Assembly (NCBI RefSeq): GCF_900141815.1
Contig: NZ_FQYR01000002.1
Location: 659,091-723,090, forward strand
Reading direction: 5' to 3'
DNA: 64,000 bases
Source of the DNA: Rubritalea squalenifaciens DSM 18772
Lineage (GTDB): Bacteria > Verrucomicrobiota > Verrucomicrobiia > Verrucomicrobiales > Akkermansiaceae
Positions 1 to 64,000 of the stretch are shown piece by piece (within the stretch, counting starts at the first letter, position 1; every line of letters begins with the position of its first letter). Below the pieces are notes generated by a model. That model searched no databases, was not told where the DNA came from, and was given only the letters and a program-made list of their open reading frames with translations. A program made the position numbers and the translations under genes.

Positions 1-2
1 CC

Positions 3-3000
3 CTGTTTTCAGTCAGTAGTCATCAGCTGGGGGCTACTCAAGTCAACCCTCCCTACACTGACCCATCCGGGCCCAAGTGTGGTCCTTGCTGTGAAGGCGG
101 GGAGAATGTACCGACTACTCTTTCTGGCTCCGGTACTAACAGCCTCCACTGGAACGTGGGTATCGGTGTCTCTAGGCAGGATAAGGACGTGGACATCCAA
201 GTGCTTTCCAGACAGCCCGCCGTCGAGGGACACTCCGGGGGCACAAAGCGTACTTTCGAGCAGACCTTTAACAGCCTTTTTAACGATGATGCCATCGGAC
301 GTATTTCCCATAAGTTGGAATTGGATGCGGCCGACTTGTCAGGCGATGTCTTCGACCCTGCCGTGCTGAAGATAGCCAGTTCAGGCCATGATGAGCGGAT
401 CGAGCTGAACGGCTTTATCAATCAGGTTCTTACAGACAATGCTTTCACTCATGTCGACAAGAATACTGATGGCTTCAGGGTCAGAATTTGGAACCGCATG
501 GACATCAGCTTGGTCAAGCCATCGGGTGAGACCCTCTACACGGTACCTACTGAAGACCCTCTACAGGACATCACTTTCACCAAGCTGGCCGACTATCAGC
601 TGCAGATCGTCACCAAGGAGGACTTTGGTGCTAGTGGAGTGAGCACCAAGACCCAGAAATTCGTGCAAGACACTGTCAATGACACGATGACTACCTACAC
701 TTATGAGGGTGAGGGAACGGGAGGGACACTAGTAGCCCGTGAGGAACTCACGTTCTCCAACAGGGGGGCACGCAAGTGGGACTATACCATCGAGAGAAAG
801 CAGTACCGCGCTGACCTCAATGCAGATGGTACCTACGGAGCCGGTACTCTAGACCTGATAAATCATACCAGCGAAGTCTATCAGGATTTCTCGGAGAGCA
901 CCAATACGGCGGGAGGAGATCCGGGAGCCAAGAGACTGGTTTCAGTCGTGGTGGACCCTGGTACAGGAGGTGCTGCGCTGACGACCACCTATGAATATTA
1001 TCCTTCGACAGGAAATATCTTTACCGACGGTCGCCTCAAATCGGTGACCCGTCCAGACGGTTCATGGGAGTACTTCGAGTACACGGATACGGCAGGATCT
1101 TCCGTATCCTCCACCAAGAAATATTCTTCATGGAAGGACGTTACCATGGCTAACCGCACCCAGGCCAAGCTCGAAGAAACCATCTACGAGGCAGCCGGAA
1201 TGACCAAGACAACGACGGTCAACGGGGTGCAGATAGCAAAAAGTCAGACGGTGAAGTCATACGACACCAACAATGATATTCTGATTACCGAGAAAAAGTG
1301 GACCGGAAGCGAATGGGCTGAGATCACCACCGCCTATCATCCGGACGGGGCAGGTAGTCTGAAGGCTGGCCGCATGAAGTGGCGTAAAAATGCCGACGGG
1401 ACTTTTACCACCTGGAGCTATGTCCTGTCCAGTGGCGAGCTAACTGTCACCGAGGACAATGGAGCCGGGGGTACGGCTGCGGTGACCAGTGGCACCCGCA
1501 CGATTACCACCTACAACTCAGCTTACTTCGAGACAGGTATTGAGGTGCGTGACATCGCGACCAATCTGCTCATCAGTGCCAAGACAGCGGATACTGGTTA
1601 TGGTATGGATGCTTTGGGCCGTCCGATGAAGTGGTTCTTCAACGGGAATACCAGTGACTACGAGATTGAACAGCACGGCTGCTGCGGGCTTGAATTCAAG
1701 CGTGAGCGCTCAGGCGCCACCACGACTTACTCAAAGGATATCCTCAAGCGTACCTATCGTGTCACCAGCAAGCGCTCCTCGACCGGAGCCTCCATCTACA
1801 CGACCACAGCCTATGACGGACTGACCACCACGGTGAACCGCAATGACGGCACGACCACCCTGCTGGTGTCGGAAAGCACGAAGACACTCAGTGGCTTGAG
1901 CACGATCTACAAATATCCAGATGCCGACGGCGATAGTCAGCAAGAGACTGGTAGCCGGGTAACTGTTCACAATACTGGCAGCGGTTCTACGACGACAAAT
2001 ACCGCACCCGATGGCTCTACCACGGTAACCGTCACCTACATGGACGGCTCTACCAAGTCATCTACTGACCAGGCTAGTAACACGACCAGCTACGACAAGG
2101 GCACCCATACACTGAATGGCGGAGGTCTCTATACCTTGGTGACGGCTCCGAATACGACTCAAAGCACAAAGACTTACCGCGACCAGCTTGGTCGTACCTT
2201 CCGCACTGAATTCGCTGACGGTAATCATAGCGAAATGAGCTACTACGCGCAGACGGCAGCAGCTGGTGCACGGGGTAAGCTGCATGTCACCAAGGATGCG
2301 GACGAAGTGATCTTGGCGGATTCTGGTACCCACACATCCTACGGCTACAACGCAGAGGGCGAGCGCAACAGCGTGACTACCCAACTTCCAGACGACCAGC
2401 AGCTCGTCCAGACCACAGACACGGATGTAGTCAGTGATGGTACGCTCGGGGTCAGCCTCCGTACCCGGTCCTACACCAACGGAGTACTGGTTTCCACCAG
2501 TCTGCGCTCAGGTGACGGCTATTCTTCGAAAACAACGACACTCGCGGGCACCAGTAGCTCATCCCGTACTGTTCCGTTGATTACTTATTATGAGCAGGGC
2601 GATACGATCCCTCAAGGTAAGCAGATCGGAGACATCAAGACCATTGATGGAACCGACGGGAAGTGGGAGGTAACCAGCTTGGCAGCCGATGGCACCCAGC
2701 AGAAGCAGTTCTACAGCGATGGATTAATGAAGTCTACCGTCAGCTTCGAGAGCGGAGCGACACTTCCTTCCACAGCACCTGCGGACATCACCAATGTCAC
2801 CGACACAGGTTTCATCACGGGCGCAAGTGTCGCCTACGATGCCTTTGGCCGCACCACCAGCCGTACTGACGCCCGCACAGGCACGGTCACCTACAACAGC
2901 TACCGAGAGAACGGGGGACTTGTCTCCATGACGGATGCGGGCAGCCGCACCACCTCCTATGAGTACGACAAGATGGGCCGCACCATCCAGGTGAATGCCC

Positions 3001-5324
3001 CGGACACCGTAGATAGCAATAGCAACACGCTGGCGAACATCACCTACACCAGCTACTACCCGACCGGCCAGGTGAAGGCGACCTGGGGTGACCAGACCTA
3101 CGCCCGCTTCAATGTCTACGACAGTCTCAACCGATTGACTGAGCTGCGTACTTATCAGAACCTGGCACACGGTACCGAGCCTACTTCCGCAACGACTGGT
3201 TTCGCCAAGACTGCTTGGATCTACGACGGCCAGCGTGGATGGCTGCTTGAGAAAAACTACGACGGAGAAACCGATGACGGTTCCACAGATCCGGACTACA
3301 CCTACACCTCATCAGGCCGTCTGCTGACCCGTACGTGGGAGCGTGGCATCACCACGACCTACAGCTATGAGAACGGTATGTTGGCCGGAACAGACTATAG
3401 CGACTCGACTCCGGATATTTCCTACACTTACGATGCCTATGGTAGGGTAAGTACAGTGACGCAAGCCACGGACAACAACACCCATACCTACACGTATGAT
3501 GCCAATACACTGCATTTGGACAGTGAAACCATCAGCTATAATGCTGGATCAATGGTGTGGACCCTAGACCGTCACTACGACAGCCTCCTAAGGCCAGAAG
3601 GCTACGAGTTGAAGAACGGAGGGAACACGGTTACGGCAACTGGCTACGGCTACGACAATGCTGGCCGCTTGTATCAAGTAGGCGCCAGCTATCCGCTGTC
3701 TACCTCACCTGAGTTCACATACAGCTACCTCGCAGAGAGTGGTGGCATGGTGGGAGGCCTTACGGGCCCGGCTCATAGTGTAACCAATGCTTACGCAAGT
3801 GATCGCAATGTGCTCACTCAGAAGAAAAACGAAGACCAGGCAACGACTCCGGCAACCGTGAGTCACTTCACCTATGCGGTGAATGCCCTCGGTCAGCGCG
3901 AGAGCCAGACCACAGCTGGCACAGCCTTCAGCTCCAGCTTCGTACGCAGCTTCGGCTATGACGCCAAAGGTCAGGTTGTATCCGATAATCACGACACAAA
4001 CAACGCCTTTGACCGCAGCTATGCCTTCGATGGCATCGGCAACCGTACTACAGCTACGGAAGACAGCACTACGGTCAACTACACGGCTAACAGCAAGAAC
4101 CAGTACAGCTCTGTAGGTGGTACTACACAGGTTCACGATGCAGACGGAAACCTCACCAATGACGGAACTCAGAAGTATATATACGATGCAGAGAACAGGC
4201 TTGTGAAGGTGACAGACCAGAGTGACGTGGAGATTGTAGCGTATGAGTATGATTTTGCCTCCCGCAGAATAACAAGGACAGAAGGAGCAAATGTCTCCCG
4301 CTATATTTATAAAGGCTGGAATCCAGTAGCGGTCTACACGGGGACAACACTTTCCAGAACCTACACATGGGGTCAAGACATCTCAGACTCCATGCAGGGA
4401 GCTGGTGGCGTAGGTGGCTTGCTTGCAGTCAAGGAAGCTTCCAGCGGTCACAGCTACTATCCGACCTACGATGGCAATGGGAACGTCTCTGAATATCTGG
4501 ACTCCGCTGGCGCAGTCGTTACTCACTATGAGTACGATGCCTTCGGTAAGACGGTCAACGATACCACCCAGAACACGAAGAACTTCGCGCACCGCTTCTC
4601 CACGAAGCAGTGGGACGGCGAAGCTGGGCTATACTACTACGGCTACCGCTACTATGCCCCAGAGACGGGCAGGTGGATCAATCGTGACCCACTTGAAGAG
4701 TGGGGCGGATTGAATATGTACGATATATTGTCTGGGGATGTGGTGAATCATATAGATTTGCTAGGGTTATATGCTACAGGTAGAGATCTACTTACAAAGA
4801 TTGCTTGTGAGGCTCATAAAAAAACTAAAGGTCATGGAAATGAAGAGTGTTATGTTGTATGTAGAAAATGTGATAAAAAGACTGGGGAAATTATTGACCA
4901 GAAAATATTGAGCAGAGCAGGGAATGAAAGTCAGTGTATTCCACCGATCTGCCCCGAAGGATTCAAAAAAATATTAGATTTGCATACTCATCCAGGTTCC
5001 AATCCTGAACCATCGCCTTCTGATAGAAATGGGAAAAAAACAAACCCCGATGTTCCTCATTACATTGTCACTGAGCCTGAGAGTGGAAAACCTCCAGGAA
5101 TAATTGAAATCATCGAATATGGAGAGAAAGGTGGAGGTTTAAATAACAAAAGCTGGCATTATGATTGCGATAATAAAAAGTTTCTCAGTGAGACTGAAGT
5201 TCGACAGAGGCGGAACAGGTTAGAAGAAAGAGAAGAGGAAGCTAGAAAAGAAGCAGAAAAGGAACGTAAACGTAGAGAAAGAGAGGAGCGTAGAAGAAGG
5301 AGAGAAGAGAGAAAAAGAAGGTGA
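3..5324 (+). CDS. Rhs/YD-repeat polymorphic toxin, 5' end outside the window
   Basis: The frame is open from base 3, so the gene starts before the window and at least 1773 residues are visible. Tyr-Asp (YD) repeats such as YEYDKMGR and YTYDAYGR run through most of it, forming the shell that encapsulates Rhs toxins. The Rhs-associated core ends near base 4764 (YYYGYRYY, GRWINRDPLE, then DLLGL). The tip after the core (about 4765-5324, 186 aa) is AT-richer than the shell and holds HTHP...SPSD, an exact H-x-H-x7-S-x2-D JAMM motif (bases 4983-5024), with an upstream Glu in NEECYVV as a possible third element. This suggests a JAB/DUF4329-like peptidase toxin. The protein ends in about 40 Arg/Glu-rich residues. 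The GTG at 156 is internal, not a start. The Rhs call is firm; toxin activity is inferred. Confidence 0.93.
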   Translation: MFSVSSHQLGATQVNPPYTDPSGPKCGPCCEGGENVPTTLSGSGTNSLHWNVGIGVSRQDKDVDIQVLSRQPAVEGHSGGTKRTFEQTFNSLFNDDAIGRISHKLELDAADLSGDVFDPAVLKIASSGHDERIELNGFINQVLTDNAFTHVDKNTDGFRVRIWNRMDISLVKPSGETLYTVPTEDPLQDITFTKLADYQLQIVTKEDFGASGVSTKTQKFVQDTVNDTMTTYTYEGEGTGGTLVAREELTFSNRGARKWDYTIERKQYRADLNADGTYGAGTLDLINHTSEVYQDFSESTNTAGGDPGAKRLVSVVVDPGTGGAALTTTYEYYPSTGNIFTDGRLKSVTRPDGSWEYFEYTDTAGSSVSSTKKYSSWKDVTMANRTQAKLEETIYEAAGMTKTTTVNGVQIAKSQTVKSYDTNNDILITEKKWTGSEWAEITTAYHPDGAGSLKAGRMKWRKNADGTFTTWSYVLSSGELTVTEDNGAGGTAAVTSGTRTITTYNSAYFETGIEVRDIATNLLISAKTADTGYGMDALGRPMKWFFNGNTSDYEIEQHGCCGLEFKRERSGATTTYSKDILKRTYRVTSKRSSTGASIYTTTAYDGLTTTVNRNDGTTTLLVSESTKTLSGLSTIYKYPDADGDSQQETGSRVTVHNTGSGSTTTNTAPDGSTTVTVTYMDGSTKSSTDQASNTTSYDKGTHTLNGGGLYTLVTAPNTTQSTKTYRDQLGRTFRTEFADGNHSEMSYYAQTAAAGARGKLHVTKDADEVILADSGTHTSYGYNAEGERNSVTTQLPDDQQLVQTTDTDVVSDGTLGVSLRTRSYTNGVLVSTSLRSGDGYSSKTTTLAGTSSSSRTVPLITYYEQGDTIPQGKQIGDIKTIDGTDGKWEVTSLAADGTQQKQFYSDGLMKSTVSFESGATLPSTAPADITNVTDTGFITGASVAYDAFGRTTSRTDARTGTVTYNSYRENGGLVSMTDAGSRTTSYEYDKMGRTIQVNAPDTVDSNSNTLANITYTSYYPTGQVKATWGDQTYARFNVYDSLNRLTELRTYQNLAHGTEPTSATTGFAKTAWIYDGQRGWLLEKNYDGETDDGSTDPDYTYTSSGRLLTRTWERGITTTYSYENGMLAGTDYSDSTPDISYTYDAYGRVSTVTQATDNNTHTYTYDANTLHLDSETISYNAGSMVWTLDRHYDSLLRPEGYELKNGGNTVTATGYGYDNAGRLYQVGASYPLSTSPEFTYSYLAESGGMVGGLTGPAHSVTNAYASDRNVLTQKKNEDQATTPATVSHFTYAVNALGQRESQTTAGTAFSSSFVRSFGYDAKGQVVSDNHDTNNAFDRSYAFDGIGNRTTATEDSTTVNYTANSKNQYSSVGGTTQVHDADGNLTNDGTQKYIYDAENRLVKVTDQSDVEIVAYEYDFASRRITRTEGANVSRYIYKGWNPVAVYTGTTLSRTYTWGQDISDSMQGAGGVGGLLAVKEASSGHSYYPTYDGNGNVSEYLDSAGAVVTHYEYDAFGKTVNDTTQNTKNFAHRFSTKQWDGEAGLYYYGYRYYAPETGRWINRDPLEEWGGLNMYDILSGDVVNHIDLLGLYATGRDLLTKIACEAHKKTKGHGNEECYVVCRKCDKKTGEIIDQKILSRAGNESQCIPPICPEGFKKILDLHTHPGSNPEPSPSDRNGKKTNPDVPHYIVTEPESGKPPGIIEIIEYGEKGGGLNNKSWHYDCDNKKFLSETEVRQRRNRLEEREEEARKEAEKERKRREREERRRRREERKRR

Positions 5325-5372
5325 AAGAAATGATTTCTTTCGTAATCTAAATATTATATAAATACAAAAAGC

Positions 5373-5984
5373 ATGATTATTTTCAATAGTTGGACTGTGA
5401 AGCTTGTGGCTTTCTTGTTGTTTTTGCAATTATCCGCAGTTGCGAATGATGTGAACCTTACACCAAAGAATGAATATCTTCTTCGTCAAAAGGACTTACA
5501 TGAAAAATATCATAAGCATTTAATAATTGATGTGTATGATTCAGCTAACAACTATTTAACTGTTGTTTTTCTGAACGATAAATTCGTTTTTACGGAACTA
5601 CGAGATGGTAAATTAAAAATATCTGGATCAGTTGAATGCTCGATGTCTAATGATTTGCAAAATTTGATTTTACAGTCAGACGGTATCTTTAGTTTGAGTG
5701 AAAAAGATAAAGAAATCATGGATCGTGGAAGAGACGGTATTGGCATTACAATTAGGCGTGGCAATAATAGTGCCTTTTATTGGAGTCCTTACTATCTTTA
5801 TCTAGTTAGTAAAAATGAAAAGTTTAAGGATGCTTGGACAGATATAGATATTAGTGTGATGGCTAGATTTAATTTTGAATTAGCCAAATTTTTCCCAATC
5901 CTTTCTCAGAATATATCTAGTTGTCTTAATAAAACTTATAAAGTAAATTGGAATTTTGAAAAGGAAGGCAAACCTCAGCCATAA
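5373..5984 (+). CDS. Small secreted protein, candidate immunity partner of the Rhs toxin
   Basis: This 203-aa protein has an N-terminal hydrophobic stretch (VKLVAFLLFLQLSAVAN) that looks like a signal peptide. The rest is a soluble domain of no family I recognise. It starts 48 bp after the Rhs stop, on the same strand and in the same AT-rich composition as the toxin tip. That is where polymorphic-toxin immunity genes usually sit, so an immunity role is inferred from position alone. The signal peptide would place it in the periplasm or outer envelope. The C-terminus is KPQP, almost the same as the KSQP end of the unrelated gene at 7283, and both are followed by the same 3' module. Confidence 0.65.
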   Translation: MIIFNSWTVKLVAFLLFLQLSAVANDVNLTPKNEYLLRQKDLHEKYHKHLIIDVYDSANNYLTVVFLNDKFVFTELRDGKLKISGSVECSMSNDLQNLILQSDGIFSLSEKDKEIMDRGRDGIGITIRRGNNSAFYWSPYYLYLVSKNEKFKDAWTDIDISVMARFNFELAKFFPILSQNISSCLNKTYKVNWNFEKEGKPQP

Positions 5985-5988
5985 AAAA

Positions 5989-6070
5989 ATGAACAGGCGC
6001 GACCAACCAATGCACGTTGTATGCCAACTGCATTGGTAATGGTGAAGTTCGTCCAGCTTCTCGGCTATAA
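5989..6070 (+). repeat. 82-bp 3' flanking module, copy 1
   Basis: The segment begins ATGAACAGGCGC, continues through the conserved block CCAACCAATGCACGTTGT and ends TCCAGCTTCTCGG. A second copy lies at 7819-7900 after another small secreted gene. In both copies the gap between the conserved block and the TCCAGCTTC block is 31 bp, although the sequence in the gap differs. Copy 1 contains a 9-bp perfect inverted repeat, ACCAATGCA (6006-6014) and TGCATTGGT (6029-6037), so it can form a hairpin. The similarity also reaches upstream into the last codons of the two genes. The function is unknown; it could be a recombination or cassette-end sequence, or a terminator-like RNA. Confidence 0.6.
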
Positions 6071-6072
6071 AT

Positions 6073-6133
6073 GTTACGCACCGATTTGAGACCGTATGAT
6101 ATTGCCGAATTGATGTCGTAGGATTTTTGTTGG
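6073..6133 (+). repeat. Direct repeat copy A, short form
   Basis: This is a 61-bp sequence beginning GTTACGCACCGATTTGAGAC and ending GGATTTTTGTTGG. It is nearly identical to the first 61 bp of the copies at 6537 and 6997, then diverges. This copy lacks the terminator half seen in the other two. It lies just after the 82-bp module and just before the IS110 remnant. Confidence 0.8.
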
Positions 6134-6175
6134 TTTCTCAGCTTCATGTAACACATTAAAAGGACAGCAACTGTA

Positions 6176-6679
<504 letters not shown>

Positions 6680-6994
6680 GGGCTCTGCCCCAGACCCCGG
6701 GATTTTCCGAGGCATGGCACAGGCTCTCGATGAGCCGTTTTTTATGATGCGGAAGGCCGCACCCACTGTGTGTTGTTGGATGCGGCCCTGTTTTTACGAC
6801 GCTATCGGTCGCCCGTGCTTCCGGTTATCCCTTGGCCTGGATGCGTCCCCGCAGAGCCAGCCTCCGTTTAGCCGAAAATCTATGATGTGGATTGTGCTAG
6901 AGCTTGTGCTTTTCCTTGTTGGTCATCGCTATGGGCTGGATGGGTTCGAGCTGCTGGTTGTGACGCCAGTGGGGCTGCATGAGCACTGCGTTAA
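6680..6994. other. Stretch without a supported gene, between repeats B and C
   Basis: No frame here has protein-like composition. The longest + frame (6654-7013) starts inside repeat B and I do not regard it as a gene. A small hairpin GGCTC/GAGCC followed by six T near 6724-6745 could be another terminator. The segment is GC-richer than its surroundings and looks like decayed DNA. Confidence 0.5.
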
Positions 6995-7139
6995 CTGTTA
7001 CGCACCGATTTGAGACCGTATGATCTTGCCGAATTGATGTCGTAGGAATTTTGTTGGATTACCACGTTTTCATCAGAATTTGATTCCAGAAGCATCATGC
7101 TCCGTGAGGAGATGTGATGCTTTTTGCGTTCAGGCGATG
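6995..7139 (+). repeat. Direct repeat copy C with terminator half
   Basis: This is the third copy of the unit described at 6535-6679, with only scattered substitutions. It lies about 145 bp before the small secreted gene at 7283. Confidence 0.85.
7090..7125 (+). terminator. Rho-independent terminator in repeat C
   Basis: This copy of the hairpin has diverged from repeat B, yet the stem is kept: AAGCATCA pairs with TGATGCTT, two G-U pairs extend it, and five T follow. Retained pairing despite substitutions suggests the structure has been functional. Confidence 0.65.
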
Positions 7140-7282
7140 TACAATAAAAGGACATTTTAAGAGAAGAGAATGCTTGCTGAGAGCCGGTTTCGTGTTAGAT
7201 GCTAGGGGTGTCGCATGCCTGAAATTGTCAGTCTTTTTATTAGCGATAATGAATATGACTCTGTTCCGTGCAAAAAAAATAA

Positions 7283-7786
7283 ATGAACTTACTTCGAATA
7301 ATTATTATCTGGGCAATGCTTTATGTATTGGGCAATGCAGAGAAGCAAACTGTCTTTAAATTGAAAGAGTATTGTGGACAGTCGGTAGAGCGATTTGACG
7401 ATGATTATTACTATCTTGATTTAACCAAGATGGTCAAAGTTGAGGGTCTTACAACTGAGGCCAAACCAACTAGTGAAGGGCCGCTGCTTCCAACAATTTT
7501 CTTTTTCATAGCTGAGATTGACGACAGTGGATCGGATTACCTATGTGAAATGTATGTTTTGTCAGGGCGGATCAGGGTAATACAGAAAATGGAGGAGAGA
7601 AAAAGTGGGGTGCTAAAGTTAAAAATAGAAGACTATTTAAAAAGTAACAAGTGGTATCGAAGTGGAAAACTCTATGAGAAGCTACTCAAAACTGCAGAGA
7701 AGGATTTCCCAGAATCAATTAAGCTACATAAAAAATTTATAGATCTTCAGAAAGCTTCGCGACAAGATAGTAAATCTCAACCATAG
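7283..7786 (+). CDS. Small secreted protein, possible orphan immunity or effector gene
   Basis: This 167-aa protein has a short hydrophobic leader (LLRIIIIWAMLYVLGNA) that looks like a signal peptide. Its mature part is rich in Lys, Glu and Tyr, and I recognise no family. It is not obviously similar to the 203-aa protein at 5373. It nevertheless ends in KSQP and is followed by the same 3' module, so the two genes may occupy equivalent slots in a modular island downstream of the Rhs gene. The composition is AT-rich, like the Rhs tip. An orphan immunity gene is one reading; there is no direct evidence for it. Confidence 0.6.
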   Translation: MNLLRIIIIWAMLYVLGNAEKQTVFKLKEYCGQSVERFDDDYYYLDLTKMVKVEGLTTEAKPTSEGPLLPTIFFFIAEIDDSGSDYLCEMYVLSGRIRVIQKMEERKSGVLKLKIEDYLKSNKWYRSGKLYEKLLKTAEKDFPESIKLHKKFIDLQKASRQDSKSQP

Positions 7787-7818
7787 CGATCCTAACAGAA
7801 ATTGTGACGGATTTGGAT

Positions 7819-7900
7819 ATGAACAAGTGCAACCAACCAATGCACGTTGTGCTTTAAGTTTATTGTTAGATGTGTTTTTCATCCAGCTTCACGGTTAAGA
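7819..7900 (+). repeat. 82-bp 3' flanking module, copy 2
   Basis: This second copy of the module at 5989-6070 starts ATGAACAAGTGC, shares the block ACCAACCAATGCACGTTGT, has the same 31-bp spacing and ends TCCAGCTTCACGG. Its hairpin is different: GTGCA pairs with TGCAC around the CCAACC loop. A CTAACA (7792) to TGTTAG (7864) pairing also spans the start of the module. Confidence 0.6.
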
Positions 7901-7974
7901 TCTCAGTGATTTTCTGGTGGACGACTGAGTGCGAATGGAGAGAGTGTCAGTAAGTGTTTTTCATTTGTTAGATC

Positions 7975-8316
7975 ATGATGAAGAAAATTAAAACAGGTAT
8001 AGATGTGTGTTTATCGCTGATGTCTTGCATGGTCTACGTCTATGTCTGGTATATAGCCGAAAGATTCGAAAAAGTGGCGGCGCAACAAGGATGGGCTGGC
8101 ATGTCGTTCGCAAAGGTGAACGAGTTGATTTTCTTTCACAGCGAGTGGCTGATTGCACTATTTATCCTGCTTCAAATTGGGTACGTGCTGATGGATTGGA
8201 GGTGCGGAAAATCCATCAATCATTCACGGGTGATGTGGCTTCCGGTGTTTTTAGGGGTTTGGGTTTCGTTGGCATACATACTGGAGAGTCTGAGAATGAT
8301 TCCTGCGTCCATCTAG
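7975..8316 (+). CDS. Small membrane protein of unknown function
   Basis: This 113-aa protein has about three predicted membrane segments (VCLSLMSCMVYVYVWYIA, WLIALFILLQIGYVLM and VMWLPVFLGVWVSLAYIL). I do not recognise a family. The ATG-ATG start has no clear ribosome binding site. It lies between the second 3' module and the toxin-antitoxin pair, so it may be another island gene. A competing + frame at 8007-8348 overlaps it but has no protein-like character. Confidence 0.6.
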   Translation: MMKKIKTGIDVCLSLMSCMVYVYVWYIAERFEKVAAQQGWAGMSFAKVNELIFFHSEWLIALFILLQIGYVLMDWRCGKSINHSRVMWLPVFLGVWVSLAYILESLRMIPASI

Positions 8317-8403
8317 GAGACGAACCCTCGCTTGTGACTATGGCGTAGGCGTGCGAACTAATCTACTTCTGACTACATACCCAAGCAGCTCAATAATGAA
8401 TCT

Positions 8404-8898
8404 TCAGACTAAGTTCTTTTGGATATCTTTGATTGTGAGAAACATTTGTCCCTCGTGGAACTCAATAAATCCGTATTTGGAATAAAAGGCACGTGCTTGG
8501 TCGTGTAATGAATCAACAGCAACAGCCCAGGCTCCGATAGAATCTGTGATTTGTAAGGATTTATGACAGGCACTAATGAGGAGTAGCTCACCAAAGCCGT
8601 TGCCTTTGTAGGCTTGTGATACTGCAAGTCGGCCCAACAAAATCATGGGAACTTGAGGGTAACGTGGAAGCTTCTTTTTAAAGTCTTCTGGGATAGCCTC
8701 TAGCTCAATTGATAGAGTGGAAAGGGTGTAGTAGCCGAGAATTTGAGATTGTTCCTGTTCGTGTAAAATGAAGCAACTCGCTACTTTATTACGCAGATCT
8801 TGGGAAACTTGGCTGCGTATGTAGGCGTCCAACAATGGCTCACCACAAGTAAAGCCCTTACGATCAAAGCTTTTATTGAAAGGACTGATTGAAAGCAT
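8404..8898 (-). CDS. GNAT acetyltransferase toxin, TacT type
   Basis: The 164-aa protein has the GNAT fold signature of TacT/AtaT-like toxins. These acetylate the amino group of charged aminoacyl-tRNAs and so block translation. It shows LGRLAVSQAYKGNGFGELLL (about residues 88-107, acetyl-CoA-binding motif A) and FYSKYGF (138-144, with the catalytic-type Tyr). The N-terminal LLDAYIRSQVSQD is typical of this subgroup. It begins directly after the stop codon of the antitoxin gene (TAA then ATG, no gap), so the two are translationally coupled. The toxin role is inferred from family and pairing. Confidence 0.9.
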   Translation of the reverse strand: MLSISPFNKSFDRKGFTCGEPLLDAYIRSQVSQDLRNKVASCFILHEQEQSQILGYYTLSTLSIELEAIPEDFKKKLPRYPQVPMILLGRLAVSQAYKGNGFGELLLISACHKSLQITDSIGAWAVAVDSLHDQARAFYSKYGFIEFHEGQMFLTIKDIQKNLV

Positions 8899-9171
8899 TT
8901 ACTGGATACCTGAATCTTTGTAACGCTTAGCCGCAGATTTGAGTGCTGGAATGTCACGTGCATCACCCATGAGAGCATCCACGAGCTTTTCGCTATCACT
9001 GCGATTGAGCTTCCATATTTGGTCACGCTGTAAAGTTTTCTTAACGCAAGCACCCAAGTTCCGGACTAGATAGTCAGTTAGACTGAGTCCTTCCATTTCA
9101 GCAGCTAAAATGAGTTCTTGCTTAAATTCTGGTGCCACTCGGGCCTGAATATTTGCAGTTGCGGTAGCCAT
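8899..9171 (-). CDS. DUF1778 ribbon-helix-helix antitoxin, TacA type
   Basis: This 90-aa protein has an N-terminal ribbon-helix-helix DNA-binding part (NIQARVAPEFKQELILAAE, GLSLTDYLV). Its C-terminal tail (LVDALMGDARDIPALKSAAK) is of the kind that blocks the active site of the GNAT toxin. It is the first gene of a two-gene unit with the toxin downstream, the usual order. A clear ribosome binding site (AGGAG, + strand 9180-9184) lies 8 bases before the start. Such antitoxins normally repress their own promoter together with the toxin. Confidence 0.9.
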   Translation of the reverse strand: MATATANIQARVAPEFKQELILAAEMEGLSLTDYLVRNLGACVKKTLQRDQIWKLNRSDSEKLVDALMGDARDIPALKSAAKRYKDSGIQ

Positions 9172-9194
9172 GGTTTGATCTCCTTATGGGGTTA

Positions 9195-9215
9195 AATGTA
9201 TTGCAATGTGCACTA
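9195..9215 (-). promoter_or_regulatory. Candidate operator/promoter of the toxin-antitoxin unit
   Basis: An 8-bp perfect palindrome, ATTGCAAT (9200-9207), lies about 30 bases upstream of the antitoxin start, where the promoter and the ribbon-helix-helix operator are expected. This is suggestive only. Confidence 0.35.
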
Positions 9216-9340
9216 CAAATCAACTGTTTTGTATCACGGCAGCCATGGTTGTAGAGGTGAAGATACCGAGAACTTTCCGCATTCTGTCTGCCTGCGCAAA
9301 TGATCTTGACGATGGGGAGGGGGGAAGGGGATGCTCAGGC

Positions 9341-10255
9341 ATGACCGCGACGGAACCTGTAATCGAATATTTGCGCCAATTGGAGCGCCAGGGGAAGACG
9401 CATGTCCACCTCGATGAACAGGCGCGCCTGATCCTGAGGGAGTTTTACAAACGTGCTGCCGGGATTAGCAGCCAGCCAGCGGCTCCGGCGAGCCCGGTAC
9501 AAGAGGCGCCAACGGCACCAACAGCCAGCGCTGCCTCGCAGCCAAGCCCGTCCGTGCTGCGCGAAGAGCCGGCACCTCAGGCCAGAGCCATCGAGCCGGT
9601 GACTCAATTACGGGTCGAGGGCGTGACGGCCGCGGAGAAGATTGCTGGTCTCAAAGCCCAGGCTGCCGCCTGGAAGCCAGCCAAGGACCTGGGTACACTG
9701 CGTGAGAAGATGGTCTTCTCCTGTGGCCATCCTGAGGCAGAGATCATGTTCGTGGGGGAAGCTCCAGGCTATCATGAGGAGCAGAAAGGCGAGCCCTTCG
9801 TGGGACCAGCCGGGCAGAAGCTCGACGGCATACTCAAGGCGATGGGCCTTAGCCGCCGGGAGGTTTATATTTCCAATATCGTCAAATGGCGTCCCAAGAT
9901 GCAGAACCAGACCACCAACAACCGCAAGCCCAGTGCTGAGGAAATGGCCTGCAGTCTGGGCTTCGTGAAGGCGGAGATCAGCGTCGTGGAGCCCAAGGTG
10001 ATCATCGCACTGGGAGCAAGCGCTGCGGAAGGCTTGCTAGGCCGTAAAGAGCCCGTGGCCAATTTGCGGGAGAAATTCCACGCTGTGGAGGGCGTGCCGG
10101 TACGCGTGACCTACCACCCCAGCTACCTGCTGCACAACGAGCAGACCGAGGAAAAGCGCAAGGTCTGGGAAGACATGCTCGCCGTCATGGATTACCTCGG
10201 CATGCCGATCAATGAGAAGCAGCGCGGCTTCTTCCTGCCGAAAGGCCAGTCATGA
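9341..10255 (+). CDS. Uracil-DNA glycosylase, family 4-like
   Basis: The 304-aa enzyme would remove uracil from DNA to start base excision repair. Motifs are GEAPGYHEE (about residues 139-147, water-activating motif 1), GEPFVGPAGQKLD, and HPSYLL (259-264, motif 2). Residues 1-90 form a helix plus a Pro/Ala-rich linker. I chose the ATG at 9341 because a purine-rich ribosome binding site (GGGGAGGGGGGAAGGGG) precedes it. The frame is open back to 9206, but the earlier residues are unlike the family and would overlap the antitoxin promoter. The catalytic region has only two Cys, so the four-Cys iron-sulfur site of classical family 4 enzymes is not evident. Confidence 0.88.
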   Translation: MTATEPVIEYLRQLERQGKTHVHLDEQARLILREFYKRAAGISSQPAAPASPVQEAPTAPTASAASQPSPSVLREEPAPQARAIEPVTQLRVEGVTAAEKIAGLKAQAAAWKPAKDLGTLREKMVFSCGHPEAEIMFVGEAPGYHEEQKGEPFVGPAGQKLDGILKAMGLSRREVYISNIVKWRPKMQNQTTNNRKPSAEEMACSLGFVKAEISVVEPKVIIALGASAAEGLLGRKEPVANLREKFHAVEGVPVRVTYHPSYLLHNEQTEEKRKVWEDMLAVMDYLGMPINEKQRGFFLPKGQS

Positions 10256-10303
10256 CCTAAGTCAATTCTACAGATGGGAAAGACAATCCAGCTTCCCCAA
10301 ACG

Positions 10304-10333
10304 AAAAAGCGCCCCCGTCTGGTGGCGCTTTTT
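10304..10333. terminator. Bidirectional terminator
   Basis: AAAAAGCGCC pairs with GGCGCTTTTT, giving a U-tract on both strands. It serves the glycosylase gene on the + strand and the membrane protein gene on the minus strand, which converge here. Confidence 0.85.
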
Positions 10334-10360
10334 GCGTAAAGATTGTCGGTCTATTCCCGA

Positions 10361-10753
10361 TTACTGGAGGAAAGAGGCGGTGAAGCGGCCATAGTAGACG
10401 GTCCACAGGGCCAGTGCTCCCAAAGCGATGATGATGATCCAGTTCAGGGACTCTGGAAGTACTTTTCTCTTCACGAGTACCAGTGCTCCGCCGAGAGCGA
10501 GCCATACGCCGAGTTTGACGAATACCCACGGGCGGAAGTCGGATCCGACCATACCCATGCCGGTGATCAAGACGATCAGTAGACCGAGGCCGTGAGCGAT
10601 AGCGGCTCCCTTGTTCCAGGACTTGAGACCATAGGCAAAGCCCATGAACAGGAGAATGATTCCCACTACGTGAACGATAGTGAAAATGCTCTTGAGCTGG
10701 AATGACATCTCAGCGAGGACTGGCAGCTGAGCAAATTCTGATAATGTCGACAT
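10361..10753 (-). CDS. Small four-helix membrane protein, unknown function
   Basis: The 130-aa product has four hydrophobic segments: IFTIVHVVGIILLFMGFAYG, IAHGLGLLIVLITGMGM, PWVFVKLGVWLALGGALVL and WIIIIALGALALWTVYYG. Its architecture resembles the small integral membrane proteins often annotated as hypothetical in Verrucomicrobiota. I chose the start at 10753 because TAGGAAAG precedes it. The same frame stays open into the neighbouring gene, but that upstream part is a shadow. It follows the AstE-like gene with a gap of 37 bp and may be co-transcribed with it. Confidence 0.8.
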   Translation of the reverse strand: MSTLSEFAQLPVLAEMSFQLKSIFTIVHVVGIILLFMGFAYGLKSWNKGAAIAHGLGLLIVLITGMGMVGSDFRPWVFVKLGVWLALGGALVLVKRKVLPESLNWIIIIALGALALWTVYYGRFTASFLQ

Positions 10754-10790
10754 GCCGGAATCTTTCCTACAACCGGAATTATTGCAAGTT

Positions 10791-11882
10791 TTATAGCTGA
10801 TCGGCAAAGGGATCGGTGTGGACCGGGTGGTCGTCCTCTTCATCTGGTAGATCCGGGAAGTTGCCGGCGGATTCATGGATGCGGTCCTCGGCGGTTTCCT
10901 GCTGGCTGGCGAAGCCGATGTGGACGAGGGCGTCCCCTTCATCGGCCACACCCTCATTGGTACGGCCTATCAGGATGCCATCATAGGAAGCGATGATCGG
11001 GATCTCTGTGTCCCCAAAGGGATCTGCCATGAAGCCTAGCGTGTCTCCTTGGTTCACAGCTCTGCCAAGCTGGACCAGAGGGGTGAAGATGCCGCCCATC
11101 GGGGCACGTTCCCAGAGGCTCTTCTTGCAGACCACTGGCTGGAGCTTGAAGCGCTTGGTGGAGGATTTGGAAATCATGCCCAGCTCGCGCATGACCGAGC
11201 GGATACCGCGCAGGGCAAAGCGGATGGATGGGGTGTCCAGCCTGAGCGCCTCTCCACTCTCGTAAAGTAGGACGGGAATGCCACGCTTGCTGCAGGCATG
11301 ACGAAAGGAACCTTCACGGATGGAGGCAATCAGCAGGACGGGAGGAGAAAAGATCTTGGCCAGTCTGTTCGCTTCCTTGTCTCCGGGGGAGACGCGAAGC
11401 TGCGGCAGGTTGGCGCGGTTAACTGTCCCGGTGTGCAGGTCGATGACCAGATCCACATGGGGAAGAATGTATTCACACAGTGTGTGAGCCAGGCGGGCAC
11501 CCAGTGAGCCGGATGGGGCGCCGGGAAACAGCCGGTTCAGATCCCGCCGGTCTGGCATGTAGCGTGAGCGGTTCGAGTAGGCCGGGGCATTGATCACCGG
11601 AATGGTGATCAGCGTGCCACTCATGCGCTTGATGAACTTTTCCTTCATCAGGCGGCGCACGATCTCCGTTCCGTTGACTTCGTCCCCATGGATACCTGCG
11701 GTGACGAGCAGGGTAGGGCCAGGCTTTTTGCTGACCCGGACATGAGCCTTGAGGTGGACGGTCTCGTAGCTGCTATAGGTGCCGTAGGGGATGGCTACGG
11801 TAGCCTGCTCCCCTGGATTAATCGTGGTGCCAGCAATGGTGATGGCTCCATGACGGTAGCGGATTTCGGAGTCTGAGCTCAC
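10791..11882 (-). CDS. Succinylglutamate desuccinylase/aspartoacylase-family zinc hydrolase
   Basis: The 363-aa protein belongs to the M14-like AstE/AspA family. The zinc motif GIHGDEVNGTEI supplies His and Glu, DLHTG supplies the second His, and PDRRDLNRLFPG holds substrate-binding Arg residues. The C-terminal beta-rich part (residues 270-345) is typical of the family. Such proteins often sit beside RimK-like ATP-grasp ligases, as here (next gene, 39 bp upstream), and probably remove or trim an amino-acid modification. The physiological substrate cannot be read from the sequence. Confidence 0.87.
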   Translation of the reverse strand: MSSDSEIRYRHGAITIAGTTINPGEQATVAIPYGTYSSYETVHLKAHVRVSKKPGPTLLVTAGIHGDEVNGTEIVRRLMKEKFIKRMSGTLITIPVINAPAYSNRSRYMPDRRDLNRLFPGAPSGSLGARLAHTLCEYILPHVDLVIDLHTGTVNRANLPQLRVSPGDKEANRLAKIFSPPVLLIASIREGSFRHACSKRGIPVLLYESGEALRLDTPSIRFALRGIRSVMRELGMISKSSTKRFKLQPVVCKKSLWERAPMGGIFTPLVQLGRAVNQGDTLGFMADPFGDTEIPIIASYDGILIGRTNEGVADEGDALVHIGFASQQETAEDRIHESAGNFPDLPDEEDDHPVHTDPFADQL

Positions 11883-11921
11883 GGCGATGATGCTGCGGGG
11901 TTGGACCGCTTGTTTGGCGGA

Positions 11922-12827
11922 CTAGCCTTTGCCCTTGGTTCTGGTACTGGAGCTTTTGGCGTTCTTTTCGATAAAGCTGATGATCGTGCCGGCCACGTCC
12001 TTGCCAGTGGCTTTTTCAATGCCTTCCAGACCTGGGGAGGAGTTTACCTCCATGATGACGGGGCCGTGGTTGGAGCGCAGCAGGTCAACACCGGCTACAT
12101 TGAGACCCATGATCTTGGCGGCACGTACGGCGGTGGAGCGCTCTTCCGGAGTGATGCGTACCACCTGGGCTGAGCCACCGCGGTGAAGGTTGGAGCGGAA
12201 TTCGCCCTCCTTACCCTGGCGTTTCATGGCGGCAACGACCTTGCCACCGACGACCAGGCAGCGGATGTCTGCCCCGCCGGCTTCCTTGATAAATTCCTGT
12301 ACCATGATGTCTGCGTCCAAGCCGCGGAAAGCCTCGATAACGGACTCGGCCGCTTTGTTGGTCTCGGCTAGTACCACGCCTACGCCCTGAGTTCCCTCGA
12401 GAAGCTTGATAACCACTGGGGCTCCGCCGCAGATCTTGATCAGCTCGGATGTGGCCTTGGTGTCGTTGGCAAAGGCGGTCACTGGCAGGCCTACACCACG
12501 GCGGGCAAGCAGCTGCAGGGAGCGCAGCTTGTCACGGGAGCGGGAAATGGCCACGGACTCATTGACGGAGAAAACATTCATCATCTCAAACTGACGTACC
12601 ACGGCAGTACCGAAGGTCGTGTTGGAGGCGCCGATACGCGGGATAATCGCGTCATAACCAGAGAGTTCCTCCTCACCGAGGTAGATAGTGGGGCGGTGGG
12701 ACGCGATATTCATGTAGCAGCGCAGGTAGTCGATGACCTTGACTTCGTGGCCGCGCCTAAGCGCAGCTTCGTAGAGGCTGTTAGTTGAGTAGAGTCGCTT
12801 GTTCCGTGAGAGGATGGCAATTTTCAT
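11922..12827 (-). CDS. rimK: RimK-type ATP-grasp alpha-L-glutamate ligase
   Basis: The 301-aa protein matches RimK, which adds glutamate to the C-terminus of ribosomal protein S6 or makes poly-glutamate. It begins [15 protein letters not shown], contains the ATP-grasp core ([13 protein letters not shown], then [19 protein letters not shown]) and ends with the metal-binding [13 protein letters not shown] chose the ATG at 12827 because it gives the canonical RimK N-terminus; the frame continues to 12944 without similarity. The Ser/Thr/Lys-rich tail ([11 protein letters not shown]) is unusual and might be a flexible extension. It appears to be the first gene of a three-gene minus-strand unit. 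Confidence 0.9.
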
Positions 12828-12977
12828 AGTACTATATCCAGTCGTGGGCCAAGGTATGGGTGGGTGCAAGAAAAATCCAGTAAACTCATTGCTTGGTTTT
12901 TCTGGAAATTTTTTCAAATCAAGGTTAGCAAGTATCTCAATCAATGAAGCGCGGGGGCGCAGTTTACTAGAAAGAGA

Positions 12978-14048
12978 ATGCAGGATATTTGGTTATGGCT
13001 GGGGATTGGGTTTTGTTTGACCCAGTCGGCAATGTTTTCGGGATTGAATTTGGCCTTGTTCTCACTGGGCCGCATGAGACTGGAGGCCGAGGCAGAAAAG
13101 GGCCGGGATTCGGCCAAAAAGATACTCAAGCTGCGCCAGGATTCCAACCTGCTGCTGTGCACCATCCTCTGGGGTAACGTGTCCGTGAACGTCTTGCTGG
13201 CCTTGCTGAGTGAAAGCGTGCTGGCCGGTGTCTACGGCTTCGTCTTCTCCACCGTGGGTATTACCTTCTTCGGTGAGATTATTCCCCAAGCCTATTTCTC
13301 AAGAAATGCCCTGCGTATCGGGGCCAAGTTAACGCCGGTGATCCGGTTTTATCAGATCTTGCTCTACGTGGTCGCCAAGCCCTGTGCGCTCATTCTAGAC
13401 GGCTGGATCGGGCCGGAGGGCCCTACTTTCTACCGTGAGCGTGATATCGAAATCATTCTGGAGAAACACATTCGCGAGGTAGACAGTGAAATCAGTGCCA
13501 ACGAAGGACGCGGGGCGCTTAACTTCCTCGCCCTGGATGACATCAAGGTCGCCGAGCACGGAAATGAGATCAAGCCGAGCACCATCATGCAAATGCCATC
13601 CCGCATGGATCTGCCGGAATTTCCAGACTTTGAGAGCCCGGAAGGTCAGGAACTCTTGGATCAGTTGAGACAGAATCCAGCCAAATGGAGGATTCTGGTG
13701 GATGCAGAGGATCACCCTCTCATCGTGCTGGATACTCCCGAGTTCCTCTCACGTTACTATGCCTATGAGGGCAATGTGGATCCGTATCGCTTCTGTCACC
13801 GCCCTATTTTGATCACCGACCCGAACAAAACCTTGGACAGCGTGTTAGGTAGGTTCGTGGTGGAGGCAGACGATCACAACGACCACGTGGTGGACCAGGA
13901 TGTAGTGCTCTACTGGACTGAGGACAACAAGCGCATCATCACGGGTGCGGATATCTTTGGCCACTTGCTCAGGGGGATTGCCAAGCGCGTGCCGATGGAC
14001 CCCTCCGATCGTGAGGAGGAAAGTGGTAAGGTGCCCGCCGCAAACTGA
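12978..14048 (+). CDS. CNNM/CorB-like (DUF21) membrane protein with CBS region
   Basis: The 356-aa protein starts with a DUF21 transmembrane domain (about residues 1-140): [20 protein letters not shown], then [15 protein letters not shown] and [19 protein letters not shown] cytosolic region equivalent to the CBS pair follows (about 185-335). Family members (CorB/CNNM/MgtE-associated HlyC-like) take part in magnesium or cobalt transport or homeostasis. The next gene is CorA, 42 bp downstream, which supports a divalent-metal role. The C-terminal HlyC/CorC domain of the longer relatives is absent. Confidence 0.87.
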
Positions 14049-14090
14049 TTCGGCCTTGTGTCTGCACAGTTAGGCCGATAAAACAAAAGC

Positions 14091-15197
14091 ATGCCTCAGA
14101 AGAATTATGTCTCTGGATTGAAGCGTTTCGTCACTAGCAGAGGTCTGGCTGGAAGGCGCAAGGTGGCGATGCCTCCTGGCTACCTGGAATACACCGGAGA
14201 CAAGACGGAGCAACCGGTCCGCATTGAGGTCGTCAATTTCAGCGAGCATAGCTTTGAAGTCAAAGAGGCAAGCTCTATTGAGGAATGCCTGCAGTTAGAG
14301 GATCGTAAAAACCCCACCTGGGTCAGAGTCATCGGTCTTCATGATGTCGAGAAACTCTCTCGTCTGATGGATGAGCATGAGATTCACCCGCTGATCCAGG
14401 AAGATGTGCTCAACCAAAGGCACCGGCCCAAGGTGGAAACCTGGGAGGACTCGATCGTGGTCATCCAGAAGTTGATCGACCCGCCAGCGAGCAAGGAGCA
14501 GCCATTCCACGTGGAGAACATCACCTGCCTGCTGATGGAGGACCTCTTGATCACCTTCCAGGAGACGGATCACCAGGTATTTAATCCAGTGCTCAAGCGC
14601 CTGAAGTCTGGCAAGGGGAGAATCCGCAAGTCAGGCTGCGATTACCTCCTCTGGGCTTTGCTAGATGCCGTGACGGATCATTACTTTCTCGCTCTCGACC
14701 AATTGGAGGAGGATGTCAGTAGGCTCGATGAGCGTCTACAAGCGGACATCACCGCAGTAAACCCGCAGGAGATCTACGGGATCAAGCGCGAGATCACTTT
14801 GCTCAACCGGATGCTCAGGCCGTCACGCGAGGTCGTTGCCAAGCTGGATAAATCCGAGTCCAAGCTCATGACAGATACCGTGACTCCCTTCATGCGCGAC
14901 TTGTACGACCATACCATCCATGTCATCGAGACCACCGAGCATTTGAGGGATCTATCATCATCTCTGCGGGACTTCTATCTGAGCTCGGTGAGCAACCGGA
15001 TGAATGAGATCATGAAGGTGCTTACCTGCTTTGCTACCATCTTCTTGCCGCTCTCCTTCCTCGCTGGCGTGTACGGGATGAATTTCGATGACATGCCCGA
15101 GCTGCACTGGAAGTGGGCCTACCCGATGCTCTGGGGAGCTTTCCTGACCACCTTCCTGGGAATGCTCTGGTACTTCCGCAGGAAGAAGTGGATCTGA
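14091..15197 (+). CDS. corA: CorA magnesium/cobalt transporter
   Basis: This 368-aa CorA has a large cytosolic funnel (IHPLIQEDVLNQRHRPKVE, FHVENITCLLMEDLLITFQE), a long helix, then two C-terminal membrane helices. The signature YGMN (about residue 328) forms the selectivity loop, and the protein ends in a basic tail (RRKKWI). It transports Mg2+ and possibly Co2+ or Ni2+ down the membrane potential. It is likely co-transcribed with the CorB-like gene. Confidence 0.95.
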   Translation: MPQKNYVSGLKRFVTSRGLAGRRKVAMPPGYLEYTGDKTEQPVRIEVVNFSEHSFEVKEASSIEECLQLEDRKNPTWVRVIGLHDVEKLSRLMDEHEIHPLIQEDVLNQRHRPKVETWEDSIVVIQKLIDPPASKEQPFHVENITCLLMEDLLITFQETDHQVFNPVLKRLKSGKGRIRKSGCDYLLWALLDAVTDHYFLALDQLEEDVSRLDERLQADITAVNPQEIYGIKREITLLNRMLRPSREVVAKLDKSESKLMTDTVTPFMRDLYDHTIHVIETTEHLRDLSSSLRDFYLSSVSNRMNEIMKVLTCFATIFLPLSFLAGVYGMNFDDMPELHWKWAYPMLWGAFLTTFLGMLWYFRRKKWI

Positions 15198-15205
15198 GCC
15201 AATAA

Positions 15206-15240
15206 AAAACCAAGTGAGGCCGGAGCCTGCACTTGGTTGT
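15206..15240. terminator. Terminator between corA and cytochrome c
   Basis: A long stem is formed by AACCAAGTG (15208-15216) and AGGC pairing with GCCT and CACTTGGTT (15230-15238). The run of A on the left gives a U-tract for minus-strand transcription, so it mainly ends the cytochrome c gene and can also end corA. Confidence 0.85.
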
Positions 15241-15264
15241 CATAAAATTCAGTAGCAGCGGAGC

Positions 15265-15711
15265 TTACTCAGCTTTTTTTGCGGCTGCCTTCTCCAGGTC
15301 CGCACGCTTGAGTGGGGCCTTGATGTCCTTGGCTGCCTCTCGGTACTTCTTGGCATCTTCTGCAGTGACCTTCTTCTCATTCTTGTTACCGAATGAATTG
15401 CGGACGTAGTTGATCACGTCAGCAAGCTTCTGGTCGTCTGCATAGGCGGCTTCGAGTGGAGCCATGACCATCATGTATTTCTGGTCTTCCTTGTGGATAC
15501 CTTTGAGGATGATTTTCGCCAGTAGTTCCGGGTTGCCGTTGACCAGCTTGGAGCCGGCAAGTGAAGGAGCCATGGTATTCGGGCCAGCCTTCATGCCCTT
15601 ACCGTCAGCGCCGTGGCAAGCCATGCAGGTCTGGTAAGCTGTCTGGCCGTCGTTAGCCTGGAGAGAGAAAGGGGCTGCAAGAACTGCAGCAAACAAAACT
15701 AGTTTTTTCAT
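15265..15711 (-). CDS. Secreted class I cytochrome c
   Basis: The 148-aa protein has a signal peptide (MKKLVLFAAVLAAPFSLQA) and a single heme-binding CMACH motif at residues 29-33. APSLAGSKLV and a Met-rich YMMVMAPLE supply candidate axial Met ligands, and the helix LADVINYVRNSFGN is typical of monoheme cytochromes. The last 45 residues are Lys/Ala-rich and lie outside the heme fold. It probably carries electrons in the periplasm. The downstream neighbour in the same orientation is unrelated. The start at 15711 gives a normal signal peptide; an upstream ATG at 15738 is possible but less likely. Confidence 0.9.
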   Translation of the reverse strand: MKKLVLFAAVLAAPFSLQANDGQTAYQTCMACHGADGKGMKAGPNTMAPSLAGSKLVNGNPELLAKIILKGIHKEDQKYMMVMAPLEAAYADDQKLADVINYVRNSFGNKNEKKVTAEDAKKYREAAKDIKAPLKRADLEKAAAKKAE

Positions 15712-15778
15712 ACTACGGATACAGTGCTTCAGGTTCACTCGTAAATCAATGAGAAATGCCCGTATGACCTATTTCGTG

Positions 15779-17056
15779 TTAGAGCTCCTTAATGTAAATG
15801 TTTGCGAACTCTAACTCGCTACCATGGTGCTGGAGGGCGATGCGGCCTTTTTCAGGGACACCTGGAAGCTGGGCGTTTTCGATCACGGTCTTGCCGTTGA
15901 GATTCACGGTGAGGCGGTCGCCCTTCAGGGTGATGATCATGCGGTTCCATTCACCGACCGGGTTGTCTGCTTTCACTTTGGGGGTGAGTGCGGCACGGAC
16001 TTCCTGTGGGTGGTTCTTGTTGGTGCGGTAGCCGTAGACTTCACCGGAGCCACCGGGCCAGTTCCAGATGTTTACCTGGGAACGGTTGTTGCCGCGCAGG
16101 TAGATGCCTGAGTCGAGTTCGTCCACCAGGACAAGGATTGGCTTGCCATTTTCATCCAGCTTGGTCTCGCCGGTAGCTGGGTCGAGCAGTGGGCGCTTCA
16201 GTTGCTTGCTGGCAGGGCCTGCCCAGCGCCAGTCAACGTAGAGAACCAGGTCGCCAAACTCTTTTTCGGACCAGAGATTCTTCTCTTTGGAGCGTGATTT
16301 GCCATCATAGTGGATGACTTCGCCCATCGGCTTCCAGTGCTCCAGATCGCCAGCACCGTGGATCCAGCCAGTGAGGTCCTTGCCATTGTAGAGCTTGATA
16401 AAGCCGGAACCCTCGGCCGTGACCTCTTCCGCAGGAGCTGCCGGCTTAGGTGTCTCTTTGACGATCTCGTCGATGGTGATGTTCTTGTAGGATACACGAT
16501 CACCGTGGCCGCAGAAGGTGATGTGGCCGGAGCGGCGTTTGACTCCCTGGTGCTTAGGATGAGCCTTGGAAAGCTCTGCGAGGTTGGCTTCGTTGATGAC
16601 GGTGCCGTTGAGTTCAACAGTGACCTTGTCACCATTGACGGTGATCTTCTCGTGGTTCCATTCGCCCACTGGCTTGAGGAAGCCTTTTTTCGCGGCATTC
16701 AGGGTGTAGAGTGATCCGTGGAACTGATAGTCCTTGAGCTTCTCGTATTTTTTGGCGGTGTTATCCAGTACCTGGATTTCCATGCCTGTGTAGGCTGGGT
16801 TGCCATTTCCGGGGTAATGGATGCCCACTCCGTTGTTGCCAGCAGGAGGAAGCTTGAAATCAAATTCCAGCACGTAGTTGCTGTACTGCTTCTCGGTCAT
16901 TAGGTTGCGCCCTTTCGGGGTGCAGACGATGGCGTCGTCGATAATTTCATAGCCGCTGCCCACCCAGCCGGTGAGGTCCTTGCCGTTGAATAGTGGGGTG
17001 GGGTCTGCGTGCGCTACCGCAGCAGCCGTGAGTAGAAGAGTGATGTTTCGAATCAT
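15779..17056 (-). CDS. Secreted protein with two DUF1080 (3-keto-disaccharide hydrolase) domains
   Basis: The 425-aa protein has a signal peptide (MIRNITLLLTAAAVAHA) and two copies of the DUF1080 concanavalin-like domain. The first, about residues 20-205, starts PLFNGKDLTGWVGSGY. The second, about 220-425, starts KLYNGKDLTGWIHGAG and ends ELEFANIYIKEL. Each copy has the paired GEWN and HITFCGHGD / RIALQHHGS features. The domain is related to 3-keto-glycoside hydrolases acting on oxidised sugars and is abundant in Verrucomicrobiota and Planctomycetota. The exact substrate is unknown. Confidence 0.92.
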   Translation of the reverse strand: MIRNITLLLTAAAVAHADPTPLFNGKDLTGWVGSGYEIIDDAIVCTPKGRNLMTEKQYSNYVLEFDFKLPPAGNNGVGIHYPGNGNPAYTGMEIQVLDNTAKKYEKLKDYQFHGSLYTLNAAKKGFLKPVGEWNHEKITVNGDKVTVELNGTVINEANLAELSKAHPKHQGVKRRSGHITFCGHGDRVSYKNITIDEIVKETPKPAAPAEEVTAEGSGFIKLYNGKDLTGWIHGAGDLEHWKPMGEVIHYDGKSRSKEKNLWSEKEFGDLVLYVDWRWAGPASKQLKRPLLDPATGETKLDENGKPILVLVDELDSGIYLRGNNRSQVNIWNWPGGSGEVYGYRTNKNHPQEVRAALTPKVKADNPVGEWNRMIITLKGDRLTVNLNGKTVIENAQLPGVPEKGRIALQHHGSELEFANIYIKEL

Positions 17057-17115
17057 GTGTAGATCTGGTTCTGGATTACTTACGGTAAGATTCCACAATT
17101 CTTGCTGACCTGACA

Positions 17116-17150
17116 CGAAAAACCCGCCAGCACTCCTGCTGGCGGGTCAC
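17116..17150 (-). terminator. Terminator of the PEP-CTERM gene
   Basis: On the minus strand CCCGCCAGCA pairs with TGCTGGCGGG and is followed by a run of T. It lies 60 bp after the stop of the PEP-CTERM gene. Confidence 0.85.
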
Positions 17151-17210
17151 ACGCATAAATGAGGACATTCCCTCACAAGAAGGGGTGTTCACACAATGTA
17201 CCCACAAAAT

Positions 17211-17945
17211 CTATCGGCGGCGGCGGAGCAGCAGAGCTACACCGGCAAGGCCAAAGAGTGAAGTGGAGCTTGGCTCTGGTACGGCGGTGGTAGTCACATC
17301 GATCGAGATGTTGTCCACACCGTTGGAAACGGTTGATCCGTGGTAGCCTGTGAGCTCAAGGCTATCGAAGGCAAACTGAGTGCCTGTGATGGTTCCGCTC
17401 ACAACTGATCCTCCGTTTGCTTGAACATCTACAAAGGTGTCTGTGCCATTAGAGGTAAAGACTGCTGTCAGAAGCATGGAGCCTGTAGCACCCGAATTAG
17501 AGTATGTTGTTGAGCCTGCAGTGATCCCTGAGTGTGCCCCATAGGAGCCGTTAATCCTCTTACCTAAGAAAACGGAGTTTCCACCGACAGAGTCTACCAA
17601 GTTGATACCAATTCCTCGGCCTGCTTGTGTCTCATTCACAATAAGGTCGAAACTGATGGTCAAGGTTGTGCTTGTATCGACTGTATAGCCAGTCGCGAAG
17701 TCACGGCTTTGAACTGTGACGGTTCCATTACCGCCTCCATTATAGATGGCACTTCCACTGGATACGTTAAAGAGACGTGTGCCTGTGCTATTACCAGCAT
17801 CCCAAGCTCCGCTGAAGCCTGTGCCGCCGTTGAGTGTGGCAACAGGGCCATCTGCATAGTCGAAGTTTTCTTGGACTACGATCGCAGCCTGGCTGCTAGC
17901 AGCGAGAGCTGCAAATGTGAGAGTTAGTAAGGTTGTTTTCTTCAT
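17211..17945 (-). CDS. PEP-CTERM sorting-domain protein
   Basis: The 244-aa protein has an N-terminal signal peptide (MKKTTLLTLTFAALAASSQA) and a C-terminal sorting signal: VPEPSS, a short hydrophobic helix (LFGLAGVALLL), then RRRR. The middle is a Gly/Ser/Thr-rich beta-sandwich, probably LamG-like (FSGAWDAGNST, LTISFDLIVNETQ). Such proteins are processed by an exosortase and are often tied to exopolysaccharide production or floc formation. A long exopolysaccharide locus lies in the same window, but no exosortase gene does. Confidence 0.92.
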   Translation of the reverse strand: MKKTTLLTLTFAALAASSQAAIVVQENFDYADGPVATLNGGTGFSGAWDAGNSTGTRLFNVSSGSAIYNGGGNGTVTVQSRDFATGYTVDTSTTLTISFDLIVNETQAGRGIGINLVDSVGGNSVFLGKRINGSYGAHSGITAGSTTYSNSGATGSMLLTAVFTSNGTDTFVDVQANGGSVVSGTITGTQFAFDSLELTGYHGSTVSNGVDNISIDVTTTAVPEPSSTSLFGLAGVALLLRRRR

Positions 17946-17998
17946 GAGTAGTGAGGTTGGGGTTGAGTTAGGGTAGTTCAGTTTGTTCTTGTGTACTT

Positions 17999-18039
17999 TC
18001 AGGATCGTAAAGTCCTGATATCAAATTGGATAGTATCAG
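17999..18039. promoter_or_regulatory. Nested inverted repeats in the divergent spacer
   Basis: TCAGGA (17999-18004) is repeated inverted as TCCTGA (18013-18018). Overlapping it, CTGATA (18015-18020) is repeated inverted as TATCAG (18034-18039). The spacer (17946-18179) separates the PEP-CTERM gene from the AraC/XylR regulator gene, so these could be operator sites or an RNA hairpin in the PEP-CTERM leader. Confidence 0.35.
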
Positions 18040-18179
18040 TGGGCGGGGCTTTGTCGTTGCAATCTTCCGTTTAGAATTTAATGATATGCGCAAGAGGTTT
18101 GATGTGTTTGTGATATGACGCATAAAATTTGTTCATTTGAGTCTTGATTCCCGAGAAGTAGTTTTGCCATAGCTAGTAC

Positions 18180-19337
18180 ATGAAAAGCCCCTTAAAAGAG
18201 AATGCCTTGGAGATCGGAGTGGTGATGGACTTCCCAGACCCAGATGTAGTGGCAGGTGTTCGCAGTTACTGCGATGAGAACGGGATCGCCGTAGATGCTC
18301 GCTGGTCGGTCCGCGGGGACTGGGTGGTCAAAGATCCGGGCTGGGATGGGGTGATCTATAAAATCGCCAGTTACACGGCGGATGATCTCAAGGAGCGTGT
18401 CAGCGCTTGGCCAATGAAGAAGGTCAGTCTATTGCCTGATGGTGAGATTGACTTGGTCAGTCACGATTACTATCTGGCCGGCGGCATGGCGGCCGATGAG
18501 TTCATGGCCTCAGGTGTGCAGCGTGTGCTGGTGCTCAATTTTTCATCAGCCTTCGTTGATAATTACTATAGCAAGGGCTGCATGGATCAGCTGTATCGCG
18601 TGGGGGCTTCTCCGAAGATGCTCGATACTGAGGAGCTTGAGGCCTATGGGGTAAGTGGAGTTGTAAGTTTGGTGCTGAAGGAAATAAAGAAAGAGAGCTT
18701 TCCGCTTGGTCTTTGCTGTGCTCATGCAGGGATCATGATGAGTGTGGAAAAGGCCTTGTTAGCTGAAGGTTACCGAATCCCTGAAGATGTACAGGCTGTG
18801 GTCCTAGACAAAGATATTCAGGAGACCTCAGCCCTGAGTCCCGTTCCTATGACTGGGATTGTGTTAGATAGTTGGATGCAAGGTTATGTGGCAGCAGAGA
18901 TGCTGCACAAGAGACTTGCCGGAGAGGAAGTTAAATCGAATCAAGTCTACATCACTCCCAAAGGGATCAAGCGTAGGGAAAGCACCGGCCATCTCTCAGA
19001 GAATGACCCTGTCATGGCGAAGGCCTTGAGCTTCATACGTGCTAATTATACGCGAGCTATCGGAGTGAGTGATGTGGTAGAGGCTGTTGGAGCCTCAAGG
19101 CGTGTGGTGGAAATGCGCTTCAGGGAAATTCTGGACCGAGGCATTGGTGAGGAAATTAATCGTCTCAGAATGGAGGCAGCCAAGCGCATGCTCAAAGAGA
19201 AAAAATACAAGGTAGCCGAAATCGCCGATATGGCAGGCTTCAGTTCCTTGCATTATTTCTCTGCGGCATTCAAAAGGCAGTTCGGTTGTTCACCCAGGGC
19301 GTACCAGACTAGACAAGGTGGATCCTCTGGTTTCTAA
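18180..19337 (+). CDS. XylR-type AraC-family transcriptional regulator
   Basis: The 385-aa protein joins an N-terminal periplasmic-binding-protein-like sensor (about residues 10-275, LacI-type fold) to a C-terminal AraC HTH pair (about 280-380). The second helix-turn-helix shows KVAEIADMAGFSSLHYFSAAFKRQFGCSPRAY, given here as segments: KVAEIADMAG, then FSSLHYFSAAFKRQFG and CSPRAY. E. coli XylR has this architecture and senses a sugar. The gene converges with the lyase gene (stops 5 bp apart), so it may regulate the lyase, the PEP-CTERM gene or distant sugar genes. Confidence 0.9.
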   Translation: MKSPLKENALEIGVVMDFPDPDVVAGVRSYCDENGIAVDARWSVRGDWVVKDPGWDGVIYKIASYTADDLKERVSAWPMKKVSLLPDGEIDLVSHDYYLAGGMAADEFMASGVQRVLVLNFSSAFVDNYYSKGCMDQLYRVGASPKMLDTEELEAYGVSGVVSLVLKEIKKESFPLGLCCAHAGIMMSVEKALLAEGYRIPEDVQAVVLDKDIQETSALSPVPMTGIVLDSWMQGYVAAEMLHKRLAGEEVKSNQVYITPKGIKRRESTGHLSENDPVMAKALSFIRANYTRAIGVSDVVEAVGASRRVVEMRFREILDRGIGEEINRLRMEAAKRMLKEKKYKVAEIADMAGFSSLHYFSAAFKRQFGCSPRAYQTRQGGSSGF

Positions 19338-19342
19338 CATAT

Positions 19343-22300
19343 CTAGTGAATGGTGACCGTCTCTGGCTTTCCTCGGTAGCGGTCATCAGGATCGTTCATG
19401 CCTGATAGAGGAATGGTGAGATCCTGCTTGGATTCGATACCGTGGAGCCCTGTTCCCATAGTGACTTTCATGGTATCGGTCATCTTGGAGATATCGCTTG
19501 TACAGGCCGCGATTGGATCCTGCACGGTGACAGACGACTTACTGGGACGCCACATCACAGAGCATGGAGTCGGGGAGGCAATGAGTAGATTTGCGGACGA
19601 GTCTTTGAGCTCACCGGCTTCACGGAAGAAGGCCTGTACCGTGCGGTCACGGGTATCCATCACAGCTTGCAGTGAAGGAGTGTTAGAGAGAATTTGAAGC
19701 GGCGGCTGCTTTAGCCACTCGGCAGCATTGACCTGATGGCCACGCATACAGACAAAGTAAGCGCAGGTGGCGTCCTTCACTTGCTGGCTATGGTTGATGG
19801 AAAGTTGGAAGATTTTCTTGGCGCGAGACTGATGGAATTTCTGCTCGATCAGGGCCTGGGCTGCTTTCTCAGGGAGCTGATAGCCTGGGGCCGGTGTCAG
19901 CGGAGTGCGGATTCCAAACTCGATCTCTAGGGTCCCTGCTTTGCCAGCACCTGCTTCGTTCCCGGTGGGCAGAACCAGATAGCCGATGCCATCGTGCAGT
20001 ACCCAGTAACGGCGGTTGAGTGGCAGGCTAAGTTTCTCGCCCGTGCTGTCATGCTTGAAGGTGCGCTGGAATCCGTTTTCGTCCATGACGGTGATGTCGC
20101 TACGCCAGTCGCACTGGTTGATGGTGCTGCGCATGGTCACATCTGCTGGCACACCTTTGCTTCTGGTCGTGGTGATGCCCGTATTCATGACCAACATGCC
20201 GTCATCGGTGAAGGCATAGAACTTCCGGACATCGGAGCCTGTACGGCCATTGCGAAAATGAAAGGCATTGTGGCCCAGCTCGCCGTCAGAAACTCCCCCT
20301 GCAGTGGCTCCAGAGCCACCACGGTAGCGATCCGGCTGGTGCATTTCGTCATCCAGCTGAGTGGTTCCGGGAAGCTGGCGGTAAAACCAGAGGCTGGGTT
20401 CACTCACGTTTTTAATGCCTGATTGTTTAGCTGCTCGAATGGCGGAGTAAGAGCCGTTGTAATGATTGCGGTGGATATCATGGTACTCCTGACCGCTGCG
20501 CATCAGTGTGGTGACCCCATCACCGAAAGACATGTTCCAAGGGATGGCTCCGGCGAAGGTTTCCGGTGGCCCGGCCATTGGTGAGATCATCTTGAGATCG
20601 ATGTAGTAATCCTTGCGGCGGTGAACCGTGAAGAGGGCCCGATAGAAGAAGCGGTTTCCTGTGATGGAGTTGCCGGGGTTATCCTTGATGCGCTTTTGCA
20701 AGGCCTGAAGCTCTTGCCTGTCTTCCTCTCGCGGTAGTTCTTTGGGCACAGCCAAGAGACGAGCGGCGAAACCATTCACCACACCATTGCTGCCCCGGTG
20801 GTCATTGTGGCGGCCATTAGTCACGAAGGCGTCCGTGCCATGATAGAAAAACCACTCGAATGCCCTCACGTATTCGGTGAGTCGACGATACTGCTCAGCG
20901 GTGTATCCCCAAGGGCTATGGAAGCGTCCCCCTCCACAGACACGTGAGAACCAGTTGGCTCCGTAGCCGTCGACGTGCACGTGACGGCCATTGGCATGGT
21001 GAAAGCCGAAGATGCCATCAGTAAAGAGACCTTCTCCTCGTCCAGCGGCATAGCGGAAATGACTGTCCTGAAGACAGGCGGCTGCATCCCAGGCATAAGG
21101 ATCGTCCAGACAGCGCGCGGCACGCCAGAAGTTGACCAGTAGGTTGTGGTCGTCGCCGTAGCCGTCATTGGCTCCATGATGCACTTCTGAGAAGAAGGAA
21201 CGGTTCAAGCAGGTGGAAATGGCATACTGGGCCAACTCCCCGCGCGCATCCAGCGCCCGCATTTGTAGGCCGGGTACATTTTCACAGTGACTCAGAAATG
21301 GTAGAGCAGCCTCATAGGCGCGCATCATCCTGCCATCAGTTTTGCCGAAGCCCTTGACCTTTATCTGGTCTGGCGTCTTGCGAATGTGCTGGATGCGGGC
21401 CTCGACCAGCTCAAACACCTTTGCAGCCAAGTTTTGGTTGGCAGAGAGGGACTTGCCGCTCTGGTAGGCTTTGGTGAGTACCTTCATTGCCGAGGTAAAA
21501 CTGTTCGCGTCCTGGCTGAGCTTCGCTAGTTCCCATGATTTGATCAGTTTGAGTGCGGCTGCATCATCTGAGCTTTTGCTGAATTGGAATCGGCGGTAGC
21601 TCATTTGCCCGGTCGCGTCCGCGAGAGCCTGTTCGCGAACTGGCGAGACCTGATGGTAGAGCGCAGAGGCTGGGACGGAGGTGAATTCCGAGTCGCCGGG
21701 TTTCTTCCAGAGGAACTGACAGAATAACCTTGGATTCTCCTTAGAGGTGGTCACGAAAAGCTCCAGAGGCAGGGTAGTCGGGCTCTGTGCGGTGTAGGAA
21801 ATGGCTGCAAAATCTGTCACAGACTGTTCAGCGATGGTCAAGCTGCCGGGTACATTGCATTTCAGGAGAAAATGATATTCACCGGCTTGCTCCAAGAGTA
21901 GCGAGCCGTGAATGCGTGCGTGCCTGTTGGCTACGAGATCGCCCAGCGGATACTGAACGTAGGCCCCATTGGCGATCATGTCTTCGCGCTTTTGGGCCAT
22001 ATTGAGTGTCGGCAAGATGCTGTGGAAATAGTCAGGGCGACTGAACCACTGCTTGGTGTTGTCAGTCAGTGGCGGGGTGTGAATGGACTCCGCAGTACGG
22101 TATGCCGGGTAATCTTTTTGTTTGAGATTGCTTGTATAGCGTTCAGGCCAGCTGGCTTTACTCTGGAAACTAGCCGCGGTGAGTGGGAGCTGGGTGTCTT
22201 TGTCTGCCTTGATGATCTCTGCGATGAGCCCTGGGTAGAGAGAGTCAGCCGCAGGGGCGATCTTGAGTGTCAGCTCTTGTTTTGAGCCCAGGACTCTGGA

Positions 22301-23659
22301 AGTCCCGGTGTATTTGGCGATGAGCCGAATTTCTCGTTTGCGTAGCGGGGTGAAGGATAGATCAAGATCTGCCGCTTTGCCCTGATACCAGACGGCATGG
22401 GTCTCGGGGTCTAACAGGGTGAGTTCTTGCCCGCTCTCTGATCCGCTACATTTCAAATTCACCGCTCTGCCGGGGATGAGTTGATCTTGCTTGGCCACTA
22501 GAATCTTGGCGCTGGAAGGTTTGACCGGGATGCCTTGGGAGATCGCCAGTGTGTACTGGCCACTTGGACCTTGCTCTAACTGGAACTGAACCAGCCCATC
22601 GGCAGTCGGGCGGGTGATAGAGATTTCCTTCCAGTCTGACTGGCTGTCAGGACGGTGGAGCAAGGAGTAGAAGCCATGTTCGCCAAGGTAATAAGCTGGC
22701 AAGGTGTCGGCAGGAAAACTGAGATCGAGCGCGGCATTTTCCAGGCTACTAATATTCCAGCTTCGTCCCGCTGCGATGGTGATGGAGCGGGGCAATCCCT
22801 CGATCACAGGGGGAGTAGATTCACTAGCAGCGATGAAGATAGCCTGATCGATGTCATGGGGGCTTTGCAGAGTCAGCCCGGCACTTTGCGCACTCGTTTG
22901 CTTCTTGGTGAGGATCGCTGGCTCCAAGCGGTAGCCGTCTTGAAAGGCGCCTTCTTGGCTGCCTGGGAGCTGCCAGTACGTGGACAGGAGTGTGCGCTCA
23001 GCCTCTTGCTGGTCCGCAGTCAGTCCCTTGTCATAGAAACGTACTTCCCCGATCTGACCTTTGTATGAAGGACGATTGGGGTAATTCGCGCCGAACACAT
23101 TGGCTGACATGTCTGCCGGTATCGCTCCGGCTGCCTGTCCGTTTACCAAGAGGGCTACATTCTTGGTATTGGGATGCAGTTCCAGCAGGAAGGGATCGCC
23201 AGGCTTGGGCGAGAGTTCCGCTTTGAGGTGAGCGCCTACTCTACCTCCTCGTCCGGATTCGCCTCCGAAACTGATGCTGCCGTCCTTGTTGTAGGACATG
23301 CTCAGGAAGTTGTCCCATGGTCTGCCACTGACTGCGAACAAGCCAAAGCTGGAGCTGTGCTCCGTGTCAGGATTAAGTACGAAATAGGCGTGTGTGTCGC
23401 TGACTTTTCTCCCCTGGGTGAAGCCTTTCACCCCTGTCTTACTCCAGCTGCCTGAAGTTGATGGCAGGGCTTCACGGAAAACGGGGCTGGCCGTGCTTTT
23501 TAGCCTGAACTCCTGAACCGGAGGCTGAGGTCTGAGCGTGACTTCCGCTTCCTCTTGAGTCGGAGCGCTGGCCTGATCGCCCGGGTAGAGATAGGGGTAG
23601 GAAAAGTAGCCTCCAGCTGTTAGCGCGGGGATGAGTAGATATTTCGTGAGCTTGTTCAT
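19343..23659 (-). CDS. Large secreted polysaccharide lyase, family 8 type, with LamG and PA14-like domains
   Basis: The 1438-aa protein begins with an N-terminal membrane or signal segment (YLLIPALTAGGYFSYPYLY). A LamG/concanavalin-like domain follows (about residues 65-235, VRFYDKGLTADQQ), then beta-rich linkers and a PA14-like region (about 590-680, GEYHFLLKCNVPGSLTI). The C-terminal half resembles PL8 lyases (hyaluronate/chondroitin/xanthan lyases): an alpha-toroid with FTDGIFGFHHANG and VDGYGANW (about 875-900) and GRHNDHRGSNG (about 945-955), then the anti-parallel beta domains (YRGGSGATAGGVSDGE). His and Tyr in the first motif match the catalytic pair expected. It is probably a beta-eliminating enzyme on a uronic-acid polysaccharide; the substrate is not determined. 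Confidence 0.82.
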   Translation of the reverse strand: MNKLTKYLLIPALTAGGYFSYPYLYPGDQASAPTQEEAEVTLRPQPPVQEFRLKSTASPVFREALPSTSGSWSKTGVKGFTQGRKVSDTHAYFVLNPDTEHSSSFGLFAVSGRPWDNFLSMSYNKDGSISFGGESGRGGRVGAHLKAELSPKPGDPFLLELHPNTKNVALLVNGQAAGAIPADMSANVFGANYPNRPSYKGQIGEVRFYDKGLTADQQEAERTLLSTYWQLPGSQEGAFQDGYRLEPAILTKKQTSAQSAGLTLQSPHDIDQAIFIAASESTPPVIEGLPRSITIAAGRSWNISSLENAALDLSFPADTLPAYYLGEHGFYSLLHRPDSQSDWKEISITRPTADGLVQFQLEQGPSGQYTLAISQGIPVKPSSAKILVAKQDQLIPGRAVNLKCSGSESGQELTLLDPETHAVWYQGKAADLDLSFTPLRKREIRLIAKYTGTSRVLGSKQELTLKIAPAADSLYPGLIAEIIKADKDTQLPLTAASFQSKASWPERYTSNLKQKDYPAYRTAESIHTPPLTDNTKQWFSRPDYFHSILPTLNMAQKREDMIANGAYVQYPLGDLVANRHARIHGSLLLEQAGEYHFLLKCNVPGSLTIAEQSVTDFAAISYTAQSPTTLPLELFVTTSKENPRLFCQFLWKKPGDSEFTSVPASALYHQVSPVREQALADATGQMSYRRFQFSKSSDDAAALKLIKSWELAKLSQDANSFTSAMKVLTKAYQSGKSLSANQNLAAKVFELVEARIQHIRKTPDQIKVKGFGKTDGRMMRAYEAALPFLSHCENVPGLQMRALDARGELAQYAISTCLNRSFFSEVHHGANDGYGDDHNLLVNFWRAARCLDDPYAWDAAACLQDSHFRYAAGRGEGLFTDGIFGFHHANGRHVHVDGYGANWFSRVCGGGRFHSPWGYTAEQYRRLTEYVRAFEWFFYHGTDAFVTNGRHNDHRGSNGVVNGFAARLLAVPKELPREEDRQELQALQKRIKDNPGNSITGNRFFYRALFTVHRRKDYYIDLKMISPMAGPPETFAGAIPWNMSFGDGVTTLMRSGQEYHDIHRNHYNGSYSAIRAAKQSGIKNVSEPSLWFYRQLPGTTQLDDEMHQPDRYRGGSGATAGGVSDGELGHNAFHFRNGRTGSDVRKFYAFTDDGMLVMNTGITTTRSKGVPADVTMRSTINQCDWRSDITVMDENGFQRTFKHDSTGEKLSLPLNRRYWVLHDGIGYLVLPTGNEAGAGKAGTLEIEFGIRTPLTPAPGYQLPEKAAQALIEQKFHQSRAKKIFQLSINHSQQVKDATCAYFVCMRGHQVNAAEWLKQPPLQILSNTPSLQAVMDTRDRTVQAFFREAGELKDSSANLLIASPTPCSVMWRPSKSSVTVQDPIAACTSDISKMTDTMKVTMGTGLHGIESKQDLTIPLSGMNDPDDRYRGKPETVTIH

Positions 23660-23798
23660 GCCGATGTGAGTGTAGACAGCTTACTTCAGATGAAGGGTAT
23701 TTCCTTTACAGAAACCTGTCATACTAATATTTTGCCTATTGGGCTGGCCCATTGAGTGAACCGGCCTGGCATTCTCACACAGGTAAACGGTCTTTAGC

Positions 23799-25142
23799 TC
23801 AGGTGGTCTGTGTACTGGTGCAGTCTGTACTCGTAGCTACGGCCGCCGCCGCTGCGGTATTTTCCTCCGCTTTCTTGGCGGTGTATTTTTTCAGAATAAG
23901 ATTGGTGTAAATCAGAGCCGCACCACCGAAGATAGCGAGAACCCAAGTAAAGGCATCAAAGGTGGCTAGCCTGCTTTCACCGCCGATCTTGTCTCCGAAA
24001 CCGATGAGGAGAATAGGGCCGATGTATCCGAGCCCATCGAAGAGCATCATCGCAAAAACGGAGTTTCCTTTCGCCCGGGTCAGGGCCACCAAGCGTTCAA
24101 ACAGGATGCAGTGCACGAGGATATAGCAAAGATAGGCACCAACACCGATGTAGGTCATCCAGTCCAGTGCGGAGATCCATCCCTGGTTGCGCAGGATGAT
24201 GAGTGAGGCTGGTAGGACCAAGCCGAGAGCCATGAAGATGAGCGAGACTCTCAGGGCTGTCAGGTGACTGCGGATCAGGATCAGCAGGGAGCAAACGATG
24301 AGGACGGTGATGGCGACCTTGCGCTCGATCGCTGAGAAGACTCCGGCTTTCACTGTAGCCCCGGCTTCACGTAGTAAGTCCTGCTGGAAGTTGTCCCGGT
24401 AATCGCGAAAGGCGGTCAGAAGAAAATAGCTGATGGCCAGCGGGATCAGGATGCCTGCGAGATTTTTAACGAAAGCGAGACGGTCTTTCCCATCCATCGC
24501 ATGACGGTCACTACGCTCGGCGATATCGGCATCCGATGGGAGTGGGGTTTTGGAAAGGATAAAGGCGGCAATCAAGAAAGGGATAAAGTAGAGAGCGCAG
24601 GTAGCTAAGGGCATCCACAGTTCGTTGCCCCCAAAGGTCTGGGCAAACCAATCTGAATTGAGGACATTCTTGCCTGCGGATTTGACGTCTCCGCTCGCGA
24701 TGATGAAGGAGCAGGAGAGACCGGCGAGCAGAAACTCTGAGTTTCCACGTCCCTCAAGTGGGCGCATCACCATGCCAAAGACCATCCCCAGTGAGATACC
24801 GTTCCAGAAAAGGGCGATGACTGCCCAGGCACCCGGAAGCAAGGGCAAGGCTACCAAAGAGAGCATGGCGCTGACAATACAGCCTACGAGGGCCCCAAAG
24901 ATCTTCTCCCGGTGCAGCCCGGAGCAGAATCGGGTGCCGAGAAACTTGGCCGTGGTGTAGCCAAGTAGCTGGGACACGACGACTGCCGTTTTCAAAGCCG
25001 TCTGGCCTCCAAGCCAGCTGCCCTCGAAGTCCAGGACGGTAAAGGGCTTGCGGAAGGCATACATGCAGTAATACGTCACAAAGGCTGCCGCGACGGCAAT
25101 CAAGGTGCGTGGGTCAAAACGTGAGGTGGGCGAATGCGTCAT
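23799..25142 (-). CDS. DUF5690-type MFS transporter
   Basis: The 447-aa protein has about 12 membrane segments. It starts FVTYYCMYAFRKPFTVLDF, a sequence typical of the DUF5690 branch of the major facilitator superfamily. Other segments include FLGTRFCSGLHREKIFGALV and FWNGISLGMVFGMVMRPLEG. It lies 139 bp upstream of the lyase gene on the same strand. A role in taking up oligosaccharides released by the lyase is possible but rests only on position. The C-terminal tail is Ala/Thr-rich and variable. Confidence 0.85.
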   Translation of the reverse strand: MTHSPTSRFDPRTLIAVAAAFVTYYCMYAFRKPFTVLDFEGSWLGGQTALKTAVVVSQLLGYTTAKFLGTRFCSGLHREKIFGALVGCIVSAMLSLVALPLLPGAWAVIALFWNGISLGMVFGMVMRPLEGRGNSEFLLAGLSCSFIIASGDVKSAGKNVLNSDWFAQTFGGNELWMPLATCALYFIPFLIAAFILSKTPLPSDADIAERSDRHAMDGKDRLAFVKNLAGILIPLAISYFLLTAFRDYRDNFQQDLLREAGATVKAGVFSAIERKVAITVLIVCSLLILIRSHLTALRVSLIFMALGLVLPASLIILRNQGWISALDWMTYIGVGAYLCYILVHCILFERLVALTRAKGNSVFAMMLFDGLGYIGPILLIGFGDKIGGESRLATFDAFTWVLAIFGGAALIYTNLILKKYTAKKAEENTAAAAAVATSTDCTSTQTT

Positions 25143-25331
25143 AGAGATTCTGCCCTTTTACTTCATGAATCGAAGGATGCAATGATTAGCTTTCAATGTG
25201 ACGAAAGTGTCTTTCGGGAAACTTGTGATGGTGATCGGGAAAATCAGGCTTGGTAATCTGGATCGGATGATGTTTCGTAAAGGTACTAAAATGATCTGGT
25301 TTAGGGAGGCTGGATCAGCTAGAGTGTTAGG
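25143..25331. other. Divergent spacer, transporter / mutase operon
   Basis: This 189-bp spacer separates divergent genes and so should hold both promoters. I see no convincing -35/-10 pair or inverted repeat. Confidence 0.4.
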
Positions 25332-26444
25332 GTGAAAGAAGTCTTGAGGCCTATCCGCTTGCTAACCGCAGTCCCCCTGTGTGATGGACATGACAGCGCG
25401 GTGACCACGGTGAATGAAGCGCTGATCCGGCAAGGTTTTGAAGTGGTGTACATGGGCTACCACAGAGCTGTGGAGGATATGGTGCGGGCGGCCATCCAAG
25501 AGGATGTAGCGGGCCTGGGGATCTCCAGCTACAATGGTGGTCATGTGGAGTTCTTTCGGGATGTTGTCAATCAGCTCAGGATGGTAGAGGGATGCGATCT
25601 GGGAGTCTTCGGAGGAGGCGGGGGCACCATCACCCGTGACGACGTGAAGTTGATGAGGGCAGACGGTGTGGATGAGATTTTTCTCGCTGGGACGAGCTTT
25701 GACGAAATCACGCAGCGGCTGGAGGAACTCTATGGCGAGAGGGAGCTGAAGATGATGCCGGTCAGCACGGATCTTGGCTTGGCCAAGACCCTGACGGCGG
25801 TGGAGTATGGATTGGAAGGGAGAGCGAAGCCAGGATCGCGCGGAAAGGCCAGGGTGATCGGCTTCACAGGCCCTGGTGGTGTGGGCAAGACAACCTTGAT
25901 CGATGAATGGATTCGAGGTGCCTTGTTAGAAAATGAGAATCTTCGTATCGGCGTTCTTTCCCACGATCCGAGTAGCGTACGTAAAGGTGGGCTGTTAGGG
26001 GATCGTGCTACGATGGTTTACAGTCAGGATGACCGGGTCTTTATTCGCAGTATGGCGACCCGAGGGAAGCAAGGGGGCTTAAGTGAAGCGAGTGAGGAAT
26101 GCCTGCGCTGGATGGCAAGTGAGGAAGCGGGCTTTGATTATGTTCTCGTGGAAACCGTGGGCACGGGCCAGGAGGCCCTTCCTTTTGAGGATAGCTTGGT
26201 GGATACCAAAGTGCTGGTGCTGCATCCCGAATACGGAGCCGCGCTGCAGCTCCAGAAGATCCTTATGTTGGAGGTGGCGGATGCGGTGGTGGTGAACAAG
26301 TGTGACTGGCGCGGGGCAGCGAGAGCACTGGATGAAGTGGGAAGAAAGCTTAGTCAGCGCGGAGTGCCGCTTTATGCGACTCAGGCAAGCGAACATGCCG
26401 ATGAAGGGGTGGCTAAATTCAGAAAGGAGATCAGCCATGGGTGA
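25332..26444 (+). CDS. B12-binding domain fused to MeaB-like G-protein chaperone (IcmF N-terminal half)
   Basis: The 370-aa protein has a cobalamin-binding Rossmann domain at residues 1-140: DGHD at 18-21 supplies the cobalt-ligating His, followed by GLGISSYNGGHVEFF and FGGGGGTI. A MeaB/MeaI-type GTPase follows, with P-loop GPGGVGKTT (about 180-188), VLSHDPSSVRKGGLLGDR, VETVGTGQ and NKCD. In IcmF these two domains lie N-terminal to the mutase domain in one polypeptide; here the chain ends after the G domain. The G domain loads and protects the cobalamin cofactor. The gene starts at a GTG and overlaps the next gene by 8 bp. Confidence 0.9.
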   Translation: MKEVLRPIRLLTAVPLCDGHDSAVTTVNEALIRQGFEVVYMGYHRAVEDMVRAAIQEDVAGLGISSYNGGHVEFFRDVVNQLRMVEGCDLGVFGGGGGTITRDDVKLMRADGVDEIFLAGTSFDEITQRLEELYGERELKMMPVSTDLGLAKTLTAVEYGLEGRAKPGSRGKARVIGFTGPGGVGKTTLIDEWIRGALLENENLRIGVLSHDPSSVRKGGLLGDRATMVYSQDDRVFIRSMATRGKQGGLSEASEECLRWMASEEAGFDYVLVETVGTGQEALPFEDSLVDTKVLVLHPEYGAALQLQKILMLEVADAVVVNKCDWRGAARALDEVGRKLSQRGVPLYATQASEHADEGVAKFRKEISHG

Positions 26445-28191
26445 CTTGAAAAAAGTGTGCCAGCAACTAGCAGCATTTAATGCCTCGGTAGAAACCAGGG
26501 TCAAAGAGGTTCGTGAAAATCCCGAAGAGGCTAAGGTTTTGTTAGAAAAGTGGCGGGAGATTCAAGAGGCCGTACCAGAGGTAGAGACTCCGACAGGCCT
26601 GAAGTTGCCCCGGCTTCCTCTGCCGCTGCTCGACGAGCCGGGCGCCATTGCCCGATATCTTTACGGTGAGGGCCTGCCCGGGGAGTTCCCTTATCTCAGC
26701 TCCAGCTATGCGGAAATGTATCTGGATCCCATGGATCCTCACGAGGTGCCACCGGAGGAGCCGACCCGTCTCTTCGCTGGTCTGGGTACGGCGAAGGATA
26801 CCAATGAGCGTTTCCACTTCCTGACTAAGAACCAGCGCAGTCACCGGATGAGTACCGCCTTTGATGGTCCTACGCTCTATGGCATGGATAGTGATGAGCC
26901 TGGCGTGTTTGGTAAAATAGGCGAAGGCGGGGTGGCCATTGATACCGTTGAAGACATGGAAGTGCTTTTTGCTGGATTTGATTTAGCTGCTGCTTCCACC
27001 TCGGTAAGTATGACCATCAATGGTCCGGCACCCACGGTCATGGCCATGTTTGTAGCTGCGGCGAAGCGTAGGTTTGGAGATGGGGTGGTGGAAAAGCTCA
27101 GAGGTACGGTGCAGGCAGACATCCTCAAAGAGGTGCAGGGGCAGAACGAGGTGCTTTTCCCTGTGCAAGCATCGCTGCGCTTCTTGTTGGATATGATGGA
27201 GTACAGCGTGATGAAAATCCCGCGCTGGTATCCGGTCAGTATCAGCGGCTATCATATTTCCCAGGCCGGAGCGACTCCGGTGCAGCAAGCCGCTTACACC
27301 TTATCCAACGGCTTTGCCTATGCCGAGATGATGCGGGGCAGAGGTATCGATGTGCGGGATTTTGCCCCGCGCTTTTCCTTCTTCCTGGATTGTGGACTGG
27401 ATGTGGAATTCATGGCTCTAGCACGAATCTGCCGTAAAATCTGGGCTGTCGGGATGCGGGATGTCTACGGAGCGGATCAGCGCGGCCAAAAACTCAAACT
27501 ACACACACAGACGAGTGGGCGTAGTCTGGTGGCTGCTGAGTTTAAAAACAATCTTACCCGGACTGCGGTGGAGTTGCTGATGGCCTACATGAATGCCACC
27601 AATTCCTGCCACAGCAACAGCGCGGATGAACCATTCACCACTCCCAGCGAGGAATACGTTAAGCTGGCCTCCCATGCTCAGTCGATCATGTTAGAAGAAA
27701 GTGGGTTGTTCCGTCACATGATGAATGGCGTCAGCGGATCCCCGGGGATGAAGGCGGTAGAGCGAGCCGTGGAGCAGGCTATTCTTGAGGAGTTTGAAGA
27801 GATCGACCGGCTAGGTGGGGTCTTAGGAGCGATGGAGCACCGCTACCAGCGCAGCCAGATTCAAGCGTCCTCCCACAGATATGAGCAGCAGATCATGGAG
27901 AATGAGCGCCGTATCATCGGCCTGAACCGCTACGCTGAAGGGGTAGAGCATCCGGAGCCACAGTTGGTCAGGATCTCCAATGAGCGTAAAGAAGAGCAGG
28001 TGCTCCGGATTCAAGATTTCAAAAAACGCAATCAAGATAAAGCTGGCCCGGCATTAGAGCGCCTCGGTCAAGTTGTCAGGAGCGATGGCAATGTCTTTGA
28101 GGAACTCATTGATACCGTAGAAACGTGTACCCTAGGGCAAATCACCAAAGCCTTGCAGGCAGAGGTGGGTAAATTTAGGCCGATGATGTAA
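26437..28191 (+). CDS. Isobutyryl-CoA mutase-type catalytic subunit (IcmF C-terminal half)
   Basis: The 584-aa protein is the TIM-barrel substrate-binding part of a B12-dependent acyl-CoA mutase: GTAKDTNERFH, AFDGPTLYGMDSDEPGVFG, SMTINGPAPTVMAMF, SVSISGYHISQAGATP and QTSGRSL. At the two positions that separate isobutyryl- from methylmalonyl-CoA mutases it has Phe (LFAGLG, about residue 112) and Gln (QGQN, about 234), as in IcmF. It probably interconverts isobutyryl-CoA and n-butyryl-CoA or a related pair, using the cofactor bound by the upstream protein. I chose the ATG at 26437 with AGGAGATC before it; the frame extends to 26302 inside the previous gene. Confidence 0.9.
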   Translation: MGDLKKVCQQLAAFNASVETRVKEVRENPEEAKVLLEKWREIQEAVPEVETPTGLKLPRLPLPLLDEPGAIARYLYGEGLPGEFPYLSSSYAEMYLDPMDPHEVPPEEPTRLFAGLGTAKDTNERFHFLTKNQRSHRMSTAFDGPTLYGMDSDEPGVFGKIGEGGVAIDTVEDMEVLFAGFDLAAASTSVSMTINGPAPTVMAMFVAAAKRRFGDGVVEKLRGTVQADILKEVQGQNEVLFPVQASLRFLLDMMEYSVMKIPRWYPVSISGYHISQAGATPVQQAAYTLSNGFAYAEMMRGRGIDVRDFAPRFSFFLDCGLDVEFMALARICRKIWAVGMRDVYGADQRGQKLKLHTQTSGRSLVAAEFKNNLTRTAVELLMAYMNATNSCHSNSADEPFTTPSEEYVKLASHAQSIMLEESGLFRHMMNGVSGSPGMKAVERAVEQAILEEFEEIDRLGGVLGAMEHRYQRSQIQASSHRYEQQIMENERRIIGLNRYAEGVEHPEPQLVRISNERKEEQVLRIQDFKKRNQDKAGPALERLGQVVRSDGNVFEELIDTVETCTLGQITKALQAEVGKFRPMM

Positions 28192-28207
28192 GTGGAGACC
28201 CGGTAGC

Positions 28208-28870
28208 TTACTTCTTCTTCGGCTCAAGGGATTTCAGCCAGAGGCCGAATTCTTCTTCTTGACGGTCTGGAGTGATCCCAAAGCGGTCTTCATAGATTCC
28301 CAGCGTTGCCTTGACCTTCATTTTCTCTCCGCCCCTGTACAGAGTAATGGTCACGTCTGAGCCGGCGGGATGGGATTTGATTGCCGCAGAGAATGCCGAG
28401 GAGATTTCGCGGATGGGGGTTTTGGTCAGGTCTTTGTCCCCAACGGCGGTGATGTGGTCGCCATTTTTGAGTCCTGCTTTACTGGCTGGTGAATTCTGGA
28501 CAACTTCCAGAATGTTCACTGCATTGATCCGGTTGCCATCAACCTTGAGAATATCCGGATCGTGGCGCACTCCCAGATATCCTCTCTTGGGTGGCGTAAA
28601 TTTCGCTTTGTACAGCTTTCGCAGTGCTCCGAAGCTACGCTGACGAATCTCTGGATGTGGATGATCTTTGTAGCTGCGGTAGAGAAGTTGGGCTGCGGCT
28701 TTTGGGTGCTCGAGCGAGAGTTGCTCTAGCTCCGTCTGCGCATTACTGCGGACCGTGTAGTCATCTGCGGACAGTTCCTTGAGGATGGCATCATAGTTCT
28801 TTTGTAATGCTTCCTGTGAGGAGGCATTCAGAGTCAGCAGGGTGATAAGGGTAAGGGTCAGCAGCTTCAT
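28208..28870 (-). CDS. Secreted PDZ-domain protein
   Basis: The 220-aa protein has a signal peptide (MKLLTLTLITLLTLNASS) and a helical region with HEAT-like character (about 25-90). A PDZ domain follows (about 95-195: RGYLGVRHDP, NILEVVQNSPASKAGLKNGD, GSDVTITLYRGGEKMKVKATLG). No protease domain is present, so it is probably an adaptor or scaffold in the periplasm. It ends 16 bp from the mutase gene stop, in convergent orientation. Confidence 0.85.
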   Translation of the reverse strand: MKLLTLTLITLLTLNASSQEALQKNYDAILKELSADDYTVRSNAQTELEQLSLEHPKAAAQLLYRSYKDHPHPEIRQRSFGALRKLYKAKFTPPKRGYLGVRHDPDILKVDGNRINAVNILEVVQNSPASKAGLKNGDHITAVGDKDLTKTPIREISSAFSAAIKSHPAGSDVTITLYRGGEKMKVKATLGIYEDRFGITPDRQEEEFGLWLKSLEPKKK

Positions 28871-28918
28871 GATGCGTTCTTTGAATAGGCGGATCTACTA
28901 TTGTAGCGCCGTCAGACC

Positions 28919-29395
28919 TTAAATGCGCTCAAACTTTCCGGCTTCTCGGTTTTTTCTTACCGTTCCCGCCTCAAAAATCTGCCCGTTCATGGCAATGTAA
29001 ACTCCCGGAGGCTTGGACTGGGCCGCTCCAATAGCCGTACCTACATTGAAGACTGCATCGGTGATTTTAAAGCGCGCTGGAGCCAGTGCCCCTGTTAGCA
29101 CGATGGTTTTTCCCGGTATGTCTTGCAGGGCTGCTGCGGTTTCACACATCGTATCGGTGCCATGGGTGATCAGGATCTGGCTCGCCTGGCACTCCACACA
29201 GTTCTTGCGGATCAAGGCCCTGTCCTCATCGTTGATTTCCAAGCTGTCCTTGCGCATCAGAGAAATGATCTCATGTGGCAGCGTGGCTCCGACTTCCTGG
29301 AAAATGTGCGTGATGGTGGGTTCTCCAATTTCGTACTCTGACTTCGCGTCGAAGTAGATTTTATCAATGGTGCCGCCAGTGGTGAGAATGAGCAT
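28919..29395 (-). CDS. Half-length L-asparaginase-like protein
   Basis: The 158-aa protein covers the N-terminal catalytic domain of type I/II asparaginases: TTGGTIDKIYFD (nucleophile Thr) and ILITHGTDTMCETA (second Thr-Asp pair), then LTGALAPARF. The C-terminal domain of the usual 320-340 aa enzymes is missing. No frameshift is visible, and the protein ends normally in FERI. Short stand-alone versions of this family are known, so it may be functional as an oligomer. I chose the ATG at 29395 because the family starts MLILTTGG. Confidence 0.85.
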   Translation of the reverse strand: MLILTTGGTIDKIYFDAKSEYEIGEPTITHIFQEVGATLPHEIISLMRKDSLEINDEDRALIRKNCVECQASQILITHGTDTMCETAAALQDIPGKTIVLTGALAPARFKITDAVFNVGTAIGAAQSKPPGVYIAMNGQIFEAGTVRKNREAGKFERI

Positions 29396-29632
29396 AAAGG
29401 TGTGATTTAGTTCAGGTCGATGGAGTAAACTGCTTTGCGGGGGCTCATGCAGCAAAGGGATTTAGTAAGATTCGCCGCTTCCTTGCAACCTCTGTTTTGG
29501 TGGACGGCTTGTTGCTTCCTGATTTCTTTCTATCTGTCTGAATATGAACGATTTATTAAATTGCTTTCATGAAGGGCTTCTGAACCGTAATTAACTTGAT
29601 AGACATCCATAACTTAAGATTAGATATTGTTT

Positions 29633-31603
29633 GTGAACAAATTATGTTCATATGCGGTAAGGATGGCTGTGTGGTTGCTGGTCGGTGCTTTGCTTTACTC
29701 TATCAATGTAAAGCTGATGAGCACTCATTGGTCCGTATGGAAGCAAGTGATGGTGCTAGACGAGGAGCTTGAGAACAGCGACGCGGAATGGAAGGGGGCA
29801 GTCAACCAGTGGGTGGATATCCATGAATCAGGGGTCTTGATGGCCCGGACCCACAATGATGGAACGATCGAATTATGGGATCTAATGGATGGCTCTCAAT
29901 TGTGGCGCCGGGGTGCGGCGCAAGTCACCAGTCCAGCCAGCTTTGCTGATACCAGAGCCCGCTATGTGGGTTTTCAGGGGGATGTGCTGCATGTTTTATC
30001 AAGCGATAGGCTTACGAGCTATAATCTAGAGGGAGCGGTGATCAGAGAAGTGCCCGTCAAGGTGGGTGCGAGAGCGAGGAAAGCGGCGGGGGTCTCCATG
30101 CTAGTTGCTGATGCAGAGCATGACAGTTCGGTGGTGATTGATCTGCGAACCTACAAGATGTGGAAGATTCCAGGTGTCATGCAGATGGAGGATGGCCAGC
30201 CGAGGATGGATATTTCTCCAGATGAGGGATTGGTGATGTTAGGTGATCGAGGTCAAGTGCGGGTGTTCTCACTCGTGTCTGGTGGGATCGTCTACGAATG
30301 GACAGGGGATCCCTTGAAGATGGTCGATACCTCCATTGACACGGATTTGAAGCAGGTAATCAATCAGATGGATCAGGCGTCTATCAAGCTTGAGAAGCAA
30401 ATCGCTGAGAATACCCAGATGCGGAATTCCATGCCTACTGAGGCCAGGATGACGCAGGATGGTAAGACCCTGATTCTGCTGTTCTCCAATCATCTGGATG
30501 AAAATAATCCGAGCAAGAGAAAGACTAGAATCCAGGCTCTGGATATGGCCGAAAATCAGGTCATCTGGGAAACGGAACGCGAAGGGAAGTGTGACGAGGT
30601 TCATTTCCTGGGCACGCCAGATACGTTTTACCTGAGGCAGATGCTGGATGGTGAGCAGGTACTGGTGAGTTATGAGGTGGATACGGGAACGGTGATGAAT
30701 GAGCTGCCGTTCTCTATCATCAAGGAGCGCCCAATAGGCAGGAAACCTGTGCGGGGACTTTCTCAAGAACACTTCTATCTGGATCCCTCTGGAGAGCGCG
30801 TCGTCTTTACAGGAAGCGAGCCATGGATCTCCAAAGTGGACGAAAACCCCAGTCTCTTTCCTTTGTTCATCTCAAAGGCGGACGTGCCTTTGGTGCGTTT
30901 CTCTAGTGACGGTGACTTGGTGGCCACCTATTCAGCCTCTGGTGTCGTCCGGGTCTTTTATGTCTACGGGCGGGAGGCTCTGGGGTACTTCAAGCACCCA
31001 CTCGGGTGGTTGCTGTATTTTAGCTGGGTGATATGGGGGCTCGTGGGCGTGTTAATCATCTGGAAATGGGCAAAGGATGAGCATGGGCTGAAGATGCCAG
31101 CCTGGCTCGGTTTGTTCTTGGGACTGCAGTGCTTGAGGATGTCTTATCATTTTACAAACATCGCAGCGGTTCATGCCAGGTCTATTGTGGAGGTGCCGTG
31201 GGAGGGCTCCAGACAGGACCTCTTTGGTTTGTTCCTGCTGATCGTGTGCATGCTCTATTTTGTGAACTTCTGGTTGATCCGGGGTGCGAACTGGAGCCGG
31301 CTAACCAGTATCACGGTGCTATCTATCAAATGCTGTTCACTGCTGATTTCCGGGCTTATTATACTAGGAGTGTTTGAGAGTCATTGGGATATCTGGCAGC
31401 ATGAATGGTGGGGTACACCTGTTATGTATGACTCTGCCGCTTATATCAGCTATATCTCGATCACTTGGGTAGGGGCCTTCTCTTGCCTAGTCCTGTTATT
31501 GAGCAAGGATAGTGCTCAGTGGTGCAAGCGCTGGGAGGAAAAGCAGAGGGCGCAGACGATGAAGGAACTGACTCAGACGAGAGTGGTTCCGAGTGTGGAA
31601 TGA
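29633..31603 (+). CDS. Membrane-anchored beta-propeller protein, unknown function
   Basis: The 656-aa protein has an N-terminal membrane helix (AVWLLVGALLYSINVKL), then a large region of WD40/PQQ-like repeats (about 65-450: THNDGTIELWDLMDGSQLW, DRGQVRVFSLVSGGIVYEW, TYSASGVVRVFYV). Four or five C-terminal membrane segments follow (from about residue 460, LGWLLYFSWVIWGLVGVLII). The propeller would face the periplasm or cytosol depending on topology. I recognise no named family. The start could be the GTG at 29633 or the TTG at 29627; no ribosome binding site decides it. Confidence 0.75.
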   Translation: MNKLCSYAVRMAVWLLVGALLYSINVKLMSTHWSVWKQVMVLDEELENSDAEWKGAVNQWVDIHESGVLMARTHNDGTIELWDLMDGSQLWRRGAAQVTSPASFADTRARYVGFQGDVLHVLSSDRLTSYNLEGAVIREVPVKVGARARKAAGVSMLVADAEHDSSVVIDLRTYKMWKIPGVMQMEDGQPRMDISPDEGLVMLGDRGQVRVFSLVSGGIVYEWTGDPLKMVDTSIDTDLKQVINQMDQASIKLEKQIAENTQMRNSMPTEARMTQDGKTLILLFSNHLDENNPSKRKTRIQALDMAENQVIWETEREGKCDEVHFLGTPDTFYLRQMLDGEQVLVSYEVDTGTVMNELPFSIIKERPIGRKPVRGLSQEHFYLDPSGERVVFTGSEPWISKVDENPSLFPLFISKADVPLVRFSSDGDLVATYSASGVVRVFYVYGREALGYFKHPLGWLLYFSWVIWGLVGVLIIWKWAKDEHGLKMPAWLGLFLGLQCLRMSYHFTNIAAVHARSIVEVPWEGSRQDLFGLFLLIVCMLYFVNFWLIRGANWSRLTSITVLSIKCCSLLISGLIILGVFESHWDIWQHEWWGTPVMYDSAAYISYISITWVGAFSCLVLLLSKDSAQWCKRWEEKQRAQTMKELTQTRVVPSVE

Positions 31604-31672
31604 TGTTCGAGCCTGCTGTAGCGCCAGAGATTATGTTTGCAATATGGGCTTTCTGGCTGAGGATGTGCCGCG

Positions 31673-32290
31673 GTGTCTAAACGAAATACCAAAAGAACCA
31701 GCCGCCTCAGAAAATGGTGCAAACGTTTCCTGTTTGTACTGCTGATTCTTACTGTCTATGCCAGTTGGCAGATTTGGGATATCCACCGCTATGGACATGT
31801 CGATGACGGTGGCCAGGCCGATTGCGCTATCGTGTTAGGGGCTGCTGCTTATTATAACAAGCCCTCTCCTGTGTTTAAGGCGAGGATTGATCATGCGATC
31901 AAGCTTTACAAGGAAGGTAGAGTGAAGAAAGTCATCCTGACCGGAGGATTTGGAAAAGATGCCGAGTTTGCCGAGAGCGAGGTGGCCTATGAGTACTGCC
32001 TGAAAAATGGAATCCCGGACAAAGATCTCTATAAAGAAACGGAGTCCAAGACGACTGAACAGAATATTGCCCAGGCAAAGAAGTTAATGGACAAGTTTGG
32101 CATGGAGAGCGCCTTGCTGGTGAGTGACCCCTGGCACCTGAAGAGGGCTCACGCTATCGCGGAGAAGTATGAGATGCAGAATAGGCCGTCTGCTACACTG
32201 ACTACCATGTATAAGTCAGATGAAAGCAGACTGAAATTCCTGATGAGGGAATTCTACTACATCCACGTCTGGCGTTTCGCCGACCTATAG
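31673..32290 (+). CDS. DUF218 (YdcF/SanA/ElyC-like) membrane-anchored protein
   Basis: The 205-aa protein has a basic N-terminus and one membrane helix (FLFVLLILTVYASWQIW), then a DUF218 domain: ADCAIVLGAAAYYNKPSPVFKARID in parts, VKKVILTGGFG, TEQNIAQAKKLM and LVSDPWHLKRA. Relatives SanA and ElyC affect envelope integrity or lipid-carrier metabolism. The GTG start at 31673 gives the expected N-terminus. It converges with the prenyltransferase gene (8 bp between stops). Confidence 0.9.
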   Translation: MSKRNTKRTSRLRKWCKRFLFVLLILTVYASWQIWDIHRYGHVDDGGQADCAIVLGAAAYYNKPSPVFKARIDHAIKLYKEGRVKKVILTGGFGKDAEFAESEVAYEYCLKNGIPDKDLYKETESKTTEQNIAQAKKLMDKFGMESALLVSDPWHLKRAHAIAEKYEMQNRPSATLTTMYKSDESRLKFLMREFYYIHVWRFADL

Positions 32291-32298
32291 GCGTAGGG

Positions 32299-33183
32299 CT
32301 AATATTCGCGGTCTAGCAGATAGCGGCCAATCTGCTCCAGTCTAGCAGCTTTTTTGCCGAATGGCTCGAGTGCACCGAGCGCCTTCTTGGTCAGTCGTGC
32401 CGCTTCTTTTCTGGATTTCTCCAGACCAAGAATCGCCGGGTAAGTGGATTTGTCTACAGACTCGTCTTTCCCCGCTGTCTTTCCCAGGACCTCAGTAGTC
32501 TGGGTGACATCTAGAATGTCATCGATCACCTGGAATGCGAGGCCTAGGTTATAGCCAAAGGTGGTGAGAGCTTCTAGCTTGGCAGGAGTAGCATTGGCTG
32601 TCATGGCGCCAAGGCGGATGGAGCTTGTGAGCAATGCGGCGGTTTTTGCCTCGTGAATACGGATGAGCTGCTGCTTGTTGAGCTGTTGGCCTTCACCTTC
32701 AAGATCAAGGACCTGACCACCAATCAGTTTCTTACTGCCACCGGTCTCAGCCAGTTCCTTCACATAGTCGCCGACATTGTAGCGTTTGGTTGCTGGAGTG
32801 TTGGCGAGCATGATGAATGCCTCAGTGAGCAGGGCATCTCCCGTGAGAACGGCGATGCCTTCACCGAAGACTTTGTGGCTTGTCGGCCTGCCGCGGCGGA
32901 GATCGTCATCATCCATGCATGGAAGGTCATCATGAACCAGTGAATAAGTATGAAGGACCTCTACAGCACAAGCTGGGAGAAGCGCTTTTTCGCTGTCACC
33001 ACCACAGGCTTCTGCAGCTGCGAGACAGAGAATAGGACGCAGGCGTTTGCCTCCGGCGAACACGCTGTAGCGCATCGCCTTGTGGATGGTCTGTGGGCGA
33101 GCGGACTCCCTGGGAAGCTGACGCTTCAGCTCGGAGTCCACACGCTTTTGCGCCGCCTTTAGCCAGTCTTTGAGGTCGCTCAT
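32299..33183 (-). CDS. ispA: Farnesyl/geranyl diphosphate synthase
   Basis: The 294-aa protein is a short-chain prenyl diphosphate synthase that condenses isopentenyl diphosphate with allylic substrates. It has the first Asp-rich motif (HDDLPCMDDDDLRRG), GGKRLRP, and the second Asp-rich motif (FQVIDDILDVT), then KSTYPAILGLE. Two residues lie between the two halves of the first Asp motif, as in bacterial farnesyl diphosphate synthases. It follows asd with 9 bp between the genes, so the two probably share a transcript. Confidence 0.93.
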   Translation of the reverse strand: MSDLKDWLKAAQKRVDSELKRQLPRESARPQTIHKAMRYSVFAGGKRLRPILCLAAAEACGGDSEKALLPACAVEVLHTYSLVHDDLPCMDDDDLRRGRPTSHKVFGEGIAVLTGDALLTEAFIMLANTPATKRYNVGDYVKELAETGGSKKLIGGQVLDLEGEGQQLNKQQLIRIHEAKTAALLTSSIRLGAMTANATPAKLEALTTFGYNLGLAFQVIDDILDVTQTTEVLGKTAGKDESVDKSTYPAILGLEKSRKEAARLTKKALGALEPFGKKAARLEQIGRYLLDREY

Positions 33184-33192
33184 GATATCTGC

Positions 33193-34194
33193 TTAGATAA
33201 GCTCAGCGATTTGAACTGCATTCAAAGCTGCACCCTTGCGCACTTGGTCACCTACGACCCAGAGAGCGAGCGCATTATCCAGAACATTGTCCTTACGGAT
33301 ACGGCCTACCAGACAGTCGTCCTTATTGGTCGTATCCAGAGGGACTGGGTAAAGAGCTTCATCTGGATTGTCCTTGGCTGCGATGCCTGGATAGCCAGCA
33401 AATACTGCACGAGCTTCCTCTACATCCACAGGCTTCTCAAATTCTGCGGTAATGGATACGGAGTGTGAGCGGTAGACTGGTACGCGCACACAGGTGCAGG
33501 TAACCTTGAGCTCGGGAAGTTCCAGGATTTTGCGTCCTTCGTTGAGCATCTTGAGTTCTTCCTTCGTGTATCCGCCTTCCTTGAAGACGTCGACTTGTGG
33601 AATCACATTGAAGGCAATTTGAGTCGGGTACACCTTGGACTCAATCGCTTGGTTGTTCGCGATGGCCTCAACCTGCTGCTTGAGTTCTGCGATTCCTTGA
33701 GCGCCACTACCAGAAACTGCCTGGTATGATGAGGCGATGATGGACTTCAGGCCGTACTTCTTGTGAAGTGGGTAGAGTGCCATCAGGGAAATGATGGTGG
33801 TGCAGTTAGGGTTGGCGATGATGCCTTTCTTGGCTTCCTTGATGGCCTGCGGGTTGATCTCTGGAACTACCAGAGGAACCTCTGGATCCATGCGGAAGGC
33901 GGAGGAATTGTCGATCACAATGGCGCCTGCCTTGGCTGCGGATGGAGCGAACTCCTCGGAAATTCCGCCACCTGCTGCGAAGAGTGCCACGTCCACTCCT
34001 TCAAAGGCATCATGAGTAAGCTCTTTCACAATAATATCCTCGCCGCGAAATGGAATGGTTTTGCCGGCTGAGCGAGCGGAGGCTAAGAGGGTAATCTCGG
34101 AGATCTTCATGTTGCGCTCGTCGAGACAGGCTAACATTTCTTCTCCTACCGCTCCGGTAGCTCCTACGATTGCGATGTGCTTTGCTTCGTTCAT
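33193..34194 (-). CDS. asd: Aspartate-semialdehyde dehydrogenase
   Basis: The 333-aa enzyme reduces aspartyl phosphate to aspartate semialdehyde, for lysine, threonine, methionine and diaminopimelate synthesis. It shows the NADPH-binding GATGAVGEEML (residues 11-21), the active-site Cys131 in NPNCTTI, SSYQAVSGSGAQG, and CTCVRVPVYRSHSVS with the catalytic His. It is full length. It is the first gene of the asd-ispA pair. Confidence 0.96.
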   Translation of the reverse strand: MNEAKHIAIVGATGAVGEEMLACLDERNMKISEITLLASARSAGKTIPFRGEDIIVKELTHDAFEGVDVALFAAGGGISEEFAPSAAKAGAIVIDNSSAFRMDPEVPLVVPEINPQAIKEAKKGIIANPNCTTIISLMALYPLHKKYGLKSIIASSYQAVSGSGAQGIAELKQQVEAIANNQAIESKVYPTQIAFNVIPQVDVFKEGGYTKEELKMLNEGRKILELPELKVTCTCVRVPVYRSHSVSITAEFEKPVDVEEARAVFAGYPGIAAKDNPDEALYPVPLDTTNKDDCLVGRIRKDNVLDNALALWVVGDQVRKGAALNAVQIAELI

Positions 34195-34358
34195 AGATTT
34201 ATCTAGTCGAGTGGGGCGGGAACCATAGCCAGACTTCCCCAGATGGCAATGATAGTTATCAGAATGACGGAATTAGGGGATATGACTAAGAGTGAGAGAT
34301 TTATGCTGCTAGTAGGGCGAGGAGGTAGCTCTAAGCCTGATAAAAACATCATTATAGC

Positions 34359-34386
34359 TTGATTCCACAAGGGTCTGGCCTAGTAT
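34359..34386 (+). promoter_or_regulatory. Possible sigma-70 promoter of the lipoprotein cluster
   Basis: TTGATT (34359-34364) and TAGTAT (34381-34386) are 16 bases apart and lie about 70 bases before the first lipoprotein start. The match is partial, so this is a weak call. The rest of the 34195-34454 spacer shows nothing else. Confidence 0.3.
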
Positions 34387-34454
34387 GGCATTATGGTGTG
34401 TGAACTTAAGTAGCACGCTGTTATTCAACTAGATTAATCAACCTAACAAGAAGA

Positions 34455-34574
34455 ATGAAAGCTGTTAAACTGTTCACACTCATCGCGGCAGCTGCTGGAG
34501 CCATGCTCTCGGCTTCCTGCTGCAATGATTCCACTCCGGAACCTACCCCTGTCTACGTAGCACCTGCTAAATAA
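34455..34574 (+). CDS. Tiny lipoprotein 1 (39 aa)
   Basis: The predicted protein reads MKAVKLFTLIAAAAGAMLSA, then SCCNDSTPEPTPVYVAPAK. The hydrophobic leader and the LSASC lipobox predict lipidation at Cys22, leaving a mature part of only 18 residues that is Pro-rich. It is too short for normal gene calling. Its leader closely resembles those of the genes at 34751 and 34976, which supports it as real. The function is unknown. Confidence 0.7.
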   Translation: MKAVKLFTLIAAAAGAMLSASCCNDSTPEPTPVYVAPAK

Positions 34575-34590
34575 TTTTAGATTTTCTGAT

Positions 34591-34671
34591 ATGAAATTTA
34601 TCCGTACTATCGTATATGTCGCCTGTGCGGCAAGCGTCGCTTTTCTCAGTTCTTGCTGCGGTTGCATGTAA
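34591..34671 (+). CDS. Tiny lipoprotein 2 (26 aa)
   Basis: The predicted protein is a leader (MKFIRTIVYVACAASVAFLS) followed by SCCGCM. After lipidation at Cys22 the mature peptide would be only five residues, three of them Cys. It lies 16 bp after gene 1. The CCGC ending recalls the GCC after the lipobox of gene 4. It may be a decayed copy or a true lipopeptide; coding is not certain. Confidence 0.5.
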   Translation: MKFIRTIVYVACAASVAFLSSCCGCM

Positions 34672-34750
34672 GTTCAGAGGGATCCGCTGGTCTCCAGCGG
34701 GAATCGATTGACCATCACGGTCATTAACCAAAACCATAGAACAAAGTAAT

Positions 34751-34873
34751 ATGAAATTCGTTAAAGTTATCACTCTCGCAGCTGCAGCTGCTGGTATCGC
34801 TCTTACAGCTTCTTGCGGTTCTTCCGCTGAGCCAGCACCAGCTCCAGTGCCATCAGTTGAGTACACCAAGTAA
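34751..34873 (+). CDS. Tiny lipoprotein 3 (40 aa)
   Basis: The product starts MKFVKVITLAAAAAGIALTA, with lipobox LTASC (Cys22), then GSSAEPAPAPVPSVEYTK. The mature part is Pro/Ala-rich like gene 1. A strong terminator follows 18 bp after the stop, so this gene ends its own transcript. Confidence 0.7.
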   Translation: MKFVKVITLAAAAAGIALTASCGSSAEPAPAPVPSVEYTK

Positions 34874-34890
34874 TTGACTGACTCAATTCT

Positions 34891-34926
34891 GGCGGGCTTT
34901 CCTAACGGAGAGCCCGCTTTTTTCTT
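34891..34926 (+). terminator. Terminator after lipoprotein 3
   Basis: GCGGGCT pairs with AGCCCGC around a 12-base loop and is followed by six T. Confidence 0.88.
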
Positions 34927-34975
34927 GCGTGGATAACGCTAAGATTCAATATGCACAGCGAAATTCAAAAAATCT

Positions 34976-35125
34976 ATGAAAGCACTACGTATCATCACAA
35001 TCGCTGCCGCTGCTGCGGGTTCCCTCATTCTTAGCTCCTGTGGCTGCTGCACAGGTGAAGCAAAAGCACCTGAGCTTCGCCCGTTGCCAACTTTCAATGA
35101 AATCCCAGTAACACCTACCAAATAA
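34976..35125 (+). CDS. Tiny lipoprotein 4 (49 aa)
   Basis: The product starts MKALRIITIAAAAAGSLILS, with lipobox LSSC (Cys22), then GCCTGEAKAPELRPLPTFNE and IPVTPTK. The leader is similar to those of genes 1 and 3 and all have the Cys at residue 22, which points to duplication. An upstream ATG at 34951 is in another frame. The mature part is Pro-rich and has two further Cys just after the lipidated one. Confidence 0.7.
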   Translation: MKALRIITIAAAAAGSLILSSCGCCTGEAKAPELRPLPTFNEIPVTPTK

Positions 35126-35147
35126 GGTAGTCAGAGATTTTTAACGT

Positions 35148-35181
35148 GGCCGCCACCCTTCTCGGGTGGCGGCTTTTTTTT
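35148..35181 (+). terminator. Terminator after lipoprotein 4
   Basis: GCCGCCACCC pairs with GGGTGGCGGC around a short loop and is followed by eight T. Confidence 0.92.
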
Positions 35182-35266
35182 GTGTGGTGAAGGCGCAAGT
35201 TGGTTTTTGGTTTGACCAAATAAGGTGTCTGACTATGGTGCGCTACGCCTAGAAACAACGATTGTT

Positions 35267-35443
35267 ATGAAGATTTTCCTCACACTATTCTCCCTGGTTT
35301 GCATCACCTCCTTGTCCTCTTGTCGCCTCGCGCAGAGTGCTGCTCGGATACCAGGAAGTCTTATTCAAACGGTGGGGAGAACAGCCGGTCTCAATGTTAC
35401 TCACGAGACTGAGCCCGTCGATAAGTACGAAAAGTACGACTAA
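35267..35443 (+). CDS. Small lipoprotein 5 (58 aa)
   Basis: This 58-aa protein has a leader (MKIFLTLFSLVCITSLSS) and a lipobox LSSC (Cys19). The mature part is RLAQSAARIPGSLIQTVGR followed by an acidic tail (VDKYEKYD). It is the last of the lipoprotein run but its mature part differs from the Pro-rich ones. The ATG at 35267 is preferred to an upstream start at 35225 because it gives a proper signal sequence. Confidence 0.75.
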   Translation: MKIFLTLFSLVCITSLSSCRLAQSAARIPGSLIQTVGRTAGLNVTHETEPVDKYEKYD

Positions 35444-35536
35444 GGTGTTATCCGCCAGCTGGTAGGTTAGCCGAGTGCCTATTAAGTTCAGAAATAATTG
35501 AACAGATGGGCTTGTCTGGATACTCATATACCTAGA

Positions 35537-36016
35537 ATGGCTGGTTCGAAACAACAGGATGGGCTGACAGTGGTCCAGGGGAGCATCGTGGAGGTTTTCT
35601 CTGATGGAGCCCGCTTACTAGGGTTGCCTAAATCAGTAGGGGAGATCTACGGACTTCTCTATGCGAGCAAAGAGCCTCAATCGCTGGATGATCTGGTTTC
35701 CAGGTTGGATGTCAGTAAGGGTACGGGGTCTCAAGGTTTGAAAATGCTTCGCACGCTCGGAGCGGTGAAGGTGGCATCCGGTGAAGATAGCCGCAAAACC
35801 TTCTACGAGGCGGATATAGAATTGAAGAGTCTAGTGGGCGGATTCATCAGGGAGCAGGTGCGACCTCACTTGGATAGTGCCAAGGGGAAGATTGCTACTT
35901 TGAAGGAGGAAGCGAAAGAGGACGAGTTCCTGCAGGTTCGCATTGATAAGCTTGAGACTTGGAGAAAGAAGGCAGCTTTGGTGTTGCCGGTAGTGCAGAA
36001 ATTCTTGGGAAGCTGA
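35537..36016 (+). CDS. MarR/GbsR-like winged-helix regulator
   Basis: The 159-aa protein has a winged-helix domain in its first 100 residues: GLPKSVGEIYGLLYASKEPQ, LDDLVSRLDVSKGTGSQGLK and LRTLGAVKV. A C-terminal helical part follows that could dimerise. The fold is that of the GbsR branch of the MarR family. The gene overlaps the NusG-like gene by one base (TGATG), so the two are coupled and probably control the polysaccharide locus together. The ligand is unknown. Confidence 0.85.
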   Translation: MAGSKQQDGLTVVQGSIVEVFSDGARLLGLPKSVGEIYGLLYASKEPQSLDDLVSRLDVSKGTGSQGLKMLRTLGAVKVASGEDSRKTFYEADIELKSLVGGFIREQVRPHLDSAKGKIATLKEEAKEDEFLQVRIDKLETWRKKAALVLPVVQKFLGS

Positions 36017-36555
36017 TGAGTGTAGAAAGGTCAGAGCCCAAGTGGTATGCCGTTCGTAGTCAAACCAAGCGAGAGCGCTTGGCTGCATGCACCTTGCGTG
36101 AAACTCTCAATATTCCCGTTTTAGCCCCGGTAGTGAAGTTCCAAAAGGCGACGCGCCGGGGCAAGATATGGTGGAGCGAAGCCATGTTCCCTGGCTACCT
36201 TTTCGCCAAGTTTGATCCAGAGGTGCTAGGTAGGCAGGTGGGTTATGCTCAGGGAGTGCTGTCGATGGTTAAATTTGGCCAGGTAGTGCCTCCGGTCCCG
36301 GATAGTTTTATCTCGGCCTTGCTAGAAGAGCTTGGTGATTCAGAGGAAATCCGCTTGCAGCATCAGGTTGATGTCGGCGGGTCCTATGAGATTGTTAGTG
36401 GTCCCTTGAGTGGTATCCAGGGGGAAGTTATCGAGGTTTTGCCGGGTAAAGAACGTGTGAGTTTGCTCATCGAGCTGCTGGGCCAGTCACAGAGGGTTGA
36501 CTTGAATTTGTATTCTCTCCTGCTGCCTGGGAGACCCAGCGAGATGGGTCACTAA
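36016..36555 (+). CDS. NusG-paralog antiterminator (RfaH/UpxY/LoaP-like)
   Basis: The 179-aa protein has an NGN domain (about residues 8-110: WYAVRSQTKRERLAACTLRE, WWSEAMFPGYLFAKFD, GVLSMVKFGQVVPPVPDSF) and a C-terminal KOW domain (about 120-170: VGGSYEIVSGPLSGIQGEVI). The arrangement is that of specialised NusG paralogs, which bind RNA polymerase at the start of long polysaccharide operons and suppress termination. A perfect ops element lies 220 bp downstream, before the operon genes, so this protein is the obvious candidate to read it. I chose the ATG at 36016; the frame extends back inside the previous gene. Confidence 0.92.
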   Translation: MSVERSEPKWYAVRSQTKRERLAACTLRETLNIPVLAPVVKFQKATRRGKIWWSEAMFPGYLFAKFDPEVLGRQVGYAQGVLSMVKFGQVVPPVPDSFISALLEELGDSEEIRLQHQVDVGGSYEIVSGPLSGIQGEVIEVLPGKERVSLLIELLGQSQRVDLNLYSLLLPGRPSEMGH

Positions 36556-36872
36556 GTCTCCTTGGAATACTTTATAAAGTCAGTAAGGAAAATTGCTTAG
36601 TATTCCTAAAATGTTGGCTGGGTAAATAAGTTCATTTTTTATTGAACTATATAAGCCCTCTGGTGTCTTCACTGTATAGTGAAGCTGTGCATCATGGCTC
36701 GGTTTCTTGAACAATGTTCTTGTAAGGATCTCACGCTAAAGGTTTTTCTGCGAAATTTCGCGGATTCTGACCAAGGGCGGTAGCGTGCCGCAAAGATGGT
36801 GAAAGGCTTATGACAAAAATAGTTTTGCTTCAGGCTTGTCAAAAATCCGGTTAATCCTTAGCAAGCCGCCAA
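36556..36872 (+). promoter_or_regulatory. Leader of the polysaccharide operon
   Basis: This 317-bp gene-free stretch precedes the operon genes. It contains a hairpin CTTCACT/AGTGAAG (36667-36684), the palindrome GAACAATGTTC (36709-36719), the palindrome GCGAAATTTCGC (36750-36761) and the ops element (36776-36787). No convincing -35/-10 pair can be named, although the AT-rich TATATAAG near 36648 could contribute. The layout (hairpins, then ops, then genes) recalls enterobacterial JUMPstart leaders. Confidence 0.6.
36776..36787 (+). promoter_or_regulatory. ops (operon polarity suppressor) element
   Basis: The sequence GGCGGTAGCGTG is identical to the enterobacterial ops element, at which RNA polymerase pauses and recruits RfaH through the non-template strand. 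It lies on the coding strand, in a leader, upstream of a long polysaccharide operon and downstream of a NusG-paralog gene. The context makes chance unlikely, although a 12-bp match alone would not be decisive. Confidence 0.75.
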
Positions 36873-37118
36873 GTGAACACAAGATTAAAAGAATCCCGAC
36901 GCCGAAGTGTCCTGAAAGGTCTCACCTGGAGATGCTTGGCAACTGCGACAACTTACCTCATCGCGCTGCTGTGGACCGGAGAGGTGAGTACTGCGGGTAA
37001 AATTGCCTTTGCCGAGTTCTTTATCAAATTCGGGGTTTATTACTTGCATGAGAGGGCCTGGCAGTGGACTCCTCGCAGCAGCAAATCTGACGATTCGCAA
37101 GCCGAACAAGTAGCTTAG
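36873..37118 (+). CDS. DUF2061 membrane protein
   Basis: The 81-aa protein has two short membrane segments in the DUF2061 pattern: RSVLKGLTWRCLATATTYLI, then GKIAFAEFFIKFGVYYLHER with AWQW after it. Genes of this family often stand next to sulfate-activation genes, as here (cysC begins 6 bp after the stop). The function is unknown. The start is a GTG. Confidence 0.87.
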   Translation: MNTRLKESRRRSVLKGLTWRCLATATTYLIALLWTGEVSTAGKIAFAEFFIKFGVYYLHERAWQWTPRSSKSDDSQAEQVA

Positions 37119-37124
37119 TAAAAA

Positions 37125-37703
37125 GTGACTAACATCTATCCAGAATTCGAAAGGCAGATTCCCCGTCAGGGGAAAGAAGAGCTGCTGAAGCAAAAGGGGC
37201 AGGCGATCTGGCTCTACGGACTCTCCGGATCAGGCAAATCCACCATCGCCAATGCTCTCGAAAAGCTTCTTCATGAGCAAGGGAGGTACGTGGTCATGGT
37301 GGACGGTGATAACTTGCGCAGCGGCTTGAATGCCGGGCTGGGATTCACTGATGAAGACCGTGAGGAGAATATCCGCCGCGCCAGTGAGGTGGTGAAGCTG
37401 CTGGTGAACAATGGAGCCATTGTCCTGGTGACCTTGATTACCCCGCAGGAAAAATTCCGCGCGATGGCTCGCGAAATCGTCGGTACAGATGACCTCAAGG
37501 AAGTCTATGTGAAAGCATCATTCGAGGCGTGCCAGCAACGTGATGTCAAAGGCCTCTATGCTAAAGCCGCCGCTGGTGGCGTGAAAAATTTCTCCGGCAA
37601 AACCTCAAACTTTGAGGAGCCGGAAACCCCAGATCTTACGATCAATACAGAAGAGAGCAGTGTGGAAGAAAGCGTTGCCCAAGTTTTGAAACTTATCATT
37701 TAA
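37125..37703 (+). CDS. cysC: Adenylylsulfate (APS) kinase
   Basis: The 192-aa enzyme phosphorylates APS to PAPS, the sulfate donor for sulfotransferases. It has the P-loop GLSGSGKST (about residues 33-41), VMVDGDNLRSGLNAGLGF, DREENIRRASEV and the FEACQQRDVKGLYAKA lid region. It starts at a GTG. Its place at the head of a polysaccharide locus points to PAPS for sulfating the polymer rather than for cysteine synthesis. Confidence 0.95.
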   Translation: MTNIYPEFERQIPRQGKEELLKQKGQAIWLYGLSGSGKSTIANALEKLLHEQGRYVVMVDGDNLRSGLNAGLGFTDEDREENIRRASEVVKLLVNNGAIVLVTLITPQEKFRAMAREIVGTDDLKEVYVKASFEACQQRDVKGLYAKAAAGGVKNFSGKTSNFEEPETPDLTINTEESSVEESVAQVLKLII

Positions 37704-37708
37704 TTTAT

Positions 37709-38614
37709 ATGTCCAATTACATCATTGATCACTTAAAGCAGTTGGAGGCTGAGGCTATCTACGTGCTGCGTGAGACTGCAGCTCAGTTCGAGAATCCGGC
37801 ACTTCTATTCTCCGGAGGTAAGGACTCCATCGTTATGGCTCACTTGGCATACAAGGCCTTTCACCCAGCTAAGTTGCCTTTCCCGTTGGTGCACGTGGAC
37901 ACCGGCCATAACTTCCCGGAAACCATCGAGTATCGTGACCGCTTCGTTGAGAAGCTGGGTGCCCGTCTTGTAGTCGGTAGCGTTCAGAAGTCTATCGACG
38001 AGGGTAAGGTGAAGGAGGAGACTGGTCCAGATGCCAGCCGTAATGCGCTTCAGACAGTGACTCTTTTGGATACGATCGAGGAGAACGCTTATGACGCCTG
38101 CCTCGGTGGTGGTCGTCGTGATGAAGAGAAGGCCCGTGCGAAAGAGCGTTTCTTCTCCCACCGTGATGACTTCGGTCAGTGGGATCCGAAGAACCAGCGC
38201 CCAGAGCTTTGGAATCTTTTCAATGGTCGTAAGCTTCAGGGTGAGCACTTCCGTGTCTTCCCTCTCTCCAACTGGACAGAAATGGATATCTGGCAGTACA
38301 TCAAAGAGGAGGACATCGAGCTACCATGTCTCTACTTTGCGGCCGAACGTGAGTGCTTGGTTCGTAATAACACCATCCTAGCCATTTCCGAGTTCGTTCA
38401 GCCTCGTGAAGGTGAAGTGGTCGAGAAGAAGAGCATCCGTTTCAGAACGATGGGTGATGCGACTATCACTGGTGCAGTGGAGTCCACCGCGACTGACTAC
38501 GATGCGATCATCGAAGAAGTGGCTGCGGCCAGGCAGACCGAGCGTGGCAACCGTGCTGATGACAAGCGCTCTGAAACTTCCATGGAGGACAGAAAGAAGG
38601 AAGGCTACTTTTAA
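37709..38614 (+). CDS. cysD: Sulfate adenylyltransferase subunit 2
   Basis: The 301-aa protein is the small subunit of ATP sulfurylase, which forms APS from ATP and sulfate. It shows the PP-loop (LLFSGGKDSIVMAHLA), PLVHVDTGHNFPETIEYRD, GGRRDEEKARAKER and the C-terminal FRTMGDATITG. It follows cysC by 5 bp and precedes cysN, the usual partner. Confidence 0.96.
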   Translation: MSNYIIDHLKQLEAEAIYVLRETAAQFENPALLFSGGKDSIVMAHLAYKAFHPAKLPFPLVHVDTGHNFPETIEYRDRFVEKLGARLVVGSVQKSIDEGKVKEETGPDASRNALQTVTLLDTIEENAYDACLGGGRRDEEKARAKERFFSHRDDFGQWDPKNQRPELWNLFNGRKLQGEHFRVFPLSNWTEMDIWQYIKEEDIELPCLYFAAERECLVRNNTILAISEFVQPREGEVVEKKSIRFRTMGDATITGAVESTATDYDAIIEEVAAARQTERGNRADDKRSETSMEDRKKEGYF

Positions 38615-38670
38615 GAATTAGCCTCAGGCCAGGAAGACACTAGACCAGAAACAAGAACACAGACATTCTC

Positions 38671-39915
38671 ATGGATTTACTTAGATTTACAACCGCAGGT
38701 TCCGTTGACGACGGTAAGTCGACGCTTATCGGGCGCCTGCTTTACGATTCAAAATCAATTTTCGAAGACCAGCTCGAAGCGGTGGAGCAAAGCTCCAAGA
38801 AGCGTGGTGATGAAGAGGTGAACCTCGCCCTTCTGACCGACGGGTTGAAAGCCGAGCGTGAGCAAGGTATTACCATTGATGTAGCCTACCGCTACTTCGC
38901 AACTCCGAAGCGCAAGTTCATCATCGCAGATACTCCCGGTCACATCCAGTACACCCGTAACATGGTGACTGGTGCTTCGACTGCTGACCTCGCTATCATT
39001 CTTATCGACGCCCGTAAGGGTGTGATCGAGCAGACCAAGCGTCACTCCTTCATTGCTAACCTGCTGCGTATTCAACACGTCGTGGTTGCGGTGAACAAGA
39101 TGGACCTTGTTGATTACTCCGAAGAGCGTTTCAATGAAATTGTCGAGGAGTTTGAAGAGTTGGCAAGCCGTCTCGGTAACATCGTGAATATCAAGGCGAT
39201 TCCTATTTCCGCACTCCGTGGTGACAACGTGGTGGATACTTCTGAGAATACACCATGGTATCAGGGTGGTTCACTTCTCTACCATTTGGAGAATGTCTAT
39301 GTAGGTGGTGTTGAGAACCATGTGGAAGCCCGTTTCCCTGTTCAGTGGGTGATTCGCCCTCACTCCAACGAGTGGCATGACTTCCGTGGCTTCGCTGGAC
39401 GTGTTGCGGGTGGTGTCTTCAAGCCTGGTGATGAAGTCTTGGCGCTTCCATCCGGTTTTAAATCTACGGTTAAGAGCATTCACTCGGCTGACGGTGACTT
39501 GGCAGAGGCCTTTGCTCCTCAGTCCGTTTCCATTACCTTGGCTGATGAGATTGATATCTCTCGTGGTGATATGATCGTGAAGCCGAACAACCCTCCTCAC
39601 AGCACCCAGGATCTGGAAGCGATGGTTTGCTGGTTTGGTGACACTCCAATGGCGGCACGTGGTAAGTACATCATTCGTCACACCGAGCAGGAAACCAAGG
39701 CGATGGTTCAGTCCCTTGATTACCAGGTGGATGTGAATACCTTCCACAAGCTCGATGAGGTGGAGACTCTCAAGATGAACGACATCGGTAGAATCAAAGT
39801 TCGTACAGCTAAAGCTCTGCACGTGGATTCCTACAGTAAGAACCGTCACACCGGTTCCTTCATTCTGATCGATCCGCAGACGAATGCGACTGTTGCGGCC
39901 GGTATGATCATCTAA
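38671..39915 (+). CDS. cysN: Sulfate adenylyltransferase subunit 1 (GTPase)
   Basis: This 414-aa EF-Tu-like GTPase drives APS formation by CysD. G1 is GSVDDGKST (about residues 10-18), G3 [17 protein letters not shown] and G4 NKMD, followed by two beta-barrel domains. It is a stand-alone CysN without a fused APS kinase domain; cysC is separate upstream. A long minus-strand frame opposite it is a shadow. Confidence 0.96.
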
Positions 39916-39989
39916 TTTGATCATAGCGTCACATAAAAAGCCTGCATATCTCCTGTAGGCTTGCAGAACATGACCTTTTGTCCAAGATG

Positions 39990-40014
39990 ACGCCGCGCAT
40001 GACATGCGCGGCGT
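39990..40014 (+). other. Strong GC-rich hairpin between cysN and ugd
   Basis: ACGCCGCGCAT (39990-40000) pairs perfectly with ATGCGCGGCGT (40004-40014) around a GAC loop. There is no U-tract, so it is not a standard terminator. A weaker hairpin (AAGCCT/AGGCTT) lies at about 39938-39962. It could be a pause, processing or Rho-related site that the antiterminator must pass. Confidence 0.6.
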
Positions 40015-40047
40015 GAATCTTATCACGAATTTTAAAATACACCCATC

Positions 40048-41430
40048 ATGTTCAAACAAAAGATCTGTTGTATTGGAGCTGGTTATGTCGGCGGTCCTAC
40101 CATGGCGATGATCGCGGAGAAGTGTCCGCACATCCGCGTAGAAGTGGTCGACATTAACGAGAAGCGTATCGCGGCCTGGAATTCCGATACCCTCCCTGTC
40201 TATGAACCCGGTCTTCAAGAGATCGTGGAACGTAACCGCGGCAAGAATCTTTTCTTTGGTACTGGGGTGGAAGATGCCATTCGCGAAGCGGATATCATCT
40301 TCGTATCCGTAGGTACTCCTACGAAGACTTATGGCCACGGAGCTGGTCGTGCCGCAGATCTCTGCTACATCGAGTCTGCCGCTCGCATGATTGCCCGCTG
40401 TGCCAAAGGACCTAAGATCATCGTTGAGAAAAGTACGATCCCTGTGCGAACAGCCGAGGCGATCAAGACGATCCTTAAGGCCAACTCAGAAGAAGGCCAG
40501 TTCCAAGTGCTTTCCAACCCAGAATTCCTCGCGGAGGGCACTGCGATCGATGACCTGCTCGAGCCTGACAGAATTCTCATCGGGGGTGAGCACACCGAAG
40601 GTGGTCAAGCAGCTCTTCAGGTCCTGGTCGATGTCTACGCGAACTGGGTCCCTCGCGAGAGAATCCTCACCACCAATCTCTGGTCTTCCGAGCTCTCCAA
40701 GTTGGTAGCCAATGCTTTCCTTGCTCAGCGTATTTCCTCCATTAACTCTATTTCGGCTCTCTGCGAGCGCACTGAGGCTGATGTCGATGAGGTGGCCAGA
40801 GCGATTGGTGCCGATAGCCGTATCGGTCCAAAATTCCTCAAAGCTTCCGTTGGCTTTGGTGGTTCATGTTTCCAGAAGGATCTCTTGAATCTCGTCTATC
40901 TCTGTGAGCATTTCGGGTTGCCGGAAGTCGCTGAGTATTGGGATCAGGTCGTCAAAATCAATGACTGGCAGAAGAGTCGTTTTGCCCAGAACATCGTGCA
41001 AGCACTCTTCAACACGGTCATTGGTAAGAAGGTCGCTATTCTCGGATATGCCTTCAAGAAGGACACCAATGATACTCGTGAAGCGGCTGCCGGTTATGTC
41101 TGTCGTGATCTACTCGAGGAAGGTGCCCAGCTCAGTATCTATGACCCCCAGGTGAAACTGGAAGGTGTCACTCAGCATCTACTTTATCTGGGTGTTAGCC
41201 AGGAGACGATCGACAAGCAGGTGCATATTGCCGAATCCGCAGAAGAATCCACCAAGGAAGCTCACGCTGCGGCGATCTTGACCGAATGGGATGAATTCAA
41301 GACTTTGGATTGGGCGTCCATTTATCAGCAAATGTTGAAGCCAGCGTTGCTGTTCGACGGCCGTAATATTCTTCCAGTTGAGGAAACCAGAAAACTTGGC
41401 TTTGATTTCCGCCCGATCGGAAAGGGATAG
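40048..41430 (+). CDS. ugd: UDP-glucose 6-dehydrogenase
   Basis: The 460-aa enzyme oxidises UDP-glucose to UDP-glucuronate with NAD+. It shows [15 protein letters not shown] (NAD binding, about residues 10-24), [11 protein letters not shown], the catalytic Cys in [10 protein letters not shown] and the C-terminal [12 protein letters not shown]. It resembles the longer, animal-like branch of the family. It supplies UDP-GlcA both for the polymer and for the UDP-xylose synthase downstream. Confidence 0.95.
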
Positions 41431-41469
41431 TTTCCACGACTCCCTGATGGAAGGGAGACCATTTTAGGT

Positions 41470-42474
41470 ATGCTAGATTCAGTAAACACACTTGTAGTAG
41501 GCGGAGCAGGATACATTGGTAGTCACTGTGTTCGTCAGCTACAGGCGGCTGGTCATCATCCAGTTGTTCTAGACAATCTCTGCTATGGGCACCGTGAAGC
41601 GGTCGCCTCTTCGGTTCCTTTTTATCAGGCAGATTTGGGTGATTTCGAAACGGTCTGTAAGATCCTGCAGGATGAAAAAATTGAGCTGGTGATGCACTTT
41701 GCAGCCTTCACGGCTGTGGGGGAATCAGTGGTCGACCCTCTGAAATACTACGATAACAACGTAGCCAAGACGATCTCCCTCTTCCGTGCAATGGAAGCCA
41801 GCGGAGTCAGTCGTTTCGTATTCTCTTCCACGGCAGCTGTCTATGGTGAGCCGGATGAATGCCCGATCGTCGAGACGGCGGCCAAGAAACCGATCAATCC
41901 CTACGGCCAGAGTAAACTCGATATTGAGAATGTACTGAGTTGGATGTGTAAGTCCAAGGGCTGGTCTGCTTCGGTATTTCGTTACTTCAATGCTGCTGGA
42001 GCTGCTGAGGACGGCAGAATTGGCGAGGATCATACGCCGGAAAACCATCTGATTCCACTGGCTATCAAAGCGGCGCAAGGGCTCAGACCAGCGCTGAAAG
42101 TCTTTGGGGATGATTACCCGACAGAGGATGGCACTTGCCTCAGAGACTACGTCCATGTGGATGACATTTCTCGTGCGCACATTGCGGTGTTTGAACGTCT
42201 CATGGAGCCGGGCAATTTCCTGGAGTACAACCTCGGCACAGGAACTCCATCATCGGTGAAGCAGGTGATCGATACGGTCAGCAAAGTCAGTGGGCTTGAG
42301 GTTCCATATGAAATGGCCGCCCGCAGAGAAGGTGACCCTGCTGTACTCTACGCAAACAGCTTAAAGGTGCAGAGCGAACTGGGCTGGCAGCCTCAAGTCA
42401 ATGACCTGGAAAGCATTATTGCCAGTGCCTGGAAATGGCATCAATCTCATCCGCAAGGTTTTACCCCGTCCTAG
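41470..42474 (+). CDS. galE: UDP-glucose 4-epimerase
   Basis: This 334-aa extended short-chain dehydrogenase has GGAGYIGSHCVRQL (NAD-binding, residues 10-23), SSTAAVYGEPDECP and the catalytic Tyr-x3-Lys (YGQSK). The C-terminal part is GalE-like (NLGTGTPSSVKQVIDTV, EGDPAVLYAN). It interconverts UDP-glucose and UDP-galactose. It is in the same run as ugd, 39 bp downstream. Confidence 0.93.
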   Translation: MLDSVNTLVVGGAGYIGSHCVRQLQAAGHHPVVLDNLCYGHREAVASSVPFYQADLGDFETVCKILQDEKIELVMHFAAFTAVGESVVDPLKYYDNNVAKTISLFRAMEASGVSRFVFSSTAAVYGEPDECPIVETAAKKPINPYGQSKLDIENVLSWMCKSKGWSASVFRYFNAAGAAEDGRIGEDHTPENHLIPLAIKAAQGLRPALKVFGDDYPTEDGTCLRDYVHVDDISRAHIAVFERLMEPGNFLEYNLGTGTPSSVKQVIDTVSKVSGLEVPYEMAARREGDPAVLYANSLKVQSELGWQPQVNDLESIIASAWKWHQSHPQGFTPS

Positions 42475-42529
42475 GTTTCATGGTTATTGGCACCCAGTGC
42501 CATGATTCCGAAACAAATCACTTTATATC

Positions 42530-43636
42530 ATGGAGTTTATCGATCTGAAATCGCAGCAGGCACTGATCCGTGCTGATTTGGAAAAGCGCATCATGGCTGT
42601 TTTGGACCATGGTCGCTACATCATGGGGCCTGAACTCGAAGAAATGGAGCAATGCCTCGCCGACTACACTGGTGCAAAGCATTGTATCGGCGTAGCCAGT
42701 GGTACAGACTCACTCTTGATCGCGCTGATGGCGCTAGGAATCGGTCCAGGTGATGAGGTGATCACGGTGCCTTACACCTGGATTTCAACCGCGGAGATGA
42801 TTGCTCTTGCCGGTGCCACTCCAGTCTTTGTGGATATCCAGGAGGATACCTGGAATATGGATCCAACCCTTCTGGAGGCTGCAATCACGGAAAAAACCAA
42901 GGCCATTATGCCTGTGGGTATTTACGGCCAAACAGCAGATATGACCGCGATCAATGCGATTGCGGCGAAATACAATCTACCAGTGATCGAGGATGCTGCT
43001 CAGTCATTCGGAGCCACACATCACGGTTCTCAATCCTGTAATCTGGCTACGATCGGGAGCACCTCGTTTTTCCCGTCCAAGCCTCTCGGTTGCTATGGTG
43101 ATGGAGGAGCCCTCTTCACCAATGATGATGAACTGGCTGACCTGATGAAGCAGATCAGGGTGCACGGCCAGAAAGAGAAGCATCATCATCCTGTACTAGG
43201 TGTCAATGGACGACTCGATTCTATCCAGGCGGCAGTCGTTCTCTCCAAGATGAGTCTGTTTGATGCCGAGGTCGCAAAGCGTCAGGAAGTAGCTGACAAG
43301 TACAGCCAGGCCATCAGCCAGTCAGATTTTGTGAAGGGCGGACTACAGTTACCTCAAGTGGCAGATGGCAATACCTCAGTCTGGGCACAATACACCATGC
43401 TCTCTCCAGATCGCGATGCTCTGCATGAGAGACTGCAGGCTGCAGGGGTTCCAGCCGTTAGTTATTATGCTGTTCCCCTTCACCTTCAGCCAGTCTTTGC
43501 TGGACTTGGCCACAAAGCTGGAGACTTCCCAGTTACTGAGCGGGTAGCCAGCCAAGGGATCAGCCTGCCGATGAATCCTTATCTCAAGGACGAGGAAATC
43601 GACCAGGTGGTCGCCGCCTTTGATGCTCAGGCATAA
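42530..43636 (+). CDS. DegT/DnrJ/EryC1/StrS-family sugar aminotransferase
   Basis: The 368-aa protein is a PLP-dependent sugar aminotransferase. It shows [33 protein letters not shown] and the PLP-lysine motif [15 protein letters not shown]. It is closest to WbpE/WlbC-type enzymes, which aminate 3-keto UDP-sugars. Matching 3-dehydrogenase and acetyltransferase genes are not in this window, so the aminosugar made cannot be named. Confidence 0.92.
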
Positions 43637-43674
43637 GCACTAGACGAAAATCCAATAGAAAAACCATTTCAAGC

Positions 43675-44607
43675 ATGCGTGTACTAGTAACAGGAGGAGC
43701 AGGATTCCTCGGATCCCATCTTTGTGACCGACTGATCGAACAGGGTCATGAGGTGATCTGTATGGATAACTATTTTACTGGCAGTAAGAGCAATGTCGCT
43801 CATCTGTTTGGGAATCCGAATTTCGAGCTGCTGAGGCATGATGTGATCGACCCCTTCAAAGTGGAAGTGGATCAGATCTACAACTTGGCCTGCCCGGCTT
43901 CACCACCTCATTACCAGCACAACCCGATCAAAACGACCAAGACCTCGGTCATGGGCGCCATCAACAGTCTGGGCTTGGCGAAACGTGTAGGGGCTCGTGT
44001 CTTCCAAGCTTCCACCTCGGAAGTCTACGGTGATCCTGAAGTTCACCCTCAGCCCGAAAGCTACTGGGGCAAGGTGAACCCGATTGGGATCCGCTCATGT
44101 TATGATGAAGGCAAGCGTGTGGCCGAGACTTTGTTCTTCGACTACCACCGCCAGAATAACGTGGATATCCGTATTGTCCGTATTTTCAATACCTACGGTC
44201 CTCGTATGAATCCTGATGACGGACGTGTGGTGTCTAACTTTATTGTTCAAGCATTGCGTGGGCAGGATATCACGATCTATGGTGATGGCACACAGACCAG
44301 ATCATTCTGCTACGTTGACGATCTTATCGAGGGCTTCCTGCGCCTGATGAATAAGGATGAGGTAGTTGGCCCCATCAATATTGGTAATCCCGGTGAGTTC
44401 ACCATGCTCGAACTTGCTGAAAAAGTGATCGCCAAAGTAGGTGGTAAAACCAAGCTGAGCTTTCACCCACTTCCCGGGGATGATCCTAAACAGCGCAAGC
44501 CGGACATTACCCTGGCTCAAAAGCATCTCGACTGGCAGCCAACCGTCAGTCTGGACGAAGGCCTCGACCGCACGATCGAATATTTTCGTAACACGATTAA
44601 TGTTTAG
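43675..44607 (+). CDS. UDP-glucuronate decarboxylase (UDP-xylose synthase)
   Basis: The 310-aa protein shows [14 protein letters not shown] (residues 7-20), the UXS-specific [26 protein letters not shown], the catalytic region STSEVYGDP and YDEGKR, and a conserved [13 protein letters not shown]. It decarboxylates UDP-GlcA to UDP-xylose with NAD+. With ugd upstream, the pathway UDP-Glc to UDP-GlcA to UDP-Xyl is complete. Confidence 0.95.
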
Positions 44608-44650
44608 AGTTTTAGACTCTAAACCTGAATACACATTTTATTAGTACCCC

Positions 44651-45766
44651 ATGAAAAAAGCACTTATTACTGGCGTCACAGGACAAGACGGATCCTACTT
44701 GGCAGAGTTCCTTCTTGAGAAAGGTTATGAAGTTCACGGCATCAAGCGTCGTGCATCCCTGTTCAATACCGACCGCATCGATCACATTTATCAGGATCCT
44801 CATATCGAACATCAGCGGTTTCACCTCCATTACGGAGATCTCTCAGATTCCTCAAACCTGATCCGAATCGTTAAGGAAGTTGAGCCAGACGAAATCTACA
44901 ATCTCGGAGCTCAATCCCACGTGGCCGTCTCTTTTGAGGCTCCTGAGTATACAGCGGATGTGGATGCCCTGGGCACCCTTCGCCTCTTGGAAGCGATCCG
45001 TTTCCTTGGTCTTGAGAAGAAGACTCGTTTTTACCAAGCCTCTACTTCAGAGCTATACGGTTTGGTGCAAGAGATTCCACAAAAGGAAACTACACCGTTC
45101 CACCCGCGTTCCCCATATGCGGTAGCGAAGATGTACGCCTACTGGATCACGGTAAACTATCGTGAGTCCTATGGTATCTACGCCTGTAACGGTATTCTGT
45201 TTAACCACGAATCACCACGACGTGGTGAGACCTTTGTGACCCGTAAGATTACCCGTGCTATCGCTAATATCTCACAAGGCCTCGAGTCTTGTCTCTACCT
45301 GGGGAATATGGATGCGCTGCGTGACTGGGGTCATGCCAAGGATTATGTCCGCATGCAGTGGATGATGCTGCAGCAGGAGCAACCCGAAGATTTCGTGATC
45401 GCCACAGGTAAGCAGATTTCCGTGCGTGAATTTGTCCAGATGTCAGCCCGTGAAGCGGGTATCGAACTAGAGTTCTCTGGTGAAGGTGTCGATGAGATTG
45501 CCACAGTGAAGTCAGTGAATACAGACATCGCCCCAGAAGTGAAGGTGGGTGATGTAATCGTGAGGGTTGACCCACGTTACTTCCGTCCCGCCGAAGTGGA
45601 AACCCTACTAGGTGACCCGGCCAAGGCGAAAGAGATATTGGGATGGGTACCGGAGATTACCGTGGAAGAAATGTGCTCTGAGATGGTGGCTTATGATGTG
45701 GATCAGGCTAGAAGGCACGCCCTGCTCAAGGCTCACGGCCATGAGATTTCCGTAGCTGTCGAGTAG
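44651..45766 (+). CDS. gmd: GDP-mannose 4,6-dehydratase
   Basis: The 371-aa enzyme is the first step to GDP-L-fucose. It shows [44 protein letters not shown], the active-site [10 protein letters not shown] and [16 protein letters not shown]. It is full length and adjacent to fcl, the next enzyme. Confidence 0.97.
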
Positions 45767-45798
45767 TCCAGGCTCTTCAATACTCATTGATACTTTCT

Positions 45799-46755
45799 AT
45801 GTTAGACTCATCACAGTCGAAACTACTTGTTCTGGGCGCTACTGGCATGGTCGGGTCCGCTCTGATCCGCCACGCTGAGAATGCTGGTTATGCGGAGGTT
45901 CTCAAGCCTTCGAGCAAGGAATTGGATCTATGCAGCCAAGCGGAGACGCATGCCTACCTGGCTGATCACAAGCCAGATCAGGTGATCGTGGCGGCTGCCA
46001 AGGTAGGTGGTATCCATGCGAACAACACCTATCCGGCGGATTTCATTTATAAAAATCTGATGATCGCCTCGAATGCGATCGAGGGGGCCTATCTGGCTGG
46101 CGTCAAGCAGCTGCTGTTTTTGGGGAGCTCCTGTATCTACCCGAAGTTTGCTCCACAGCCGATGCCGGAGTCATGTTTGCTCACCAGCGAACTGGAGCCG
46201 ACCAATGAAGCTTATGCGATTGCCAAAATCGCCGGACTCAAGCTTTGCCAATACTATCGCAAGCAGCACGGGGTACTGTTCCATTCCGCGATGCCCACTA
46301 ATCTCTACGGCCCAGGTGACAACTATCACCCTGAGAACTCCCACGTCATTCCAGGGATGCTCCGCCGCTTTCATGAAGCCAAGGAATCAGGAGCTGAGTC
46401 AGTGACTATCTGGGGAACAGGGACTCCTCGCAGAGAATTTCTCTATGTGGATGATCTCGCAGATGCCTGCTTCCACATTATGCAGCAAGAGACTCCACCG
46501 GATTGGGTCAACTGTGGTTACGGCGATGATGTTTCTATCCAAGAGCTGGCCAAAGCGGTGGCTGAAGCAGTTGGTTTCAATGGAGAAATTCTCAATGATA
46601 CCAGCAAGCCTGACGGTACACCGCGCAAGCTTATGGATAACACGCTGCTCCGAGAGCTGGGATGGAAACCATCCGTGGATCTCAAGCAGGGCTTGGCTCT
46701 TGCCTACGAGGACTTCAGGGCCTCTCTGGATGATGACAGCGTGAGAGCTGTCTGA
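45799..46755 (+). CDS. fcl: GDP-L-fucose synthase
   Basis: The 318-aa epimerase/reductase converts GDP-4-keto-6-deoxymannose to GDP-L-fucose. It shows [49 protein letters not shown] and the catalytic YAIAK, then [19 protein letters not shown] prefer the ATG at 45799 to the in-frame start at 45787, which has no support. It follows gmd by 32 bp. Confidence 0.95.
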
Positions 46756-46778
46756 TTCTCTCTCCTGATTTAGCAGGA

Positions 46779-47525
46779 ATGAAAACGATTGATGTCATAG
46801 GTCTGCCTATAGCCATTACGGACTATGGCAGAGCTGTGGCATGGACATGCGAGCACGCAATACGTGGTGACCGGGCTTATGCCGTTGAGGCGGCGAATAC
46901 GCATGTTGCCGCTCTATCCAGACACAATAAGCAGTTTGGTGAGGTGATGGCAAAATTTGATTTGGTCTGTCCCGATGGGATGCCATTGGTTTGGTCAGTG
47001 AATAGGCGCTTGGATCCGCAAGAGAGATTGACGGATCGAGTCTATGGCCCCACTCTTATGTTAGAGGTGATCAAAGCTTCAGAGCGAAATCAAAAGATCA
47101 AACACTTCCTCTTAGGTGGTGCGCAAAGCACCCTAGATAGTTTGGCTGAGCGATTCCAAACTGACTATCCGGATGCCAAGATCGCGGGCTCTTATTCGCC
47201 TCCTTTTGGCGAGTGGCCCGCCGATGAATTCGAGCGCATTAGTCGAAAAATTCAAGAGTCCGGAGCCAATGTGGTGTGGGTTGGATTGGGCTGCCCAAAG
47301 CAAGAGAAGTGGATTGCGCAATATAAGGAACAACTTCCTCCTGCTGTCTACTTTGGAATCGGAGCCGCCTTTGCATTTCATGCAGGTGAGGTTTCCCAGG
47401 CTCCGCCTTGGATTCAAAAAATGGGGTGTGAATGGGCCTATAGGCTCTGCAAAGAACCAAGAAGGTTATTTAAAAGGTATTTCACCTACAATAGTCTCTT
47501 CATTTATTACTCTCTAACTGATTAG
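46779..47525 (+). CDS. WecG/TagA/CpsF-family glycosyltransferase
   Basis: The 248-aa GT26 protein shows AANTHVAALSRHNKQFG, CPDGMPLVWSVNRR, FLLGGAQSTLDSLAERF, VWVGLGCPKQEKWI and FGIGAAFAFHAGEVSQAP. Family members transfer a hexosamine or uronic acid onto an undecaprenyl-linked sugar early in polymer assembly. No initiating phosphosugar transferase is visible in the window. Confidence 0.92.
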   Translation: MKTIDVIGLPIAITDYGRAVAWTCEHAIRGDRAYAVEAANTHVAALSRHNKQFGEVMAKFDLVCPDGMPLVWSVNRRLDPQERLTDRVYGPTLMLEVIKASERNQKIKHFLLGGAQSTLDSLAERFQTDYPDAKIAGSYSPPFGEWPADEFERISRKIQESGANVVWVGLGCPKQEKWIAQYKEQLPPAVYFGIGAAFAFHAGEVSQAPPWIQKMGCEWAYRLCKEPRRLFKRYFTYNSLFIYYSLTD

Positions 47526-47529
47526 ATTC

Positions 47530-49860
47530 ATGACCATCAAACCTAATGTGCTGAAAGGCATCTTTAGCAGTTTGTTGATTATCGTTTGTGTGGTGGCAGC
47601 CTTGAGTCCGGCTCTGTTCGGAGACAAGGTCATTGCTCCAGCTGATATCACCAAGACAATGCTGCCGCCATGGGGGAGTGCTGATGCGGGCGAGAAGCCC
47701 CATAATCACTTCACTTCAGATGCTGTCACCCAGTATTTGCCTTACCGGATTCATGCCAAGCAATCGCTGGATGATGATGGTTATGTAGGGTGGAATCCAT
47801 ATTCCATGGGAGGCTCTAACATGGCAGGCAATACCATGGCTTTGCCTGGGAGTTGGAGTACCCACCTCTTGAAGTACACCAGTGTCACCTGTGCTTGGAA
47901 CTGGTCGATCGCTATCGAATTGATGATAGCTGGGCTGGGGATGCTGGCATTCCTGAAAAGTAGAAAGCTAGGATGGATTGTTTCTGTGGCGGGCGCCTTG
48001 TTCTATATGGGGAATACTCAGTTCGTTATTTGGATCAACCACCGCTGGGCTCTGGGTTCATTCTGTTGGATGCCGTGGGTGCTGTGGGCTGCTTCGGACG
48101 GACTCGCTCTCAAGAGATTATGGGGCCGTGTGTGGTGGCTGCCCTTATTCCTCTGTTTGGCGATGGCTGGCGGATCGTTGCAGCATGTAGCCTTCATCGT
48201 GTTGGCTTGCATGTGCCTATGGGCCGGGAGCCTGAGGGCCAATAGCTTGATAAGCCAAGGAAAGAGTGAATTACTTGGATGGGGACTGGTGGGAAGCATC
48301 GCCTTGGTGATGGTAGCGTATACTTTGGTTCCCCAGTTGATGGCCTACGAGACGAATGTGGACGTTGGTCACACGAGGGGGGGGATTGGTTATCCGCATG
48401 GGATCCTTCAGCCGCTCTACAACCTGGTTGGGATTCCCGCACAAGTATGGCCTTGGCTGGTGGGCGATGCTCAGACTCTGGATGGCTGGAAGCTACTTAA
48501 AATGAATTATATGAACGTGGCCTACTTTGGGACGATTCCCATGCTTCTGGCTTACATCGGTCTCTTCGTTAAAAAGATGCCCCGTCAGGCGAAGTGGCTT
48601 ATTCTGGTTGGGGTTTTATTACCCCTTACACCCTTGGTGGGACCCTTGTATCATCGGGTACAAATCTTGTTTATCCTGGGAGGCTGTTGGATGGCGGCTG
48701 AAATGTTAGCCTACTGCTCTCAAAAGCCCTTACCTCGATTCGTCAATAGGGGATTGGTTGGGGTGGTCGCTATGATTGGTTTAGCTCTCATCGTGGGAGA
48801 GTGTTTGCCTGGATCATTGCAGAGCAGTATAGAGAACAAGGTGGTAGCTGCTGCGATCAGCGCCTCAGAAAATGCTCAGTTTTCCGGTGACCAGGCGTGG
48901 TTTAAGGCACGTGCTCTGGAGTGGGTGGATCGCTTTAGTATAGGGAATACGCATACCCTGTGGGTCTATGGCTTGCTCGTGCTGGGGAGTGTGGGGTTTG
49001 AGATGTTGAGCAAATTCTCCAAAAAACTCAAGCTGGTCGGAGTTTGCTTGATTCTCGTGGCTTCGTCAGCCGAGCTGATGACCTTTTACCGCGCTTATGT
49101 CACTTACTCGGATAAGGAGGATATCCGGCCTCGTCATGAATCGATTACCTTCACCAAAAAAATAGCTGGTGGAGATCTGGTTCTGCAGGGAATGAGTGAG
49201 TTAAGCATGCCACAGTGTTTTGCGGGCCCGAACCTCTTGTCGGCCTATGACGTTCATGCTCTGGATGCCTACGAGAGCATCCAGTACCGTTCAATATATC
49301 GGGTCACTGAATCATTGGAAGAGCATGAACGCCTCTCTCTTGCTGGGGTGAAAATAGCGATTAACCCGATAGACCATGGACCTTTTAAGGGGACTGAGGA
49401 GTGGAAGGTTGTTCATCAGGCAGAGGGGTTTGAGTGGAGAGAAAATCCTGAGAGCCTTGCCTCTATTTTAGTGGGTGAGGGGGATGCCCCAGCTGATTTG
49501 GAGAGCCTTTCGATGAATCTGCAGAAGGCAATGCCCATAGAGCCAGTGTGGCAGTCCATGAACGCGGTGTCAGTCAAACTCCCCAGTGATGTAGCTTGGC
49601 TGAGGTGGCGGCAGAACTGGCATCCCGGATGGCAATGGCGCCAATCTGAAGACGCTGAATGGCAACCTGTTGAAAGAGGTGTGGATGGCGCCTGCTGGAT
49701 TGCCAATTCTGGCGCTACATGGCTGCAAATACGCTTTACCCCGGTCTCTACCCAGATCGACATTGTGTCCTGGGGAGTGGTTTTCGTCTGGCTGGCTGTT
49801 GGTCTAGTCATCGTCTTTTTAAAATATCTCAGAACGAGAGCTGGCCATGCTGGGTCTTAG
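47530..49860 (+). CDS. Large polytopic membrane protein, YfhO/GT-C-like
   Basis: The 776-aa protein has about 11-13 membrane segments in its first 520 residues and a soluble C-terminal part (about 530-745) ahead of a final membrane helix. The region DAVTQYLPYRIHAKQSL, then GWNPYSMGGSNMAGN, is of the kind seen in YfhO-like proteins, which are GT-C-fold transferases that modify envelope polymers. The gene starts 5 bp after the WecG-like gene. A role in decorating the polymer is inferred; the family assignment is moderate. Confidence 0.75.
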   Translation: MTIKPNVLKGIFSSLLIIVCVVAALSPALFGDKVIAPADITKTMLPPWGSADAGEKPHNHFTSDAVTQYLPYRIHAKQSLDDDGYVGWNPYSMGGSNMAGNTMALPGSWSTHLLKYTSVTCAWNWSIAIELMIAGLGMLAFLKSRKLGWIVSVAGALFYMGNTQFVIWINHRWALGSFCWMPWVLWAASDGLALKRLWGRVWWLPLFLCLAMAGGSLQHVAFIVLACMCLWAGSLRANSLISQGKSELLGWGLVGSIALVMVAYTLVPQLMAYETNVDVGHTRGGIGYPHGILQPLYNLVGIPAQVWPWLVGDAQTLDGWKLLKMNYMNVAYFGTIPMLLAYIGLFVKKMPRQAKWLILVGVLLPLTPLVGPLYHRVQILFILGGCWMAAEMLAYCSQKPLPRFVNRGLVGVVAMIGLALIVGECLPGSLQSSIENKVVAAAISASENAQFSGDQAWFKARALEWVDRFSIGNTHTLWVYGLLVLGSVGFEMLSKFSKKLKLVGVCLILVASSAELMTFYRAYVTYSDKEDIRPRHESITFTKKIAGGDLVLQGMSELSMPQCFAGPNLLSAYDVHALDAYESIQYRSIYRVTESLEEHERLSLAGVKIAINPIDHGPFKGTEEWKVVHQAEGFEWRENPESLASILVGEGDAPADLESLSMNLQKAMPIEPVWQSMNAVSVKLPSDVAWLRWRQNWHPGWQWRQSEDAEWQPVERGVDGACWIANSGATWLQIRFTPVSTQIDIVSWGVVFVWLAVGLVIVFLKYLRTRAGHAGS

Positions 49861-49884
49861 CTCTAAACTGCAAAAAAGAATCTT

Positions 49885-51405
49885 ATGAACAATACCGTTA
49901 AGCTGATCATATTTACCGTGATTGCCATTATTATGGCGATCTACGTGGGGATGGGTATCGCTACTTCGCAATTCCAGACTGCATTGGAAGTGCTCGGGGT
50001 CGGGGTGATTTTGATCTGTATCGTATTGGGAAGAAACATCTGGATGCTGATTCCTTTCACTTACGCGGTAGGTCTTAAGTTGGCCTTGCCAGGAAATCCA
50101 TCGACTCTATTGCTTGGCCAATTATTGTTTGTCGGGTTTGGGTGTATGATCTTCGCGATGCGGAGCAGTCTGTTCCACTTCAGGTTTACGGAGATAGAGT
50201 TTTTGATGGGCTTGATGACGCTGATGGTCCTTCAGGTGTATGTGCGAAATCCTACTGGTTTCAGCTTGTTTGGGACGGAAAGTGTGGGTGGTAAGCCTTA
50301 TGTCATTTATGGAGTGACGCTTCTGTGTGCAATCTTACTGAGTGGGATTAGAATCCTCCCGAGGGATCTGAAGCTTTTCGTGAAAATTACGATTATCGGA
50401 GGGATCATTAATTTTGTGATCGGGGTGATAGGCTATTTTATCCCAATTGTTGCAGCCTACACTGGGACCTTCAGGCAAAAGTCAGCCGAATTGGAGTTTC
50501 ATTATTATAACCCAGACGCTGCCACGCGTATGGACTTCATCAAGAATACAGGACCCAACGTAGCCCTGTGGGTTTCCTCTTTTGTGAACCCATTGAAAGC
50601 CTGTTTTAAAGTTTTGTGGGCCCCTCTCATTCTCTTTTCCTTTGCCGCTGCGGGTCTTTCCGGGTACCGAAATGTGGTGGTTACTGTGGGTCTGACTTAT
50701 CTGGTAGGTATCTGTTACCGAGGTGGGATAAAGTCATTGATGGCCTCATTGATGTTGTTGGTTCTGACTCTGACTAGCTTGACTGTCCTTAACATGGCTG
50801 TTCCACTACCGGCTAACATTCAGCGTTCACTTTCCTGGCTTCCCGGCTCTTGGGAAGAGCAGTATGTAGATGATGCGGAGGAGTCTACGAACTGGCGCTT
50901 TGAAATTTGGGAAGAGGTTTTGCTTACTGATAACTGGATTGAAAACAAGATCCTAGGTGACGGTTTGGGGTATACGGCCACTGAGCTGGCGATGCAGCAG
51001 AACTTTGGTACCTATGTCGGAGGCATGGGCTTGTCAGGATTCGATTTGCACCGTGAAACAATCCTAGTAAATGGTGATTATCACAGTGGCCCGGTGAGTG
51101 CTGTTCGTGTGATTGGTTATGTAGGACTGGCACTGATGCTATTCATGATGCTCAGGCTCTGTGTGCATGCCCATCGTTTGATTAAGAGGTGTAAAAATAC
51201 CGAGTGGTTACCACTAGCGTTAATGGTGGGTATTCCTCTGATCGTTTTCCCCATCTTTTTCATTTTTGTCTATGGCTCTTTCCAAGATGACGCGGCGACG
51301 CTTCTGTTGGGTTGTGGGCTGATTCGTATGCTGGAGAATAACATCCCTTATCCTAGGCCTGAGGAAGAGTCACCTGATCCCGAGGGAGAGCCGCTCGTAT
51401 TGTAG
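49885..51405 (+). CDS. O-antigen ligase/polymerase-like membrane protein (Wzy-type)
   Basis: The 506-aa protein has about 10-12 membrane segments and a large periplasmic loop (about residues 310-395) between late helices, with DNWIENKILGDGLGY and FGTYVGGMGLSGFDLHRE. The layout matches O-antigen polymerases/ligases. It ends in an acidic Pro/Glu-rich tail (RPEEESPDPEGEP). It is followed 31 bp later by the flippase-like gene, as in Wzx/Wzy loci. Confidence 0.82.
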   Translation: MNNTVKLIIFTVIAIIMAIYVGMGIATSQFQTALEVLGVGVILICIVLGRNIWMLIPFTYAVGLKLALPGNPSTLLLGQLLFVGFGCMIFAMRSSLFHFRFTEIEFLMGLMTLMVLQVYVRNPTGFSLFGTESVGGKPYVIYGVTLLCAILLSGIRILPRDLKLFVKITIIGGIINFVIGVIGYFIPIVAAYTGTFRQKSAELEFHYYNPDAATRMDFIKNTGPNVALWVSSFVNPLKACFKVLWAPLILFSFAAAGLSGYRNVVVTVGLTYLVGICYRGGIKSLMASLMLLVLTLTSLTVLNMAVPLPANIQRSLSWLPGSWEEQYVDDAEESTNWRFEIWEEVLLTDNWIENKILGDGLGYTATELAMQQNFGTYVGGMGLSGFDLHRETILVNGDYHSGPVSAVRVIGYVGLALMLFMMLRLCVHAHRLIKRCKNTEWLPLALMVGIPLIVFPIFFIFVYGSFQDDAATLLLGCGLIRMLENNIPYPRPEEESPDPEGEPLVL

Positions 51406-51436
51406 CGCGTTTATGCATTGCTGACTTGTCGTCCTG

Positions 51437-52948
51437 ATGAATATCAAGCAGGAGTTATCGAAAACCGTAGCCAGTTCATGGGGCTCACTCGTCGTTGTTA
51501 CAGTGACTCAGCTCTTGATGATCCCTGTGGCCTTGTCGGTTTTGTCGAATGCCGAGTTCGCGCTGTTTGCTGTCATTGCACAGTTGATGAATACCATACG
51601 TCTGGCTGAGATTGGAGTGCGTGCTGCGTGTGTTCGTCTTCTTGTGGATGTCCAGGTCAAAGATGAAAAGAGGTATGCGCAGATGTGGTCCTCGGCTGTT
51701 TTTGTCTTCTTGCTACAGGGAGGAGTCATCCTTGTGACAGTGGCAACCATCGCTCCCTTCATCGGGGCTTTGTATAATCTGGATGGTTACTTGAGGGCAC
51801 TTGGTACGCAGGTCTTCTGCGCCATGGGCATTATCACAGCTTTAAATTATGTTCTAAGTGTGCATGCCGCTGCCATGTTAGCGGGCCAGAGATTGTACGT
51901 GGTCAATATCATTGCAATCGTGGGGGCCTTGCTTGATCTGGTGATCTTTGTTTGCTGTATCAAGCTGGACTTTGGATTGTGGTCCTATGTGATAGCCGTA
52001 TTCAGCACGACGTTGTTTAAGTCCTATTATATCAGGCACTATTCCAAACGTTTGGGCTCATCCCGGAAGTTCTACTGGGCGGATGTCAAAGCTGAAAATG
52101 TGAAGATGATTTTCAAGCTTGGGTTGGATGTGGCGATTGGCTCGGTCTATACAGTAGTCTTGGGGAGTACATTGCTTATCTTCAGTGGTAATCTACTATC
52201 GCTGGGTATCACCGCTGTACTGGCCGTAAATATGAAGCTCATAAACACCATCAATCAGATACTGCAGCGTATTCCAGGTTCAGCAGATCCTGTATTGATG
52301 AAGTTAGTGAGTGAGGAGAAAATCGATGATTTCTATAAATGGTGGAAGCTGGTAGTTAAAGGCTCTATTTTTCTGTCTCTTTTGGCGTGTGGTGGTTATC
52401 TACTATGGGGTAATTATATAGTGTCCCTGTGGGTGGGTGAGGAAATGACACTGGATGGAATGCACTTGGTGTTGATTGCATTTATGCCTGTCCGCTATAT
52501 CATACACTATGTGTTCGTGCTCTCTTTGGGGGTATTTAAAGAGTTACGAAAAGTGAAGTTTCCGTTGATTTGGGAAATGGCTTTGTACGTCGCATTGGTA
52601 TATTGGCTAACTCCTCGCTACGGATTGACAGGCTTATTGGTTGCTAATTTAGCAAGTTTGACGGGAGGCTCGCTCTTGTTTGGTATCAAGTGGTTGTCAA
52701 TTTTGACGATTAGGCCTTATTCGAATGTCTTCATGCTCATGCTCAAATCTGCTCTGCCACTGTGTGTGGCCGTAATGGTATTATATAAATGGTTGGCAGG
52801 GAGTGAGCTGCAGTTTCTGTCGTTGTTCATCATGACGATAGTATGGTGTTTGGCAGCGGTTATTCTGCTAGTTTATGTAATTCTTGACGCCCAAGAGCGG
52901 AATAGGGTTTTTGAGCTGGTTCGAAGTGCTAAGGCCAAAATAAGCTGA
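51437..52948 (+). CDS. Polysaccharide flippase-like protein (Wzx-type)
   Basis: This 503-aa protein has about 12-14 membrane segments spread evenly. The N-terminus is typical of MATE/MVF-like Wzx proteins (SSWGSLVVVTVTQLLMIPVA, then LSVLSNAEFALFAVIAQL). It should move undecaprenyl-linked repeat units across the inner membrane. It is adjacent to the Wzy-like gene and the transferases. Confidence 0.88.
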   Translation: MNIKQELSKTVASSWGSLVVVTVTQLLMIPVALSVLSNAEFALFAVIAQLMNTIRLAEIGVRAACVRLLVDVQVKDEKRYAQMWSSAVFVFLLQGGVILVTVATIAPFIGALYNLDGYLRALGTQVFCAMGIITALNYVLSVHAAAMLAGQRLYVVNIIAIVGALLDLVIFVCCIKLDFGLWSYVIAVFSTTLFKSYYIRHYSKRLGSSRKFYWADVKAENVKMIFKLGLDVAIGSVYTVVLGSTLLIFSGNLLSLGITAVLAVNMKLINTINQILQRIPGSADPVLMKLVSEEKIDDFYKWWKLVVKGSIFLSLLACGGYLLWGNYIVSLWVGEEMTLDGMHLVLIAFMPVRYIIHYVFVLSLGVFKELRKVKFPLIWEMALYVALVYWLTPRYGLTGLLVANLASLTGGSLLFGIKWLSILTIRPYSNVFMLMLKSALPLCVAVMVLYKWLAGSELQFLSLFIMTIVWCLAAVILLVYVILDAQERNRVFELVRSAKAKIS

Positions 52949-52960
52949 TTGTCTTTTGCT

Positions 52961-53884
52961 GTGAACAAACGAAAAACATATTATAAACGTTGGAGAGCTC
53001 GCATTCTTGAGGAGGGCGACCGCCAAATGCAGGACATGCACGTGGCTATTTGTTGTCTGGCTAGAGACTGTCGTGATGGATTAGAGAGAAATCTACCAAT
53101 CATTAGCAGGCTTCAAAGTTATACTCAGCATACATATGTTTTCATTATCGAGAATGATAGTTTAGATGGGACTAAAGAGTATCTGGCTGAATATCAAAAG
53201 TCTTCACCCAGAGTGTTCGTGGATTCGTTCAATAGTGGTAGCAAGACGTTGTTGAAATCTACGGATTCAGGAGTGAATCCTTCCTATTCGAAGTACAGAA
53301 TCGAGAAGATGGCGAGCTATAGAAACCGCTATCTGGACCTCATGGAGGAGAAAGTGGGATTAGATAATTTGGACTGGGTTATTATGTTGGATCCAGATGT
53401 TAGGAAAATAAATTTTGAGGGAATTCGTCACAGTTTCGGTCTGAGTAAGTACTGGGATGTGGTTCATGCTAACGGTAGGCTGAAGACGGGTTTGTTTGGT
53501 AATTATTACTATGATACCTATGCCTTCTCCGAGTACTGTGATTCGGATATTTGTACAGAGGAGATGATGGTGGCTAATCAATATCGTTTGAAAGGTCTCA
53601 CTAGTGAAATGCCGTTAATTCCGGTTCAGTCGGGTTTCAATGCGTTGGCGATCTATAGGGCTAAAGCCTTGAAAGGGGTTCGTTATACCTGTGACGACAA
53701 TCAGCAGGGAGATCCTCGTGTCGAGGTGGACTGCGAGCATGTCGCTTTGCACCGTGCAGTTCGTAATCGAGGTTTTGGCAGGCAGTTTTTGAATCCGGAA
53801 ATGACGCTGTACTATAATACGAGAGTTGAAGGGATGGTGGCAGGCCTGAAATCAATGGTCCGTTTTGTCCTGGGTAGAGGGTGA
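52961..53884 (+). CDS. GT69/CAP59-like glycosyltransferase
   Basis: The roughly 307-aa protein resembles the GT69 family of fungal capsule mannosyltransferases. It has VAICCLARDCRDGLERNLP near the N-terminus, IIENDSLDGTKEYL, WVIMLDPDVRKINFEG (a DxD-like site) and a Lys/Arg-rich C-terminus. The start is uncertain: GTG at 52961 or TTG at 52949, directly after the flippase stop. It overlaps the next gene by 4 bp if that starts at 53881. The bacterial function is probably hexose transfer in the repeat unit. Confidence 0.75.
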   Translation: MNKRKTYYKRWRARILEEGDRQMQDMHVAICCLARDCRDGLERNLPIISRLQSYTQHTYVFIIENDSLDGTKEYLAEYQKSSPRVFVDSFNSGSKTLLKSTDSGVNPSYSKYRIEKMASYRNRYLDLMEEKVGLDNLDWVIMLDPDVRKINFEGIRHSFGLSKYWDVVHANGRLKTGLFGNYYYDTYAFSEYCDSDICTEEMMVANQYRLKGLTSEMPLIPVQSGFNALAIYRAKALKGVRYTCDDNQQGDPRVEVDCEHVALHRAVRNRGFGRQFLNPEMTLYYNTRVEGMVAGLKSMVRFVLGRG

Positions 53885-54741
53885 TAACGGATAGTAATGT
53901 GATAGATATGGAAACAAAAAAAGTAACTTGCCCAATCAGTGGTAAAGATATGGATTTTCTTTTCAGTGAAACGGTGCTCAGGAAGTATGAGGTTGACTAT
54001 TTTCACTGTCCAGAGAGTGGGCTGATGAGAACAGAGCCGCCGTATTGGTTGGACGAAGCATACTCGGATGCCATTGTGGCGACGGATGTGGGCCTTGTCG
54101 CCAGAAACCTGCGCAATAGCCAGCAGCTCGCTTTTATATTGGAAATATTAGGGTGGGAGGCTGGAAAGTTTGTCGATGTTGCAGGTGGATATGGACTACT
54201 TACTCGGATGCTCAGGGACAAAGGGTTTGATTGCTATTCAACAGATCCATACTGTGAAAACCTATTTGCTCAATATTTTGAACCTGATGAGGGCTTCAAG
54301 GCCGACTGTATTTTTGCCTTTGAGGTCATGGAGCATATTGAAAATCCACTCGAGTTTATAGAGGAGGCCCAAGAGCGCTACCAATGTCGCAATTTTATAT
54401 TCTCGACCTTATTGTACGGCGACTCAATACCTTCGCGAGACTGGTGGTATTATGTGTTCGATGGTGGTCAGCATATAAGCTTTTATCAGAAAAAGACTCT
54501 TGAGATGATGGCTGATAAACTGGGATGTCATTATCTGTCTATCGATAAAGGCTTACATCTATTCACGGAATCTAAGCTTGCAGGCTGGCAAGAGTTCGTC
54601 CTTACAAATCATTTTATTCGATTTTTTCTTAGGGCTTTTATCAATAGGCGTAGAATCAAGAAGAGCAAAACCTTCGAAGATTTTAGCTTGATAAGTCAGT
54701 TGGGACACTCATGTTTGGAGGCCAAATCAGGTAACCACTGA
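53881..54741 (+). CDS. SAM-dependent methyltransferase
   Basis: The protein (286 aa from GTG 53881, or 277 aa from ATG 53908) starts with a zinc-ribbon-like pair of Cys (CPISGKDM, FHCPESG). A class I SAM-binding domain follows: FVDVAGGYGLLTRMLRDKGF, then STDPYC and FAFEVMEHIENPLEFI. This arrangement is common in methyltransferases from polysaccharide loci. It probably methylates a sugar of the repeat unit. Confidence 0.86.
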   Translation: MITDSNVIDMETKKVTCPISGKDMDFLFSETVLRKYEVDYFHCPESGLMRTEPPYWLDEAYSDAIVATDVGLVARNLRNSQQLAFILEILGWEAGKFVDVAGGYGLLTRMLRDKGFDCYSTDPYCENLFAQYFEPDEGFKADCIFAFEVMEHIENPLEFIEEAQERYQCRNFIFSTLLYGDSIPSRDWWYYVFDGGQHISFYQKKTLEMMADKLGCHYLSIDKGLHLFTESKLAGWQEFVLTNHFIRFFLRAFINRRRIKKSKTFEDFSLISQLGHSCLEAKSGNH

Positions 54742-54744
54742 CTT

Positions 54745-57648
54745 ATGTTACTAAATTTTAATCTTCTAGGCGTTCTGACTTTAACTTGTGTATTGAGCTT
54801 TTCTACACAATTGCAGGCCAGTTATGGGCTGTGGGAAAAGAAGTATGGAGTGGATGCATTAGTAGAAGGGGAAGACAGTGACAACGATGGGATAACGGAT
54901 TTTGATGAGCGTAAGGCTGGAACTGATCCATATGATGCAGAATCAGCACTGGCGATAGATAGACAGGAGATCGGAGGGTCGAAACGTTATCTCTTGTGGC
55001 CGTCAGCTTATGGAGTCTCTTATCAAGTAGAGTACAATAAAAGCCTGAGTGCAGAAACTTGGGAATCTCTGGGGCAAGTGATGACAGGAGATGGTGGACA
55101 GCTGAGTCTTGTATTGGAAGGTGAAGAGGAAGAAGCGGCTTTTTATCGGGTGAAGACTGTGAGTCGTTTGCCAGAGGGGACAGGGGTCAGCAGCTTGGAT
55201 GAGCTTCCAGACAGTGACCAGGACGGCATCGCGGATGTTCATGAATATCTGATGGGAGCTGACCCCGTGATCAATGCAGCCAATGTTCTCCACCCCTCCA
55301 TTATCGATTCACCGGTCACGAAACTCAGATGGCAGAGTGAGAAGGGTAAAATTTATCAACTTTATAAGCGGCAGTCTGGGGGAGAATGGAAAACTGAGGG
55401 AGCAAAGCGTAAAGGGTCAGGTCAGCAGATTACGGTGATTGTGGAACAAGATTTGGGCGCCGAATATTTACTGGATGCCGAAGATCTAGACAGCGACGGT
55501 GACGGAGTCACTGATTGGGAAGAGTATGAGATTGGCTTGGATCCTTTCTTGGCCACCACAGACCCAAGAAGCGGTGACGATTCTGCGGTGGTTCAGCAGA
55601 GACTTAATGTTCAGACGGAAACTGTGGCTGTCGAAATAGTTGACCCGGTGGCTAACGTCTCAGACTTAAGTCCAGCGAAGATCAGAGTGAGACGCGTTGG
55701 TGGTGGAGTAGATAAGATTTCTTTTACTTATGCGATTAGTGGTACGGCTGTCCCAGATACAGACTATATGGCTCTGAGTGGCGAGGCTGAGATCCCCTTT
55801 GGTGGAGAGTATGTGGATTTGGAAGTTCAGCCTCTGGCGCAGTCACAGCTCACTAGTTTCAGGACAGTGTATGTGAATGTTCAAGCGAATGGATTTCATT
55901 TTGATGGCTCTACGGTGGGTAAAGTGCATTTGATCCGAGAGCTTTCTTTGAACGTCAGAGACTATGGAGCGGTAGGGGACGGCTATACCGATGATACACA
56001 GGCAATCCAGGCGGCAATCAACGCGTTGGAGGCTGACTCAAGTAAAAATACCCTCTATTTCCCAGCAGGGAAATACCGTCTGGCAACCAGAAAATTTGGA
56101 GATGAGACATATTATGGTCGCTATAAGCATCTCAAACTCGGGGAGACAGACCTGGCCAATAGGGATCTTGTGATTCGGGGTGAACCTGGCGCTGTGTTGT
56201 ATTCAGACGTCAGTCCGAAGAGGTCCCACATTCTTGTAGCGATGGCGAGTTTTAGAAGTCTGGCGGTTTATGATATAAGCTTTGAAAAGAGCAAAACGCC
56301 TCTAGAGGCTGGACCAGCGGATGGAGCCGACGGAGTCTCTCTCGTGCGTGTTGATTCTCGTGATGTCTACGAGATCCGCTTTGAGGACTGTACGTTTAAC
56401 AACTGTCACGGAGCCTTGGCTACTTATGGACGGGGCACAGACACTCGCGGTAATTGTAAGAATTTGATCTTACAAAGATGTAGGGTGCTTAACCCCTATG
56501 GTACGAATACTACAGACATAGGCTCTCACTGGGGAGGAGGCCAGCAAATCGTTATTCGGGCATGGGTAAAGCGAGCTGTCTACGAAAGTTGCATTTTTGA
56601 GGGTGGGGGAGAGGACATGAGTGACCATTATTATTGTCCTGCGGGGCGACTAAAGGACGGGTGTCATTTTGGCAATCCTCTCAGATTGGAATTCTATAAT
56701 AATATTGTGCGCAAGATGGGGGTCGAGGCTGTATTTCAAACGAATAAATCAACCTACATGACCACTACCGAGGAGGCGTTTGAAATACCCCCGGCAGATG
56801 GCACCACGGTGGTCTCGATTCAGGTCATGCGAGAGTCATCGAGCTATGTCGCAGGTCAGTTGATCTCTATACGCAGGCCTCATGATGGAGTGACTCCGGG
56901 CAAAAACAATATTTTCAGAATTGTCGGTTATACGGATTCATCATCGCAGCTCAGTTTTGTAAATGATGGATATGAGGGTAATGATGCGCCTGGGACATTC
57001 ATGAAAAAGAGTAAGCCCGTCTATTTACAGGTAGACAGTGGAAATTATGCGGATATCCGTCACAATTATGTGGATGGCCGTTTGCCACATGGTGCGGAGT
57101 ATACTAATGGAGCTGGAATCGTACTCGCTACGAAAGGACGGATTAGTGATAATGTGGTGGTAGGCTTTACGACGGGCCTCTTATGTTACCAGGAGGCAGC
57201 TACACCAGTCTTCCCGGGTATTGATGGGGTGCTGATGTGTAACAATTTCATTGAGATGAGGGATCCGTCACAGGGGAGTAGTGGCTTTAAATACGGAATA
57301 TCCACCTTCTCTAGTGGTGCATTGATTTCTTCAAATACGATTGTAAGTCCTATTAGTGTGAAATCTACCGGTATAGCTCTCAGAGGAAATGATACCGTTG
57401 TGCGGGACAACATTATCCAGTGTGTGCAGAAAGTGGTGAATGGCTACTACAGTGATCAACGATCTACTGGAATACTTGTTGGGAATGAGTCTAACCTTGT
57501 TAATATCATGTCAAATACGACACGGAATTTTGATGTGGGGGTCGGACCTTCACCCAACCAATGGACCTTGCACTATGTAAGTGGACATAACAGTGTCGAT
57601 GATGAAATGTCAGTTGATCATCACGGGTTGGTTGATCCTGAGGAATAA
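54745..57648 (+). CDS. Secreted pectate-lyase-fold protein with TSP3 and Calx-beta domains
   Basis: The 967-aa protein has a signal peptide (LLGVLTLTCVLSFSTQLQA) and three calcium-binding thrombospondin-3-type repeats: DSDNDGITDFDE (about residues 44-55), DSDQDGIADVHE (156-167) and DSDGDGVTDWEE (249-260). A Calx-beta domain (about 290-395) precedes a Pectate_lyase_3 parallel beta-helix from residue 404 (VRDYGAVGDGYTDDTQAIQA). It could cleave, epimerise or bind the exported polymer. Inside a biosynthetic locus, a trimming role like that of AlgL or AlgG is plausible but unproven. Confidence 0.88.
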   Translation: MLLNFNLLGVLTLTCVLSFSTQLQASYGLWEKKYGVDALVEGEDSDNDGITDFDERKAGTDPYDAESALAIDRQEIGGSKRYLLWPSAYGVSYQVEYNKSLSAETWESLGQVMTGDGGQLSLVLEGEEEEAAFYRVKTVSRLPEGTGVSSLDELPDSDQDGIADVHEYLMGADPVINAANVLHPSIIDSPVTKLRWQSEKGKIYQLYKRQSGGEWKTEGAKRKGSGQQITVIVEQDLGAEYLLDAEDLDSDGDGVTDWEEYEIGLDPFLATTDPRSGDDSAVVQQRLNVQTETVAVEIVDPVANVSDLSPAKIRVRRVGGGVDKISFTYAISGTAVPDTDYMALSGEAEIPFGGEYVDLEVQPLAQSQLTSFRTVYVNVQANGFHFDGSTVGKVHLIRELSLNVRDYGAVGDGYTDDTQAIQAAINALEADSSKNTLYFPAGKYRLATRKFGDETYYGRYKHLKLGETDLANRDLVIRGEPGAVLYSDVSPKRSHILVAMASFRSLAVYDISFEKSKTPLEAGPADGADGVSLVRVDSRDVYEIRFEDCTFNNCHGALATYGRGTDTRGNCKNLILQRCRVLNPYGTNTTDIGSHWGGGQQIVIRAWVKRAVYESCIFEGGGEDMSDHYYCPAGRLKDGCHFGNPLRLEFYNNIVRKMGVEAVFQTNKSTYMTTTEEAFEIPPADGTTVVSIQVMRESSSYVAGQLISIRRPHDGVTPGKNNIFRIVGYTDSSSQLSFVNDGYEGNDAPGTFMKKSKPVYLQVDSGNYADIRHNYVDGRLPHGAEYTNGAGIVLATKGRISDNVVVGFTTGLLCYQEAATPVFPGIDGVLMCNNFIEMRDPSQGSSGFKYGISTFSSGALISSNTIVSPISVKSTGIALRGNDTVVRDNIIQCVQKVVNGYYSDQRSTGILVGNESNLVNIMSNTTRNFDVGVGPSPNQWTLHYVSGHNSVDDEMSVDHHGLVDPEE

Positions 57649-57674
57649 ACCGACATAGGCTTCATGTGTCGGTT
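57648..57674 (+). other. Hairpin after the lyase-fold gene
   Basis: AACCGACA (57648-57655) pairs with TGTCGGTT (57667-57674). No T-tract follows, so it is probably a weak or Rho-assisted stop, or a processing site within the operon. Confidence 0.45.
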
Positions 57675-57717
57675 GATAGATTAATGTGGCTGTGGTATTT
57701 TCGCGTTTAATTTGAAT

Positions 57718-58512
57718 ATGTTCGATCACAAGGTAAAAAGTTTTATCCACCAATTCAGGCAAAGCCCTCGTTATGCTATACGGCGGTTAGTTGGATATTT
57801 TCAACCTCCCCTCTATTTATTTCAAATGGGTAAGGTGGGCTCCAATACCCACATGAATACCCTGCAGCTGCAGTATCGAATCTATCATAGCCATACTGCT
57901 GAAGATTTTATAAGTAAGCTAGAGCGCAACAATAATAACGAGCAGGTAATAGAGCTTATAACGGCCACACGAGATCCAGTGAGTAGGAAGGTATCGACCT
58001 TTTTTCAGAACATAATAGATGGGCCATATGACTATGCGTTTGGTAGCCAAGAAAAAGTGCTAGATGCGGGGATGGACGAATTGTTGAGACGTTTTCAAAC
58101 CTGGCAGGAGGGAATTGAAGAGGCGACAGGCTGGTTTGATAAGCATTTTTTTAGTGCCACTGGAATTGATGTTTATGCCAATCCTTTCGAAAAAGATAAA
58201 GGCTGGCAGATCATTGAGCAGGGGAAGTGGCGTGTGCTAATTCTGCGGTATGAGGACATTTCCGTCAACCATGTCGATGCGCTGAATGATTTTGTGAGTA
58301 GGCGTTACGGGGATAGAGTTACATATAAGGAACTCAAAAGTAAGAATCTGTCGTCAGGTAAATGGTACTCAGGTTTAATGAAGACTTTCTATGAGCAGAT
58401 TAAGTTTTCACAAGAAGAAATGGCGGCCGCCTATGATTCTAAATATGCACATCATTTCTATTCCGATGATGAGTTGAGGAAGATGAAAGCACGATGGAAT
58501 CATCAGGGATGA
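57718..58512 (+). CDS. NKWYS-type putative sulfotransferase (capsule synthesis family)
   Basis: The 264-aa protein matches the putative capsular polysaccharide synthesis family named for the motif NKWYS; here it reads NLSSGKWYS (about residues 210-218). It also has FQMGKVGSNT (36-44), which resembles the 5'-phosphosulfate loop of PAPS-dependent sulfotransferases, and TRDPVSRKVSTF, which resembles the 3'-phosphate site. With cysC, cysD and cysN in the same locus, transfer of sulfate to the polymer is the best reading. I chose the ATG at 57718 over the TTG at 57712. Confidence 0.85.
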   Translation: MFDHKVKSFIHQFRQSPRYAIRRLVGYFQPPLYLFQMGKVGSNTHMNTLQLQYRIYHSHTAEDFISKLERNNNNEQVIELITATRDPVSRKVSTFFQNIIDGPYDYAFGSQEKVLDAGMDELLRRFQTWQEGIEEATGWFDKHFFSATGIDVYANPFEKDKGWQIIEQGKWRVLILRYEDISVNHVDALNDFVSRRYGDRVTYKELKSKNLSSGKWYSGLMKTFYEQIKFSQEEMAAAYDSKYAHHFYSDDELRKMKARWNHQG

Positions 58513-58607
58513 GTAAATTATTAGAGAGAGCTTTTCTCTGAGAGATTTGACTAGGGTTAGAAACGCTTGAATTGGCCATGAGTAAGGTAAATCCGCGGTG
58601 ACGTCGA

Positions 58608-59960
58608 ATGGTCACTCATTCATTAGTATCAGTTGATTTGGAAACAAAGACCATAGACCCTAGAGTAGAGGCAGTGTTCGCTGTCTGCAGTGCGTTGAAG
58701 CAAGAGGGGCTGAGCTATGTGTTTCTGAGAGGGTTTGAGGGGCTTCCGCAAGAGTTGGAAAACGATGCGGATCTTCTCTTCAGCACTGGAGAGAGAGGGA
58801 AGGCCATCAAGTTGGTCAATGTAGCACTGTCGCAGCTCGGATGGAAGGAGGTACAGCAGCTGGAGTTTAGTCCGATCTCCGTGACCTATGCTTTGGGCGA
58901 GGAGATAGGCTCCGTAAAGTTAGTGATCGATTATTTTGAGCATATTGAATGGCATTACCTGCCCTACATGCGGAGTGGTTCAGTGCTGGAGCATGCAGTG
59001 ATTGTAGATGGTTTGTCGGTGCCTGGTACTGCGGATAGGTGCTTCATGAATGTCGTCAATCGCCTATTATATTCATCTGAGGTGAGGGAAAAGCATCGTT
59101 CACTATATGAAGCGCTGGAAAGTTCTAAGGAAAGAGAGCGTTTTGCTAGCCTGAGTCACGCGTCTTTTGGAAAAGATGTTGCGGCCCAGTTTATTCAATT
59201 GGTAGAGCAAGGGCACTGGGATGACTTGGAGGGGCGCGCAGATTCATTCAGGAGAGCGGTGAAGTCACAGGCGTGGCGGCATCGCTTTGCTGATAGCTTC
59301 AGTGGCCTCTGGAGATATTGGCGAAGAGTTCTCAAGAGGATGATAAGTCCTCCTGGGGTATTTATCGTATTCGAAGGTGCAGATGGGGTGGGGAAATCCA
59401 GCGTGATCAGGAAGGCCATGACGGCTTTGCCGGAAGTTCTCTGTGTGAAAGAGCCTGTCATGTTCCATTGGAAGCCACGTAGGAAGGCCTTTGGTAATTC
59501 ATTGGAGCCAAACTCAGCGGTTGATCCCCGTAGTTCTGAGAAACGAGGGAAATTGCTGTCCCTGTGTTATCTGGCTTATCACTGGTTAGGTTTTTGGGCT
59601 GGCTGGCTGACAGGGATTTACCCACGCCTGATACGTAATCAGCTCGTGGTTGGTGATCGTTACATTTATGATATGTACTTTGATCCCGAGCGTTTCCGCT
59701 TGGATGTTCCGGAGTGGGTGCTAGACCTGTTAGTAAAATGTCTGCCGCGCCCTCATTTACTGATCTCGCTCCTGGGGTCACCGGAAATTATCCGAGCAAG
59801 AAAGCAGGAGCTCAGTTTGGAGGAGATTAGTCACTACCAGGATAAATTGGAGGAGTTCGGTCGCGGTAAGAGATGGTGTCTGACTCTGGATGCCAACGCT
59901 TCACTCGAAGAGGTGGTGCAAGAGCTGGTATCAAAGGTGCGTGAAGCTACGGTGAAATGA
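58608..59960 (+). CDS. Fusion of a nucleotidyltransferase-like domain and a thymidylate-kinase-like domain
   Basis: The 450-aa protein has an N-terminal part (about 1-160) with ENDADLLFST (Asp-x-Asp), as in nucleotidyltransferase-fold proteins. The C-terminal part (from about 250) is a P-loop kinase: FIVFEGADGVGKSS (P-loop at 257-265), then VVGDRYIYDMYFDP and a lid region. Such kinases are related to thymidylate kinase and recur in polysaccharide loci with unknown substrates. The fusion looks real because there is no stop or frameshift between the parts. It overlaps the next gene by 4 bp. Confidence 0.82.
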   Translation: MVTHSLVSVDLETKTIDPRVEAVFAVCSALKQEGLSYVFLRGFEGLPQELENDADLLFSTGERGKAIKLVNVALSQLGWKEVQQLEFSPISVTYALGEEIGSVKLVIDYFEHIEWHYLPYMRSGSVLEHAVIVDGLSVPGTADRCFMNVVNRLLYSSEVREKHRSLYEALESSKERERFASLSHASFGKDVAAQFIQLVEQGHWDDLEGRADSFRRAVKSQAWRHRFADSFSGLWRYWRRVLKRMISPPGVFIVFEGADGVGKSSVIRKAMTALPEVLCVKEPVMFHWKPRRKAFGNSLEPNSAVDPRSSEKRGKLLSLCYLAYHWLGFWAGWLTGIYPRLIRNQLVVGDRYIYDMYFDPERFRLDVPEWVLDLLVKCLPRPHLLISLLGSPEIIRARKQELSLEEISHYQDKLEEFGRGKRWCLTLDANASLEEVVQELVSKVREATVK

Positions 59961-61195
59961 AGGTGTTTTTGTCTGCGTATGCATGTGCTCCCCATCGAGG
60001 TTCGGAGCAGGGAGTAGGCTGGAGGTGGACCGAAGGTTTGTCGGATAGGGTGGAACTGACGGTTTTGACGCGAAGAAGTAAAAGGCAGTCCATCGAGGAG
60101 GCTGTGTTGGCTGCCCCTGAAGAAAGTCCTTTGAGACGGGTGCAGTTCATCTATTGTGATCTGCCTCGCGTTTTTACCTGGTTGAAAAAGAAAGGCATCT
60201 TGCCCACGCTCGTCTACTACATCATTTGGCAAGTTCTCGTAGCTACGAGATATCGAGAGGAGGCCAATCAGCACGACCTTGTGCATCACCTGACTTTCTG
60301 CAGCATCCTCTGTCCCGGTTTCTGGCGTGTTGATCATGCCAAGTTTGTTGTCGGTCCGGTCGGTGGACCGATAGTTCCCGAAGCATTTCTGCCATTGTTC
60401 GGCAGATTGGGTGGTCTCGTGCAGAGAGGCAGGGCATGGGTCGTCAGGAATTTCGATAAAATCCCGACTATAAAGGAGACTTATCTTAAAGCGAGTGTGG
60501 TGGTGCCGGCCAATACAGATACACAGTTGATCTTGCAGTCAGCCGGAATCGGGACAAGCGAGGTCTTGCTGGACACAGGGTGCCCGGATGTTCCTGCGGA
60601 TGTGATCAGGCCGACTTCGAGTGCTGGTGAGCCTGTCAGGTTTGTCTATGCTGGACGGCTGGAAAGACGGAAAGGTCTGGAGCTGCAATTGAGAGCTCTG
60701 GCCAAGGCTCGTCTTCTTCTCGACGGGGAAAAGGAGGTTACTTTGAATATCATTGGTGGCGGACCTGATGAATCCAGGCTGAAAGGCTTGGCTGCTCAGT
60801 TAGGTCTATCAAAAGCGGTCACCTTTTCAGGAGCCATCTCTAGAGATGAGGTTCTGAGGAGTTACACGAAGGCTGACGTATTTTTGTTTACTAGTATTCG
60901 GGATACCTCCGCTAGCGTGAACCTTGAGGCCATGGCATGTGGTTTACCTATTGTTTGTTTGTCACATCAGGGAGTCGCTGAAATCACGAGTGAGGACACG
61001 GCGATCAGACTAGAACCCAAAGATATCGAGGGATCCATAGACGATTTAGCGCAAGCGATCGTGAATATTTCACAGGATGATGACTTGAGGCAGCAAATGG
61101 GCTTAAGGGCTCGACAGAGGGCTAGCGAAAAGTTCTCATGGGAAACTAAGTTTGATCGCATGATGAACTACTATGCTGAAGCGACGCAAAGATAA
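59957..61195 (+). CDS. Glycosyltransferase family 4
   Basis: The 412-aa GT-B protein shows the N-terminal AYACAPHRGSEQGVGWRW, then GRLERRKGLELQLRAL (donor domain start, about residue 230), IIGGGPDESRLKGL and EAMACGLPIVCLSHQGVAEI with the E-x7-E donor motif in variant form. It transfers a sugar from an NDP donor with retention. It overlaps the fusion gene upstream and is followed by a GT2. Confidence 0.93.
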   Translation: MKVFLSAYACAPHRGSEQGVGWRWTEGLSDRVELTVLTRRSKRQSIEEAVLAAPEESPLRRVQFIYCDLPRVFTWLKKKGILPTLVYYIIWQVLVATRYREEANQHDLVHHLTFCSILCPGFWRVDHAKFVVGPVGGPIVPEAFLPLFGRLGGLVQRGRAWVVRNFDKIPTIKETYLKASVVVPANTDTQLILQSAGIGTSEVLLDTGCPDVPADVIRPTSSAGEPVRFVYAGRLERRKGLELQLRALAKARLLLDGEKEVTLNIIGGGPDESRLKGLAAQLGLSKAVTFSGAISRDEVLRSYTKADVFLFTSIRDTSASVNLEAMACGLPIVCLSHQGVAEITSEDTAIRLEPKDIEGSIDDLAQAIVNISQDDDLRQQMGLRARQRASEKFSWETKFDRMMNYYAEATQR

Positions 61196-61210
61196 CCCAA
61201 GCGAGAGATT

Positions 61211-62038
61211 GTGAGCAGAGAAAACCCACTGATTACGATAGTGACGCCCAGCTACAATTATTCCGAATATATCGAGGAATGCTTGGAGAGTGTGAAGCGG
61301 CAGCAAGGAGTGGAATTCGAGCATCTGATTTTTGATGCCGGGTCAACCGATGGGACTCTGGATATCATCCGGAAGTATGAGCACGTGAAACTCGTGGTCG
61401 AGCCTGACAAGGGGATGTCGGATGCCATCAACAAGGGCTTTCAGGCTGCCAAGGGGAAGTGGGTCATGTGGCTGAACACGGATGACCGCTTAAAGCCGGA
61501 TGCTCTTTTAAGGTTCAAGGATTTTGCAGAGAGGCACCCTGAAGCCGATGTTATTTACGGGGCCTGGGATTTTATCGATAAGAAAGGGGGCTTCATGCGC
61601 ACTATGCAGGTCTTCCCGTTTAAGAAGCTGATGCTCTGCCACTATGGGTGCTACATTGGCTCTACGTCTACTTTCTTGAAAAGAGAGACCACCATCAGCG
61701 AGGGACACTTGCTGAACATCAGATTCAAGTGTGTGATGGACGGTGAGTACTACAATAGACTGGCTGCTCTGGGTAAAAAGTTCATACACTTCCCGAGAGT
61801 CTTGGCAGATTTCCGCATGCATGGCGAAAATATCAGTCAGAGACATTTCGGTAAAGATGGAGTGGATGAGGCGCTCAGCCTGCAACTTTTCTTTGCCGAG
61901 TCACGTGCCATCCGCAGGGTCTATGGGATTTGTTTGTTCAAGTCGGACCACCTCAATTGTGTGGTGGATTGTATTCTCTTTTACCTTTTCAAGATGTATA
62001 AGCTTCCATTGAAGCTGCTAAACCAGCCTGAGAAGTGA
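61211..62038 (+). CDS. Glycosyltransferase family 2
   Basis: The 275-aa GT-A protein shows ITIVTPSYNYSEYIEECLES, FDAGSTDGTLDII and LNTDDRLKPDALL (the metal-binding Asp pair), then the acceptor region. It starts at a GTG. Its stop overlaps the next gene's GTG start by 4 bp, so the two are translationally coupled. Confidence 0.94.
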   Translation: MSRENPLITIVTPSYNYSEYIEECLESVKRQQGVEFEHLIFDAGSTDGTLDIIRKYEHVKLVVEPDKGMSDAINKGFQAAKGKWVMWLNTDDRLKPDALLRFKDFAERHPEADVIYGAWDFIDKKGGFMRTMQVFPFKKLMLCHYGCYIGSTSTFLKRETTISEGHLLNIRFKCVMDGEYYNRLAALGKKFIHFPRVLADFRMHGENISQRHFGKDGVDEALSLQLFFAESRAIRRVYGICLFKSDHLNCVVDCILFYLFKMYKLPLKLLNQPEK

Positions 62039-63093
62039 ATAGTTTCTGTAAGCAAGACCGGGAATTCCTGAAGTCCATTGAAGGGCAGGGGAGCATTGTC
62101 TCTGCCAACAAGTGTTACGGCTTGTCCAGGTATGGAAATTTGCTACTTGTCTTGCCGCAGGATAGGAAGCTCTCCTTGAAGACCCTGAGCCTCTATCAGC
62201 CGCAGAAGACCCTGGTGAAGGCTCTGGTAGTCTTGTTTACATGGTTTGTTAGATTGGGGGGAGTTAGGTTGCTCAAACCGATTTCTCTGGAGATCAGGGA
62301 GTCAAGTCCACTGGCGCACATTGCGGGGGATGGGCAGTTTGGCTTTCTACTTGGTAATCCTACAAGGGATGCCCGGCGACTCATCTGTCTCTATGAGAAA
62401 GACGGTCAGAGCCTCGTCGGGAAGTTTGGTGTCGGTGGGAGGTCCCGGGATACTGTGGTGAAAGAAATTGAAATTCTTCAGGGGGATGTTCGTGGTTTAG
62501 AAGGAGTGCCAGAAATTTTATCCTCTCAGATCGAAGATCAGTACGCCTATTACGCTGTGCCTTGGATGGATGGTCGTTCACCTTCGGTAAAGGATCAAGG
62601 TTATTTGTTAGATCTGCTGAGGTCCTGGGAGAGAGGAATCGCTAAAGTAGCTGTCAGGGAACTGCCGTTTTGGGAGGAGCTCTACAGAATGGTTGCTTCG
62701 AATGAAGAACGCGCAATCTTGGACGGATATGCTAATCTGAATTTGAGGGAATCCGTGATTCATGGAGATTTTACGCCTTGGAATGTGAAATGTCTGAGCC
62801 AAGGCGGGGTTGCGGTGTTAGACTGGGAATTTTGTAGACCTGATGGTGTAGCTGGTTTGGATGTGGCTCACTACCTGATCCAGCCCCTGATTCTCGTAAA
62901 GAAAATGTCAGCCTCTGAGGCTCTGAAGGCAGCATTGGAGTGGGGAGCAAATGAGGGCAGAGACTACCTGCATCATGCCGGCTGGGGGGGGCAAGTTCAG
63001 GCTTGGCTGGGCATCTACCTGTTCTATTCACACTACGTGTTGAAACTGAATCATCGTGATTTGATTGAATGCTGGAAAAAAGAAAGAGTGTAG
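62035..63093 (+). CDS. Aminoglycoside-phosphotransferase-fold (APH-like) kinase
   Basis: The 352-aa protein has a protein-kinase-like C-terminal half with the catalytic loop HGDFTPWN (about residues 243-250) and DWEF (about 263-266), as in APH/choline-kinase proteins. The N-terminal half is poorly conserved. In polysaccharide loci such proteins are thought to phosphorylate a sugar or lipid precursor. The gene overlaps both neighbours, at 62035-62038 and 63069-63093. Substrate unknown. Confidence 0.82.
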   Translation: MNSFCKQDREFLKSIEGQGSIVSANKCYGLSRYGNLLLVLPQDRKLSLKTLSLYQPQKTLVKALVVLFTWFVRLGGVRLLKPISLEIRESSPLAHIAGDGQFGFLLGNPTRDARRLICLYEKDGQSLVGKFGVGGRSRDTVVKEIEILQGDVRGLEGVPEILSSQIEDQYAYYAVPWMDGRSPSVKDQGYLLDLLRSWERGIAKVAVRELPFWEELYRMVASNEERAILDGYANLNLRESVIHGDFTPWNVKCLSQGGVAVLDWEFCRPDGVAGLDVAHYLIQPLILVKKMSASEALKAALEWGANEGRDYLHHAGWGGQVQAWLGIYLFYSHYVLKLNHRDLIECWKKERV

Positions 63094-64000
63094 ATTGCCT
63101 TCTGGTGGGGCAAACGCCCCCGCCGTTTCATGGGCAGGCAATCGTTACAGGGATGCTCTTTGATCATACCTGGAGCAAGGTGAAAGTGTCTCTGCTGAGG
63201 ATGGCGTATAGTGAGTCGATTGACTCAGTGGGCAGGTTTTCACTGCAGAAGGTGTTTCACTTGTTCTACCTTGTCTACAAGACATGGGTTTCGGCCCTCA
63301 GTGAGCGACCGAGGGTTTTGTATTATCTTCCGGCTAGTCCTAACAAAGTGCCTGTTCTGAGAGATGTGATTTATCTCTCCATGACGCGTTGGTTGTTTCC
63401 CAAGCTGGTATTCCACTATCATGCGGGGGGCTTGGCTGAATACATCGACCAGTCCGGGTGGTTGAAGCCTCTGGCTCGGTTAGTCTACTCTGGGGCTGAC
63501 GTGGGTATCGAACTTTCTGAGAACGACTTTGCTCCCTCTGATTATTTTAAGGCCAAGCGAAAGGTCGTGATTCCCAATGGGCTGGATGTGCCTGTGCTGC
63601 ACCAGAAAAAGAAAATCTTCAACGGACGACTAGAAGTGCTCTATGTTGGTGCCTTGGTCGAAGGCAAAGGCATTTCCAATATCGTGAAAACTGCGGCTTT
63701 GATGAGAGAGGCTGGTGCATCTGTGCATTTCAATGTGGTTGGAGACTGGGGTGATGAGGTGTACAAGCAGCAGGTTCTGGGAGAGATTGAAGCGAGCGGG
63801 CTGGGCGGCATGATCACCTTTGCGGGTGTGCTGACGGGAGATGCCAAGTGGGAGGCCTTTTCGCGGGCAAACTGTTTCTTTTTCCCCACGCACTATGCGT
63901 CCGAGAGCTTCCCCTTGGTGTTGATCGAGGCCATGGCTTGCGGTTTGCCCATTGTGACTACCCATTGGAGAGGGATTCCAAAGTTGGTAGAGGGAAGTGA
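63069..64000 (+). CDS. Glycosyltransferase family 4, 3' end beyond the window
   Basis: The frame is open from the ATG at 63069 to the window edge (310 codons), so no stop is visible. It shows VGQTPPPFHGQAIVTGMLFD (GT4 N-terminal motif), VIPNGLDVP, VLYVGALVEGKGI (donor domain) and SFPLVLIEAMACGLPIVTTH. It overlaps the kinase gene by 25 bp, which suggests a tightly packed operon that continues beyond base 64000. Confidence 0.9.
   Translation, partial: MLEKRKSVDCLLVGQTPPPFHGQAIVTGMLFDHTWSKVKVSLLRMAYSESIDSVGRFSLQKVFHLFYLVYKTWVSALSERPRVLYYLPASPNKVPVLRDVIYLSMTRWLFPKLVFHYHAGGLAEYIDQSGWLKPLARLVYSGADVGIELSENDFAPSDYFKAKRKVVIPNGLDVPVLHQKKKIFNGRLEVLYVGALVEGKGISNIVKTAALMREAGASVHFNVVGDWGDEVYKQQVLGEIEASGLGGMITFAGVLTGDAKWEAFSRANCFFFPTHYASESFPLVLIEAMACGLPIVTTHWRGIPKLVEGS

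Follow-up and report, generated by a model that had tools for sequence, protein, structure and literature searches.

In E. coli, the ops element brings RfaH to RNA polymerase as transcription of long sugar-coat operons begins, and RfaH suppresses pausing and termination. LoaP binds an RNA hairpin, and we know of no ops described for LoaP (Bacillota) or UpxY (Bacteroidota). RfaH homologues have already been reported outside Proteobacteria, in 23 phyla, and sequence-specific recruitment at ops has been regarded as having arisen late in the RfaH lineage (PMC7593976). The JUMPstart RNA (Rfam RF01707) was listed by Weinberg et al. for Gammaproteobacteria only (PMC2864571). Our searches of the open-access literature found neither ops nor JUMPstart described in Verrucomicrobiota or anywhere else outside Proteobacteria. 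Here, we describe a leader from Rubritalea squalenifaciens DSM 18772 that probably is a verrucomicrobial JUMPstart/ops leader, recruiting a co-encoded NusG paralog in the manner of RfaH for a long operon. The window (the whole stretch of 64,000 nucleotides that was analysed) contains the following features:

35498-36016, + strand: winged-helix regulator gene, GbsR/CudC-like (NCBIfam CudC, E=1.8e-10, below its cut-off)
36016-36555, + strand: NusG paralog, an RfaH-like specialised NusG of 179 aa (PF02357, E=3.5e-10)
36556-36872, + strand: leader of 317 bp, from the paralog stop to the first operon gene (from the sequence)
36630-36647, + strand: palindrome GTTCATTTTTTATTGAAC, probable operator (unseeded motif search; conserved spacing)
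36741-36772, + strand: hairpin GGUU / 7-bp variable stem / loop / NN / GACC (covariation in relatives; covariance model R1)
36776-36787, + strand: ops element GGCGGTAGCGTG (exact match plus conserved motif)
36873-37118, + strand: first operon gene, a DUF2061 membrane protein with a GTG start at 36873 (PF09834, E=1.3e-18)
37125-63093, + strand: long co-directional polysaccharide operon (Pfam)

The preliminary description had placed an exact E. coli ops on the coding strand of the leader, between the NusG paralog and the first operon gene, and the sequence agrees: the 12-mer at 36776-36787 (+) equals the E. coli ops of the K-12 rfbB and waaQ leaders base for base, with T at position 6, and begins 220 bp after the end of the NusG-paralog gene. 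The same 12-mer occurs three times in the R. squalenifaciens genome (4.32 Mb), compared with one occurrence of the reversed-pattern control, and the remaining two copies are antisense, within a ligase-like gene and within ilvD. Background frequency had been proposed as grounds for rejecting the element, and the bare 12-mer is indeed near background in this genome, so that its frequency alone is unimpressive; as a refutation, however, this is misleading, and the decisive evidence is the position, the hairpin and the co-occurrence with the paralog rather than the frequency.

NusG-paralog homologues were present in 138 of 285 Verrucomicrobiia genomes, and 80 named paralog loci were added to those from the 285 genomes. 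The search of verrucomicrobial leaders for ops beside a NusG paralog, which the preliminary description had called for, was positive: among the 188 loci with enough sequence, GGCGGYAG lay within 800 bp downstream of the paralog gene on the coding strand in 101 and on the opposite strand in 8. An unseeded EM search of 161 non-redundant downstream regions returned ACCAAGGGCGGYAGCGTG as the top motif, with a log-likelihood of 1018 versus 84 for shuffled sequences, and this motif was found in about half of the regions. Position 6 was C in about 63-68% of the sites and T in about 32%; G4, G5, A7, G8 and C9 were near-invariant, while T11 was kept in about 94% and G12 in about 75%. Thus, the exact E. 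coli 12-mer, although present in the window, is not the usual form at these loci: about two thirds of sites have C at position 6, and a covarying hairpin and GACCAAG extend the element directly on its 5' side. In E. coli, RfaH is no longer recruited when ops carries the single substitution G4C, G5A, A7T or G8C; recruitment falls about threefold with T6A or C3G, and G12C causes loss of the pause (PMC5995543). With G4, G5, A7 and G8 near-invariant, the ops sites most important for RfaH are therefore kept here.

Most leaders read, from 5' to 3', GGTT, a variable 7-nt arm, a loop, the complementary 7-nt arm, two bases, GACC, AAG and ops, giving an 11-bp stem with a 2-nt bulge that ends 3 nt before ops. 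An RCCAAG extension of ops, considered as a pure sequence motif, was replaced by this hairpin, whose 3' arm ends in GACC. When loci were anchored only on GG[TC][TC] and RCC, with no use of folding, the inner stem was paired in 87.7% of cells (64 loci), compared with 56.5 ± 2.0% in 2000 shuffles of the arms and no more than 57% with slid arms. In alignment A5 (26 ungapped sequences), 93.4% of cells paired versus 77.4 ± 1.5% after shuffling, double-change cells numbered 58 versus 18.6 ± 5.6, and the covariation score was 0.53 versus 0.22; arm-shuffle contrasts are inflated by sequence kinship, and slid controls, which keep the kinship, drop to 26-55%. The A5 sequences were chosen partly by their predicted outer stem and equal length, and the outer pairs are therefore not independent evidence.

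We built a covariance model of the hairpin plus ops (R1) from verrucomicrobial leaders only. It matched the window at 36740-36788 with 36.8 bits and the E. coli rfb JUMPstart with 22.6 bits (E=3.7e-4), pairing UGG with CCA, much of the latter score coming from the shared ops. At E<=1e-4, R1 matched 39 of the 138 genomes with the paralog versus none of the 147 in which no paralog was detected, and 20 of the 39 positive genomes lay outside the family of the window. At E<=0.01, no R1 element was found in half of the paralog-bearing genomes; thus, some paralogs use another signal or one that R1 misses. A [GT]-GGCGG pattern occurred in 30/54 genomes with the paralog versus 5/61 without it (p=3.7e-8, which overstates the association because species are not phylogenetically independent), while the control sub-pattern with [AC] before GGCGG did not differ by paralog presence (p=0.48).

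Copies of the hairpin plus ops that were unlinked to the paralog gene in related genomes were mostly intergenic and ahead of co-directional runs. The Pfam assignments of the first genes behind them were led by nucleotide-sugar enzymes, glycosyltransferases and methyltransferases and included polysaccharide synthesis proteins. R. squalenifaciens itself carries a second complete element (L228:11888-11932, - strand, which is contig C2:321387-321431; 36.6 bits), with C at position 6, and this copy precedes a 207-aa ORF without a Pfam match and no recognisable polysaccharide operon.

A second unseeded motif, GTTCATTTTTnATTGAAC, was found about 123 bp upstream of the ops element at near-fixed spacing. 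It is matched exactly at 36630-36647 in the window, 139 bp upstream of the element, and in the family of the window the palindrome also stands 111-134 bp ahead of unlinked element copies. The palindrome-to-GGCGG composite occurred in 55 of 117 genomes of this family (control, 0), and GTTCATTTTTTATTGAAC has one exact copy in the R. squalenifaciens genome. The window leader yielded no sigma70 promoter; a -35-like TTGAAC in it is overlapped by the palindrome. The winged-helix gene overlaps the start of the NusG-paralog gene, and its homologue was directly upstream of the paralog in 117/190 loci, while the downstream genes varied. The palindrome is probably an operator, with the co-encoded winged-helix protein as its candidate binder. 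Genus g2 of the same family (e.g., G002, G019 and G028) had neither the NusG paralog nor the palindrome-ops composite, which suggests that the two were lost jointly.

The R. squalenifaciens genome encodes one housekeeping NusG and a single paralog, whose nearest named relative by identity is that of Rubritalea profundi (56%). The best NCBIfam model for the window paralog was RfaH (TIGR01955; 66.0 bits, under the cut-off of 144.5), followed by LoaP (NF033641; 52.8 bits, cut-off of 125 not reached), UpxY (NF033644; 50.4 bits, cut-off of 100 not reached) and NusG. The C-terminal domain of RfaH is alpha-helical in its autoinhibited state and switches to beta. For the window paralog, AF2 with 115 sequences gave a pLDDT of 84, the N-terminal domain being predicted confidently and the C-terminal domain as a beta-barrel; with 20 sequences the C-terminal domain was mixed and of low confidence. 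Foldseek matched the AF2 model to RfaH and NusG, with the RfaH N-terminal domain at 32% identity and an rmsd of 2.5. By sequence anchors rather than a solved structure, RfaH K10, H20, R23 and R73 correspond to Q16, T26, E29 and Q79 in the window protein; Q16 was kept in 48 of 53 ops-linked loci, and the H20 equivalent was present in many relatives' paralogs, though the window protein has T26. Since the E. coli ops-contact residues are replaced, the recognition chemistry must differ from that of RfaH. E55 and R147, the equivalents of E48 and R138, through which RfaH is autoinhibited between its domains, were invariant in 115 paralogs; only the glutamate is informative, because the arginine is also present in NusG. 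No clear partner among the protein residues was found for covariation with position 6 (T or C).

In a tree whose deep branches are weak and in which RfaH is a long branch, the verrucomicrobial paralogs grouped together in one clade (99/98) that included neither E. coli RfaH nor the alphaproteobacterial RfaH-like proteins nor NusG. A recent transfer of the protein is thus disfavoured, and the tree does not argue against an old common ancestry. It had been suggested beforehand that the ops code was older or more widespread than the proteobacterial examples, or was transferred. The wider distribution holds, as ops is conserved beside the paralog in Verrucomicrobiota, while transfer of the protein from Enterobacteria is disfavoured by the separate clade and by the contact residues being mostly absent. 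Alphaproteobacterial plasmid RfaH-like genes were rejected as carriers of this element, as five records had no linked ops within about 5 kb; ops linkage is therefore not a trivial property of RfaH-like loci.

Compared with the RfaH/ops system of Enterobacteria, the verrucomicrobial loci share the ops 12-mer in leaders of long polysaccharide operons, the specialised NusG paralog, the unlinked target operons, the conserved central ops bases and the invariant E48/R138 equivalents. However, position 6 is usually C rather than the T of E. coli, RfaH K10, R16 and R73 are mostly replaced by Q, I/L and Q, and the paralog is encoded beside a target operon together with a winged-helix partner. Additionally, the window protein falls below the RfaH cut-off, and AF2 favours a beta-barrel for its C-terminal domain. 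As in the JUMPstart RNA, a stem-loop stands directly 5' of GGGCGGUAGCGUG, upstream of polysaccharide genes. The Rfam model finds in E. coli rfb a 5-bp stem-loop 1 nt before ops (60 bits), whereas the window stem has 11 bp with a 2-nt bulge, the spacer to ops is 3 nt and the loop sequence differs. The same model gave a full-length alignment to the window at 36759-36787 with 15.6 bits, short of the gathering score of 35; 16 related loci likewise yielded no gathering match. LoaP and UpxY are likewise specialised NusG paralogs encoded beside the operons that they activate (PMC7819879), but the window protein is far under both NCBIfam cut-offs. The most fitting description of the locus is therefore a JUMPstart/ops variant of Verrucomicrobiota that has a dedicated subfamily of NusG paralogs and lies outside the curated RfaH and JUMPstart families by their cut-offs.

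In the mechanism that we propose, RNA polymerase would start upstream, probably at or near the palindrome, with the start perhaps controlled by the co-encoded winged-helix protein. The polymerase would transcribe the hairpin, reach ops and pause there. The paused RNA 3' end would lie at T11 of ops with the hairpin base about 14 nt away, a distance at which the hairpin could fold at the RNA exit and counteract backtracking. Through the non-template ops bases that are exposed, the paused polymerase would acquire the co-encoded NusG paralog, which would ride with it and, like RfaH, suppress pausing and termination through the polysaccharide operon.

Unlikely, though the strongest of the competing explanations, is a role of the element chiefly as RNA, in which the hairpin and the flanking GACCAAGGGCGG would be bound by the NusG paralog (compare LoaP) or by another factor and the likeness to ops DNA would be secondary. 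The strong hairpin covariation, a tree with no specific link between the paralog and RfaH, and the lack of conservation of the E. coli ops-contact residues would all be in line with this. However, the stem is free in sequence, yet the single-stranded ops bases that follow it are near-invariant, most sites keep the pause-type T11 G12, which fits a pause and non-template readout, and among the curated families RfaH scores higher than LoaP and is the best match. It is more improbable still that the leader serves as a pause RNA or leader RNA for attenuation, ribosome loading or transcript processing and has no need of the paralog, with shared polysaccharide loci explaining the co-occurrence. The association is correlative and the genomes are not phylogenetically independent, as such an explanation would allow, but the 147 genomes without a detected paralog had no R1 match at the stringent threshold, the paralog-less genus g2 also lacks the palindrome-ops composite, and unlinked element copies exist in paralog-bearing genomes.

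That the 12-mer is a chance match can draw only on the three genome copies against one for the control, and its probability is close to nil: a conserved motif stands at this position in dozens of loci, with the strand bias of 101 versus 8, and a covarying hairpin accompanies it, as does a palindrome at near-fixed spacing. We consider chance ruled out by the strand-specific position and the hairpin covariation. Under the preferred reading, a leader that recruits the co-encoded paralog, ops-type switching-on of long operons probably extends beyond Proteobacteria. With slightly more doubt than confidence, we further propose that the hairpin plus ops serves across phyla as a recruitment code, either inherited from a common ancestor of Proteobacteria and Verrucomicrobiota or arrived at twice, read by paralogs with diverged DNA contacts and with T6 relaxed to C, and combined in the family of the window with a dedicated winged-helix factor and an operator. 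If this is true, the module in that family would gate both the initiation and the elongation of surface-polysaccharide operons. With a conserved hairpin plus ops and a separate clade of NusG paralogs in Verrucomicrobiota, the age of the ops code becomes testable. These loci also offer a natural experiment, with protein contacts that change against a nearly fixed DNA signal, and they suggest that the little-studied JUMPstart hairpin is part of the signal.

The operon behind the leader encodes an APS kinase, a PAPS reductase-family protein, a GTPase subunit, a UDP-sugar dehydrogenase, epimerases and an aminotransferase, as well as WecG-type and GT1/GT2 glycosyltransferases and NKWYS. Three large operon proteins (776, 506 and 503 aa; window 47530-52948) had no Pfam match at E<=1e-6. 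The APS kinase, PAPS reductase-family and GTPase genes stand at the opening of the operon (window 37125-39915) and the NKWYS capsular protein inside it (57712-58512), which suggests that the product is a sulfated surface polysaccharide. On contig C1 of another genome (G263), hairpin-plus-ops matches were found at 62553, 71291 and 82635, on the same strand, about 10 kb apart and away from the NusG-paralog gene; these possibly are repeated reloading sites within one large locus.
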